This document shows, in pieces, positions 1-39,925 of a stretch of DNA of 39,925 nucleotides. The notes under the pieces are model-generated. The model did no database searches. It was not told the origin of the DNA and worked only from the letters and a program-made list of their open reading frames with translations. Location of the stretch: positions 1 through 39,925 of IMG/VR virus record IMGVR_UViG_3300042502_001789; one strand, written 5' to 3'. How positions within the stretch are numbered: position 1 is the first letter of the stretch; the number at the start of each line of letters is the position of its first letter. The translations under genes were made by a program, and so were the position numbers. Origin of the DNA: a virus.

Positions 1-1
1 C

Positions 2-830
2 GGGGCTGTCGGTGCAACAGGGGCTGGAGTAGCTGGGGCCACTGGAGCAACAGGCGTTGGAGTAGCTGGGGCCACTGGAGCAACAGGGGCTGTTGGTGCA
101 ACAGGGGCTGGAGTAGCAGGGGTCACTGGAGCAACAGGCGTTGGAGTAGCAGGGGCCACTGGAGCAACAGGGGCTGTTGGAGCAACAGGAGCGGGAACAA
201 CAGGAGCAACTGGGGTAGCTGGAACGATTGGAGCAACTGGGGCTGTTGGAGCAACTGGGGCTGTTGGAGCAACCGGGGCTGGAGTAGCTGGGGCCACTGG
301 AGCAACAGGCGTTGGAGTAGCTGGGGCCACTGGAGCAACAGGGGTTGTTGGTGCAACCGGGGCTGGAGTAGCTGGGGCCACTGGAGCAACAGGGGCTGTT
401 GGTGCAACAGGGGCTGGAGTAGCTGGGGCCACTGGAGCAACAGGGGCTGTTGGTGCAACAGGGGCTGGAGTAGCAGGGGTCACTGGGGCAACAGGCGTTG
501 GAGTAGCTGGGGCCACTGGAGCAACAGGGGCTGTTGGTGCAACAGGGGCTGAAGTAGCAGGGGCCACTGGAGCAACAGGCGTTGGAGTAGCTGGGGCCAC
601 TGGAGCAACAGGGGTTGTTGGAGCAACTGGAGCCGGAGTAACCGGGGCGACGGGAGTAGCAGGAACGATTGGAGCAACTGGGGCTGTTGGTGCAACCGGG
701 GTGGGAATAGGCGGGGTCACGGGGGCCACGGGGGCGACAGGCATTGGAGTAGCTGGGGCTACTGGGGCAACAGGGGCGGGGACAAATGGAGCCACGGGGG
801 CAACTGGCCCCATCGCCGGTTCCACGGGTC
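2..830 (+). repeat. Imperfect Gly-X-Y coding repeat
   Basis: The DNA is built from recurring 9-nt blocks (GGAGCAACA, GGGGCTGTT, GGGGCCACT and variants) arranged in longer units of about 36-60 nt. Copies differ mainly at third positions. It encodes the collagen-like shaft, and such repeats can change length by recombination or slippage. The long antisense frames here are by-products of the repeat. Confidence 0.9.
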
Positions 831-1279
831 AAGTAATTTACAACAACGCTGGTTCACCTGCTGGAGCCGCGTTGGGAGGCAGCCTCTCAATCAACGCTGG
901 TTCCCTGCAGTTCACCGACACCCTTAAGTTTGTTATCAGCAACAAAGGCGAAACCGCCACCCCTGCTACCAACTATGTTGAGACGACAGTGCAACGTTCT
1001 TGTACTGTGGCGGGTGCTTTTTGGGAGCTTAATCCCACCGCGCCATCAACCAGTGGCAGCAGTCAGGCGATGTTCTACGCCCGTCGCAGTGGTACTCGAA
1101 CCAACCTACTCACAGCTAACGCATCTTTACCTGCAACCACGGGCATATACGTAGACGTTAGTGGCACCCTTGCACCGCCTTTAACTCTCGTCGCCGGGGA
1201 CACTTTAGGCGTCGACCTAGTTCAGATTGGCACCGGGTCGTCCGGTCACATTTTCACCGCAACCATTCGTTACACCTGA
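2..1279 (+). CDS. Collagen-like tail fibre/adhesin, 3' part (5' end outside window)
   Basis: The frame is open from the window edge with no start codon before 701, so the gene begins upstream; 425 residues are visible. Residues 1 to about 275 are Gly-X-Y collagen-like triplets (GAT, GAV, GVA) with regular one-residue phase slips such as GAGVAG and GVGVAG, encoded by an imperfect DNA repeat. A short linker leads into a non-repetitive C-terminal domain of about 150 residues, rich in Ser, Thr and Gly, probably a beta-structured trimerisation or receptor-binding head. Phage collagen-like proteins of this layout usually form trimeric fibres on the virion; that role is inferred from family knowledge. 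The stop lies 4 nt before the next ATG, so co-transcription with the following structural genes is likely. Confidence 0.85.
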
Positions 1280-1283
1280 TCTC

Positions 1284-1949
1284 ATGAACACTACTATCAA
1301 TCCTACGACTGGCGTCGAGTACTTCTCCGACGGCCCAGATGAAGGCCAGAGCGTTGCCTTATTTGTGAACGTTAGCAATGGGCAAATCAACAACCCTAGC
1401 GGGAATCGTTGGCCCACCCTCAGAGGCGAGGTTCATGACTTTAATGAGGAGTTTTTTAGGGTAGTTCCATTTTTTGCAGCGCCATTTGACACTGAGTTGC
1501 GTTTTGTTGACAGTGAAAATAGCGGTCGAGCTTTAAATCCTATTTCCCCGAAACCGCCAGTCGGCCACCCTCAAGGGACGTACGAAGAGACCCGAACGCT
1601 TAAGCGACGCAGCAAAGCTGAGCTGAGGGCACTGGCCAAGGGGTACGCTGATCAAAACAACGCTCAATTGTGGCCTCAGGAGAACGGTTACACCGAAAAG
1701 CTAAACTACGCAAAAGAGCAGGTGGCCGCCAATAATCTTTTGGATCACTACGTATCCTTAATTGAACGTCATGAAAGGTTGCTTCAAGCGTCTTTTCATA
1801 ACGACGCACGTCTTGCACAATTATACGCTACAATTGAAGAAGCAGGAGAGTCCGGTAACATAGACGACTGGCCTTTCAGCAAAATGGCCGGAGTTAACCC
1901 TGAAACAGGGGAGACCATTTCGGGTTGGGTTAATGCAATCGAGCAGTGA
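1284..1949 (+). CDS. Hypothetical protein, probably tail-associated
   Basis: 221 residues. The frame is open further upstream (an ATG exists at 1227), but the ATG at 1284 avoids overlap with the fibre gene and gives the start MNTTINPTTGVEYF. The first half is mixed polar/aromatic sequence. The second half (about residues 95-190) is charged and helical with a possible short coiled coil (KAELRALAKGYADQNN and following). No catalytic motif was recognised. Its position between the fibre gene and a lectin-like gene suggests a virion or tail-fibre-assembly protein. This is inference from context only. Confidence 0.7.
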   Translation: MNTTINPTTGVEYFSDGPDEGQSVALFVNVSNGQINNPSGNRWPTLRGEVHDFNEEFFRVVPFFAAPFDTELRFVDSENSGRALNPISPKPPVGHPQGTYEETRTLKRRSKAELRALAKGYADQNNAQLWPQENGYTEKLNYAKEQVAANNLLDHYVSLIERHERLLQASFHNDARLAQLYATIEEAGESGNIDDWPFSKMAGVNPETGETISGWVNAIEQ

Positions 1950-2745
1950 TGGAATACGTCTTCCACCCCCTTGGATCACCCCTGCCGATGGAAAACCTAA
2001 CCGCGAGGTGCGACCAGTGATTACTGTGCAACGGAGAAGGCCCCCCAGCGGGGGCGGTACCCGCTGGACCCCTACGGTGTTTGGCACGTCTGTGGTTTGG
2101 CTCACCGCCGCCGACCCGTCCACTTACACAACGGTGACCGCCAGCGCAGTCACCGACTGGCGAGACAAGAGCGGCGGTGGGCGACATGTCACTGCAACTT
2201 CTACGCAGCGACCAACCTATGTTGCAAACGGGCTCAATAATCGACCCACGATGAATTGGGGAGCCGCGATCAATAACAATAGGATGACCTGGACGGGCGC
2301 AGCATTTAACCCGGTCAGAAGCTTTGGTGTTGCTCAGTGGGAAGGCCCAAATCCGTTTACAGGTTACAGCGGAATACTGTCATTTCCGTTCTCTGGGAAT
2401 AATGATCTTTTTCTTACGGAGGTCTCAAACCAGTGGTTTGGGGCGCGTCAGGTCTCCCTAAATGGCAACGATCCCATTACAACCCCGCTGCCCACGATTT
2501 CGTCCCCATTTTTGTGGGCGGACAAGGTTACAATGAATGCCAACAAAAGCACAATGTGGATAGGGAATGACAGAGCCGAAACCAACCGGGGCTGGCGGGG
2601 GAAACTTTCAGAGGTGATAATTACGCTTTTTCTGCCCACTCTCCAAGATGTTTTGAATATTGAAGGATACCTCGCGCACGAGTGGGGGCTTCAAGCCAAT
2701 TTGCCCTCCAGTCATCCCTACCGCAATAGCCCGCCTCTGATCTGA
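1933..2745 (+). CDS. LamG/concanavalin-like lectin structural protein
   Basis: 270 residues from an ATG overlapping the previous gene by 17 nt; in-frame GTG codons at about 2017-2026 are alternative starts. The body is Trp/Asn/Thr rich and beta-prone. It ends with IEGYLAHEWGLQANLPSSHP, a hallmark C-terminal motif of LamG-like/concanavalin A-fold domains found in phage tail and host-recognition proteins. The family normally binds carbohydrate or acts as a virion decoration/adhesin; that role here is inferred. The adjacent fibre gene supports a tail-tip function. Confidence 0.75.
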   Translation: MQSSSDGIRLPPPWITPADGKPNREVRPVITVQRRRPPSGGGTRWTPTVFGTSVVWLTAADPSTYTTVTASAVTDWRDKSGGGRHVTATSTQRPTYVANGLNNRPTMNWGAAINNNRMTWTGAAFNPVRSFGVAQWEGPNPFTGYSGILSFPFSGNNDLFLTEVSNQWFGARQVSLNGNDPITTPLPTISSPFLWADKVTMNANKSTMWIGNDRAETNRGWRGKLSEVIITLFLPTLQDVLNIEGYLAHEWGLQANLPSSHPYRNSPPLI

Positions 2746-2811
2746 CCCGAGCCCAGATTGCGGCGATCGTCCAGGGGTCGACAAGCGCATAAAACCCTAC
2801 CCTCCCGTAAA

Positions 2812-2841
2812 TTCTTTACGTCCGCAGGTTTACGCTATACT
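2812..2841 (+). promoter_or_regulatory. Possible promoter before the glycosyltransferase gene
   Basis: TATACT at 2836-2841 lies about 30 nt before the ATG. Only a weak TTCTTT/TTTACG-type -35 can be placed 15-18 nt upstream. The preceding GTTTACGC resembles the tail of the repeated cassette promoters, but the GGCGGTTT arm and the spacer palindrome are absent. Confidence 0.4.
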
Positions 2842-2870
2842 AGTTCTATAGGGGTAACACCATAAATAAA

Positions 2871-3947
2871 ATGAAACCAACTCTCCACCTCATCGGAATT
2901 TTTCACACCCTGCCCACCCAACAATATAGCCACTGCGCGTTCACCGGAAAGGCTATGCGCTTTCCGAAAATGATGATGGTACAGGGTTACAATGTTATTG
3001 AGTATTCCAACTACGGTTCTGAGGCGAACGCCTCTGAGCATGTGACAATGCTAACGGCAGATGAATTTGACAGATTATACGGCAACCGCGACAACCGGAG
3101 CTTCCACGGAGACGACGCCACAATTGGAACAGAGGGTCACCGACTATTCGAGTCTCGTTTAATTCCCTCGCTTCACGACCGTGTAAAACCCCGCGACATT
3201 ATCTGCCACCCCTTCGGCCACGCCCATTCGACCCTACTGAGTGAGTTCCCGTCCAACACACACGTTGAAACCGGTATTGGCTACCCTACAACCCTGGTTG
3301 GAACGAAAAAAATCTTTGAATCATACGCCTGGATGCACTATCACCAAGGGAAAGAGGGACGAAACGGTGAGAACTACGAGTGGGTTATTCCCAATTATTT
3401 TGACACAAGCGAGTGGGAACCCTCATTCGAAAGCGGCGACTATCTCGCGTTCCTGGGAAGAATAACCCCCTTGAAAGGTCTTGACACAATCAAGGCACTC
3501 GCAGACTACAGCCCGTGGAAAATCCGCCTAGCTGGCCAAGGAGACCCAACACCCTGGGAACACCCTAATATTGAGTACGTAGGACCACTTAAGGGCAAAG
3601 AACGTAGTACTTTCCTGAGAAACGCACGTGCCTGCTTAATGCCAACTATTTTTACAGAGCCGTTTGGCGGTTCCGGAGTCGAAGGAATGTTATGCGGTAC
3701 TCCGTTAGTCTCCGTCGACTACGGTGCTTTCACAGAGACCGTTATCGAGGGTGTTACCGGGTTTCGATGTCACACTCTCCAAGATTGGGTGAATGCTTTG
3801 CAAAGCGCAGGGAGCCTGGACCGCAAGAGGATATACGAGATTTCGGCAGCAAAGTACAGCCTTGACGCGTGCGGAAAGAAGTATGCTCGGATATTCTCCG
3901 ACTTGGATAGTCTGTGGGATAAAGGTTGGTACACTTTGAGTGTCTAA
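2871..3947 (+). CDS. GT-B fold glycosyltransferase (GT4-like, group 1)
   Basis: 358 residues. The C-terminal half carries group-1 hallmarks: FLGRITPLKGLDTI at about residues 193-206, a start-of-domain signature, and EPFGGSGVEGMLCGTPLVS at 263-281 with the E-x7-E pattern (E263, E271) that binds the nucleotide sugar donor, followed by G-F/T-E-T acceptor-side residues. Length is usual for the family. Such enzymes transfer sugar from an NDP-sugar. In phages they may glycosylate phage DNA, virion proteins or host surface polysaccharide; the substrate is not visible here. The gene sits at the end of the structural block with its own possible promoter. Confidence 0.85.
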   Translation: MKPTLHLIGIFHTLPTQQYSHCAFTGKAMRFPKMMMVQGYNVIEYSNYGSEANASEHVTMLTADEFDRLYGNRDNRSFHGDDATIGTEGHRLFESRLIPSLHDRVKPRDIICHPFGHAHSTLLSEFPSNTHVETGIGYPTTLVGTKKIFESYAWMHYHQGKEGRNGENYEWVIPNYFDTSEWEPSFESGDYLAFLGRITPLKGLDTIKALADYSPWKIRLAGQGDPTPWEHPNIEYVGPLKGKERSTFLRNARACLMPTIFTEPFGGSGVEGMLCGTPLVSVDYGAFTETVIEGVTGFRCHTLQDWVNALQSAGSLDRKRIYEISAAKYSLDACGKKYARIFSDLDSLWDKGWYTLSV

Positions 3948-3998
3948 AAAAAAGGGGGGCAAAGGGTAAAATAATCTGTAAGAATCACTCAACCGATA

Positions 3999-4619
3999 AT
4001 GGCCATGGACCGCAATCCCTCGTTCGCAAGGGACGAAAACTTTGAGAATAACGCAAGAAAAGTAGCAGATATGCTGTGGGAAGCTTCGAGGGGGGACCTT
4101 GCTTCTATTCCGAACAGCTACGTTGAGGGCCTCTCCCACGACTACTCCGACGGTTCTGTGTCACTCTTGAATCTACTCAACCGTGTCACACTCTCTGAGA
4201 AAACCTACGAGGAATTTTCCGAGGTTGTTGAGCGTCTAATTTACACTCAGGATTCGGATTGGCCCGCGAAAGACAGCATCCTTGAAGTCCAGGCAGAAAA
4301 GCTTCTCCACGACTCTTGCGGCGAGGGTCTCAGCTTCAGCGAACTCGACTTTGATCTCAGCTTTGCCGAAACGGGCAACATGTCAAACAAGATAGAGCTT
4401 TTCCTTAAAAAGGTAATTTCCTCTGTCTACCTCGACGGTGTGTCAAATGTTACGGACAAAGACGGAAATCCCCCGAACGCAAGTAACAGCTACCTACAGT
4501 CCCCCGACGGAAAGTCCTTCTCCGGTAAATTCTTTGACAACACGGACTCTGAAAAGCCCAAAAAGTTTGACTTTGAAATAATGAAGGGGTCGAAGGGAGA
4601 CTGGACAATTAAGTACTGA
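3999..4619 (+). CDS. Hypothetical protein
   Basis: 206 residues; the second ATG (4005) is an equally good start. The protein is acidic and mostly helical over residues 1-150, with a polar, Lys/Asp-rich C-terminal part (DSEKPKKFDFEIMKGSKGD) that looks beta-stranded. No known motif, signal peptide or membrane segment was recognised. A TAAAAT box about 30 nt upstream may be a promoter -10. Its place between the glycosyltransferase and Dps-like genes gives no firm clue. Confidence 0.65.
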   Translation: MAMDRNPSFARDENFENNARKVADMLWEASRGDLASIPNSYVEGLSHDYSDGSVSLLNLLNRVTLSEKTYEEFSEVVERLIYTQDSDWPAKDSILEVQAEKLLHDSCGEGLSFSELDFDLSFAETGNMSNKIELFLKKVISSVYLDGVSNVTDKDGNPPNASNSYLQSPDGKSFSGKFFDNTDSEKPKKFDFEIMKGSKGDWTIKY

Positions 4620-4690
4620 TTTCCTGGGGGTGTGAACCGTTCCCACCACACAGAAAAGGGGGTAAAACTTAGTCGAGTCACTGGAACACA

Positions 4691-5128
4691 ATGGAAGAAA
4701 ATTTCACGGTATATGCAAATAAGACCTTTAAGGCACTTAATGACGCGATAATTGTAAGTCGCATGTCGCACTGGAACGTAAGGGGGCCAAACTTCTACGA
4801 GTGCCACCTTCTTTTCGAGAGAATTTACACAGACCTTTCAAAACAAACTGATGGCCTTGTAGAGAGCCTAAGAGCCTTTCAGCACAATCCTGACTTCGCA
4901 CTCTTCAGCGGCCCTGGAATCTCAATGCAGAACTACGACTGCCGCTTCCTGGCCGAACTTTCCCTTGACTTTTTAATGTCCTTGAGCGCCACCCTGGCCC
5001 TTTTCTTCGAGTTTGTTGAGGGAATCGATGGAGACCCCCGCCTAGTCGCACTGTCCAATCGCATTCAGGGCATCTCTGACGCGGTTCTTACGGACCAATA
5101 CCTCCTTCAAGCTTACCTTGGAATGTGA
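4691..5128 (+). CDS. Dps-like ferritin family protein
   Basis: 145 residues, close to the Dps length of about 150-165. SHWNVRGPNFYECHLLF (26-42) followed by a helix with D54 and E58 matches the Dps signature. H27, H39, D54 and E58 have the same spacing (12, 15, 4) as the E. coli Dps intersubunit ferroxidase residues H51, H63, D78 and E82, so the di-iron site looks intact. Dps dodecamers oxidise and store Fe(II) and shield DNA from peroxide. There is no long Lys-rich N-terminal tail, so DNA binding is doubtful. In a phage it could protect the genome during oxidative stress or handle host iron; that is inference. No Shine-Dalgarno stands out. Confidence 0.85.
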   Translation: MEENFTVYANKTFKALNDAIIVSRMSHWNVRGPNFYECHLLFERIYTDLSKQTDGLVESLRAFQHNPDFALFSGPGISMQNYDCRFLAELSLDFLMSLSATLALFFEFVEGIDGDPRLVALSNRIQGISDAVLTDQYLLQAYLGM

Positions 5129-5182
5129 GCCTTTACCGGCGTGTCGCAACGCTAAGCTAGTCCCAGCTACTCGAGAACTATT

Positions 5183-5455
5183 ATGTATCTGGTTGTTCGT
5201 GTTGATGGCCGAGTGTGGGATGGCTTCGGATGGAACGTGAAAGGCAAGAAGTTCTTCACAGTGGCCAGTGCAACCCGCTCTCTGCATGAGAATGGCGAAG
5301 GTGTCGAAAAGGCTGAGATTCGGCCTGCAGAGGGAATTCTGCACGAGTGGGCATCGCCTGCAGTACCATCCAATGAGCGCTGGCTGCACGAACCCTCGGC
5401 TTCAGTAGACCTGCAAGCCGCGATGGCCTGGTCCGTCAGCCATGGCATAAAATGA
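5183..5455 (+). CDS. Hypothetical small protein
   Basis: 90 residues. The N-terminus (MYLVVRVDGRVWDGFGWN) looks like two beta strands, followed by a helix and a Trp-rich tail. The stop overlaps the next ATG (ATGA at 5452), indicating translational coupling and a shared transcript. The function was not recognised. Confidence 0.65.
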   Translation: MYLVVRVDGRVWDGFGWNVKGKKFFTVASATRSLHENGEGVEKAEIRPAEGILHEWASPAVPSNERWLHEPSASVDLQAAMAWSVSHGIK

Positions 5456-5640
5456 TTCCACCAAGAAACTTCCCACCAGGTGTCCTAAAGTTGGTTGAAA
5501 TCGAGGGAAACCAGATAGTGAAGACACATGCAGAGTGGCCGTCAACTTCCCGGTACAGAAGCAAACTACAAAATATGAGAAATGACCTCCTCATGATTAA
5601 CCCTAAGTTGGACCTTCAAATTATCGAAAACAATGCTTGA
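5452..5640 (+). CDS. Hypothetical small basic protein
   Basis: 62 residues, coupled to the upstream gene by a 4-nt overlap and to the downstream gene by an 8-nt overlap. It has a short beta-like N-terminus and a basic helix (RYRSKLQNMRNDLLM). No motif was recognised. Confidence 0.6.
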   Translation: MIPPRNFPPGVLKLVEIEGNQIVKTHAEWPSTSRYRSKLQNMRNDLLMINPKLDLQIIENNA

Positions 5641-5818
5641 GCATAATAATGATAACCTTACAACGAAACTTTCCTCCGATGACAATGATAACCTCGTTCT
5701 TGACTTCCCTGAAGAGATCCTTCAAGCAGTTGGTTGGTCAGAAGGAGACACGCTCGGAATCGAGGTGTTCGCCGGACGAATCATTTTCCGAAAGATTGAA
5801 CCCGACGGCGATAGCTAA
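5633..5818 (+). CDS. AbrB/MazE-like swapped-hairpin protein
   Basis: 61 residues. LDFPEEILQAVGWSEGDTLG followed by IEVFAGRIIFRKI is the typical pattern of AbrB/MazE-type proteins (a P-x-x-hh-x-x-h-G-h-x-x-G-D loop and a second beta hairpin). Members are dimeric DNA-binding regulators or antitoxins. No partner toxin is evident, so a transcriptional regulator or orphan antitoxin is likelier than a full toxin-antitoxin pair. It overlaps the preceding gene. Confidence 0.6.
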   Translation: MLEHNNDNLTTKLSSDDNDNLVLDFPEEILQAVGWSEGDTLGIEVFAGRIIFRKIEPDGDS

Positions 5819-5825
5819 GTTGAAC

Positions 5826-5909
5826 ATGGACGTTTTGTTAAGGCTTTACGAGTGTGAGACTGAGATTTCTCTGCGTGAAGCATCGAGAAACCGCTGCGAC
5901 GATCTCTGA
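5826..5909 (+). CDS. Very small ORF at operon end
   Basis: 27 residues (MDVLLRLYECETEISLREAS and a short tail), beginning 7 nt after the preceding stop and ending just before a terminator-like hairpin. Coupling and position make translation plausible; the function is unknown. Confidence 0.4.
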   Translation: MDVLLRLYECETEISLREASRNRCDDL

Positions 5910-5914
5910 TCACT

Positions 5915-5952
5915 AGCCCTTGGCTCCTGCGACCTGGAGGCAAGGGGTGGAT
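5915..5952 (+). terminator. Probable intrinsic terminator
   Basis: CCCTTGGCTCC and GGAGGCAAGGG pair around an 8-nt loop, giving a strong GC-rich stem; ATTCCCCTTTTCT follows. It closes the 5183-5909 operon directly before the first repeated promoter cassette. Confidence 0.6.
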
Positions 5953-5965
5953 TCCCCTTTTCTCT

Positions 5966-6010
5966 GGGGCGGTTTCCCGGCTTGTTTCTGCGGCGCATAA
6001 CCGCTATAGT
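5966..6010 (+). promoter_or_regulatory. Promoter cassette copy 1
   Basis: GGGGCGGTTTCCCGG arm, then TTGTTT (5982-5987), a 17-bp spacer and TATAGT (6005-6010). The spacer inverted repeat is imperfect (CTGCGGCGCATAACC). The initially transcribed region has the TACTTCAG form. It drives the gene at 6034. Confidence 0.8.
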
Positions 6011-6033
6011 TACTTCAGTCTACGCAACCGACT

Positions 6034-6216
6034 GTGAAAAAGTCCACCCTTGACCTCTTTGAGGATAAAGCTCAGAAGGAAGACGAGCTTAAATTTGCAC
6101 TCTGCGAAGAGTTTGCATCTGAGATGGAATTGCCTGTAGACTACGTCTACGCTGAGTTTGTGGACCCCAACACCACCTCTTTACAAGAGGTTAAGTTCGT
6201 TCTTGATCGTTTCTAG
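6034..6216 (+). CDS. Hypothetical small acidic protein
   Basis: 60 residues from a GTG start 23 nt after cassette copy 1. It is acidic and helical (DLFEDKAQKEDELKFALCEE) with no motif recognised. It is the first gene of a run of small, partly membrane-bound products. Confidence 0.65.
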   Translation: MKKSTLDLFEDKAQKEDELKFALCEEFASEMELPVDYVYAEFVDPNTTSLQEVKFVLDRF

Positions 6217-6253
6217 GCTGCTTCGCAACGCTACCCCAACCAACTTCCCTGCA

Positions 6254-6379
6254 ATGCCTGACACTTTAGACTTTAGTGGAAACCTTGTGACCTTTTTAGG
6301 TCTCATCGGTGTTACATCCACGCTCGTTATCTACGTGGTGGTATCAAGAGCTTTCTGGTCTTCACCTTTTCGGCGTTAG
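6254..6379 (+). CDS. Single-pass small membrane protein
   Basis: 41 residues from ATG 6254. It has one hydrophobic segment at about residues 10-32 (LVTFLGLIGVTSTLVIYVVV) and a basic C-terminus (FRR). No Shine-Dalgarno is visible. The function is unknown; it is not recognisable as a photosystem or cytochrome small subunit. Confidence 0.5.
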   Translation: MPDTLDFSGNLVTFLGLIGVTSTLVIYVVVSRAFWSSPFRR

Positions 6380-6420
6380 CTCTCCGCAGTAACTTCGCAA
6401 AGACACACAACCACTCGGCC

Positions 6421-6570
6421 ATGAGACTCAATTATTTCAACCTTCTAGCCACTCCCTGCATTGGGGCACTCGGCAGCTTAATGTTCCCACACGCCATTTT
6501 CCTGTTTGCCTTTGTTAATGGGTTTTGCGGTGGCACTTTGTACCCCATTGTTGAGTTTGAGGGGCACTGA
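6421..6570 (+). CDS. Small membrane protein
   Basis: 49 residues (MRLNYFNLLATPCIGALGSL at the N-terminus). It is hydrophobic over most of its length with Gly/Cys/Phe enrichment, likely one or two membrane segments. It lies between two other small membrane-protein ORFs in the same direction. Confidence 0.5.
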   Translation: MRLNYFNLLATPCIGALGSLMFPHAIFLFAFVNGFCGGTLYPIVEFEGH

Positions 6571-6611
6571 TACGGCTCCTGTCCCACCTAAACAATCCGC
6601 ACCCTAAACAA

Positions 6612-6815
6612 ATGTCTTCATCTTCATCTTCCACTTCTGGCGGTATTTCATTCACCGGAATGCTCCAGATTCTGTTTATCGGTCTAAAGCTAACCGGCTA
6701 CATTAGCTGGCATTGGTGGCAAGTATTCCTGCCAACTATTATCCCCCTAGGTTTAGTTACAATTATCCTTGTCGGTTGGCTAATTGTTGTTCTTGTTAAC
6801 CAAGTGAACCGTTGA
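6612..6815 (+). CDS. Small two-helix membrane protein (phage 'Fragile-X-F' type)
   Basis: 67 residues with a Ser-rich N-terminus, then a hydrophobic helix (GMLQILFIGLKLTG), a short ISWHWWQV loop and a second helix (IIPLGLVTIILVGWLIVVLV). The pattern 'LQI-FI-LKLTG-I-W-WW' is that of small phage membrane proteins often annotated transmembrane Fragile-X-F protein. The biochemical function of these is not known; an inner-membrane location is expected. Confidence 0.7.
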   Translation: MSSSSSSTSGGISFTGMLQILFIGLKLTGYISWHWWQVFLPTIIPLGLVTIILVGWLIVVLVNQVNR

Positions 6816-6885
6816 GGCCCCCTGTAAGACCCGTTTGTAGCTCATCCACTGGTAACACCCCAACCTTTGTTGCACCCTAAGCAAA

Positions 6886-7053
6886 ATGGCAAGCTTCACC
6901 GACGAACGTTACATGGACCTGGCTACGGAAATTTACCTCCACCTTATCCGGGAGAGTGGACCTCATGCACTTCTTGACTTCGAACTGAGGGAACTAGCGA
7001 AAAGGGCAGACGATGCTGCAGCTGCTCTGGCGGATCGATTCCTGGAGGAATGA
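6886..7053 (+). CDS. Hypothetical small helical protein
   Basis: 55 residues from ATG 6886 (MASFTDERYMDLATEIYLHL at the start), all-helical with an Ala/Asp-rich second half (KRADDAAAALADRF). Its TGA overlaps the next ATG (ATGA at 7050). Confidence 0.65.
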   Translation: MASFTDERYMDLATEIYLHLIRESGPHALLDFELRELAKRADDAAAALADRFLEE

Positions 7054-7481
7054 GCCAACCTTGCATGAAAACATACCAATTTTGGTACGGATCCCCGCAC
7101 GGTGATGGGTCAGAAGTTTACTACCGGTCCAATCCTCAACCGGTGTTCGAGTGCTACTGCGAAGGAATCGACAAAGCAGTGAAACTATTTGAAGCACAAA
7201 CACAAAAGTCCTTCATGAGGGGGTACAGCATAAGTGTGGATTCGGACTTAAGCTTCCCGGAAGTGAACTACTACGATCGCCCGAACTTTGCACCTGTAAA
7301 GGGTTTCAGGGGTGTGAGTAGACTACGTTGGAGGTTAAGCTTTAAGCTATGGTGCGCCTACCGTGAAATTGTACATAGTTGGAGAGCTGGGGCCGGTTTC
7401 CCGCCCTTGCTTTATTGGGCAGAAAGCGGTATAGTAGAGTCAGTTAACCCACCTTTGGCCAACAGCCATGAACACCTCTAA
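7050..7481 (+). CDS. Hypothetical protein whose 3' end contains a promoter cassette
   Basis: 143 residues; M6 (7065) is an alternative start. Residues about 6-75 look like an alpha/beta domain. The last 30 codons (from about 7391) are simply translated cassette copy 2, giving an unusual Gly/Pro/Trp-rich tail, and the frame overlaps the next gene by 14 nt. An original stop may have been lost, or the cassette may have recombined into the gene. No function was recognised. Confidence 0.55.
   Translation: MSQPCMKTYQFWYGSPHGDGSEVYYRSNPQPVFECYCEGIDKAVKLFEAQTQKSFMRGYSISVDSDLSFPEVNYYDRPNFAPVKGFRGVSRLRWRLSFKLWCAYREIVHSWRAGAGFPPLLYWAESGIVESVNPPLANSHEHL
7392..7435 (+). promoter_or_regulatory. Promoter cassette copy 2 (inside a coding 3' end)
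   Basis: GCCGGTTTCCCGCC arm, TTGCTT (7407-7412), 17-bp spacer, TATAGT (7430-7435). The spacer dyad is GCTTT/AAAGC instead of the canonical arms. It drives the 7468 gene cluster. Confidence 0.75.
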
Positions 7482-7719
7482 ACTGTGTCCCAACGCTCAA
7501 GAGCTGTACGACGCCGCAGAATCCACACTTAAGCAGTTTGAGATCCCCGAGGATACCCTTCGCACAGCGTTGGCCGCTGCCCTACACCGTCTTTCAGACA
7601 AGTGGGAGAGGGAAATTGGAATTTTCAATAACAAACCAAAAACCGAGTTTATACGCGGGATCACAAACTGTACGACCTCTTTGACAGAGATTGCTGACGA
7701 CTTAGAGGGAAAGTCCTGA
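7468..7719 (+). CDS. Hypothetical helical protein
   Basis: 83 residues starting at ATG 7468, 32 nt after cassette copy 2. It is helical throughout (ELYDAAESTLKQFEIPEDTL, then LAAALHRLSDKWEREIG). No motif was recognised. It heads a short operon with the gene at 7733. Confidence 0.65.
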   Translation: MNTSKLCPNAQELYDAAESTLKQFEIPEDTLRTALAAALHRLSDKWEREIGIFNNKPKTEFIRGITNCTTSLTEIADDLEGKS

Positions 7720-7732
7720 CAACTTTTCACTT

Positions 7733-7933
7733 ATGACCAAATCTACGATAAAGTATGAGATCACCCCCGAAGTCGCACTCAGAGTTGCACAAGCTCTTCG
7801 TAACGAAGCGCACCGACTCGAAAATGAGAGCGAACGTGCCTGTGAAAAGGGCTTCGACGACTACGGCACCTTGCTCTGGGAAGAGTGTTCCCTTCATAAT
7901 AAGCTGGCTGATTACTTCTACCCCTTAGGTTAA
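7733..7933 (+). CDS. Hypothetical small protein
   Basis: 66 residues, 13 nt after the preceding stop. A short beta start (STIKYEITPEVA) precedes a charged helix (ALRNEAHRLENESERACEKG). Function unknown. Confidence 0.65.
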   Translation: MTKSTIKYEITPEVALRVAQALRNEAHRLENESERACEKGFDDYGTLLWEECSLHNKLADYFYPLG

Positions 7934-7965
7934 ACAACTAAAGCCCCTTAACCCTCGAGATTACT

Positions 7966-8076
7966 ATGGAAGTTCCAATTTTGTTAGTGATTATCGTGTC
8001 CGCCGTTGCCGTTGCAGGTGTGGTGTCAACTCTAGTCATGTACAATGTTCTTCAAGGTTTGACAAGGAGAAAATGA
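7966..8076 (+). CDS. Single-pass membrane microprotein
   Basis: 36 residues from ATG 7966, with one hydrophobic helix (PILLVIIVSAVAVAGVVSTL) and a basic end (LTRRK). The TGA overlaps the next ATG (8073), so it is translationally coupled. Confidence 0.5.
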   Translation: MEVPILLVIIVSAVAVAGVVSTLVMYNVLQGLTRRK

Positions 8077-8369
8077 CGATTGACCCCTACGGTAACCTTC
8101 GTTCTTTGCAAGAGGTTAGAGCCGCAACACAAAAGGTAGTGAGTGCGTTTAGCCATCGTCACAACCCTGAAGCTGACTCCGGCTTTAGCGCCCTTGCTGA
8201 GGCCATCCGTGTTGCAGCCCAGGAGGCTTCACCGGTGGAATACGGCTCACTATACGGTTTTCCTATGGAATACAAGTGCCATGTACGTAATGCCCTGAAC
8301 CTAATCGCGTCTGAGCTAGACGCTCTGGCCATGGAACGCGAATCTTTTCTAAGGCAAGGCTCTGACTGA
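8073..8369 (+). CDS. Hypothetical helical protein
   Basis: 98 residues, coupled to the upstream microprotein by ATGA. Predicted helices dominate (LRSLQEVRAATQKVVSAF, LNLIASELDALAMERESFL). No known motif. Confidence 0.65.
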   Translation: MTIDPYGNLRSLQEVRAATQKVVSAFSHRHNPEADSGFSALAEAIRVAAQEASPVEYGSLYGFPMEYKCHVRNALNLIASELDALAMERESFLRQGSD

Positions 8370-8445
8370 TTACTGTCGGGTAGCCCCATGCAGCTCTTAA
8401 GCGAAATCAGCACACACTTCTCAGGTTAAACACCCCCGTAGCCAA

Positions 8446-8973
8446 ATGTCTGGAAAGTTTTCGTTCAGCAAACTAGTTTTAGGTTTGACACGCCCCAAGG
8501 CGGTAACGTCAGGAGTCGTTGCGTACTACCTTCAACCACTCATACACGGCAACAACACCGCACTGAATATGCTATTTACAGCATTTTCCGTTCTAGCCTA
8601 CTTAATTGCCATCCTGATTGTGGTGGTCGGAGATCCTTTTCTGATCCCACCGGGAAGCTGGAGGGTCGCCGAAGTGTACCGGGAACGTCTCAATAGACGA
8701 TGGGCTCGCCACCAGGTACTCTTCCTGTCTTACCTTGTTACGCTCGGGCTTATTTTTGTATCCGTGCTGGTGTCAAAAGCTGCTCCCACCCTAAGTATCT
8801 GGTTGGAACGAATATACCTGTTCCTTGGCATTCTCGCATTCTCGCATTCGCTGAGCATTCCAAGTGTTTTAATTGCTACCCAAAGAGAGCGAATTGACTC
8901 TGTTATCGAGTCAAGAAGAAGGCAAGAAGGTATTGCCCCTCGAACCGATCTGGGAGAGGGGGGACTTGGTTAG
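8446..8973 (+). CDS. Multi-pass membrane protein
   Basis: 175 residues with about four hydrophobic segments, near residues 22-32, 44-62 (TAFSVLAYLIAILIVVVGDP), 92-112 and 123-143. Basic loops and a Arg/Glu-rich cytoplasmic tail follow. No transport or enzyme motif was recognised. It is the last gene before cassette copy 3. Confidence 0.65.
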   Translation: MSGKFSFSKLVLGLTRPKAVTSGVVAYYLQPLIHGNNTALNMLFTAFSVLAYLIAILIVVVGDPFLIPPGSWRVAEVYRERLNRRWARHQVLFLSYLVTLGLIFVSVLVSKAAPTLSIWLERIYLFLGILAFSHSLSIPSVLIATQRERIDSVIESRRRQEGIAPRTDLGEGGLG

Positions 8974-9016
8974 GGCGGTTTTCCACCCTTGTTTCTGCTC
9001 GGCAGTAACGTATACT
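8973..9016 (+). promoter_or_regulatory. Promoter cassette copy 3
   Basis: GGGCGGTTTTCCACC arm, TTGTTT (8989-8994), 16-bp spacer with CTGC/GCAG dyad, TATACT (9011-9016), then AATTCAG. It drives the 9042 operon. Confidence 0.8.
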
Positions 9017-9041
9017 TAATTCAGTTGAGACACTCGAACCA

Positions 9042-9548
9042 ATGACCCTCGCCCAGCCCCAAACCCCTACTACAAAGGAACTTGTAAAGGGCCTAATCTT
9101 CCATAACTACGCAGAGCGCAAGCCCGAGGAAGGGTTGTGCATCTGGAGGATGGCTCATAAGAGCAAAAAGTTTACAATAGTGTTCACAGCAGAGATGCGT
9201 ATTCGAGGTGCAGGGTTCAAGAATGTGCTGTCGCCTGAGTTTGACTACTGGGATGGCTACAGAGTGATTCTTCCCAAGGGGCTGATTGAGTGGGCGGAAA
9301 TCCCGGCTGGTATGCCCTTGCCCCGAGGACTTGGCAACCACGTGCTTGATATTCCCGGCGTAGAGCACGAGAATTGCCCCTTTTGCAGGAGCCAACCTAA
9401 ATGGCGAAGTGGGGGCTTCGGCGGCTATACTCCACTAAACCACACAGACTTTCACCTTGTATGCTGCAAGTGGTTTAACGGAGAGCGCAACAGTTCCTCC
9501 GACCCTGTAGCGTTAGCCGCAGCCAGAAACGCAGCTATAATCGGATAA
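9042..9548 (+). CDS. Hypothetical protein with C-terminal zinc ribbon
   Basis: 168 residues. The N-terminal two thirds form an unrecognised alpha/beta domain. The end carries CPFCRSQPKW and, about 30 residues later, LVCCKWFNGER followed by an Ala-rich helix. This is a C-x2-C...C-C arrangement reminiscent of Lar-type or related phage zinc ribbons; a true Lar assignment is not supported. Its stop overlaps the next start by one nucleotide. Confidence 0.6.
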   Translation: MTLAQPQTPTTKELVKGLIFHNYAERKPEEGLCIWRMAHKSKKFTIVFTAEMRIRGAGFKNVLSPEFDYWDGYRVILPKGLIEWAEIPAGMPLPRGLGNHVLDIPGVEHENCPFCRSQPKWRSGGFGGYTPLNHTDFHLVCCKWFNGERNSSSDPVALAAARNAAIIG

Positions 9549-9892
9549 TGGGCCCGTACAACTTATACCGGGCAGTTCTAGACCAGTTTCCCCTTCAAAG
9601 GGCACTTAGAAACTTTTTCGTCACCGGGGTCGCATGGGGTCTTTTCTCTCGAAACTCTCACATTTCGCTCAAGAGTGGGAAGCCCAAAGTCGTGTACAAT
9701 AGCAAAAGCTCAGCATTGAACGCAGCCGACTCGATGCAAAAGAGACTCGGTGGCACCTTCAGTGCGTACAAATGTGCATTTTGCGACGGATACCACGTTG
9801 GCCGTAGTCGCACTCGACAAGAGGCGCGAGAGCGTTGCTCTCCCTTTCAGTTTACCATCCAAACTACAAACAATGATCAACGTAATCCTTGA
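9548..9892 (+). CDS. Small phage zinc-finger-like protein
   Basis: 114 residues. A Lys/Ser-rich helix (SSALNAADSMQKRLG) is followed by YKCAFCDGYHVGR, the C-x2-C-x3-H signature of a small phage protein family with a single knuckle. Nucleic-acid binding is plausible. The C-terminal tail overlaps the next gene by 20 nt. Confidence 0.6.
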   Translation: MGPYNLYRAVLDQFPLQRALRNFFVTGVAWGLFSRNSHISLKSGKPKVVYNSKSSALNAADSMQKRLGGTFSAYKCAFCDGYHVGRSRTRQEARERCSPFQFTIQTTNNDQRNP

Positions 9893-10541
9893 TAAAAAGC
9901 ACTGGTTCATGTGCATGCTGGACACGAGAAAGCACATTGAGAGCTCGCTCGGGAAGCCAATGTCTCTTCCCCCTTCGATTCAAGAATGCGTGGAAGAAAG
10001 CGACTCTTCAACTGAGGTTGAAGCTGACCTTAAGGCACTGTTCAGCTTGACGAAAGGTTGCGAATACGAACAAGTCGCACGAGAAAACACTTGCAACTTC
10101 GAAAACGACCTGTCTGACTTTTTCGTGTACACTATATACGCGCCAGTTGGAAGTTCGGACTGGCTCTGGCAGCGCGATTGTTTCGTCACCGTGCAGATTG
10201 GTGATTCGGGTGATCCTCGCTACGTTAGCTACGAGACCGCTCAAGTTTACGACATGTGCGACAACCAACTTGCTGAGACGGGGTTCCTGAATGACCGGTT
10301 AAGTTGGTACGCTCGCTACTTCCCGCACAGAGAATTTGAGGAAAACAGCGACGAAGCCAAGCTCCTTGAGAGAACCAACGAAGAACTCGATGCTACTTCT
10401 TCAGGCAACCCGACAAGTCGGCTCGGAGAGCTTTGCTACGCTGATCCGGTATGGGTTGAAAAGTACCAGGGGTTCGTCGCAAGAGTAAAAGGGTCAAGGT
10501 TCCCAATGGTGTTTGTACCTACGGAGCCGTACTACGGCTAG
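9873..10541 (+). CDS. Hypothetical protein
   Basis: 222 residues from ATG 9873; the upstream ATG at 9750 would overlap the zinc-finger gene by 143 nt and is not preferred. An acidic helical region (residues 30-60) precedes an aromatic-rich domain (FFVYTIYAPVGSSDWLWQRD). No catalytic motif was recognised. It ends convergently against the minus-strand gene at 10538 with a 4-nt overlap. Confidence 0.65.
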   Translation: MINVILDKKHWFMCMLDTRKHIESSLGKPMSLPPSIQECVEESDSSTEVEADLKALFSLTKGCEYEQVARENTCNFENDLSDFFVYTIYAPVGSSDWLWQRDCFVTVQIGDSGDPRYVSYETAQVYDMCDNQLAETGFLNDRLSWYARYFPHREFEENSDEAKLLERTNEELDATSSGNPTSRLGELCYADPVWVEKYQGFVARVKGSRFPMVFVPTEPYYG

Positions 10542-10744
10542 TCCCCCACGGGTCTCGGTTTCTTTCGCTTAGGCGGGTCAACGAGTCGAGGAATCGGCCC
10601 GTAGTACTCTAATGGGCTGCCTTGTGTCGAGTGTCCGCAGCGGAATGTGCGGTCGAGTAGAACACAAATGTCTTCACGGTCTATGATTTTCCCGTCAAAA
10701 GTGGTTTGTTTCCAATCCTTATTGTCGTCATCAGCTAGGTTCAT
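10538..10744 (-). CDS. Hypothetical small protein (minus strand)
   Basis: 68 residues (starts MNLADDDNKDWKQTTFDGK). It has a beta-like middle and a basic, proline-rich end (RLVDPPKRKKPRPVGD). It is downstream of the coiled-coil gene with a 35-nt gap, probably in one transcript. It belongs to the only minus-strand block in the window. Confidence 0.55.
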   Translation of the reverse strand: MNLADDDNKDWKQTTFDGKIIDREDICVLLDRTFRCGHSTQGSPLEYYGPIPRLVDPPKRKKPRPVGD

Positions 10745-10779
10745 AATCGCCCCTTACAGGATTAAAGGAAGGTTGTACT

Positions 10780-11862
10780 TTAGTTTACGGTGGACACACT
10801 CTTCGTAAACGGGTTCATTTGGATTTTACCCCCAGTGCGGCTTTGGATGGCTTCTATAGCCGCATCCACAAAGTCTGTGTTCCACTTTGCAGTGTCTTTC
10901 ACTGAGTCTGTTGCCCTTAAAGCGGCGGCTAACTGGCCGAGCGTAATTTCCTCCGACCAAACCCCGCTTGAAGACAAGTATCCAAGAGCCTTTGCAGCTT
11001 CACAAACACTGGAGTGCATGGGACAACCCGCGTACTTCTTCACCAACTTGTGTACGATACTGTTGCTGGTCAAGGTCTCCCAGTCTTTTTCAAGCTCCAT
11101 GCGAGACACACAAACATTCCCCTCGTTCACCCAGGCCAACAAGTCTCTACGGACTTGAGTGTTGTATGCTCCTGACGTACCAACACTATCGGAAATCAGC
11201 TCACTAAGTGGAACAAGGTCCTGAGGTGTTTGCTCTCGCACACCCGCCGTGCGTTCGAGACACCAATTTTTAACGGTGTCCATGTCTCTTTCGCTGCTAA
11301 TTTCGCTCCACAATAGGGTTAGACGTTCAACGTCAGCTGCAGCAGACCCCAGATACTGCTCAAATACAGGGTACACTCCTTCAATTAAAAGTTTTTCGAT
11401 GTATCGCGAGTCTGAGACCGAGCTAGCCAGTTGAACACCGAGAGGCAATCTTGTAAGCTCCCTTGGAAGTATATCTTCGTAGTATGCGCGAGTCTTTCTG
11501 CCCCTTGTGTCACTCGTGGTCATTTTGACTGCCTTAACCATGCTTTTAAGGGACGCGTACCCCAGGGCTTCCGCATCTTCCTTAAGGGAAGATAGCTCCC
11601 TTGCGCATTTTCCAAGGAACAAGGTTGCGTTGTGGAGACTAGAGTCATTGACTGACATTCCAGCTTCGTGGGCGAAACTTACAATTACCTCTTTTGTCTC
11701 TTTAAGTTTATCTTCACAACAGTATAAAGCCTTTTCTGCCTTAGCCAGTTTGCCCTTGGTGTCTTTAACTTCAGCTTCCAGTTCACTAATTCTGGACTCA
11801 AATTGTGAAAAAGCGTTCGTTAGTGCTTGAGACGCCGTGTGTCTAGCCGCTATTAAGTTCAT
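10780..11862 (-). CDS. Coiled-coil hypothetical protein (minus strand)
   Basis: 360 residues. Residues about 15-65 form a heptad-rich coiled coil (FESRISELEAEVKDTKGKLA and following). The rest is helical with several Cys and no recognised catalytic motif. The long coiled coil suggests a scaffold, structural or DNA-associated role; that is inference. It is transcribed away from the hairpin-rich strand-switch region, which must hold its promoter. Confidence 0.65.
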   Translation of the reverse strand: MNLIAARHTASQALTNAFSQFESRISELEAEVKDTKGKLAKAEKALYCCEDKLKETKEVIVSFAHEAGMSVNDSSLHNATLFLGKCARELSSLKEDAEALGYASLKSMVKAVKMTTSDTRGRKTRAYYEDILPRELTRLPLGVQLASSVSDSRYIEKLLIEGVYPVFEQYLGSAAADVERLTLLWSEISSERDMDTVKNWCLERTAGVREQTPQDLVPLSELISDSVGTSGAYNTQVRRDLLAWVNEGNVCVSRMELEKDWETLTSNSIVHKLVKKYAGCPMHSSVCEAAKALGYLSSSGVWSEEITLGQLAAALRATDSVKDTAKWNTDFVDAAIEAIQSRTGGKIQMNPFTKSVSTVN

Positions 11863-11888
11863 AGTTGAGTGAAAAAGTTTTGGGAGGA

Positions 11889-11931
11889 AGAGTGTTGCCC
11901 CAAGGTCATTTCACATAACCCACAACACTCT
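11889..11931. repeat. Inverted repeat near minus-strand gene start
   Basis: AGAGTGTTG (11889-11897) pairs perfectly with CAACACTCT (11923-11931) around a 25-nt loop. It lies 27 nt upstream of the minus-strand start codon, so it could be an operator or a leader hairpin. Confidence 0.55.
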
Positions 11932-11982
11932 CCCTGTACATGACTTTACCCTGCCCTCTCCACGAAATTTTTATGTAAACTA

Positions 11983-12040
11983 GGGGGACCCACCCCCCTT
12001 GAGAACTTGCGGGCACTGAGTGGGGTGGGGTGGGTCCCCC
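11983..12040. repeat. Long perfect inverted repeat (14 bp arms)
   Basis: GGGGGACCCACCCC (11983-11996) is exactly complementary to GGGGTGGGTCCCCC (12027-12040), with a 30-nt loop. It sits in the middle of the gene-free strand switch. It could be a bidirectional terminator, a replication or packaging structure, or a regulatory hairpin. Confidence 0.75.
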
Positions 12041-12146
12041 AACTTTGAAAATTTTCCAGCTAAAACTCCCAGTAGTTTCACGCTTATTCGGCAGCTTCCA
12101 AATGGCCGACTAGTTTAGACAGGTACGCCGGGGTAACCTGTAAAGT

Positions 12147-12185
12147 CAATGTTAGGGGGGGTACCCCCCCCACCCCTCAACATTG
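12147..12185. repeat. Nested palindrome with poly-G/poly-C core
   Basis: CAATGTT (12147-12153) and AACATTG (12179-12185) flank the 16-bp palindrome GGGGGGGTACCCCCCC (12155-12170). An A6/T5 run follows (12185-12197). The whole resembles a very strong hairpin followed by a weak tract. Confidence 0.75.
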
Positions 12186-12234
12186 AAAAAAATTTTTCGA
12201 AGAATGCGAAGCATTATCTTCACCCTCGCAAACG

Positions 12235-12278
12235 GACGGTTTCCACCCTTTGTTTCTGCGACGCATAAACGGTATAGT
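12235..12278 (+). promoter_or_regulatory. Promoter cassette copy 4
   Basis: GGACGGTTTCCACC arm, TTGTTT (12250-12255), 17-bp spacer with partial CTGC/GCAT dyad, TATAGT (12273-12278). It drives the gene at 12303. Confidence 0.8.
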
Positions 12279-12302
12279 AATAGCATACAAACGCCACTCC
12301 CA

Positions 12303-12587
12303 ATGTCGGACTACAATACAGTCGAAACCAGCCCCGAAGTCTGGGAGGTCATTCGTGCTCGCCACCCTGAGCTTGTGCCGTTCAGCACATATAGTGCGCC
12401 AGACGGGGACTACTTGGGCGGAAACACGAGCAAAGGGGAAATGTTCACAAGTTACGGGTTCCCTGGGAGTGACTATCCGATAATGGAAGCTCGAACCACT
12501 TGGGACATCAACCCCGAGGAGAGGTGGAAGCGCAACAACGAGCAGCATCGCTACTGGCTGTGCTTGCCCATTGAGAACCAAGATTGA
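12303..12587 (+). CDS. Hypothetical protein
   Basis: 94 residues. ATG 12303 is chosen because the longer frame from 12183 would translate the promoter cassette. It is polar and aromatic with no recognised motif (MSDYNTVETSPEVWEVIRAR at the start). Confidence 0.65.
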   Translation: MSDYNTVETSPEVWEVIRARHPELVPFSTYSAPDGDYLGGNTSKGEMFTSYGFPGSDYPIMEARTTWDINPEERWKRNNEQHRYWLCLPIENQD

Positions 12588-12627
12588 GAACCCATCCGCA
12601 TGGAGGCTATACTGCAACTTGAGACCA

Positions 12628-12765
12628 ATGACTGAGGAACAATTCTACCTGCTGTGGGAGAAATTCGCCTATTCGACCCTGGTGGATTCCCTGCCCGACG
12701 ATGTCCCACAAGAGTGCGAAAGACTCGGCATTTCCGTTGATTACTTCCTCTTCGAGTTTATCTAG
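12628..12765 (+). CDS. Hypothetical small acidic protein
   Basis: 45 residues from ATG 12628 (MTEEQFYLLWEKFAYSTLVD at the start); a TTG at 12571 would overlap the previous gene. A TATACT box sits at 12608-12613, 15 nt before the ATG, without an obvious -35. It ends with TAG. Confidence 0.5.
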   Translation: MTEEQFYLLWEKFAYSTLVDSLPDDVPQECERLGISVDYFLFEFI

Positions 12766-12789
12766 TAGAAACTTTGTCAAAAGGTTGGA

Positions 12790-12856
12790 TGGGCGGTTAA
12801 CCGCTCGCTCTGGGGCGGTTTACCGGCTTGTTTCTGCAGGGCAGAAACGGTATAGT
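12790..12856 (+). promoter_or_regulatory. Promoter cassette copy 5 (two-arm form)
   Basis: First arm GGGCGGTTAACCGC (contains the GGTTAACC palindrome), second arm GGGGCGGTTTACCGG, then TTGTTT (12828-12833), a 17-bp spacer with the perfect TTTCTGC/GCAGAAA dyad, TATAGT (12851-12856) and GTTACAGCGA. Confidence 0.9.
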
Positions 12857-12879
12857 AGTTACAGCGAACTTCACCAACC

Positions 12880-13116
12880 ATGGCCGTCACCCCTTACGCC
12901 CTGCTTCCCACCTTTGAGCGGGACTACATTATGACTGAGATTCTTCGCTACAACGACGGCAAGGAGGTCGTCAGCAAAACCGCTGTGTGCCGCCTGACTG
13001 TAAACCGCGCCGCAAGCGTTACCCACCTCCCCGGCCACAAGCACGGCAGGGTTAGCTTCTGGCTCGATCACGACCCACGCATTGTTGCCGTCTCTTACAC
13101 CTACGCGCTGGCCTGA
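12880..13116 (+). CDS. Hypothetical protein
   Basis: 78 residues starting 24 nt after cassette copy 5. It is beta-rich and basic (TAVCRLTVNRAASVTHLPGH) with no motif recognised. Codon use is GC-rich compared with genes before 12 kb. Confidence 0.65.
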   Translation: MAVTPYALLPTFERDYIMTEILRYNDGKEVVSKTAVCRLTVNRAASVTHLPGHKHGRVSFWLDHDPRIVAVSYTYALA

Positions 13117-13157
13117 CCCACGGCTCGCCGGGGCTCCCCGGCAGCAATCCACCACCA

Positions 13158-13691
13158 ATGACACCCTCAGATTTAATCGCCATGCCTGCCACTATTCCCG
13201 CCATCACTGGCCAGCCGACCCATGAGTTTAACTTTGATCACTGCGTCTACCGGGAGTTCTGGGCTGGAGAGTACCCTTACTCTAGTCATTGCCGCGCTCA
13301 GTTATTGGGACTAGACGGAACAGTTGTAAGAGAGTTTCATTTCTCAACGACCTTCAATCGGCTCCCGACCGATGCCGATTGGTGCAAATGGTGGGCCAGG
13401 GATTACATACCAGCCGATGCCACCATTGAAACTGTAGTGGACATGTGGACGCGCCGAGGCAAGACCGCAGAAGAGCTGATGGTGTCGTTAGGCAAAGCAA
13501 TAGAAGCAAAAAGAGCAGCAATATCCAGAGACAAAAGACCGCTGTTTTTGTACAAAGGCAATGCTTTACGAAATGAATGGCGTAAGATTTACGAAGAAAA
13601 GAAAGAGTGCAGAAGGTTTTTGGCACATCAGGGCCATTTGCTACAACAGTTTTTGACAGGTGGCAAGAATTATTTGCCTGGGAGCTTTTGA
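13158..13691 (+). CDS. Hypothetical protein with a composition break
   Basis: 177 residues. The first 110 codons are GC-rich; the last 65 are AT-rich, basic and helical (IEAKRAAISRDKRPLFLYKG and following). The switch near 13490 suggests a recombination joint or a fused C-terminal segment. No functional motif was recognised. Confidence 0.6.
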   Translation: MTPSDLIAMPATIPAITGQPTHEFNFDHCVYREFWAGEYPYSSHCRAQLLGLDGTVVREFHFSTTFNRLPTDADWCKWWARDYIPADATIETVVDMWTRRGKTAEELMVSLGKAIEAKRAAISRDKRPLFLYKGNALRNEWRKIYEEKKECRRFLAHQGHLLQQFLTGGKNYLPGSF

Positions 13692-13762
13692 CCCCAACCC
13701 TCGGCTAACCCCAACCCGCCAGGCGCCGTGAGCTTGGCATCCAATCCCATTGCATCTCAACC

Positions 13763-13951
13763 ATGGCCCAGCCCATCCCCACCGTTGCCGACATCCTGGC
13801 CAGCACGTGGCTTGGCGGCGATCTCCATGAATGGAACACCGACGCTGCCGTGATCCGCATCACCCGATCCGAACTCCGCTCGGCCCTTGAGAATGCCTAC
13901 GACTCACTGATGCCCAACTGGCCCGCCATGGTGGAGATTGACGATGCCTGA
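13763..13951 (+). CDS. Hypothetical protein, paralogue of the 16343 C-terminal domain
   Basis: 62 residues. VIRITRSELRSALENAYDSL and the following NWPAMVEIDD match the 16343 product (PITVTREELRRAFDNAYDPN, then DWAMRVKIDD). This shared helix-turn module also appears loosely in the 18158 product. Its end overlaps the next gene by 8 nt. Function unknown. Confidence 0.65.
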   Translation: MAQPIPTVADILASTWLGGDLHEWNTDAAVIRITRSELRSALENAYDSLMPNWPAMVEIDDA

Positions 13952-14288
13952 CCCCACCATGACCACACCATCCGAACTGTTTACGCACCCAAGCCCGCGC
14001 TGTGTCGTCACAACTGTCTACAGCGATCCCGCTGTCAGCTTGACCGTTCAGGCATGGCGCCGCGAGCTATGCTCTTACTACCTGCTATTTCGGATAGCAA
14101 ATCAGTATTCATTGACCCTTAACGAAACTGCGGTTTTTTATTTTTTCCGCAGATTTCCAGACTGGTATATTCAGCCTCCAGGAGGCTGGGCCAAGCACAC
14201 TTGGAACCCCGCCACCGATAAGCGGGTGTCGGCACAAGCGCTCGCTGTCGTAGAGGCTTGGCTGGCCGAGCAAGAGGCCAATGCCTGA
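13944..14288 (+). CDS. Hypothetical protein
   Basis: 114 residues from ATG 13944; M6 (13959) is an alternative. An AT-rich internal stretch (14085-14165), including a CTGCGG/CCGCAG inverted repeat, interrupts otherwise GC-rich coding sequence. No motif was recognised. Its stop region repeats the sequence context of the previous stop (ATGCCTGACCCCACC follows both). Confidence 0.6.
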   Translation: MPDPTMTTPSELFTHPSPRCVVTTVYSDPAVSLTVQAWRRELCSYYLLFRIANQYSLTLNETAVFYFFRRFPDWYIQPPGGWAKHTWNPATDKRVSAQALAVVEAWLAEQEANA

Positions 14289-14498
14289 CCCCACCTGGCC
14301 GACCACTGCCGCCCAATCATTACCGCCGTGATCCAGCGGGTCGGCACCGAGGACCGCAAAACACTGCAGCTGGCTCTGGACGCTGCCTACCCCCGCGACC
14401 GTGGCCGCGTTTGCTGCGTGACAGGCAGGGACGACGCCTACGATGTCTGGTGCGATGAGGTCAGGCGCCAGCAGCTCTCGCTTCTGGAGGCCGAATGA
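14281..14498 (+). pseudogene. Broken small gene (frameshifted start)
   Basis: ATG 14281 opens only 16 codons (MPDPTWPTTAAQSLPP). The next frame, open from 14289 to 14498, encodes a convincing conserved-looking protein (LQLALDAAYPRDRGRV, then DDAYDVWCDEVRRQQLSLL) with no ATG. The tail resembles small phage/bacterial proteins with an AYP...VW-DE-R pattern. A one-base change near 14290-14310 would join the frames. A GTG at 14328 could start a 56-residue version. Confidence 0.5.
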
Positions 14499-14565
14499 CA
14501 CCTGGCCCCCCCGGTGCCGATCGCCAGTGTCGGTGACACGCCAGGGATTAGTGGGTCGTGGTCTA

Positions 14566-14631
14566 AGGGCGGTTTCCCGTTTGCCCTGGGGCGGTTTACC
14601 CCTTGTTTCTGCCCCGCAGAAACGGTATAGT
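14566..14631 (+). promoter_or_regulatory. Promoter cassette copy 6 (two-arm form)
   Basis: Arms GGGCGGTTTCCCG and GGGGCGGTTTACCCC, TTGTTT (14603-14608), 17-bp spacer with CTGC/GCAG dyad, TATAGT (14626-14631), GTTACAGCGA. It drives the gene at 14697. Confidence 0.9.
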
Positions 14632-14696
14632 AGTTACAGCGAGTCAGTTCAGCACTGGCTCAATCGCGATTTCTAACCCGACCCTTTACTCTGAAA

Positions 14697-14915
14697 ATGG
14701 CAACCACCTACATCAACAAAGCTCAACGCCAGACCTTGATTGATCAGTTCATGGAGTGTTGGTTTGACACTGAGAGTTATTCCACCGAAGACGCCGCAGA
14801 GGAAGAGGGTCGAGAAATGCGTGCTGAACTAGAATCCCTGAACAACAGCCAACTTATGGCTGAAATTAAGAAAAGTGAATGGTCGATCTTCACGTTAAAC
14901 GGTTGTTCCATCTAA
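14697..14915 (+). CDS. Hypothetical acidic protein
   Basis: 72 residues starting 65 nt after the promoter. It is helical and acidic (STEDAAEEEGREMRAELESL), with no motif recognised. Confidence 0.65.
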   Translation: MATTYINKAQRQTLIDQFMECWFDTESYSTEDAAEEEGREMRAELESLNNSQLMAEIKKSEWSIFTLNGCSI

Positions 14916-14934
14916 GGCGGATCCCCCGTCTCAC

Positions 14935-14969
14935 CTTTCCCCGTGAAACACCCTAAAGTAAGTAATGTG
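14935..14969 (+). promoter_or_regulatory. Possible degenerate promoter cassette
   Basis: ACCTTTCCCCGTGAAACACCC followed by TAAAGT (14956-14961) keeps a TTTC/GAAA dyad and a -10-like box, but lacks the GGCGGTTT arm and a clear -35. It precedes the amber-containing gene at 15011. Confidence 0.35.
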
Positions 14970-15010
14970 AACTTGACCATCCACCCCTCCACCCATCCCC
15001 ATTAAACACC

Positions 15011-15454
15011 ATGCCAGCCAACGACACTTAGGTAACACCAGTTTCACACCTTTGGGAAGTCAATCACCCCTACTACTGTGACTTAAGTAACTACTATTCC
15101 CCTGCTGGCGCCGAGGGAAGCCGAGAGTACAAGTCCTTAGCTGACTTCCTGGTTGAAGAAGGCGATAGCGACATGGACTACAACCTTGTGTTCCGCTGGG
15201 ATTGGGTAGAGGATCACGACGAGGACTCCGACGGAGCACCATTCCCGCACATGGGCGACGACAACTACCGCAACGGTAAACTGTTCCTCTTCATTATGCA
15301 GCAACGCAGAGGCTTATACGAGTGGATTGAGATTGAAGTTTGTAGGGCTGACGAGCCCGCTGTTATCGCCTACCTAACTCCCAGGTGGGAACACATGAAA
15401 GCACTGTGGGAGCCACTTGGCGCGGGGCCTGCTCGAACCTCACCCCGAAATTGA
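15011..15454 (+). pseudogene. Hypothetical protein gene with an in-frame UAG at codon 7
   Basis: ATG 15011 starts MPANDT, then TAG at 15029-15031, then the same frame stays open to 15454 (147 codons including the TAG). Sequence after the stop looks fully coding (YSPAGAEGSREYKSLADFLV; later LFLFIMQQRRGLYEWIEIEV), including about 45 residues before the next ATG at 15173. That ATG gives a 93-residue product. A nonsense mutation, sequencing error or readthrough are the options. The function was not recognised. Confidence 0.55.
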
Positions 15455-15463
15455 GTTTTGTGT

Positions 15464-15530
15464 GGGGCGGTTTACCGTTCTCCCTGGGGCGGTTTACCGG
15501 CTTGTTTCTGCTGATCAGAAACGGTATAAT
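15464..15530 (+). promoter_or_regulatory. Promoter cassette copy 7 (two-arm form)
   Basis: Arms GGGGCGGTTTACCG and GGGGCGGTTTACCGG, TTGTTT (15502-15507), 17-bp spacer with TTTCTG/CAGAAA around a GATC centre, perfect TATAAT (15525-15530), AATACAGCGAA. Confidence 0.9.
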
Positions 15531-15554
15531 AAATACAGCGAACCGACCCCGGCA

Positions 15555-15851
15555 GTGACCACCCTCCACAAACTGAGCCACGACGACACTCACAACCGTC
15601 CGACCCAGTACGAAATCGTGGTGATTATCGACGGGGAGAGGGTTCTCGGTGGCTACTCGGCAAAGAAAACAAAGAAGGCTCTGCTCACCGTCGCACTCGA
15701 CAACGACGATGTCCGCAACCAAATGCTCGCAGCTCTTCCCGCCGACGACGCCTCAACCCCAACCTACACCGCTCGCAACGGGTGGGTTCTGGGCAACTCC
15801 CTCATTCGCTGGTCAGGCGGAACACTCCGCCACCCTGCCCTTAGTTCTTGA
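15555..15851 (+). CDS. Hypothetical protein
   Basis: 98 residues from GTG 15555, the first in-frame start after the promoter. It is beta-rich at the start (YEIVVIIDGERVLGGYSAKK), then helical. No motif was recognised. The longer upstream frame is translated cassette sequence and is not used. Confidence 0.55.
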   Translation: MTTLHKLSHDDTHNRPTQYEIVVIIDGERVLGGYSAKKTKKALLTVALDNDDVRNQMLAALPADDASTPTYTARNGWVLGNSLIRWSGGTLRHPALSS

Positions 15852-15870
15852 CACAACCGCTTTAACTCGC

Positions 15871-16350
15871 ATGTTTTCAACAAGCCACAGCCCTGTCGAG
15901 TTTCCTGAGGGCATATCTCCCTGGGTGAAGTTTGCTCTGAATCCAGACTTTAACACCCTTCTGGATGCAATTGAGGACTCTCCAGAAGAGGGACGGAGTA
16001 GCAAACCACCTAAGCAAACTTCTGTCTCCGGTATCCGTACTGGCCAGCTCCTGCTCGTCGGGTACAAGTATCGCGGTGAACTACTTTCAATACAAAAGGC
16101 CAAATTTAAAGGATTTAATGCCGGTGGGCTCAACTTTGACACCCTAACCCAACTCAAAGCTTTCAAAGGTTGTCGCACTCTGAAACAACTTGAGGGTTTC
16201 TACAGTATGGGATCAGGGGTTAAAGCTGAGTTTTCTCGAGTCGGCCCTGGTGAGCCCCTTAGAGAGGCCTACCTTTACAATGGAATCTTTCGTGTAGGTT
16301 CCGACGAGTACACACTCTACTTGGAACCCATTTCCAACTACCATGATTGA
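15871..16350 (+). CDS. Hypothetical protein, paralogue of the 17524 product
   Basis: 159 residues from ATG 15871. Residues about 55-155 align with the whole 17524 product: TGQLLLVGYKYRGELLS, LTQLKAFKGCRTLKQLEGFY and REAYLYNGIFRVGSDEY correspond to AGQIVRAGYSYHGDTSG, LRDLKNFMGATTLASLEQAA and WEAYLWNGAFQVGTSAD. An unrelated 50-residue N-terminus is added here. The shared domain is predicted alpha/beta with unknown function. Confidence 0.65.
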   Translation: MFSTSHSPVEFPEGISPWVKFALNPDFNTLLDAIEDSPEEGRSSKPPKQTSVSGIRTGQLLLVGYKYRGELLSIQKAKFKGFNAGGLNFDTLTQLKAFKGCRTLKQLEGFYSMGSGVKAEFSRVGPGEPLREAYLYNGIFRVGSDEYTLYLEPISNYHD

Positions 16351-16777
16351 AGAAGCACTAGCTAGTTTAGACTGGGCACCATCCGGTTCCAAGTACATAC
16401 TGGTCTCAGACAACTCTGACGGTAGACGACTGCCGTACATTGGCCCTTTCTCTTCGCTCGCAGCCGCGTCCGACTGGCGCAGCGATGCAGAGAGGCAAGG
16501 GGTTATTTACGCAAATCGCTACCACTTGAGAGCTCTACAGGAGCCCCAACCCCTGGAAGAATCACCGGCACTGACCAACTCTGCCGTCACTGACCTGCTC
16601 GACTATACCGACATCGGGAACGGTTACCACACTTGGCTCACCGAGGATGGCCCCATCACTGTCACTCGGGAAGAACTGCGCCGAGCTTTCGACAACGCCT
16701 ACGACCCGAACGAGCCGGACTGGGCGATGAGAGTGAAAATTGACGACATCGACGTGGCCTTACGTTTGCTGCCTTAA
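16343..16777 (+). CDS. Hypothetical protein with C-terminal module shared with the 13763 gene
   Basis: 144 residues, start overlapping the previous stop by 8 nt. The N-terminal part (KYILVSDNSDGRRLPYIGPF) is beta-like. The C-terminal 60 residues repeat the ITVTREELRRAFDNAYDP module of the 13763 product. It seems to be a two-domain protein made by adding a module. Function unknown. Confidence 0.65.
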   Translation: MIEEALASLDWAPSGSKYILVSDNSDGRRLPYIGPFSSLAAASDWRSDAERQGVIYANRYHLRALQEPQPLEESPALTNSAVTDLLDYTDIGNGYHTWLTEDGPITVTREELRRAFDNAYDPNEPDWAMRVKIDDIDVALRLLP

Positions 16778-16783
16778 ACCTCC

Positions 16784-16987
16784 ATGGAAATCAACCTGCC
16801 CTACGTTCCCTTTCTGTCCTCCGTCGTCCCGTTTAAGGGTCGGGTCTACCGCCCCCGAGGGCAGTTCGTTCAAGTGCAAGTTTTCGGCCCCATCTGGTGG
16901 GCTGGCGGGTACTGCTCGTCTCCCGAAATTGCTGGTGTAATTAGTGACCGTTTAAACGCCGCTTCCAAATCGACCCGTACGACATGA
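16784..16987 (+). CDS. Hypothetical small protein
   Basis: 67 residues, 6 nt after the previous stop. Beta-rich sequence (FKGRVYRPRGQFVQVQVFGP) ends in a polar helix. No motif was recognised. Confidence 0.6.
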   Translation: MEINLPYVPFLSSVVPFKGRVYRPRGQFVQVQVFGPIWWAGGYCSSPEIAGVISDRLNAASKSTRTT

Positions 16988-17008
16988 TTCAAGCGTACGA
17001 AGACCTTT

Positions 17009-17055
17009 GGGGCGGTTTCCACCCCCCTGTTTCTGCTCGGCAGAAACGGTATAAT
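17009..17055 (+). promoter_or_regulatory. Promoter cassette copy 8
   Basis: GGGGCGGTTTCCACC arm, CTGTTT (17027-17032), 17-bp spacer with perfect TTTCTGC/GCAGAAA, TATAAT (17050-17055). The leader AAAAGGCACCCCACAATG is nearly the same as after copy 9. Confidence 0.9.
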
Positions 17056-17079
17056 AAGTGAGTTAAAAGGCACCCCACA

Positions 17080-17426
17080 ATGACAGTCCCTGCTTCCCTA
17101 CTACTTTCAATTCTTTGTAAAGCCAAAGAGCTTGATGTTCGATTTGAGCTTAGTTCCTGTGAGGTGTTCGAATCCCCCGCTACGACGTAAACTTTTACTT
17201 CCCTGATCGCTACACTGTGGACAGGTGTTCCCTGACCATCTCAAATATGGACATCGGGGAGGTAACCTTCGGGCAGGTGAATGAAAGCCTACTCCTAAGA
17301 GAGGCTTCGCTCAGGCAGCAGGAACTCGACCGGCAAGACAGCGAAAGGAAAGAGCTTCTGGAGCGGTTAAACCTATCCGATAAAGACATGGAGTTACTCG
17401 GGTTGCACCCTTCGCCTAGCCATTAG
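17080..17426 (+). pseudogene. Frameshifted hypothetical gene
   Basis: ATG 17080 gives 36 residues ending VFESPATT at a stop (17188). The other frame, entered at the C5 run 17175-17179, continues as RYDVNFYFPDRYTVDRCSLT and on through an acidic coiled-coil-like helix (LREASLRQQELDRQDSERKE) to 17426. One extra C would restore a 115-residue protein. A GTG at 17217 could express only the C-terminal 69 residues. Function unknown. Confidence 0.6.
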
Positions 17427-17434
17427 ACGGCAGG

Positions 17435-17499
17435 GACGGTTTCCCACCCCTAAACCTTCGGTTTACCCCCTTGTTTCTGCGGTGCAGAAACGGTATACT
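17435..17499 (+). promoter_or_regulatory. Promoter cassette copy 9 (two-arm form)
   Basis: Arms GGACGGTTTCCCACC and TTCGGTTTACCCC, TTGTTT (17471-17476), 17-bp spacer with perfect TTTCTGC/GCAGAAA, TATACT (17494-17499), then a leader like that of copy 8. Confidence 0.9.
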
Positions 17500-17523
17500 A
17501 AATGAGTTGAAAGGCACTCCCCA

Positions 17524-17871
17524 ATGACCCCACCCACAAAGTCTCTCCGCCCAACCATCGCCAACTTGGCCGCAGGTCAAATTGTACGCGCTGGATACAG
17601 TTACCATGGCGACACATCCGGGGTCGTCAAATACCGTTTCATAGGCTTCAGGTACAACGATACGTGGTTCAGCAACTTAAGGGATCTTAAGAATTTCATG
17701 GGTGCCACGACTCTTGCGAGCCTAGAACAAGCAGCCGAACGCAGGGGCACGGAGTCAATACATGCTGGGTTCAAGAGTGAGCAGGGTGAGTACCAGTGGG
17801 AAGCCTACCTCTGGAACGGTGCCTTCCAAGTTGGAACGAGTGCCGATCGCCTTTTGCTCAGGGCTGCCTAA
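17524..17871 (+). CDS. Hypothetical protein, paralogue of the 15871 product
   Basis: 115 residues, 24 nt after cassette copy 9. It is the short form of the domain described for the 15871 product, without the N-terminal extension. The two copies and their separate promoters suggest module duplication. Function unknown. Confidence 0.7.
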   Translation: MTPPTKSLRPTIANLAAGQIVRAGYSYHGDTSGVVKYRFIGFRYNDTWFSNLRDLKNFMGATTLASLEQAAERRGTESIHAGFKSEQGEYQWEAYLWNGAFQVGTSADRLLLRAA

Positions 17872-17897
17872 CCTCCTTATCTTTGACCTTGGCTATT

Positions 17898-18095
17898 ATG
17901 GAACCAACCATTCTCCCCTACCGTGTGTGCAGCAGCGTTGGCGCCGATCGCGCTATCCTTGGCCTGTTTCTGAACCGACGTCTGGCCCACCGGTTTCGGG
18001 ACCTTCTCTGGTCGGACTATCCCGCTTGGGTAGCTAATCCGCCCATCTGGGTCGAGACCCTGACTCCGGAAGGGTGGTTGCTTGACCCTGACTGA
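17898..18095 (+). CDS. Hypothetical small protein
   Basis: 65 residues from ATG 17898, 26 nt after the preceding stop. It is Trp/Arg-rich (RFRDLLWSDYPAWVANPPIW) with no motif recognised. Confidence 0.55.
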   Translation: MEPTILPYRVCSSVGADRAILGLFLNRRLAHRFRDLLWSDYPAWVANPPIWVETLTPEGWLLDPD

Positions 18096-18102
18096 CAAGT
18101 TC

Positions 18103-18140
18103 CCTCAGCAAACCTCAGCAAACCTCAGCAAACCCTCAGT
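18103..18140 (+). repeat. Short tandem repeat in a gene leader
   Basis: Three perfect copies of CCTCAGCAAA (18103-18132) and a partial fourth, directly before the ATG at 18158. It probably lies in the 5' untranslated region. Confidence 0.85.
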
Positions 18141-18157
18141 AATCACACAGCAAACCT

Positions 18158-18424
18158 ATGGGCAATTCAGGCAGGTCCGTCTACGGTGATCCCTTTGTAC
18201 CAAGCACCTATAACTGGGTCAGGGAAGGAGAAGTAGCTGTTGTAACTTACGGAGACACCGACGGCACTCGGTTCAGCATTCGCTACACCAAGGGGGCACT
18301 CCGACAGGCTCTCGTAGAGATCGATAGCAACTGGACTCGGAGCAGATCGTGGTTCTCCTGTGAACAGTCCTACGAATCCCTCAGAGCTTACTACCTGGCT
18401 GGTGGGGCACTGTTTTCTTGGTAG
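18158..18424 (+). CDS. Hypothetical protein
   Basis: 88 residues. The central part (TRFSIRYTKGALRQALVEID) loosely resembles the helix module of the 13763 and 16343 products. It has a Trp/Ser-rich end. No catalytic motif. Confidence 0.6.
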   Translation: MGNSGRSVYGDPFVPSTYNWVREGEVAVVTYGDTDGTRFSIRYTKGALRQALVEIDSNWTRSRSWFSCEQSYESLRAYYLAGGALFSW

Positions 18425-18430
18425 TGCCCT

Positions 18431-18475
18431 AGGGCGGTTTCCCGGCTTGGTTTCTCGAAGGAAAACCGGTATAGT
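18431..18475 (+). promoter_or_regulatory. Promoter cassette copy 10
   Basis: AGGGCGGTTTCCCGG arm, TTGGTT (18447-18452), 17-bp spacer with GGTTTTC-type arms changed to GGTTT/AAACC, TATAGT (18470-18475), GATTACAG. Confidence 0.8.
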
Positions 18476-18500
18476 GATTACAGTTCACTTCAACTCTCCT

Positions 18501-18809
18501 ATGCAAAACCCTTTCTTACCTGCAGCGGAAATCCTCGGACTCGACATTAACCCACTAGACACGATCCACCACGAAGGCCTAGTTTACACCGAGGTACGAG
18601 GGTGCGACATATGGCTCGTACAGGGTTCCGAACCGAACCAGTTCTACGTTTCTAATGCGTTGGGGGTCCGTCGTTCGCAGATACGAGAGGACCCTACTGA
18701 CGCGGTTCTTGACTTACTGAAGCTAGACCCAACGTTGTTAGGCCGCCAGGTAAGGTCCCCCCGGTTGTTCAAAACTGCGCTAGTGCAACACTTTCTTCCC
18801 CCGTACTAG
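18501..18809 (+). CDS. Hypothetical protein
   Basis: 102 residues from ATG 18501, the first start after cassette copy 10. It is alpha/beta with an Asp/Leu-rich helix (EDPTDAVLDLLKLDPTLLG). No motif was recognised. Confidence 0.65.
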   Translation: MQNPFLPAAEILGLDINPLDTIHHEGLVYTEVRGCDIWLVQGSEPNQFYVSNALGVRRSQIREDPTDAVLDLLKLDPTLLGRQVRSPRLFKTALVQHFLPPY

Positions 18810-18847
18810 TCCTGGCCCTGAAAACTTTCAACTTATCCCATCCGACT

Positions 18848-19081
18848 ATGACTTTCGACTCAAAGACACCCTTTGATATTACGGTAGAGCTCTCAAAGGA
18901 GCAGGTTGAGCATATTGTCCAGGAAGCAATGCTCGAAAAGTTCCGAGACTACAACGTTGCAAAAGTTTCATTTGTGATCGGAACTGAGGAGGATCGAATG
19001 GGGTACACCACCGGTCACTACCTTCGAACTGCGAAAGTTTCTCTGAGTAATAATCTGGGATCTGCTTCAAATGGACGTTGA
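18848..19081 (+). CDS. Small conserved phage protein (paralogue of the 23375 and 23599 products)
   Basis: 77 residues with the pattern 'beta strand - SKEQVEHIVQEAMLEKF - V-x-VSFVIG - charged loop - beta strand'. The 23375 and 23599 products share this layout (TKAQIEALINQEVLRSF...SISFKV). Many large phages carry such small proteins; their function is unknown. Confidence 0.65.
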   Translation: MTFDSKTPFDITVELSKEQVEHIVQEAMLEKFRDYNVAKVSFVIGTEEDRMGYTTGHYLRTAKVSLSNNLGSASNGR

Positions 19082-19126
19082 ACGTCAAACCTTGATGAGG
19101 AGCGAAATTAGCAGCGAATTGGTACA

Positions 19127-19201
19127 ATGACAATCCTTGCAAATTTCTCTTCGAGAAAACAAGCCGGTAAACCGTCACAGAGCAAGGGGTTGGGCCAGTG
19201 A
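19127..19201 (+). CDS. Possible basic micro-ORF
   Basis: 24 residues (MTILANFSSRKQAGKPSQSK and a short tail), overlapping the GTG start of the next gene by GTGA. It may serve mainly for translational coupling. No independent support. Confidence 0.3.
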   Translation: MTILANFSSRKQAGKPSQSKGLGQ

Positions 19202-19398
19202 AAGACGTAACATACGTGAAGCTAAATGAGATTTGTAACCGCTACGAGATTGCCCCATCCGCACGAGCAGAACTCCGAGAACTTTTCCGAGGGGTAACGA
19301 GCAAAGCAAACTCAGACGAAGCCTTCCTTCGAGATTTCCTTGAAGACCGAGCAGAGCGTCAGCGACACCAAGACACTTCCTACCAGGGAAGTTGGTGA
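19198..19398 (+). CDS. Hypothetical helical protein
   Basis: 66 residues from GTG 19198. EIAPSARAELRELFRGV resembles SIPEQAQKELRELFKKS of the 24893 product, so the two are likely distant paralogues. It ends in a charged helix. Function unknown. Confidence 0.6.
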   Translation: MKDVTYVKLNEICNRYEIAPSARAELRELFRGVTSKANSDEAFLRDFLEDRAERQRHQDTSYQGSW

Positions 19399-19431
19399 GT
19401 TACTCCGAAAGCCCACTCAACAAACAGTAAG

Positions 19432-19668
19432 ATGGAAACCAAACGAGAAGGACCCCACCTCCACTTAACAGCAGATTGCTACGGGTGCCGATACGTGACT
19501 AGCGAGCAATACCGCTGCCAAAGCGACAGCGGGTCCGATGTTTATTGTACGCATCCCTCGTTTGAAACACGGCGCAGCATAGGCGACACTCGCTGGGTTA
19601 CACCGGACTGGTGCCCCTTTGCAGCCCCAATGCTTTCCATACGAAAGCAACTTGAATCCCCCAAGTAA
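19432..19668 (+). CDS. Cysteine-rich zinc-binding-type phage protein
   Basis: 78 residues. Cysteines are placed as DCYGCRYV, YRCQ, VYCTHPS and TPDWCPF, a typical layout of small phage/bacterial proteins that end with TP-x-WCP and probably bind one zinc ion. No enzymatic motif. Confidence 0.65.
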   Translation: METKREGPHLHLTADCYGCRYVTSEQYRCQSDSGSDVYCTHPSFETRRSIGDTRWVTPDWCPFAAPMLSIRKQLESPK

Positions 19669-19669
19669 C

Positions 19670-19704
19670 TTGAGTCACTCGTTAAGTCACTCGTTAAGTC
19701 ACTC
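19670..19704 (+). repeat. Short tandem repeat in a gene leader
   Basis: GTTAAGTCACTC occurs twice exactly (19681-19704), preceded by a third partial copy (TTGAGTCACTC). It lies directly upstream of the ATG at 19726. Confidence 0.85.
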
Positions 19705-19725
19705 GCAAACTCACAACTCAGCAAA

Positions 19726-20148
19726 ATGACAACTCCCGCCGCAGCTGCCCTCTACCTTGCGCAGCACAACCTTGAAATGGAAGGTCGCAAAGTCGCAGTC
19801 TTTAACCCGGACTTCAGAGATCTTGACCAGCTACCGGTAATCTTTGGTTTCAACAACGGTGGCTCTAGCGGATTCCTCGAAGGTGTTCTAGTGTCTGAAG
19901 ATGGCACTTTTCTGGGCTCTCACGCTTGCAGCAATGAAGCCTACATGTACCACGACCTTGGGATCTTGGAGGGTACTCGACCCGACCGCCACGAAAGGTT
20001 CCAAGAGCATTATCCGGTCGGGTACCGCATGGAGTTTGTCCCTTATGCGGACCTGAAGAAGCATACCGGACTCAATAAAGCCTTAGCTTTGCTTGACGCC
20101 GCAGAAGACAAGAACAATGAGTCTCCTTCATTGTCTGATGGCGGATAA
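19726..20148 (+). CDS. Conserved phage hypothetical protein
   Basis: 140 residues. PVIFGFNNGG, EDGTFLGSHACS, MYHDLGILEGTRPDRHERF and HYPVGYRMEFV form a pattern I recognise from conserved small phage proteins of unknown function. Alpha/beta; no catalytic site assigned. The transcript ends at a clear terminator at 20145. Confidence 0.7.
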   Translation: MTTPAAAALYLAQHNLEMEGRKVAVFNPDFRDLDQLPVIFGFNNGGSSGFLEGVLVSEDGTFLGSHACSNEAYMYHDLGILEGTRPDRHERFQEHYPVGYRMEFVPYADLKKHTGLNKALALLDAAEDKNNESPSLSDGG

Positions 20149-20171
20149 CCGCCCCCGAAGCGGGCGGTTTA
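20145..20171 (+). terminator. Intrinsic terminator within cassette copy 11
   Basis: AACCGCCC (20147-20154) pairs with GGGCGGTT (20162-20169) across CCGAAGC, followed by TTACACCC. This is the clearest example of the cassette arms forming a terminator stem. Confidence 0.7.
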
Positions 20172-20205
20172 CACCCTTGCTCTCTCGAAGAGAAAACACT
20201 AAAGT
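20147..20205 (+). promoter_or_regulatory. Promoter cassette copy 11
   Basis: AACCGCCC/GGGCGGTT hairpin, TTGCTC (20177-20182), 17-bp spacer with the dyad changed to TCTC/GAGA, TAAAGT (20200-20205). GTGGAAA begins 6 nt later. Confidence 0.75.
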
Positions 20206-20211
20206 AAGGGT

Positions 20212-20253
20212 GTGGAAAGAAACCTCCCCAATCCCACTCTCTTGGTTCCATGA
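20212..20253 (+). CDS. Leaderless mini-ORF coupled to the 20250 gene
   Basis: GTG 20212 is 6 nt after the -10 box, about where transcription should start. It encodes 13 residues (VERNLPNPTLLVP) and stops with TGA overlapping the ATG of the next gene (ATGA at 20250). A role in loading ribosomes for the coupled gene is inferred. Confidence 0.4.
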   Translation: MERNLPNPTLLVP

Positions 20254-20723
20254 CTAACCTTTCAAAAGTTTCCGTGGGCGACGAACTATTCGTTGTTTGG
20301 GGGCATTCCTGGAGTGTAGAAAGTAAGACTATAACTCAAACAGCGAAAGTTATGAAAATTGATAAGAGGTATGTCTACCTGAAAATAGTTAGTTTCACAG
20401 CACCTCCACAAAAGTTTAAATTCGATGGCCGAAGCTTTCATACTAAAAAGTATCCGTATGAGCACGAGACAGGTTTTGGTTTGTATGCTTATCTTAGCAG
20501 GGAGGACTGGGAAAAAGAACAGGCCGACAACGAGGCAGCACGCGAGTACCTTAAGTTGACCCTGGGCTGTGATCCTTGCAGGGTGGTTGAACTTCCAATC
20601 AGCGTGGTTAAGGAGATTAACGCAATTGTAGCCAAGATACCTAGACCCCTGGCCCCACCCCCTAAGCCTAGTTCAGGGGTATGCTTTTGGGACAACCATG
20701 AGAAGCGCTACATTACGGGGTAG
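20250..20723 (+). CDS. Hypothetical protein with N-terminal beta domain
   Basis: 157 residues. Residues 5-95 look like a small beta barrel (VGDELFVVWGHSWSVESKT, KVMKIDKRYVYLKI), a layout seen in phage hypotheticals. A helical part and a Pro-rich end (IPRPLAPPPKPSSGV) follow. Function unknown. Confidence 0.65.
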   Translation: MTNLSKVSVGDELFVVWGHSWSVESKTITQTAKVMKIDKRYVYLKIVSFTAPPQKFKFDGRSFHTKKYPYEHETGFGLYAYLSREDWEKEQADNEAAREYLKLTLGCDPCRVVELPISVVKEINAIVAKIPRPLAPPPKPSSGVCFWDNHEKRYITG

Positions 20724-20799
20724 AATCTACCACTAACTGAGGACTTATCGCTTAAGACCCCCTTGTAACCCCCAACAACAACTCCTTGCACACATTCCG

Positions 20800-21597
20800 A
20801 TGGTAACCCCTAAAGAAACACCCGTTCAGTTCACTCTCGACATGGTTAGAGCCACACAGGCTGGCCTAAAGACACAGATGCGGATTGCGGTAGACCCGCA
20901 ACCTGACTGTGCGGGTGGGTGGGAGATGCACGAAACGGACGCCACAGGAATGTGGTTTAAACCCCGGTCAGGCCCAGTCTACCCTCTTGTACCCTGTCCA
21001 CTCGGAAAGCCGGGGGATCGACTATGGGTGCAAGAAGAATGGATGGAGGCTGAATGCCCGATTGATATGAGTAATGCTCCCCAAGTGATTCGAGGCCCCG
21101 TTACAAGTGATAGGTGGTGTGAGTGCACGTGGTTCAAAGACAGCCCTGATCCGTACGGCTGGCCAGCTCGAAAGGGTTGGCGACCCGCATCTTCCATGCC
21201 CCGGTGGGCTAGCCGTTTAACCCTCGAAGTTTCCTCTGTAAGGGTGGGAGTGCTACAGGGCTTCACCGAGGTTGATGCTGCTGCCGAAGGCGTGATTGAA
21301 GACTTTAGACCTGTGGCGGATAAGTGGGATCTGTGTTCCCTATATCGCAACGCCTATCGTGAGCGTTGGGTGTCCCTCCACGGCAAGGAATCGTGGGACG
21401 CTAACCCGTTTGTGTGGGTGGTTGAGTTTTCACCAATCGCGACAAGAAACGAACAACCTGACTTTCGGTCCTTGTGCGCCGAGCTTCTAACTGAGCTTCA
21501 GTTTATGAGAAGGACGATAGCGGACGAAGTCGGCTACCCGAGCCCCCCTTCTCCCCTTGAAGAAAGAGTCAGTGAGCTCCTCCACAACGAGAACTAA
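20800..21597 (+). CDS. ASCH-domain-like phage protein with fused C-terminal helix module
   Basis: 265 residues. Family signatures in order: FTLDMVRATQAGLKTQMRI (about 11-29), CPLGKPGDRLWVQEEW (about 66-81), MPRWASRLTLEVSSVRV (about 132-148), GFTEVDAAAEGV and SWDANPFVWVVEF. This matches phage proteins annotated as ASCH-domain or morphogenetic proteins; ASCH folds are thought to bind RNA or nucleotides. The usual Arg in KTQTRR is replaced (KTQMRI). The last 50 residues add a DFRSLCAELLTEL module shared with the 21719 product. Confidence 0.75.
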   Translation: MVTPKETPVQFTLDMVRATQAGLKTQMRIAVDPQPDCAGGWEMHETDATGMWFKPRSGPVYPLVPCPLGKPGDRLWVQEEWMEAECPIDMSNAPQVIRGPVTSDRWCECTWFKDSPDPYGWPARKGWRPASSMPRWASRLTLEVSSVRVGVLQGFTEVDAAAEGVIEDFRPVADKWDLCSLYRNAYRERWVSLHGKESWDANPFVWVVEFSPIATRNEQPDFRSLCAELLTELQFMRRTIADEVGYPSPPSPLEERVSELLHNEN

Positions 21598-21613
21598 GCG
21601 TGTTGTCCCCTAT

Positions 21614-21679
21614 GGGCGGGTAACCGCTTGCTCTGGGATGGTTTACCGGCTAGTTTCTGCGTCGAAGAAACGTTATAGT
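21614..21679 (+). promoter_or_regulatory. Promoter cassette copy 12 (two-arm form)
   Basis: Arms GGGCGGGTAACCGC and GGGATGGTTTACCGG, TAGTTT (21651-21656), 17-bp spacer with TTTCT/AGAAA dyad, TATAGT (21674-21679). GTG at 21685 opens a 9-codon mini-ORF that ends 4 nt before the next ATG. Confidence 0.85.
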
Positions 21680-21718
21680 AAGGGGTGGAAAAGTCCCTAA
21701 GAAACTCGTCTTAACACA

Positions 21719-21994
21719 ATGAAAAACGTCCAACAACCTAATTTCCGCGATCTGTGCTCCAGACTCGCTGACGAGCTGCATAAAGAGACGTGTCTCTACC
21801 CCGGTTACGCTAGAGAGTCGGTGAGAGAGGCTGATAAGGCCCTCAAACAACCTGCTCTCCATGTGAGTCGTGAGGAAGTGTCTTCCCTGTATTATGAACA
21901 CGGTGGTAATGACTGGTATGAGGGGTTTTCCTGTGAAGACTTCGAGCGTGCTGTAGGCACTCTTCTGTCTCGTCTCGGTTATGTTGTAGTTTAA
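21719..21994 (+). CDS. Small conserved phage protein (FR-LC-EL module)
   Basis: 91 residues. QPNFRDLCSRLADELHKET resembles the C-terminal module of the neighbouring ASCH protein (QPDFRSLCAELLTEL). This helix is common in small phage proteins. The second half is acidic/aromatic (YYEHGGNDWYEGFSCEDFER). Function unknown. Confidence 0.7.
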   Translation: MKNVQQPNFRDLCSRLADELHKETCLYPGYARESVREADKALKQPALHVSREEVSSLYYEHGGNDWYEGFSCEDFERAVGTLLSRLGYVVV

Positions 21995-22001
21995 GAAGAC
22001 G

Positions 22002-22029
22002 GATAACCGCCCCCGAAGTGGGCGGTTTA
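22002..22029 (+). terminator. Intrinsic terminator within cassette copy 13
   Basis: AACCGCCC and GGGCGGTT pair across CCGAAGT, followed by TTACACCC. It sits 10 nt after the stop of the 21719 gene. Confidence 0.7.
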
Positions 22030-22062
22030 CACCCTTGTTTCGCTCAGGTAAAACGGTATAGT
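22004..22062 (+). promoter_or_regulatory. Promoter cassette copy 13
   Basis: Terminator arms, then TTGTTT (22035-22040), 16-bp spacer, TATAGT (22057-22062). The spacer dyad is poor (GTTTCGC/GTAAAAC). GTGGAAAACACCGCTCCC begins 6 nt downstream. Confidence 0.8.
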
Positions 22063-22068
22063 AAAGGG

Positions 22069-22347
22069 GTGGAAAACACCGCTCCCAACCCGATGCAAAC
22101 TCCTGAAGCCGTTGCCCTCGCCGCCACCATTCAGCTTCATGGCGAAATGCTCAACGACGAGTGCTTCGCCGGCTACGACGGCGATAAGGATGCTTTCGAC
22201 ACCCTTTACAAGGAAGTACTCGTTATCGCTCGCGACGATGTCACTCTGGAAGTAGATCCAGTCAACCAAGTTGTTGACATGTTTTACGAATACCATTCGG
22301 AAATCTGCAACGGAACACGCGAGGTCGACTGGTACCTTCATCGTTGA
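22069..22347 (+). CDS. Hypothetical acidic protein, probably leaderless
   Basis: 92 residues if started at GTG 22069, six nucleotides after the -10 box; ATG 22093 gives 84. The first codons (VENTAP) match those of the 26031 gene (MENTAP), favouring the upstream start. The protein is acidic and helical (YKEVLVIARDDVTLEVDPVN). Function unknown. Confidence 0.6.
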   Translation: MENTAPNPMQTPEAVALAATIQLHGEMLNDECFAGYDGDKDAFDTLYKEVLVIARDDVTLEVDPVNQVVDMFYEYHSEICNGTREVDWYLHR

Positions 22348-22395
22348 GTTCACCGATTTCACTCTCTAGTTAACAATCAACCAACTCTTGAGAAA

Positions 22396-22512
22396 ATGGA
22401 AAACCTTTCACCTGCCCCCGACAACACTCTCGATGACCCTTTCACCTCGTACCTTGAAAACGAGCTGCTAAGCTCTGAGGACGAAGGCGACCGAGACAAC
22501 GAAGATTGCTGA
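22396..22512 (+). CDS. Very acidic micro-ORF
   Basis: 38 residues from ATG 22396 (starts MENLSPAPDNTLDDPFTSYL), with an acidic C-terminus rich in Asp/Glu. It has a start and spacing similar to its neighbours. Confidence 0.45.
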   Translation: MENLSPAPDNTLDDPFTSYLENELLSSEDEGDRDNEDC

Positions 22513-22550
22513 ACTTTCCCACCCAAACCCACTCTAGGACTGTTACCACC

Positions 22551-22994
22551 ATGAAACCTTCCGAAACCTACTACATTGGAGACCTTGGATACGTTATTCA
22601 TGGCAGCGCATGGGACGAGGTTTGTAACCTCACCTCCCCCTGTATCGGTGAAGAACGCGAAGGAGGAATCGTGCTCAAGGATGGCCGAGAGCTTTTCATC
22701 TTCAGTACAGCTCACGGAGACGGCGAGTTCAAGGACCAGTTTGGTAACACATACGGTGTAGACTCTGGCACACTCGGGGCAATCCGCGTTGAGGATATTC
22801 GGGAGGAGAATCTGATCGAGCTAGGGTGTCTTCACACGTTCGACCAACCACTTTCGGACGCTGAATGCTGCAGAGTAGACGGCGTTGTCACCTTCGGTCA
22901 CATACACATTGATACCGATCCTCTGCAAGATGACGAGGAGGATTACTTGGACGAAGACTGGTACGGCGACGAAGACGACGAAGACGAAGACTGA
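22551..22994 (+). CDS. Conserved phage protein (SETYYIGD family) with acidic tail
   Basis: 147 residues from ATG 22551. SETYYIGDLGYVIHG, SAWDEVCN, LKDGRELFIFSTAHGDGEFK and YGVDSGTLGAIRVEDI match a small beta-rich phage family of unknown function. About 28 C-terminal residues are nearly all Asp/Glu with Tyr/Trp, a tail that could mimic nucleic acid or bind basic partners (inference). Confidence 0.7.
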   Translation: MKPSETYYIGDLGYVIHGSAWDEVCNLTSPCIGEEREGGIVLKDGRELFIFSTAHGDGEFKDQFGNTYGVDSGTLGAIRVEDIREENLIELGCLHTFDQPLSDAECCRVDGVVTFGHIHIDTDPLQDDEEDYLDEDWYGDEDDEDED

Positions 22995-23009
22995 GCAATA
23001 CGACGCGGT

Positions 23010-23054
23010 AAGGGCGGTTTCCCGCTTGTCTTTCCCTGAGAAAGGCGCTATACT
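23010..23054 (+). promoter_or_regulatory. Promoter cassette copy 14
   Basis: AGGGCGGTTTCCCGC arm, TTGTCT (23026-23031), 17-bp spacer with the dyad changed to CTTTC/GAAAG, TATACT (23049-23054), TAGTTCACTCACC leader. Confidence 0.85.
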
Positions 23055-23076
23055 TAGTTCACTCACCTTTTCAGCC

Positions 23077-23325
23077 ATGCTCTACGAAGAAAAGTACCCT
23101 AACGGACTGCAAATGACGCAGTTTGAGCATAACCGGATTGAGCAAATTAGTATGTACAACCACAATTACTATGTAGGGTTTGGAAAGGACCTACTACTGG
23201 CCAAGAGCGACGACGACGACACAACTGAGTGGTTCCTTGCCCACGACGAAACTTTTCGGTATTTGGGTGAGAGCAAGTGCTCCCGTGGAGAACTTCTCAC
23301 CCGCTACGAACAACCATGCACCTGA
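23077..23325 (+). CDS. Hypothetical protein
   Basis: 82 residues from ATG 23077, 22 nt after the promoter. It is aromatic and polar (EQISMYNHNYYVGFGKDLLL) with an Asp cluster. No motif was recognised. Confidence 0.65.
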   Translation: MLYEEKYPNGLQMTQFEHNRIEQISMYNHNYYVGFGKDLLLAKSDDDDTTEWFLAHDETFRYLGESKCSRGELLTRYEQPCT

Positions 23326-23346
23326 ACTGCCAACTTAAGTCATTTC

Positions 23347-23368
23347 AACCCCGAAGCAACCCCGAAGC
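23347..23368 (+). repeat. Short tandem repeat in a gene leader
   Basis: AACCCCGAAGC is repeated twice exactly, just before the ATG at 23375. Confidence 0.8.
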
Positions 23369-23374
23369 AACACA

Positions 23375-23602
23375 ATGAGCACCATTTTCAGCAACTCCCC
23401 TGTAAGAGTGAATCTTACGAAAGCTCAGATAGAAGCACTGATTAATCAAGAGGTTTTGCGGTCCTTCCCAAACTTCGTAGCAGATTCCATCTCATTCAAA
23501 GTATCCACTCAAACTGACATGAGACGTGAGATTTCTGGAACCACTTTCGAAGGTGTGGACCTTGTCCTGAAGCCTTCAAATCTTACGCCCTGGGACCGAT
23601 GA
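23375..23602 (+). CDS. Small conserved phage protein (paralogue of the 18848 and 23599 products)
   Basis: 75 residues: VRVNLTKAQIEALINQEVL helix, ADSISFKVSTQTD strand and a charged loop, the same layout as the 18848 product. Its stop overlaps the next ATG (ATGA at 23599), so the two tandem paralogues are coupled. Function unknown. Confidence 0.65.
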   Translation: MSTIFSNSPVRVNLTKAQIEALINQEVLRSFPNFVADSISFKVSTQTDMRREISGTTFEGVDLVLKPSNLTPWDR

Positions 23603-23808
23603 CAAAAATCAAGCACTTTGCAAAAGTTGAACTCGACCTTGCCTCTGTCAAAGAGGCCGTGACTTCTTCTCTGGAGATTCAGTTTCCGGGGCAGAAAGTT
23701 ACGAGTATTCTCCCTTTGTACTCAAGCCCTGTAGGATACTACGAGGACCGTTTCCCTTCGCAGAGGGACTTTTCTGGGTTTGAGGTTACTCTGGAGCCTA
23801 AGGGTTGA
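23599..23808 (+). CDS. Small conserved phage protein (third paralogue)
   Basis: 69 residues: [20 protein letters not shown], then strands and [12 protein letters not shown]. It is coupled to the upstream paralogue and lies 70 nt before nadA with no cassette between, so all three genes probably share one transcript. Confidence 0.65.
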
Positions 23809-23878
23809 CCTGAAAGATTTCCTCAGGATACCCACTAAAGGATCCTCAGACAAGCAAACAAAGCACTGGAGAAGCTCA

Positions 23879-24796
23879 ATGAGCATAGTTGAAGAAATTC
23901 TCAAGCTGAAAGAGCAGCGCAACGCTGTAATCCTGGCCCACTACTACCAGGTTTCTGAAATTCAGCAAATTGCCGACTTTGTTGGGGACTCCCTTGAGCT
24001 GGCTCGCCAAGCTGCGGGAACAAACGCAGACGCGATTGTTTTCTGCGGAGTTCACTTCATGGCCGAGACCGCCAAAATTCTCAATCCGTTAAAAACCGTT
24101 TTACTTCCGGACATCAACGCAGGGTGCAGCCTGGCTGATGCCTGTTTACCGGATGACTTCGCAAAGTTTCGTGCGGAACACCCGGACCACTACGTAATTA
24201 GCTACATAAACTGCTCAGCAGCAATCAAGGCTCAGAGCGACCTGATCTGCACCAGCAGCAATGCCGTGCGCCTTGTTGAACAGGTCCCGAAAAATCGACC
24301 TATTTTGTTTGCACCAGACAAAAACCTGGGGCGGTGGGTCGCCGAGCAGACTGATCGCGAGCTCACTCTTTGGGATGGAAGCTGCCAGGTTCACGAGGCT
24401 TTCAGCGAAGAAGCCTTAATGAACCTTTGGGTTGAACACCCCGAGAGCGAGGTCATTGCCCACCCTGAATGCGAAGAGGCACTGTTGAATTTGTCGGATT
24501 TTGCGGGTTCTACGAGTGCTTTGCTCCGCAGAGTGCAGGAAAGTACGGCGGAGTCCTTCATTGTCCTGACGGAACCAGGTATCATTCACAAAATGAAGCA
24601 GGTTGCGCCGAACAAGGTGTTTCTGCAGGTTCCTGGACGAGACGGCTGTAGCTGCAACGACTGCCCATGGATGAAATTAAATACCCTGGAAAAAGTGCGG
24701 AATTGTCTGCGGGACTTGACGCCAGAGATCAACCTTGAAGAGGGACTGAGACTGAAAGCTTTGCAACCCCTTGAGCGAATGCTTTCTCTTTCTTAG
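23879..24796 (+). CDS. nadA: Quinolinate synthase NadA
   Basis: 305 residues from ATG 23879, preceded by GGAG 10 nt upstream; the longer frame from 23780 overlaps the preceding gene. NadA condenses iminoaspartate with dihydroxyacetone phosphate to quinolinate, the first ring of de novo NAD. The three [4Fe-4S] ligands are present: C83 ([10 protein letters not shown]), C169 ([10 protein letters not shown]) and C262 (CSCNDCPWM). Also present are H21-Y22 (AHYYQ), [13 protein letters not shown] (55-67), TSSNA (125-129) and HPEC (195-198). Length and motifs are those of a full active enzyme. NadB and NadC are not in the window. Phage nadA is uncommon in my knowledge; a role in NAD supply or in countering NAD-depleting defences is inference. 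Confidence 0.92.
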
Positions 24797-24825
24797 TACC
24801 TCGGCCTGAAGCCAATGCGGCGAGC

Positions 24826-24870
24826 GGGGCGGTTACCCGCCTTGCTCCCTTCGCTAAAACACGCTATACT
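24826..24870 (+). promoter_or_regulatory. Promoter cassette copy 15
   Basis: GGGGCGGTTACCCGC arm, TTGCTC (24842-24847), 17-bp spacer with a weak dyad, TATACT (24865-24870), ATATTCAGTGAAC leader. Confidence 0.75.
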
Positions 24871-24892
24871 ATATTCAGTGAACCGAACGGCC

Positions 24893-25057
24893 ATGTCTCA
24901 CGATCAAGAGCTCCGTGCAATCTTCCAGATCCACTCCATTCCAGAACAGGCGCAAAAAGAGCTGCGAGAGCTGTTCAAAAAGAGCAACAGAGACGGTTTT
25001 CAGGAAGGATGGCGTGAGGGCCACGAAGACGGGTTTTACGAAGCTACCGACGAGTGA
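24893..25057 (+). CDS. Hypothetical small charged protein
   Basis: 54 residues from ATG 24893. SIPEQAQKELRELFKKS resembles the 19198 product. The C-terminal part has Gly-spaced aromatic repeats (DGFQEGWREGHEDGFYEA). Function unknown. Confidence 0.6.
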   Translation: MSHDQELRAIFQIHSIPEQAQKELRELFKKSNRDGFQEGWREGHEDGFYEATDE

Positions 25058-25120
25058 GTCCCTGAACTTTTCTCTTTCAAGGAAAAGTCTCGCCCGTTCA
25101 GCACCACCGAGAAACCAACC

Positions 25121-25375
25121 ATGGAAACAATTGACAAGCTGATAAACCTTGTGCGAAGGACGGAGAATTACGTCCCACGACTCTCCTCTGCCGACTTCTA
25201 CGAAAAAGAAGGTGTTTCGGTTCTTGTGGAGGACGCAGGGTACTCCATCACCCTTCGAAGCCAGACTGGGGACTTACATGTTATTGACGGGTACGGTCCA
25301 GGTGGAAGATTCATCGAGTGGCTGGAGGGTGATGAAACTGTTGCTCAAAAGTGGCTGGAGAAGCTAGGAGGTTAA
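25121..25375 (+). CDS. Hypothetical protein
   Basis: 84 residues. The middle part looks like antiparallel beta strands (GVSVLVEDAGYSITLRSQTG) between two helices. No motif was recognised. The stop TAA lies within the first arm of cassette copy 16 (GGTTAACCGCC). Confidence 0.65.
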   Translation: METIDKLINLVRRTENYVPRLSSADFYEKEGVSVLVEDAGYSITLRSQTGDLHVIDGYGPGGRFIEWLEGDETVAQKWLEKLGG

Positions 25376-25431
25376 CCGCCCCGACTAGGACGGTCTCCCG
25401 CCTTGCCTTTTCGGCAGGAAAACGGTATAGT
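25371..25431 (+). promoter_or_regulatory. Promoter cassette copy 16
   Basis: GGTTAACCGCC and GGACGGTCTCCCGCC arms, TTGCCT (25403-25408), 17-bp spacer with a TTTTC/GAAAA dyad, TATAGT (25426-25431). An ATG follows after exactly 6 nt. Confidence 0.85.
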
Positions 25432-25437
25432 AAATGT

Positions 25438-25623
25438 ATGGAAAACGACCAAAGCTTCTTTGAAATAATGGCCCGCGTGGACGAGTGGGCCGCAGTCTCG
25501 GCAATGTATGATCGTCGTGGTGCTGCAGAGGACCGCGTTGCTTACTTGTTAGAAGACCCGATCGGAATGTCTGACGATGAACTCTTTGAGTCAGCCTGCG
25601 ATGCTTGGATGGAAGCAGAATGA
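25438..25623 (+). CDS. Hypothetical acidic protein, probably leaderless
   Basis: 61 residues. ATG 25438 is 6 nt from the -10 box, so the transcript should begin at or next to the start codon. It is acidic and helical (MARVDEWAAVSAMYDRRGAA, DDELFESACDAWMEAE). The stop overlaps the next ATG (25620). Confidence 0.65.
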   Translation: MENDQSFFEIMARVDEWAAVSAMYDRRGAAEDRVAYLLEDPIGMSDDELFESACDAWMEAE

Positions 25624-25847
25624 AAGGGACTCCAGTGAATGCCCCGAAGAGAGACACCCTAAAAGCAGCGAGTTACAACGCTCTCTGGTTCCTCGGCCCG
25701 TTGAACAAACGTGTGAAGCTCTCTCAAGCACTCGCAACTGGCACGGCGGATGACGTTCGCTTTGCCGCTCAGGCATCCCTGCCTGGCGTAACATGCCCTA
25801 AAGCACGCAAGCGCCTCGAACTCGCCCTGCGATCGTCCAGTGTATGA
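25620..25847 (+). CDS. Hypothetical basic helical protein
   Basis: 75 residues from ATG 25620, coupled by ATGA to the leaderless gene. It is basic (TLKAASYNALWFLGPLNKRV; C-terminal RKRLELALR). No motif was recognised. Confidence 0.6.
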   Translation: MKGTPVNAPKRDTLKAASYNALWFLGPLNKRVKLSQALATGTADDVRFAAQASLPGVTCPKARKRLELALRSSSV

Positions 25848-25958
25848 CGTGCAGACCTGATCCCCGTACCTTCCGGGGCACCAGCCAAGTATTCCTCCCC
25901 CTGTATCGCATAATTCCTTTATATGACCGAGTGCCCTCAGAGAAGCAAGTTGAGGGAA

Positions 25959-26024
25959 AGGCGGTTAACCGAACCGCCACGGGCGGTTTACCGGCTTGGC
26001 TTTCCGAAGGAAAAGCGGTATAGT
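25959..26024 (+). promoter_or_regulatory. Promoter cassette copy 17 (two-arm form)
   Basis: Arms GGCGGTTAACCG-AACCGCC and GGGCGGTTTACCGG, TTGGCT (25996-26001), 17-bp spacer with CTTTCC/GGAAAA dyad, TATAGT (26019-26024). ATG follows after exactly 6 nt. Confidence 0.9.
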
Positions 26025-26030
26025 AAGTGC

Positions 26031-26222
26031 ATGGAAAACACCGCTCCCATGATCGCCACACTCGCCAAGGTTCTTCACTTTTACGGAAACCTTGAGGTTC
26101 AAGAAACGATGCGCTTCGCTAACATGTCAAGCGCAGCACGCTTTCGCCGCGACATGCTCAACAAGCGTGTGGGCAGACCATGCGCCGGATCCGCCTACAC
26201 CATCATTGCCGTTGAGTGGTGA
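26031..26222 (+). CDS. Hypothetical small protein, probably leaderless
   Basis: 63 residues. ATGGAAAACACCGCTCCC at the start is the same as GTGGAAAACACCGCTCCC after copy 13, and MENTAPMI resembles MESKAPMI of the 38712 gene. The rest is basic and helical (FANMSSAARFRRDMLNKRVG). Function unknown. Confidence 0.65.
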   Translation: MENTAPMIATLAKVLHFYGNLEVQETMRFANMSSAARFRRDMLNKRVGRPCAGSAYTIIAVEW

Positions 26223-26224
26223 GC

Positions 26225-26464
26225 ATGGACACCTGTAAAGAGCCCGTGTGGGCTAGCCCAGCCAAGAGCAAGCCCGAGCCTTTTGAGGAAGTTCAGGTGA
26301 GAGTGGGCGAGGTTGTCAACCCTCGCCGCTTTGCGAGGAAGTCCAGTTACGTTTTATCGGCCTATATTAACGGTAGGGGGGAATGGCGCCAGTTTTGGAG
26401 CCCTTCTCGCGAGCCCTTGGTCGGTGTTGTGTCCTGGCGTTACCCTCCTAGAGCCAGGCCATGA
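26225..26464 (+). CDS. Hypothetical small protein
   Basis: 79 residues from ATG 26225 (GTG 26216 possible). It is beta-like and basic (EVQVRVGEVVNPRRFARKSS). Its stop overlaps the next ATG (26461). Confidence 0.55.
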   Translation: MDTCKEPVWASPAKSKPEPFEEVQVRVGEVVNPRRFARKSSYVLSAYINGRGEWRQFWSPSREPLVGVVSWRYPPRARP

Positions 26465-26553
26465 AGGAGAAAGACCGAAATACAACCCTAATCACCCTGA
26501 TCGTCGGGGCCTTAGTAACCTTCCTTCTCGAGACCTTTTTCACCGCACCATGA
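26461..26553 (+). CDS. Single-pass membrane microprotein
   Basis: 30 residues: a charged start (MKEKDRNTT) then one hydrophobic helix (LITLIVGALVTFLLETFF). It is coupled by ATGA on both sides, in a three-gene overlap chain. Confidence 0.5.
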   Translation: MKEKDRNTTLITLIVGALVTFLLETFFTAP

Positions 26554-27182
26554 AGTACGAATTTCACCTCACCGCTAGAAATCCCCGACTTGTTCGCACT
26601 CTTAACTACGGGATTGAAACCTTTGAAGCAGGTACTCCAATTCTCGCAATCGAAAGCATTGACAAAGACGGTTTAGGCATTGCCACGGATTGGATGACCG
26701 CCCAGAAAGCTTCACTCAATGGCGGGCACATTGCGGCTTTACGTTACCTTTTTAACGCCCAAAACAAGCTTGGATGGTACTACGGCACAACAAACGAGCC
26801 ATACCGCAAAAAGATCGAAGTTGAGTACAGCACAGACTGCGTCCCTGAGGAATACCTTTATATTGAGACTCACTTTCAGGTGAGTGCAGAGGAAGCGAAA
26901 GAACTAAAAACTGGCATCAGCCGCAATTTGTTCAGCGGAACCCTAATAGCTACAGAGAGGTGCTACGAATCGGGTAATTTCCACGAGTTTGCCCAGAGGC
27001 ACGCAGCGTTAGGCCGCAAGGTCGAGTTGTGCTTGCTTGACACGAACGTTCAGCACGATGCTGAGGGGCAGTGGATGAAAGTTCCGAAGAAAATTGGCAT
27101 CATGTCAGAGGCGTCACGTAAGACTCTTTCGGATGAGTACGGCAAGGTGTCACGATCACGTAAACTCTGGGAGGTTTCCTAA
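26550..27182 (+). CDS. Hypothetical protein
   Basis: 210 residues from ATG 26550, chosen because it overlaps the microprotein stop by 4 nt. Alpha/beta sequence with a basic C-terminus (MSEASRKTLSDEYGKVSRSR). No domain was recognised. Confidence 0.65.
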   Translation: MKYEFHLTARNPRLVRTLNYGIETFEAGTPILAIESIDKDGLGIATDWMTAQKASLNGGHIAALRYLFNAQNKLGWYYGTTNEPYRKKIEVEYSTDCVPEEYLYIETHFQVSAEEAKELKTGISRNLFSGTLIATERCYESGNFHEFAQRHAALGRKVELCLLDTNVQHDAEGQWMKVPKKIGIMSEASRKTLSDEYGKVSRSRKLWEVS

Positions 27183-27255
27183 CTTTCCCCGTCTGTGCGA
27201 GACGAACAGCCCTGATCCCTTAAACTACCTCAGCACCCTTCACTCTTAGTTCCTA

Positions 27256-27840
27256 ATGATTGAAACTACCAAAGTCTTTCAGTATAGGATTCTAGAAGAA
27301 CGCCCTATTGACCACTTGACGGAATTTAAACACCACCCCCGTTTAACTGTTTTTTATCACAAGGGCACAACGTGTGTTCAGTGTAGTAGAACAGGGACAC
27401 GCCTCATTAGAGGAGAAGGTAGAGGCGGACAACATTGGGACATTTACACAGACGATCTTTATCCTCTTACTGTTGATCACATTGTTCCCGTGTCTCGTGG
27501 TGGTGGTGAGGAACTAGACAATAAGCAACCAATGTGTGCGGGTTGCAACTTCAACAAAGGGAACGGGGATAAGCCGTACAGCCGCACTGACTGGGTACCT
27601 GCAGGGTTCTCTAAATGTTCTCTTCTGGAGGACTTGAGCCTATTAGTGGGAAAGCCAATCTGGAAGCGTTCACCCAAACCAAACTCCAATCGAAAGCACA
27701 AAAAACTATACCATTTTGGAACTTGTTCTGAAGTTGCAATCAATCCGCTAACCAAGAGAATAGCCGCAGCTGTTGCAGAAAAGCCTGGCGTCTTATTCGA
27801 CTTGAGAACTCTTTTTGTCCCACAAGGCGAGTATTCCTAG
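27256..27840 (+). CDS. HNH endonuclease (paralogue of the 32566 product)
   Basis: 194 residues. Zinc knuckle C40-x2-C43; HNH core with H75 (VDHIVPVSRGG), N89 and C94-x2-C97-N98 (NKQPMCAGCNFNKGNG). Residues 1-104 are about 89% identical to the 32566 product, while the C-terminal 90 residues are unrelated (basic, SPKPNSNRKHKKLY). Such free-standing HNH proteins nick or cleave DNA and often act as homing endonucleases; the variable C-terminus probably sets target specificity (inference). The gene has no cassette promoter of its own. Confidence 0.88.
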   Translation: MIETTKVFQYRILEERPIDHLTEFKHHPRLTVFYHKGTTCVQCSRTGTRLIRGEGRGGQHWDIYTDDLYPLTVDHIVPVSRGGGEELDNKQPMCAGCNFNKGNGDKPYSRTDWVPAGFSKCSLLEDLSLLVGKPIWKRSPKPNSNRKHKKLYHFGTCSEVAINPLTKRIAAAVAEKPGVLFDLRTLFVPQGEYS

Positions 27841-27870
27841 CTCCCTAAACCACCACTCAACTAGACACTC

Positions 27871-28101
27871 ATGAGCACCGCTGACATCAACACTAATCTT
27901 CCGGCGATGGCCGTCAAACGTACTTTCTTTTATTCTGGATTTGAACTAAAAGCTGACGGAGTCCAAAACTACTTTCAGGGGTTCTACATCACCGACAAAT
28001 TCGACCCCGAGGCTGGGTTTGGTCTCGTACGAACCGACATAACGCAGCATTTGGGATCCGATCCGGGTAAAGTGCACATCTCTACCTTCACACCTTTGTA
28101 G
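27871..28101 (+). CDS. Hypothetical small protein
   Basis: 76 residues, beta-rich and aromatic (TFFYSGFELKADGVQNYFQG). No motif was recognised. It lies 30 nt after the HNH gene. Confidence 0.6.
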   Translation: MSTADINTNLPAMAVKRTFFYSGFELKADGVQNYFQGFYITDKFDPEAGFGLVRTDITQHLGSDPGKVHISTFTPL

Positions 28102-28107
28102 TCTTAA

Positions 28108-28671
28108 ATGACGCACCCCATGGAAGACGATGCACCATCCTATGACCCTGCCGAAGACAGTTTTGTCGCCACCGTCAACGAACTTGCGGCACGTACCGGC
28201 CAAAGCAAAGCAGAAGTTCTCGCGAATGCTGTGAACTTGTATTACGACTTTGTTGCTAAGCAGCAAAGTACCGACCAAGAAAAAGTTGAGATTCAACCTG
28301 GTGCTACAGCGGTGATTCAACAGAAAGGTCCATGGTGGATCGGTTGGGTTGAAGAGGTTCCTGGGGTAAACGCTCAGGAACGCACTCGTGACAGTCTTCT
28401 TGCGTCTTTGACAGAAATCCTTAGGGAAGAAGAGACACTTCGACGAGAGAAGAGGGAGAAATTACCAACGGATGAAACCCTAGTGTGGAGTATAGCTGAG
28501 CTGTTCTATCAGATAAACGGTGACTGGCTGAGTGCAAACGATGTAGCAACTAGGCTTGGCATAGATGTTAATCATGCACGGTACATCCTGGAAGGATCCC
28601 GGCAGTTTCTCCACACAACGGGCTTCGGTCACCCTCGCCTGTACACCACCAAGAAAAAATACTTCAGGTGA
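28108..28671 (+). CDS. HicB-like regulator with flanking DNA-binding regions
   Basis: 187 residues. About 19-50 looks like a ribbon-helix-helix type segment (VNELAARTGQSKAEVLANAV). About 62-110 matches the HicB antitoxin fold (GPWWIGWVEEVPGVNAQERT, then DSLLASLTEILREE). About 135-187 has a winged-helix look (SANDVATRLGIDVNHARYIL and a beta wing HPRLYTTKKKYF). HicB proteins repress and neutralise HicA toxins; no HicA is adjacent. A phage transcriptional regulator or an anti-toxin decoy are both possible. Confidence 0.6.
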   Translation: MTHPMEDDAPSYDPAEDSFVATVNELAARTGQSKAEVLANAVNLYYDFVAKQQSTDQEKVEIQPGATAVIQQKGPWWIGWVEEVPGVNAQERTRDSLLASLTEILREEETLRREKREKLPTDETLVWSIAELFYQINGDWLSANDVATRLGIDVNHARYILEGSRQFLHTTGFGHPRLYTTKKKYFR

Positions 28672-28777
28672 TCTAACCTAAAGCACATAATCGCGGATTT
28701 TCTTTCGCAGCAGATCACCGTTGCTTGAGCAACGCCTGCGCCAGCGGCAACCATTCCAACCCCCACTACGCACAACC

Positions 28778-28972
28778 ATGAAAAACTTCTTCGGCTTTGA
28801 CCCTTCCAATCCCCACATCACTCCAAAAAGAGTAGCTCACGCTACTGTAGCCAACTTGCTTGTAGTAGTATGGGCTGCGGTGGTTGTTTATTTGGCTTTC
28901 ACTGATCCGTTTAACGCTTTGGTTTGCTTTGGGACATTCATAGTTAGTTACTTGATTGGCAAATATTCTTAA
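28778..28972 (+). CDS. Small two-helix membrane protein
   Basis: 64 residues from ATG 28778; a polar N-terminus, then two hydrophobic segments (NLLVVVWAAVVVYLAF, LVCFGTFIVSYLIG). No specific family was recognised. Confidence 0.55.
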   Translation: MKNFFGFDPSNPHITPKRVAHATVANLLVVVWAAVVVYLAFTDPFNALVCFGTFIVSYLIGKYS

Positions 28973-29072
28973 ATCACCCCTAACTGTACCTTGCCATGGG
29001 ACAAAACCCAACAAGGTCAGCAACCAATCCACTTCTGACACCACACAATCATGACCGTCCCGTTGAAAAGCC

Positions 29073-29306
29073 ATGATTCACTTCGACTGTTGTAGAAAGC
29101 GATGTGAGAACGGCTTTACTTTCTGGGCCCTATACTATACTGATTGTTCCACTGGCCAGCTACTCGGCTACCAAGTATGCACAGACACAGAACAGCTGCA
29201 TCGAGACCCGAAGGAACGAACTTCCGTCGCTGCGCAGATTCGGCGCGGTCGTCGTCTTATGCGCAGCGAAAGCTGGCGAAAATGGAGATTGAAGTATGGA
29301 ATCTGA
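29073..29306 (+). CDS. Hypothetical small basic protein
   Basis: 77 residues with an N-terminal FDCCRKRCE cysteine cluster and an Arg-rich C-terminal helix (IRRGRRLMRSESWRKWRLKY). Nucleic-acid binding is possible. Confidence 0.55.
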   Translation: MIHFDCCRKRCENGFTFWALYYTDCSTGQLLGYQVCTDTEQLHRDPKERTSVAAQIRRGRRLMRSESWRKWRLKYGI

Positions 29307-29327
29307 CTCTGGCACTATGGAACGCCA

Positions 29328-29453
29328 GTGATTGACAAACACTTTATTGGGAGTGATTTTAATAAGTTCCTTCGCGAAGAAGGTGTAGTCGAGTGGCTGA
29401 CGCCGTTTGTCTTAGTCAAGTTGAAAACAAGAATATCACCCCAAATTAACTAA
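29328..29453 (+). CDS. Micro-ORF with FIG-D--FLREEG motif
   Basis: 41 residues from GTG 29328. DKHFIGSDFNKFLREEGVVE resembles the start of the 29666 product (DERFIGGDLDEFLREMED) and the N-termini of XRE-type small antitoxins with a FIGS-FD-FL-EEG pattern. No DNA-binding domain follows here. It may be a truncated relative. Confidence 0.45.
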   Translation: MIDKHFIGSDFNKFLREEGVVEWLTPFVLVKLKTRISPQIN

Positions 29454-29469
29454 CCCTTGGCCTAAAACC

Positions 29470-29676
29470 ATGAACATACTTCAGTTTATTCGTTGCGCCA
29501 TTCGTGCTCCCTTAGTGACCTTTCTATGCCTCATCGGAGTCCAGGAGTGGCACTTCCTGCTATCCGAGGTTGGTTACGTCCCCCTGAGGGGCTGGCCGAG
29601 TGGTACAACATGCCTTCACTGTGGAAAGCCACACCCTCGCCCCCTTCCTAATCTAAGAGACGAGAATGCTAGATGA
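29470..29676 (+). CDS. Small protein with membrane helix and CxxC
   Basis: 68 residues. The N-terminus has a hydrophobic segment (APLVTFLCLIG, then WHFLLSEVGYV) and the C-terminus a CLHCGKPH motif. It overlaps the next gene by 11 nt. Confidence 0.5.
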   Translation: MNILQFIRCAIRAPLVTFLCLIGVQEWHFLLSEVGYVPLRGWPSGTTCLHCGKPHPRPLPNLRDENAR

Positions 29677-30169
29677 ACGTTTCATCGGGGGCGACCTCGA
29701 CGAGTTCCTCCGCGAAATGGAAGATAGGGACGAAGCAGAGAGATGGCGTATGACGACTAGGGAAACTCCGCACGTTCTCGTAACGCACCTCAGCGACTAT
29801 TACGGTCCTTACATAATGAGGTATGTGGGTACAATTGACCAGGCTGAAGCCCTTCGCCTCAATGACGTTGATATCGTGTACAAATGGGCAAAAAAGTTTC
29901 ACCCTGTGCACTACTTCTATAGCCACCTTCTCACAAATACACAAAAGTGTGAGAGTGGGAGTGGGTGCCTGAGGTGGGACGTGTGGACTGCCGTTGCCGA
30001 GGACAACCCAGACTGGCGTGCTATTCCAGGAACACCCTACTACGGGAAACTAACCGGCAGGAACCTTAGAAAGAAGTTGCTCCCGATTGCCATAGACGAG
30101 AAAAAGGTGGAACAGTGGATTTCGGCTTCGGCGGAAATTCCAGGGTTATACACCGTATTAACCGTTTAA
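29666..30169 (+). CDS. Hypothetical protein
   Basis: 167 residues. Starts with DERFIGGDLDEFLREMEDRD, related to the 29328 ORF. The main domain (LSDYYGPYIMRYVGTIDQAE, KKFHPVHYFYSHLLTN) was not recognised. Confidence 0.65.
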   Translation: MLDERFIGGDLDEFLREMEDRDEAERWRMTTRETPHVLVTHLSDYYGPYIMRYVGTIDQAEALRLNDVDIVYKWAKKFHPVHYFYSHLLTNTQKCESGSGCLRWDVWTAVAEDNPDWRAIPGTPYYGKLTGRNLRKKLLPIAIDEKKVEQWISASAEIPGLYTVLTV

Positions 30170-30421
30170 CCTCCCGAATTTGGCTAAACTAGTGCGGTAG
30201 GTGCGCTTGGCGCAACCTACGAGCAAGTTTCGCTTACAAATGTACAAGAGGCTCGCACAGAGTACTCGTCGTACAAACAAAGTTTCTGACTGACGAGGGC
30301 AATTGCGCCTTCCAATCCAGACTCACCCTGGCGCAAGCTTCAGCGTGCTCTGACTCGTGAGGTCACACGTGTCGTCTCTTGTAGCAGAAGGGTGCCAATA
30401 AACCAAACAACTATTCAAACA
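30170..30421 (+). other. Intergenic stretch with a strong hairpin
   Basis: 252 nt without a firm gene. GTAGGTGCGC and GCGCAACCTAC (about 30197-30219) form a 10-bp stem with one bulge. The frame of the next gene is open back to about 30288, without an ATG. No cassette is present. Confidence 0.4.
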
Positions 30422-31183
30422 ATGTTTAGAACCGATGGCTCCACACACTACTCCGGTGTGTTGAACGAACTTGAGACCATACGAGTAATGCAAAAGCTGA
30501 ATATCCTGAGCGAGGAAACTACACGACTCGGGGGCACTCGACACAAGGCCGACTGGGAGGATAGAGGGGTTTCCTACAGTGCCAAACACAAGTCTTGTTT
30601 GGGAAAAGGGTCTTTTGACTGGATCAATACAACACGTTTAGGAAAAAGCGACTCAGACAAAGTTAAAAACTTTCTCAGAAATGTTCACGAACTTTCCTGC
30701 AAGGTTGTGCCAAACGAAGCCAATACCGCAGTTGTGAAAACTGCACGGAGCCTTTTCTCGGACACCTCACGGGAACTTTTGGATGAATGGACCTCGGACA
30801 ACCTTTCTAATTTTCTGTCAGAACACCTTGTTGGACCCAACCGAAGTATGCAGTGTGTAATAACAGAATCCAGCAAGCGAAAGTTGTACATTTTTCCTGT
30901 GAGCAATCACCCTGCGGTCCGAATGCTGAAACAGGGGTACACTCCAAAGTTGAGTGGCACTGCAAAAGGTTCTCGTAAAATCACGTTTTGTAAGGGGTCG
31001 GACGAAGTAGAATCGGGACTTAGGCTTCGCCTAACGTTGAATAACGGTGTAAAGGCTCTCTTGGGGTTAGCTACGGACAAGGAAGGAAGGAAAAAGCACA
31101 GCAGCTTGGTTGCAAAACTTCAGCAGGACAACATAAAGCAGCTTGTTGAAAGGAGCGACGCCGAAGTTTACTTCTACGCTTAG
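30422..31183 (+). CDS. Possible PD-(D/E)XK-type nuclease
   Basis: 253 residues from ATG 30422 (GTG 30392 possible). A helix with E16/E18 is followed by GGTRHKADWEDRGVSYSAKHK, i.e. D44 and S53-A-K55. This resembles the core of restriction-like nucleases with Ser replacing the usual acidic residue, then GKGSFDWINTT. Basic patches lie in the C-terminal half (GTAKGSRKITFCKGSD). The assignment is tentative. A homing or degradative nuclease would fit the neighbourhood. Confidence 0.4.
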   Translation: MFRTDGSTHYSGVLNELETIRVMQKLNILSEETTRLGGTRHKADWEDRGVSYSAKHKSCLGKGSFDWINTTRLGKSDSDKVKNFLRNVHELSCKVVPNEANTAVVKTARSLFSDTSRELLDEWTSDNLSNFLSEHLVGPNRSMQCVITESSKRKLYIFPVSNHPAVRMLKQGYTPKLSGTAKGSRKITFCKGSDEVESGLRLRLTLNNGVKALLGLATDKEGRKKHSSLVAKLQQDNIKQLVERSDAEVYFYA

Positions 31184-31227
31184 TTATCCCAGTATAAGCC
31201 AGAGTTGGCCCGCTTGGTGAACACGGG

Positions 31228-31285
31228 TAACCGCCCTAGCCGAAGGGTTTACCCCCTTGCCTTTCCGTAAGGAAAGCGGTATAGT
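31228..31285 (+). promoter_or_regulatory. Promoter cassette copy 18
   Basis: GGTAACCGCCC and AAGGGTTTACCCCC arms, TTGCCT (31257-31262), 17-bp spacer with the dyad CTTTCC GTAA GGAAAG, TATAGT (31280-31285). The arms differ from the canonical copy yet pair perfectly. Confidence 0.9.
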
Positions 31286-31314
31286 TGCATTATAAGAACC
31301 TTCACCCCACCAAA

Positions 31315-31701
31315 ATGGTTGCTTGGTCCCACGACAGAGAATTCGGCTGCTACACGCTGAAACACCCGGAAGGAGCACCCGTAGTGAAAACTCCGCAGTC
31401 TCACCCGTACAGCTACGACCCTTTCACGATATGGAAGAATCGTGTAGAGCCTAAAAATGCCGTCTACTCCGACCGACTTCTGAGTTGGGATCGCAAAAGG
31501 CACGACGAGCTTTGCAAGAGACACTTCAAAAATCAAGGGCATAACTGGTCTCATCGCGATCCCGCACGAATTGAACGCTTTCTGAGAGATTACTTCGACA
31601 GTCCCGCACTGGTTCTTTGCGAAGTTATTCAAGGGTGCAATGTGAGCAATGGCTACCCTTATTGGGCCTTTCTTTACACTTCACCTGGACTTGAAGAATG
31701 A
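31315..31701 (+). CDS. Hypothetical protein
   Basis: 128 residues from ATG 31315 (TTG 31285 overlaps the promoter). It is basic and aromatic (WDRKRHDELCKRHFKNQGHN). No motif was recognised. Confidence 0.65.
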   Translation: MVAWSHDREFGCYTLKHPEGAPVVKTPQSHPYSYDPFTIWKNRVEPKNAVYSDRLLSWDRKRHDELCKRHFKNQGHNWSHRDPARIERFLRDYFDSPALVLCEVIQGCNVSNGYPYWAFLYTSPGLEE

Positions 31702-31906
31702 CACATCTGTTCCAGAGGCGGGAGATAGGGTTCGCCTGGAAGCTAGTGATGGTGCCCTTGTGATGTTCAAAGGGAGAGAGTCACATGGTACGCGGCAAGA
31801 GAGCCCTACAAGGGGCTTGAGGCAGAAGTTAATCTTTCGCTGGTGGGGCGGCAAGGGGGTGACACCTTTCACCAGGGCGGTTTCCCGCCTTGCCCCCTGC
31901 TGCTAA
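31691..31906 (+). other. Possible decayed or frameshifted ORF
   Basis: A frame from TTG 31691 reads TSVPEAGDRVRLEASDGALV, typical of a small beta protein, then becomes unconvincing after about 31780. The next frame there reads WYAAREPYKGLEAEVNLSLV. A shift near 31780-31786 would join them. It runs into cassette copy 19. Confidence 0.3.
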
Positions 31907-31919
31907 ACCACGCTATAGT
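31874..31919 (+). promoter_or_regulatory. Promoter cassette copy 19
   Basis: AGGGCGGTTTCCCGCC arm, TTGCCC (31890-31895), 18-bp spacer with weak dyad, TATAGT (31914-31919), AAATACAGCGAA leader. Confidence 0.8.
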
Positions 31920-31951
31920 AAATACAGCGAATCAGCTCACTCACTCCAAAA

Positions 31952-32224
31952 ATGAAGATCAACTTTCGCACCGAGTCATCGGTCAAACTTCAGAGGAAAT
32001 CCTGCGTTTCGTCCGTAGTCCCTCGTGTGGGAGAAACGATTGAGTTGCCTGCTCTAAAAGGGGGGGTGCCGTTTACGGCTGCGTACACAGTGAGCAAAGT
32101 AGTTTGGGAGATAAACGATTTCTACACGGACACAGATGACCTTCAAGTTACGGTCCACCTGGTTTTTCTCGGGTTTGAAGGACCCACGACCCAATCGCCA
32201 TTCCCATTCCCCCTTCCCGCATGA
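31952..32224 (+). CDS. Conserved small phage-type protein
   Basis: 90 residues. SSVVPRVGETIELP and VSKVVWEINDFYTD...LQVTVHLVF fit a beta-rich phage hypothetical family. It has a Pro/Phe-rich end and overlaps the next start by 4 nt (ATGA). Function unknown. Confidence 0.65.
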   Translation: MKINFRTESSVKLQRKSCVSSVVPRVGETIELPALKGGVPFTAAYTVSKVVWEINDFYTDTDDLQVTVHLVFLGFEGPTTQSPFPFPLPA

Positions 32225-32472
32225 ACACCGAAGCCATCGAAGCGGCTTGCAACGAAGCTTGCCGAGACATTGCAGGGCTGATACACTCCCGCAAGGCTTC
32301 AGGTAGGCCCTTACCAACATCTGAGGTTTTAGCGGTTGGGTTAGAGCGACTGCTTTCCCACGGGGTTTCACAGAAAGACTTGTGGAGCTGTGTAGATGCT
32401 TTGTTCAGGAGAGCCGAAGACCTAAAGTTCCAGAAAGCTTTGGATGGTGGCTCCTCCGAGGTAGGCCGGTAA
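32221..32472 (+). CDS. Hypothetical helical protein
   Basis: 83 residues, all-helical (AIEAACNEACRDIAGLIHSR, KDLWSCVDALFRRAEDLKFQ), coupled to the preceding gene by ATGA. No motif was recognised. Confidence 0.6.
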   Translation: MNTEAIEAACNEACRDIAGLIHSRKASGRPLPTSEVLAVGLERLLSHGVSQKDLWSCVDALFRRAEDLKFQKALDGGSSEVGR

Positions 32473-32484
32473 GTAGCTCCTTTC

Positions 32485-32529
32485 GGGGCGGTTTCCCGGC
32501 TTGTTTTTGCTCGGCAGCTAAGTTAAACT
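32485..32529 (+). promoter_or_regulatory. Promoter cassette copy 20 (degenerate)
   Basis: GGGGCGGTTTCCCGG arm, TTGTTT (32501-32506), 17-bp spacer (TTGC/GCAG), TAAACT (32524-32529), AATCACAG. It precedes the second HNH gene. Confidence 0.75.
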
Positions 32530-32565
32530 AATCACAGCCACCCGACCTCTCACCCTTGGCTCCCA

Positions 32566-33135
32566 ATGACTGAAACCACCAAAGTCTTTCAGTACAGGAT
32601 TCTTGAAGAGCGCCCCCTTGACCACTTGACCGAGTTTAAACATCACCCCCGTCTAACTGTTTTTTACCATAAAGGCACGACTTGCGTTCAGTGTAGTAAA
32701 ACAGGAACCCGACTTATTAAAGGTGAAGGTAGGAGTGGCCATCATTGGGATATTTACACTGATGACCTGTACCCAATCACTGTTGATCATATTATCCCCA
32801 AATCCCTTGGTGGCGGTGAGGAACTCGAAAATAAGCAACCAATGTGTGCGGGTTGCAACTTCAACAAAGGGAACGGGGTAGTAAGGCCAAGGAAGACAAG
32901 GAAGACAGAGCTACCACCAAACATGGTGAGTGTCCTCGACTTAGAAAACCCTGAGAAAGAAGTCGTAGGCAAGACGTTGTGGCGTAGGTCAGGGAAGTCG
33001 AGGACGATGAAACCCGTAGGAGAAGCTAGTTCCGTTGCCCCTAACCCGCATACCGGGGAAACCTCCGCAAAGTTAGTGGGAAACGACCGCACATTTCTCC
33101 ATCTTTCTTCGTTATACCTGTGCGTCACAGCTTAG
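32566..33135 (+). CDS. HNH endonuclease (paralogue of the 27256 product)
   Basis: 189 residues. Same residue positions as its paralogue: C40/C43, H75 (VDHIIPKSLGG), N89, C94/C97, N98. A 49-nt stretch over the HNH core is identical to the other gene (32829-32877 versus 27521-27569), and similarity ends abruptly right after it. The C-terminal 85 residues are unrelated (basic, RPRKTRKTELPPNM). Unlike its paralogue, this copy has a cassette promoter. Confidence 0.88.
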   Translation: MTETTKVFQYRILEERPLDHLTEFKHHPRLTVFYHKGTTCVQCSKTGTRLIKGEGRSGHHWDIYTDDLYPITVDHIIPKSLGGGEELENKQPMCAGCNFNKGNGVVRPRKTRKTELPPNMVSVLDLENPEKEVVGKTLWRRSGKSRTMKPVGEASSVAPNPHTGETSAKLVGNDRTFLHLSSLYLCVTA

Positions 33136-33138
33136 ACC

Positions 33139-33200
33139 GGTTAACCCCTTTGCTCCGGGGCGGTTTCCCCCTTGTTTCTGCGGTGCAGAAACGGTATAGT
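33139..33200 (+). promoter_or_regulatory. Promoter cassette copy 21 (two-arm form)
   Basis: ACCGGTTAACCCC and GGGGCGGTTTCCCCC arms, TTGTTT (33172-33177), 17-bp spacer with perfect TTTCTGC/GCAGAAA, TATAGT (33195-33200), TACTTCA. Confidence 0.9.
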
Positions 33201-33222
33201 TACTTCATTGACCTCCGACCCA

Positions 33223-33960
33223 ATGACCACCTTTCAGTTCTACGAAGTCGGCGGTTGCGTCCGAGATTCTCTCCTTGGCCTTTCAAGCAAGGACGTTGAC
33301 TTTTCCGTCGTTGCTCCCGAAGGTGCTTTCTTCACGGCAGATAGTGCCTTCCTGGCGCTGGAAGCCCAGCTTGCCGAACAAGGCTTTCAAATCTTCGAGT
33401 CTCGCCGTGAGTTCCTGACTATTCGGGCGCGGGTCCCGAAGGGCCATGAACTGGGAGCCCGCACCGTTGTCGCTGATTTCGTTCTAGCCCGCCGAGACGG
33501 CCCTTACAGCGATGGCAGGCGGCCAGACTGGGTCGCCCCTGGTTCACTGGAAGATGATTTGGCGAGGAGGGACTTTTCTGTAAACGCTCTCGCCCGAGGC
33601 GTGGACGGCACCCTGATAGACCTGTTCGGGGGTGAGGATGACTTGAACGCAGGTCTGCTGCGCTTTGTGGGTGACCCTACGAAGAGAATCGCTGAGGATG
33701 GCCTCCGTGTGATGCGTGGAATTCGCTTTCATGTAACCAAAGGTTTTGATATCGAGGCCGAAACCTGGAATGCCATCATCTCCGAATTCGCTGCTGAGAT
33801 GCTTTCGAAAGTTTCCGTCGAAAGGGTGCGCGAAGAGCTGAACAAAATGTTCCGTGCAAACACCCTGCACTCTCTTCGCTTGCTCGGTATGCTGCCTCAG
33901 CACACTCAAGAAGCAATCTTCCGCGATGGCCTTCGCCTCGATGCTACGATGGCTCAGTGA
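33223..33960 (+). CDS. tRNA nucleotidyltransferase/poly(A) polymerase family (CCA-adding type)
   Basis: 245 residues from ATG 33223. YEVGGCVRDSLLGLSSKDVD (7-26) is the class II nucleotidyltransferase signature with catalytic D24 and D26. DLARRDFSVNALARG and EDGLRVMRGIRF are the usual neck/head motifs for template-independent CCA addition. The protein lacks the C-terminal body and tail of bacterial enzymes (usually over 380 residues), so it is a minimal form. It could repair or mature host or phage tRNA 3' ends; specificity (CC, A or CCA) cannot be read. Confidence 0.85.
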   Translation: MTTFQFYEVGGCVRDSLLGLSSKDVDFSVVAPEGAFFTADSAFLALEAQLAEQGFQIFESRREFLTIRARVPKGHELGARTVVADFVLARRDGPYSDGRRPDWVAPGSLEDDLARRDFSVNALARGVDGTLIDLFGGEDDLNAGLLRFVGDPTKRIAEDGLRVMRGIRFHVTKGFDIEAETWNAIISEFAAEMLSKVSVERVREELNKMFRANTLHSLRLLGMLPQHTQEAIFRDGLRLDATMAQ

Positions 33961-33983
33961 GGTCCTTGCGAACCGCTTTTAAA

Positions 33984-34028
33984 AGGGCGGTTTACCCCCT
34001 TGCCTTTCCGATAAGAAAGCGGTATAGT
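33984..34028 (+). promoter_or_regulatory. Promoter cassette copy 22
   Basis: AAGGGCGGTTTACCCC arm, TTGCCT (34000-34005), 17-bp spacer with CTTTC/GAAAG dyad, TATAGT (34023-34028), TAGTATGGAAGG. Confidence 0.85.
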
Positions 34029-34057
34029 TAGTATGGAAGGTGAACAACCCCGAACCA

Positions 34058-34234
34058 ATGAAAAATCCCCGAACATCAACTCGTTTCTCACGCTGGCTAG
34101 AGGAGATTCAAGATCTGCAAAAGGCTAAGTATCTTCTTCTGTCGGTATGGCTAGCTGACAGAGTGGAGGGAAGACTTCCTCTGGAGTTAATAAGGGAACT
34201 TGACGATTACTTCGAACTTAACGAGGACGAATGA
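34058..34234 (+). CDS. Hypothetical small helical protein
   Basis: 58 residues from ATG 34058 (GTG 34040 possible). A basic start (KNPRTSTRFSRWLEEIQDL) is followed by an acidic end. It overlaps the next gene by 4 nt. Confidence 0.6.
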   Translation: MKNPRTSTRFSRWLEEIQDLQKAKYLLLSVWLADRVEGRLPLELIRELDDYFELNEDE

Positions 34235-34749
34235 TGAGGCCAGTACTTCTTGGGTCCATTCACCTCGACAACGACGTTGTAGTGAGGCACATGATCAAAG
34301 AACTTCAGCAGACTGACACTGGCAGCCTGGATAACGTCGTTCCTTTAAAAGGAGTGTACGATAGCATAGGAGAAATGCTAAAAAAGCGTGCTGCTCTTTC
34401 GGGGTTTAAGCCACGGAGGTCAGAGTTATACGGCTCAGGGTCGATTTTACCGATTGTAGGGTCAATTGGGTTGCACACGGACCCCGGACTCGGAAATGTA
34501 CTGTGTTGGCTTTTGTACTCTGACTTCCCAAGCCACATCTGTCAGCACAAGGGTATGACTTCGAACGGTTCTTATCAACGACCTAAACCTGAGCTAATAA
34601 CCTCTCACGGGTCGCTCACGGTGAGCCAAGGCGAGTTTTTTGTCTTCAACGCCAATAACCGCCACGCATGGGTATCGAACACTCGCTGTGTGCTTGCTCA
34701 GATTCCCGTATCAAAACTCCCCCCGAAACCCCAAAGTTCCAAACCATGA
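34231..34749 (+). CDS. Probable 2-oxoglutarate/Fe(II)-dependent oxygenase
   Basis: 172 residues. IGLHTDPGLGN supplies H82-x-D84, and NRHAWVSNTR supplies the distal H145, a spacing usual for the double-stranded beta-helix iron site. GEFFVFNANNRHAW is a typical strand before the second histidine. Such phage enzymes may modify proteins or nucleotides. The substrate is unknown and the 2OG-binding Arg (R150 or nearby) is only a guess. Its TGA overlaps the ATG of the truncated ligase start. Confidence 0.55.
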   Translation: MMRPVLLGSIHLDNDVVVRHMIKELQQTDTGSLDNVVPLKGVYDSIGEMLKKRAALSGFKPRRSELYGSGSILPIVGSIGLHTDPGLGNVLCWLLYSDFPSHICQHKGMTSNGSYQRPKPELITSHGSLTVSQGEFFVFNANNRHAWVSNTRCVLAQIPVSKLPPKPQSSKP

Positions 34750-34835
34750 CCATCGTACACAGCACTCCTGTCCTTCAGTCTACCACTCGCACAGGGAGAG
34801 GAAAGTTCTGGCAAGAGTGTGTGGCAAACATCTGA
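34746..34835 (+). pseudogene. Duplicated 5' fragment of the DNA ligase gene
   Basis: 29 codons. The first 23 (MTIVHSTPVLQSTTRTGRGK and following FWQ) match the start of the ligase ORF at 35837 (MNIVYSTPVLQSTTRIGKVK, FWQ). Similarity then ends and a stop follows. The ATGA overlap with the oxygenase gene suggests this was the original ligase start before a homing endonuclease gene was inserted. Confidence 0.75.
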
Positions 34836-34890
34836 GATACTAATTGTCTCCACCTAGGCAGGGTAAGTAATATAGAGCTAATTACATAAA

Positions 34891-35760
34891 ATGCAACCAA
34901 GAGTATATGTGTACAGAATAACATTTGAGGAAGTTCCGAATTTTTATCATGGGTGGCATAAAGAAAAAATTTATGATGAACTTTATATGGGTTCCCCTAT
35001 AACCTGTAGAGATCTTTGGGAACTTTACACCCCTAAGAAAGAGATACTAAAAGAGTTTGACTATTCTGATGAGGGGATGTGGGAGGCTCTAAGCTATGAA
35101 GACAAGCTGATAGAAGAGAACTGGCTTAATCCCTTAGCTCTTAATAGGAGCCGAGGGGGTTTTATGCACCCATGTTTATTGCAGCAGATGTGGAAGGATC
35201 AGAAGTATAGGACTAAGAAATCAGAGCAAGTTCGATCCCAAATGATAGATCAGTGGAAGGATCCAGAGTTCAGAAGAAAGATGGCTTACCACAGACAGAA
35301 CAACGGACACATGGAAAGATGGAGAAATACCCTGGAAACTCTGAAGGATAACTCCGAACACTGGGAAAGAATGTCTATCTTAATGTCAGAAATGACTAAA
35401 AATAGGTGGGAAGACCCGGGATTCCGGGAAAGAATTTCCTCTGCTGCTAGAGAACAAATGCTGGAGCAGTGGAAAGACCCTGTCTTCAGGGGAAAAAGAT
35501 CACAGGACAGCTCAGGGGAAAGAAACTCTCAGTACGGTACCATGTGGGTAACAGATGGAACTCCGGAGGGTAACAGAAAAATTAACCAGGGTGATGAGGT
35601 GCCCGTTGGTTTCTTTAGGGGGAGAACCTTTAATTCGGGGGAAGAGAACCCTAATTTTGGGAAAATGTGGATAACGGATGACACTAAAGAAGGTAGTAGG
35701 ATGGTACCTAAAGATTCAGACATACCTGAGGGGTTTAGAAAAGGCAGAGTTAGGGGTTAA
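34891..35760 (+). CDS. GIY-YIG homing endonuclease (Seg-like, NUMOD3 repeats)
   Basis: 289 residues. The N-terminus has the degenerate GIY-YIG pattern VYVYRI (5-10) and FYHGWH (18-23), then KEILKEFDYSDEGMWEALSY with a Glu-rich helix (EDKLIEEN). The middle carries four 'W+DPxFR' repeats (about 101, 121, 172, 194). The C-terminus has two NUMOD3-like motifs (ERNSQYGTMW about 210; EENPNFGKMW about 251) that bind DNA in related enzymes. Codon use is AT-richer than its neighbours (many AGA, ATA), as for recently acquired mobile genes. It lies between two copies of the ligase start. Confidence 0.8.
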   Translation: MQPRVYVYRITFEEVPNFYHGWHKEKIYDELYMGSPITCRDLWELYTPKKEILKEFDYSDEGMWEALSYEDKLIEENWLNPLALNRSRGGFMHPCLLQQMWKDQKYRTKKSEQVRSQMIDQWKDPEFRRKMAYHRQNNGHMERWRNTLETLKDNSEHWERMSILMSEMTKNRWEDPGFRERISSAAREQMLEQWKDPVFRGKRSQDSSGERNSQYGTMWVTDGTPEGNRKINQGDEVPVGFFRGRTFNSGEENPNFGKMWITDDTKEGSRMVPKDSDIPEGFRKGRVRG

Positions 35761-35836
35761 AAAATTGTGAACTCCCCTTGAAACAACTTGCCCTCAGCTG
35801 TACCCCCTTGGCACTAAATATTAACTGAAAAAAGAA

Positions 35837-36965
35837 ATGAACATAGTTTATAGCACCCCTGTCCTACAGTCAACAACTCGCATCGGCAAGGTCAAGTTTT
35901 GGCAAGGTCACGTTCTTTGTGATGACCGGGGGCAGTGGTTCACACAGTCGTCGTACTGGCAAACCAATAACGATAGCTCTTCCTCAGTGATTCAGTTTAG
36001 TGATCCTTACTACGTTTGCGGCAAGAATATAGGCAGGTCTAACGAGACCTCCTCCGAGACTCAAGTTTACCTTGAAATCGAACGTGACTTTAAAAAGCAA
36101 GCAGATAAAGGTTACTCGGAGACTGGAAAAAAGTCAAAGGTTCTCCCACTGCCCATGTTGGCTCACAAGTTCTCGGAAAAAGGACACAAGGTTATCTGGC
36201 CTGCTTTCGTTCAACCTAAACTGAACGGACAACGGATGCTACTTGACAATAATGGGGGGGTGGTCTCGCGGCGGCAAAGAAATCATTCCAGAGTGCATTG
36301 CTCACATCAAAGATGAGATTGGGCTATTACCTGACGGTGTGATTCTAGACGGAGAACTCATTCTGCCGGGAAACCTTCTGCTGCAAAAAACAATGACGGC
36401 TATCAAAAAGTTTCGACCAGAGTTGTCCCCCACTCTCGTATACTGGGTATACGACATTGTTGACCCCTCTAAGACATTCTCGGAAAGGTTTAGCTTGTTG
36501 AGAAACATTCTTGTCCTTGACAAAGAGCATGTGAAAGTCACACCTACGAAGACGGTGGGCAACGCTGCCGAAGTAATGGCCTACCACGAACATTTCGTTC
36601 GCCTCAGATTCGAGGGTTCCATGGTTCGCTTTGACTTGGAAGGTTACGACATTGGCCACCGCAACAACCAACTCCAGAAAGTGAAAGATTTCGTTGACGG
36701 CGAGTTTGAGGTTCTCGATATTGTGGAAGGCGGAGGCAGGTTCAAAGGTGCTGCAATTTTCGAGTGCCGTGCCACCACCACGGAAACGTTCACGGTAGTT
36801 CCTGAAGGCGACATGGATTACCGCAGAGACCTATACAATAGGCGAGAGGAGATCCTATCTACAACAAAGTACCTTACCGTCAGGTATCAAGAACTGAGCA
36901 AGGACGGCGTTCCAATCTTTCCCGTTGGGGTCTCCCTGCGAGAAACGCAGACGGAGGGTTTCTGA
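35837..36965 (+). pseudogene. ATP-dependent DNA ligase, frameshifted at a G7 run
   Basis: Two frames together encode about 375 residues. The first (35837-36316) has a phage-ligase N-terminal domain (KFWQGHVLCDD, CGKNIGRSNET) and motif I with nucleophile K128 (QPKLNGQRM). The second (entered at 36249-36255) has the SRGGKEI segment, motif III (ILDGELI), motif IV (EGSMVRF) and motif V (QKVKDF), ending at 36965. Removing one G restores continuity (LLDNNGGWSRGGKEI). An internal ATG at 36243 would give only the second part, without the nucleophile. Sealing activity therefore needs frameshifting, or the extra G is an error. Confidence 0.85.
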
Positions 36966-36971
36966 TAGGCT

Positions 36972-37037
36972 AGGGCGGTTAACCGCCCAAACCGAACGGT
37001 TTCCCGACTTGTTTTCCCGAGAGGAAAGCGCTATAAT
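36972..37037 (+). promoter_or_regulatory. Promoter cassette copy 23
   Basis: Perfect palindrome GGGCGGTTAACCGCCC (36973-36988), second arm GAACGGTTTCCCG, TTGTTT (37009-37014), 17-bp spacer with TTTCC/GGAAA dyad, TATAAT (37032-37037). Confidence 0.9.
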
Positions 37038-37076
37038 AGGTTTATGCAAACAGGCCTGAGTACATCCTGATAAAAC

Positions 37077-37319
37077 ATGAGAGATACCCAAAGTAGCGTC
37101 CATACAACACACTGCTGTCGCAAATGTGGCTGCAAGTACTTTGACCCTGACTGTCCAGTTGAACTTGGTGTACTGGAAGCTGAGTATGACTGCGAGGATT
37201 GTCAGGGGCGAGAAGAAGAGCTACGAGAGCAATTTTCCAAAATGGACTTTCACGAGTTGTCACAAACTCTACACTTACTCCACAGTTTCATAGATGCTAA
37301 GACCAATGAACGAAGATAA
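37077..37319 (+). CDS. Small zinc-binding-type protein
   Basis: 80 residues. HCCRKCGCKYFDPDCPV and YDCEDCQG form a four-cysteine zinc ribbon, then an acidic helix. It overlaps the next gene by 14 nt. A small nucleic-acid or protein adaptor is plausible. Confidence 0.65.
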   Translation: MRDTQSSVHTTHCCRKCGCKYFDPDCPVELGVLEAEYDCEDCQGREEELREQFSKMDFHELSQTLHLLHSFIDAKTNERR

Positions 37320-37641
37320 ACTGGGCGAAGTCTCAGACGGTTACCACACCTTTGACGAACTTTACGAGCACAGGCACAGCCTGTTCCTTGCCCTGATGCG
37401 TTGCCTGCCTTACTGCTCCTGGCTCAGCCGTTGGCACGATGATGGAACTTTCTTCGAAGGTATGTTCATTTGCGGCATCGACTTACCTCGCGCAGGCGGC
37501 ACAGTAACGTACCACCTTCCAGAGAGGCTCTGGGCTACAGCGGTGGCCACAGGTGCGAAGAAACTAGAAAGAGCGCCTAAATGGGACGGTCACACCTCAG
37601 ACGATGTTGTCTCTCGTTTGATCCACTTCGCAACTTTCTAG
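37306..37641 (+). CDS. Conserved phage protein (SDGYHTFDELYEHR family)
   Basis: 111 residues from ATG 37306. SDGYHTFDELYEHRHSLFLA, WLSRWHDDGTFFEGMFICGI, TYHLPERLW and KWDGHTSDDVVSRL are the signature blocks of a conserved phage family of unknown function seen in many large phages. Confidence 0.78.
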   Translation: MNEDKLGEVSDGYHTFDELYEHRHSLFLALMRCLPYCSWLSRWHDDGTFFEGMFICGIDLPRAGGTVTYHLPERLWATAVATGAKKLERAPKWDGHTSDDVVSRLIHFATF

Positions 37642-37717
37642 CTCAGCAGAGTATCCCGACGGTTTAGCACAGAAAAAGTTCAGATTAACAAAACCCAAAG
37701 CAACACATTAAACAGCA

Positions 37718-38608
37718 ATGAGTCATTTCACAGTTATGGTTATTGGCCCCGACCCCGAGGCCCAACTTGCACCGTACCACGAGTTTGAGTGCACAGGAGT
37801 AGACGATGAATATGTCCAGGATGTTGACACCACAGAGGATGTCCTCAGCCGCTTAACAATAGCGGGTGTAGACGGTAAGACGGAAACTTTGCAGGAAGCT
37901 CTTGAGTACGAGGGTCTCGAAAATAGGGTTGTTGGGGACTTATCTGAAGTTGAGACGGAGGGGGACCACAAGTACGGCTGGGTCCTTGTTCAAGGCGGTC
38001 AGTTAGTGAAAGCTGTGAGGAGAACCAATCCGAACGCAAAGTGGGACTGGTACCAAGTTGGCGGGCGATGGACTGGCTTCCTTAAGCTAAAGCCCGGTGC
38101 AAAGGGGAGCGTCGGTGAACCAGGGCTAATGACACAACCTGCCTCGGTTGGTAGGGCAGACGCGGCACTTTTCGGCGACATAGACATTGAGGGAATGCGC
38201 CATGACGCCGGAGAAGAAGCCTCTGAGCGTTGGATTCGTGCTCGAAAGGTAGCACCGGAACCTTGGGAGAGTTGGGGGTCTGTTCGAAACCGATTCGACT
38301 CCCTTGACGATGCGCGAGAGTTTTACGACGGTCAAAATGCCGTTAAAGCTTTGACTCGTGAGCAATTTTGGGACAGAAAGGACCAGTTTCTAACTGACCA
38401 TGACACCTATGTCGAAGACGCACGGAACGCCGCGTTGACAACTTTTGCAGTCATCTACCAAGGAACCTGGCACGAGCGTGGAGAAATGGGATTGTTTGGG
38501 TGTGTCTCCGACGAGAAAGAAAAAGGTGTTTGGGCAGAAACCGTTGAGGGAATTCTGAGCAAGCTTACGCCCACCGATTTAGTCACAATTGTTGACTGTC
38601 ACATTTAA
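37718..38608 (+). CDS. Conserved phage protein (MSHFTV family)
   Basis: 296 residues. MSHFTVMVIGPDPEAQLAPY, HEFECTGVDDEYVQDVD and NPNAKWDWYQVGGRWTGFL are typical of a phage protein family of unknown function. The C-terminal part has WHERGEMGLFGCVSDEKE. Length agrees with family members I know. Confidence 0.78.
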   Translation: MSHFTVMVIGPDPEAQLAPYHEFECTGVDDEYVQDVDTTEDVLSRLTIAGVDGKTETLQEALEYEGLENRVVGDLSEVETEGDHKYGWVLVQGGQLVKAVRRTNPNAKWDWYQVGGRWTGFLKLKPGAKGSVGEPGLMTQPASVGRADAALFGDIDIEGMRHDAGEEASERWIRARKVAPEPWESWGSVRNRFDSLDDAREFYDGQNAVKALTREQFWDRKDQFLTDHDTYVEDARNAALTTFAVIYQGTWHERGEMGLFGCVSDEKEKGVWAETVEGILSKLTPTDLVTIVDCHI

Positions 38609-38638
38609 CCCCGCGTCTGCCATACAAAAACACAAGGC

Positions 38639-38705
38639 AGGGCGGTTTCCCGAACTACCGAGGGCGGTTTCCCGGCTTGTTTCTGATCAGCAGAAACGGT
38701 ATAGT
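38639..38705 (+). promoter_or_regulatory. Promoter cassette copy 24 (two-arm form)
   Basis: Arms GGGCGGTTTCCCG and GGGCGGTTTCCCGG, TTGTTT (38677-38682), 17-bp spacer with CTG/CAG around ATCAG, TATAGT (38700-38705). ATG follows after exactly 6 nt. Confidence 0.9.
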
Positions 38706-38711
38706 AAGTTC

Positions 38712-39116
38712 ATGGAAAGCAAAGCCCCGATGATCTACGCCACCGCCGCTCGCTCCCCAATCGCGCACATCCTGGGCGGGTCCCAGTTCACCGCAGAGCC
38801 TTGCGACTCACCCGCAAAACAGCGGAGGCAATGGTGGGACGTGTGTGAACGCCCGGACCAGGACATTTGCCTTGAGGACGGCGAGTTTCAGCTTTCCGGA
38901 CCGCACGGCTTCCGCAGAATCGCACGGTTTACAGGGCGAATGCGCTGGGTCAACTCCGGCACCTGTGCACCTACAATCGAGGTATTCGATGTGGAAACGG
39001 TTGTTGCAATGGTGGGGGACCTCCCCGTGATTGTGGGATGCAGAGGTGAGCGAATCAAGGGAACCTGGTGGACTCACTGGAATGCTGTGAACCACGATGT
39101 TGTAACCCTGAAGTGA
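38712..39116 (+). CDS. Hypothetical protein, probably leaderless
   Basis: 134 residues from ATG 38712, six nucleotides after the -10 box (M7 at 38730 is the alternative). MESKAPMI resembles MENTAPMI of the 26031 gene. The body (WWDVCERPDQDICLEDGEFQ, TRRIARF-like strands) was not recognised. Confidence 0.65.
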   Translation: MESKAPMIYATAARSPIAHILGGSQFTAEPCDSPAKQRRQWWDVCERPDQDICLEDGEFQLSGPHGFRRIARFTGRMRWVNSGTCAPTIEVFDVETVVAMVGDLPVIVGCRGERIKGTWWTHWNAVNHDVVTLK

Positions 39117-39121
39117 CTGTT

Positions 39122-39520
39122 ATGAAGTACTACAGCGACTATCCGACGGAGCGGATTGGCAAGGGAAACCCGTACAACTGCTGTTCCTATTGAAAAGTTT
39201 CCGTCCCGTCAATATACGGCAACCTTGAAAACCACTTAGAATGGTGCGAGTACCGCAGACTCAAAACTCTTGAGGAGGACCTGGAGCTTGCAAAACTAGA
39301 GATCGAGTGCCTTAAGCTGGAAGCTCAACAGCCCCTACATTGCGTATTTCGCAGCTGGTCTGAAGAGTATTTAGGATCAGGAGATGACGTCTCAACCTTA
39401 AAGCTTTTTCGCTGTGCCAAAGACGCTCTCAAGTACGAGGACCAGCTTAAGAAAGAGCACAATTGCGACAGAGACGGAAGTACGGATTTTGTAGAAACAA
39501 CGACTAAACACATTCTCTGA
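39122..39520 (+). pseudogene. Zinc-finger phage protein with in-frame UGA at a cysteine position
   Basis: ATG 39122 starts MKYYSDYPTERIGKGNPYNC and CSY, then TGA (39191-39193). The same frame continues to 39520 as KVSVPSIYGNLENHLEWCEY and a coiled-coil helix (LKTLEEDLELAKLEIECLKL). The family pattern, NPY..C-x2-C...H-x3-C, requires Cys exactly at the TGA (C-S-Y-[UGA]...H-L-E-W-C). Total 133 codons. Nonsense mutation (TGC/TGT to TGA), sequencing error, readthrough or selenocysteine are the options. No internal ATG can express the C-terminal part. Confidence 0.65.
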
Positions 39521-39527
39521 GTTTAAC

Positions 39528-39896
39528 GTGAAAGTTTTCCTTGACGATGAAAGGCCCACGCCAGGCGGCTGGGTACGTGCCTTCACCGCCCCTGAAGCAA
39601 TCGATCTTCTTAAAACCGGAAAGGTTACACAACTTTCCCTTGACCACGACCTTGGGCCGGAAGAAGCAGGAACTGGATACGACGTTTGCCTGTGGGTGGA
39701 AGAGAAAATCTTCTCTCAAGATTTTTGCACTGAGAACCCTTTTGTACCTCCAATCATGATTGTGCATTCCGCCAACCCTGTTGGTCGGCAACGAATGGAA
39801 CTTGCTATTCAGATGATTTACCATAACTTTAAGGTTACTCAGCCTGTGGCCGGTACGGTTTTCCGTCCCCTTGCTCCCCCGCAACAGGGGCTATAA
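39528..39896 (+). CDS. cREC-like receiver-fold protein
   Basis: 122 residues from GTG 39528. KVFLDDERPTPGGWVRAFTA, LSLDHDLGPEEAGTGYDVCL and HSANPVGRQRMELAIQMI are the signature blocks of the cREC ('cyclic-phosphate processing receiver') domain, with D6/D7 and D44-type acidic residues and a conserved H-S-A-N. Its function is predicted only (nucleic-acid or cyclic-phosphate related). The last codons overlap cassette copy 25. Confidence 0.7.
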   Translation: MKVFLDDERPTPGGWVRAFTAPEAIDLLKTGKVTQLSLDHDLGPEEAGTGYDVCLWVEEKIFSQDFCTENPFVPPIMIVHSANPVGRQRMELAIQMIYHNFKVTQPVAGTVFRPLAPPQQGL

Positions 39897-39897
39897 T
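39853..39897 (+). promoter_or_regulatory. Promoter cassette copy 25 (inside a coding 3' end)
   Basis: TACGGTTTTCCG arm, TTGCTC (39871-39876), short 15-bp spacer with CCCC/GGGG dyad, TATAAT (39892-39897). It overlaps the stop of the cREC-like gene and would serve a gene beyond the window edge. Confidence 0.65.
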
Positions 39898-39925
39898 TAG
39901 GAGGTAAGCAAGCCGAACGAAAATG

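Follow-up and report, generated by a model that had tools for sequence, protein, structure and literature searches.

Bacterial selenoproteins with a C-x-x-U motif carry a UGA codon exactly where their cysteine-containing homologues have Cys. CxxU motifs are present in selenoproteins, and published selenoprotein surveys look for UGA at the same site in two or more independent sequences; an in-frame TGA seen in a single sequence is held to be only a candidate, since it may reflect a sequencing error (PMC1088965). Selenocysteine (Sec) has also been suggested as a possible metal ligand in the SaoB, SaoC, and UXX-star proteins (PMC13188914). Genes of the mobilome show an excess of in-frame stops, and nonsense-disrupted genes of phages and other mobile elements have one such stop within an otherwise undamaged, formerly selected, accessory frame; UGA is, in addition, a leaky stop in bacteria, with Trp inserted upon readthrough (PMC7918605). 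Finally, some large phages have reassigned stop codons, as in the crAss-like phages, which reassign TAG (PMC9523058).

The DNA analysed here (the window) is an entire virus contig of 39,925 bases with linear ends. It contains a gene of 132 codons plus its own TGA terminator (Table 1), which reads MKYYSDYPTERIGKGNPYNCCSY, an internal TGA, KVSVPSIYGNLENHLEWCEYRRL...KHIL and then the terminator. The internal TGA, in the context NPYNCCSY[TGA]KVSV...NHLEWC, is the only stop within the frame. The translation thus agrees with the original prediction, made from the sequence alone, of a 133-codon frame with one TGA, which that prediction had placed at a zinc-finger cysteine. Downstream of the TGA the frame has no ATG, GTG, or TTG codon; consequently, reinitiation is unlikely and was rejected.

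Table 1. Features of the interrupted gene, its surroundings, and insert-bearing tRNA genes of related phages
Feature	Coordinates	Strand	Evidence
Upstream gene, no family match	38589..39116	+	93% protein identity in G005, shared TGA stop
Gene cassette wholly missing from G005, between homologues of both flanking genes	39117..39524	+	blastn blocks
Interrupted gene, small phage zinc-finger family	39122..39520	+	homology before and after the stop, substitutions of a purifying kind
First metal-ligand Cys codon (C21), predicted ligand	39182..39184	+	invariant column
In-frame TGA, codon 24 of 133, at invariant Cys column	39191..39193	+	50 of 50 homologous loci TGT (42) or TGC (8)
Ligand His codon (H38), predicted ligand	39233..39235	+	invariant column
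Last ligand Cys codon (C42), predicted ligand	39245..39247	+	invariant column
Downstream gene, cyclic-phosphate-processing receiver domain (cREC_REC, PF20274)	39528..39896	+	E = 4.2e-26
Insert-bearing tRNA genes, G005	L127:5855-5966, 6766-6887; L124:18383-18501, 18913-19071		
Insert-bearing tRNA genes, G007	L198:217-335, 440-562, 681-799; L199:159-276		
Further insert-bearing tRNA-like entries	L201-L216		

A tblastn search of phages with the read-through protein finds, at low E-values, Synechococcus phage B23, Xanthomonas phage XacN1, and Myxococcus phage Mx1. The family that emerges includes B23 gp109, XacN1 ORF418, Mx1 WNM70205.1, and many IMG/VR contigs. Residues C21, C24, H38, and C42 are invariant in these three phages and in 19 viral contigs, and the TGA of the window falls at C24, the cysteine at which it had been predicted to lie. 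The family signature is IGxxNPYxxCxxC followed by H-x3-C; the window gene shares this N-terminal domain, with C21, H38, and C42 in place, and departs from it only at the interrupted second Cys, where, unlike the homologues found, it has UGA. The C-x2-C...H-x3-C arrangement has the look of a structural zinc site of the CCHC type and not of a redox pair. The original prediction had spoken of a known small phage family. Such a family is indeed easily found by homology, whereas no named entry for it was found in Pfam or PHROGs. The predicted structure of the window protein is confident (pLDDT 88), but a fold search of the PDB gave no match below E = 0.001, and the model is therefore uninformative on function.

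Two surveys addressed the codon at the Cys column. A search for relatives that used only the window protein gave no matches, and an alignment of four members was required; this alignment retrieved 29 viral loci, all 29 with TGT or TGC at the codon-24 equivalent. In the other, the search pattern for viral contigs was stopped before codon 24, which guards against a bias toward Cys. This codon-blind survey gave 58 matches, 50 of which belong to the family (35 distinct domain sequences), and the codon-24 equivalent is TGA in none of the 50 (Table 1). Where the pattern required the TGA, viral contigs yielded one chance match, as did the genome contigs of 84,980 species; five chance matches came from a control pattern in which the TGA stood at the other Cys. 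The TGA-pattern matches L035 and L191-L196 were rejected as family members, being chance matches outside it.

The frame continues past the stop as a recognizable gene. The closest homologue, L006, is intact, with 129 codons and a stop from the aligned ATG, and is the only homologue found to share the 80-residue C-terminal extension of the window gene. Residues 1-114 of the window protein align with it at 54% identity. After the stop, 61 of 119 substitutions between the two are at third positions, and pN is 0.32 against a pS of 0.92, a purifying pattern by which the sequence after the TGA is evidently genuine former coding sequence. Since pS is saturated, these values reflect past selection rather than selection since the stop arose; for the same reason, dN/dS relative to L006 failed to date the stop, and relaxed selection after it is likewise not demonstrable.

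The nearest relative of the window is a viral contig of 277,244 bases (IMGVR_UViG_3300044625_001067; G005), which is collinear with it over about 37 kb, in blocks mostly of 85-96% DNA identity. Thus, the window very probably represents part of a phage genome of jumbo size. In this relative, and in its 56-kb sister contig, the zinc-finger gene is absent at a clean blastn junction, where window position 39116 joins 39525 with 2 bp between. No family member was found in the whole 277 kb of G005 or in the sequence examined of three further relatives (G006, G007, G008), and a DNA search of G005-G007 for the gene gave nothing. The clean absence of the entire gene argues that it is dispensable, and so loss of the zinc-finger protein would plausibly be tolerated.

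The use of UGA as a stop was assessed in 29 genes that are conserved between the window and G005 and that diverge with a third-position bias. TGA ends 14 of the 29 and is the commonest stop of the phage; it is present in both members of 11 pairs and is exchanged with TAA in 3, and it also terminates the interrupted gene. Two other genes of the window differ from G005 at their ends. The gene at 28108-28671 ends with TGA where G005 reads TGG and 17 more, almost fully matching residues, and the gene at 7050-7481 has TGG where G005 (5580) has TGA, with 20 identical residues beyond. By comparison of the two sequences, these are evidently cases in which a UGA at a Trp codon removes a short C-terminal stretch.

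The window contains no tRNA genes; G005 has about 55 tRNA matches. ARAGORN, applied to the stretches of G005 that bear tRNAs and to the complete G001 (the contig that carries L006), called no tRNA with a UCA, UUA, or CUA anticodon, a few insert-bearing tRNA genes being without an assignable anticodon. Both relatives contain a match to the Rfam tRNA-Sec model (RF01852) that exceeds its gathering score (L119:1501-1589 in G005; L120:1501-1584 in G001). However, ARAGORN calls both of them tRNA-Ser(UGA), and direct reading of the G005 sequence confirms this, so their identity as tRNA-Sec was rejected. Rfam tRNA-Sec matches in large phages can thus represent tRNA-Ser(UGA), and published reports of tRNA-Sec genes in huge phages (e.g., PMC10747093) should be read with this in mind.

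Tests for Sec insertion in the window and its phage relatives were negative. The published bacterial SECIS (bSECIS) model specifies a hairpin 16-37 nt from the UGA with a loop of 3-9 nt, an early G in the loop, and a free energy of -7.5 kcal/mol or lower (PMC13188914). With these constraints coded, no bSECIS candidate was found at the UGA of the window, while the positive control, E. coli fdhF, passes (-14.2 kcal/mol, loop GGUC). The test is lenient: about a third of randomly chosen places in the window (103 of 300) satisfy it, and the window UGA fails even so. The original prediction had noted no convincing SECIS, only a CCGT/ACGG stem; this stem is present, but its distance of 11 nt from the UGA and its 11-nt loop, which starts with CC, place it outside the model, and local folding near the UGA is no better than that of shuffled sequence (z = +0.42). 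An Rfam SECIS scan gave no match, models of selA and selB found nothing in the window or in four phage relatives, and tRNA scans of the window and its relatives found no selC, the G005 and G001 matches being the serine tRNAs described above.

A stop at a zinc-ligand Cys is also less striking than it may seem. There are 22 one-step routes to TGA in the interrupted gene, 8 of which start from Cys codons, in line with the earlier remark that one base change from TGC or TGT suffices; 3 of the 22 start from a zinc-ligand Cys. A one-step TGA mutation in this gene would therefore hit a Cys codon with a probability of 29-36% and one of the three zinc cysteines with a probability of 11-14%. With about a third of the TGA nonsense routes at Cys and about an eighth at zinc Cys, the coincidence is mild. 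Since Cys codons are a main one-step source of UGA, a UGA at Cys is by itself weak evidence of recoding.

Could the UGA nevertheless be decoded? Its position is that of a selenoprotein, in that an in-frame UGA is aligned precisely with an invariant Cys of the homologues, and both CxxU motifs and Sec as a metal ligand have precedents, as noted above. If so, host machinery would create a C-x2-U site, and the result would be surprising, a selenoprotein of a phage in which Sec binds the metal; we know of no phage protein in which selenium takes the place of a zinc ligand. Unlike bacterial C-x-x-U selenoproteins, however, the window gene has no SECIS, no recurrence of the UGA in a second family member (0 of 50 homologous loci), and no Sec genes in its phage group, and its motif is apparently of the structural zinc rather than the redox type. 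Sec is thus actively disfavoured, beyond merely unproven, and is very improbable; we give equally little credence to an unusual host apparatus that would read the UGA as Sec or Cys through a non-canonical SECIS. The evidence instead makes this locus a worked negative for UGA-at-Cys. A change of the genetic code in the phage group, or a phage-encoded UGA suppressor tRNA, might be sought in view of the reassigned stops of large phages and the roughly 50 tRNA genes of the relatives. It was rejected on the stop usage and the anticodon lists: UGA is a conserved stop that exchanges with TAA, the UCA anticodon is lacking from the ARAGORN-called tRNAs of the G005 stretches and G001, and the in-frame TGA is one of a kind. 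This is the least probable of the explanations. Low-level near-cognate readthrough, mostly by tRNA-Trp, would yield some full-length protein, and the leakiness of bacterial UGA, the abundance of in-frame stops in the mobilome, and the intact downstream frame are all compatible with it. Against it, this phage terminates its genes most often with UGA, and the called tRNAs of its relatives include none that reads UGA. Moreover, Trp cannot serve in place of a zinc-ligand Cys, so that the readthrough product would lack a family-invariant ligand. Readthrough is quite improbable, if somewhat less so than Sec.

There remain a real stop and an erroneous one, the two origins that had been considered likeliest from the start, with readthrough left as an option; the homologues, the SECIS test, the stop usage, the tRNAs, and the nearest relative all agree with that judgement. 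A base-call or assembly error in the metagenomic contig, with Cys and an intact gene in the actual virus, fits the lack of a second copy of the UGA allele among the relatives and the TGA-specific scans, the undamaged remainder of the frame, and the practice of treating single-sequence TGAs as mere candidates. However, substitution errors are rare in assembled consensus sequence, no gene among the G005-conserved genes examined is broken mid-gene in the window, and an accessory gene of this type would tolerate a real nonsense allele. Such an error is a reading to be taken seriously, albeit an unlikely one. The probable explanation is that an accessory zinc-finger gene of a large tailed phage has recently acquired a nonsense mutation. 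A single-base substitution would have changed the second zinc-binding Cys codon to UGA, translation would terminate after 23 residues, and the zinc-finger protein would not be produced, a loss tolerated because the gene, subject to gain and loss, is accessory and dispensable. Three parts of this account are inferred: a genuine base at this site, a recent date for the change, given the undamaged remainder of the frame, and tolerance of the loss. In favor of a nonsense allele are the single stop in an otherwise intact frame and the other truncating stops of the window/G005 pair (28108-28671; G005 5580); counting against it, no second lesion is present past the stop, which also fits readthrough or a base error. 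The gene has intact homologues, a single disabling change, and a close relative that dispenses with it, and it shows no essential difference from the nonsense-disrupted genes described for mobile elements (PMC7918605). The result is ordinary.

Several other features of this phage group were observed. Some tRNA genes of the relatives (Table 1) are longer by about 40-85 bases in the anticodon-arm/variable region, while their acceptor, D, and T arms are intact. A hairpin motif like TATCTTG-n-CAAGATACATCAGCAATTA is common to several of these inserts, in tRNAs with different acceptor stems, and a scan for it matched 16 IMG/VR contigs, with every copy inside a tRNA-like gene; the inserts are possibly small tRNA introns or modified tRNA-like RNAs. 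The first 808 bases of the window are coding sequence with short-period repeats. They align with G005 at its far end (258-277 kb) in numerous staggered registers, reminiscent of a tail-fibre or other repeat protein. A repeated element of 50-95 bp is present in the window at 12791-12868, 14567-14642, 15465-15543, 17013-17084, 33138-33207, and 38639-38733, and also at many places in G005. The copy at 38639-38733 contains two near-identical GGGCGGTTTCCCG stretches and is intergenic, before the likely ATG of the gene upstream of the zinc-finger gene; given this position, the element may act as a promoter or regulatory repeat of the phage.
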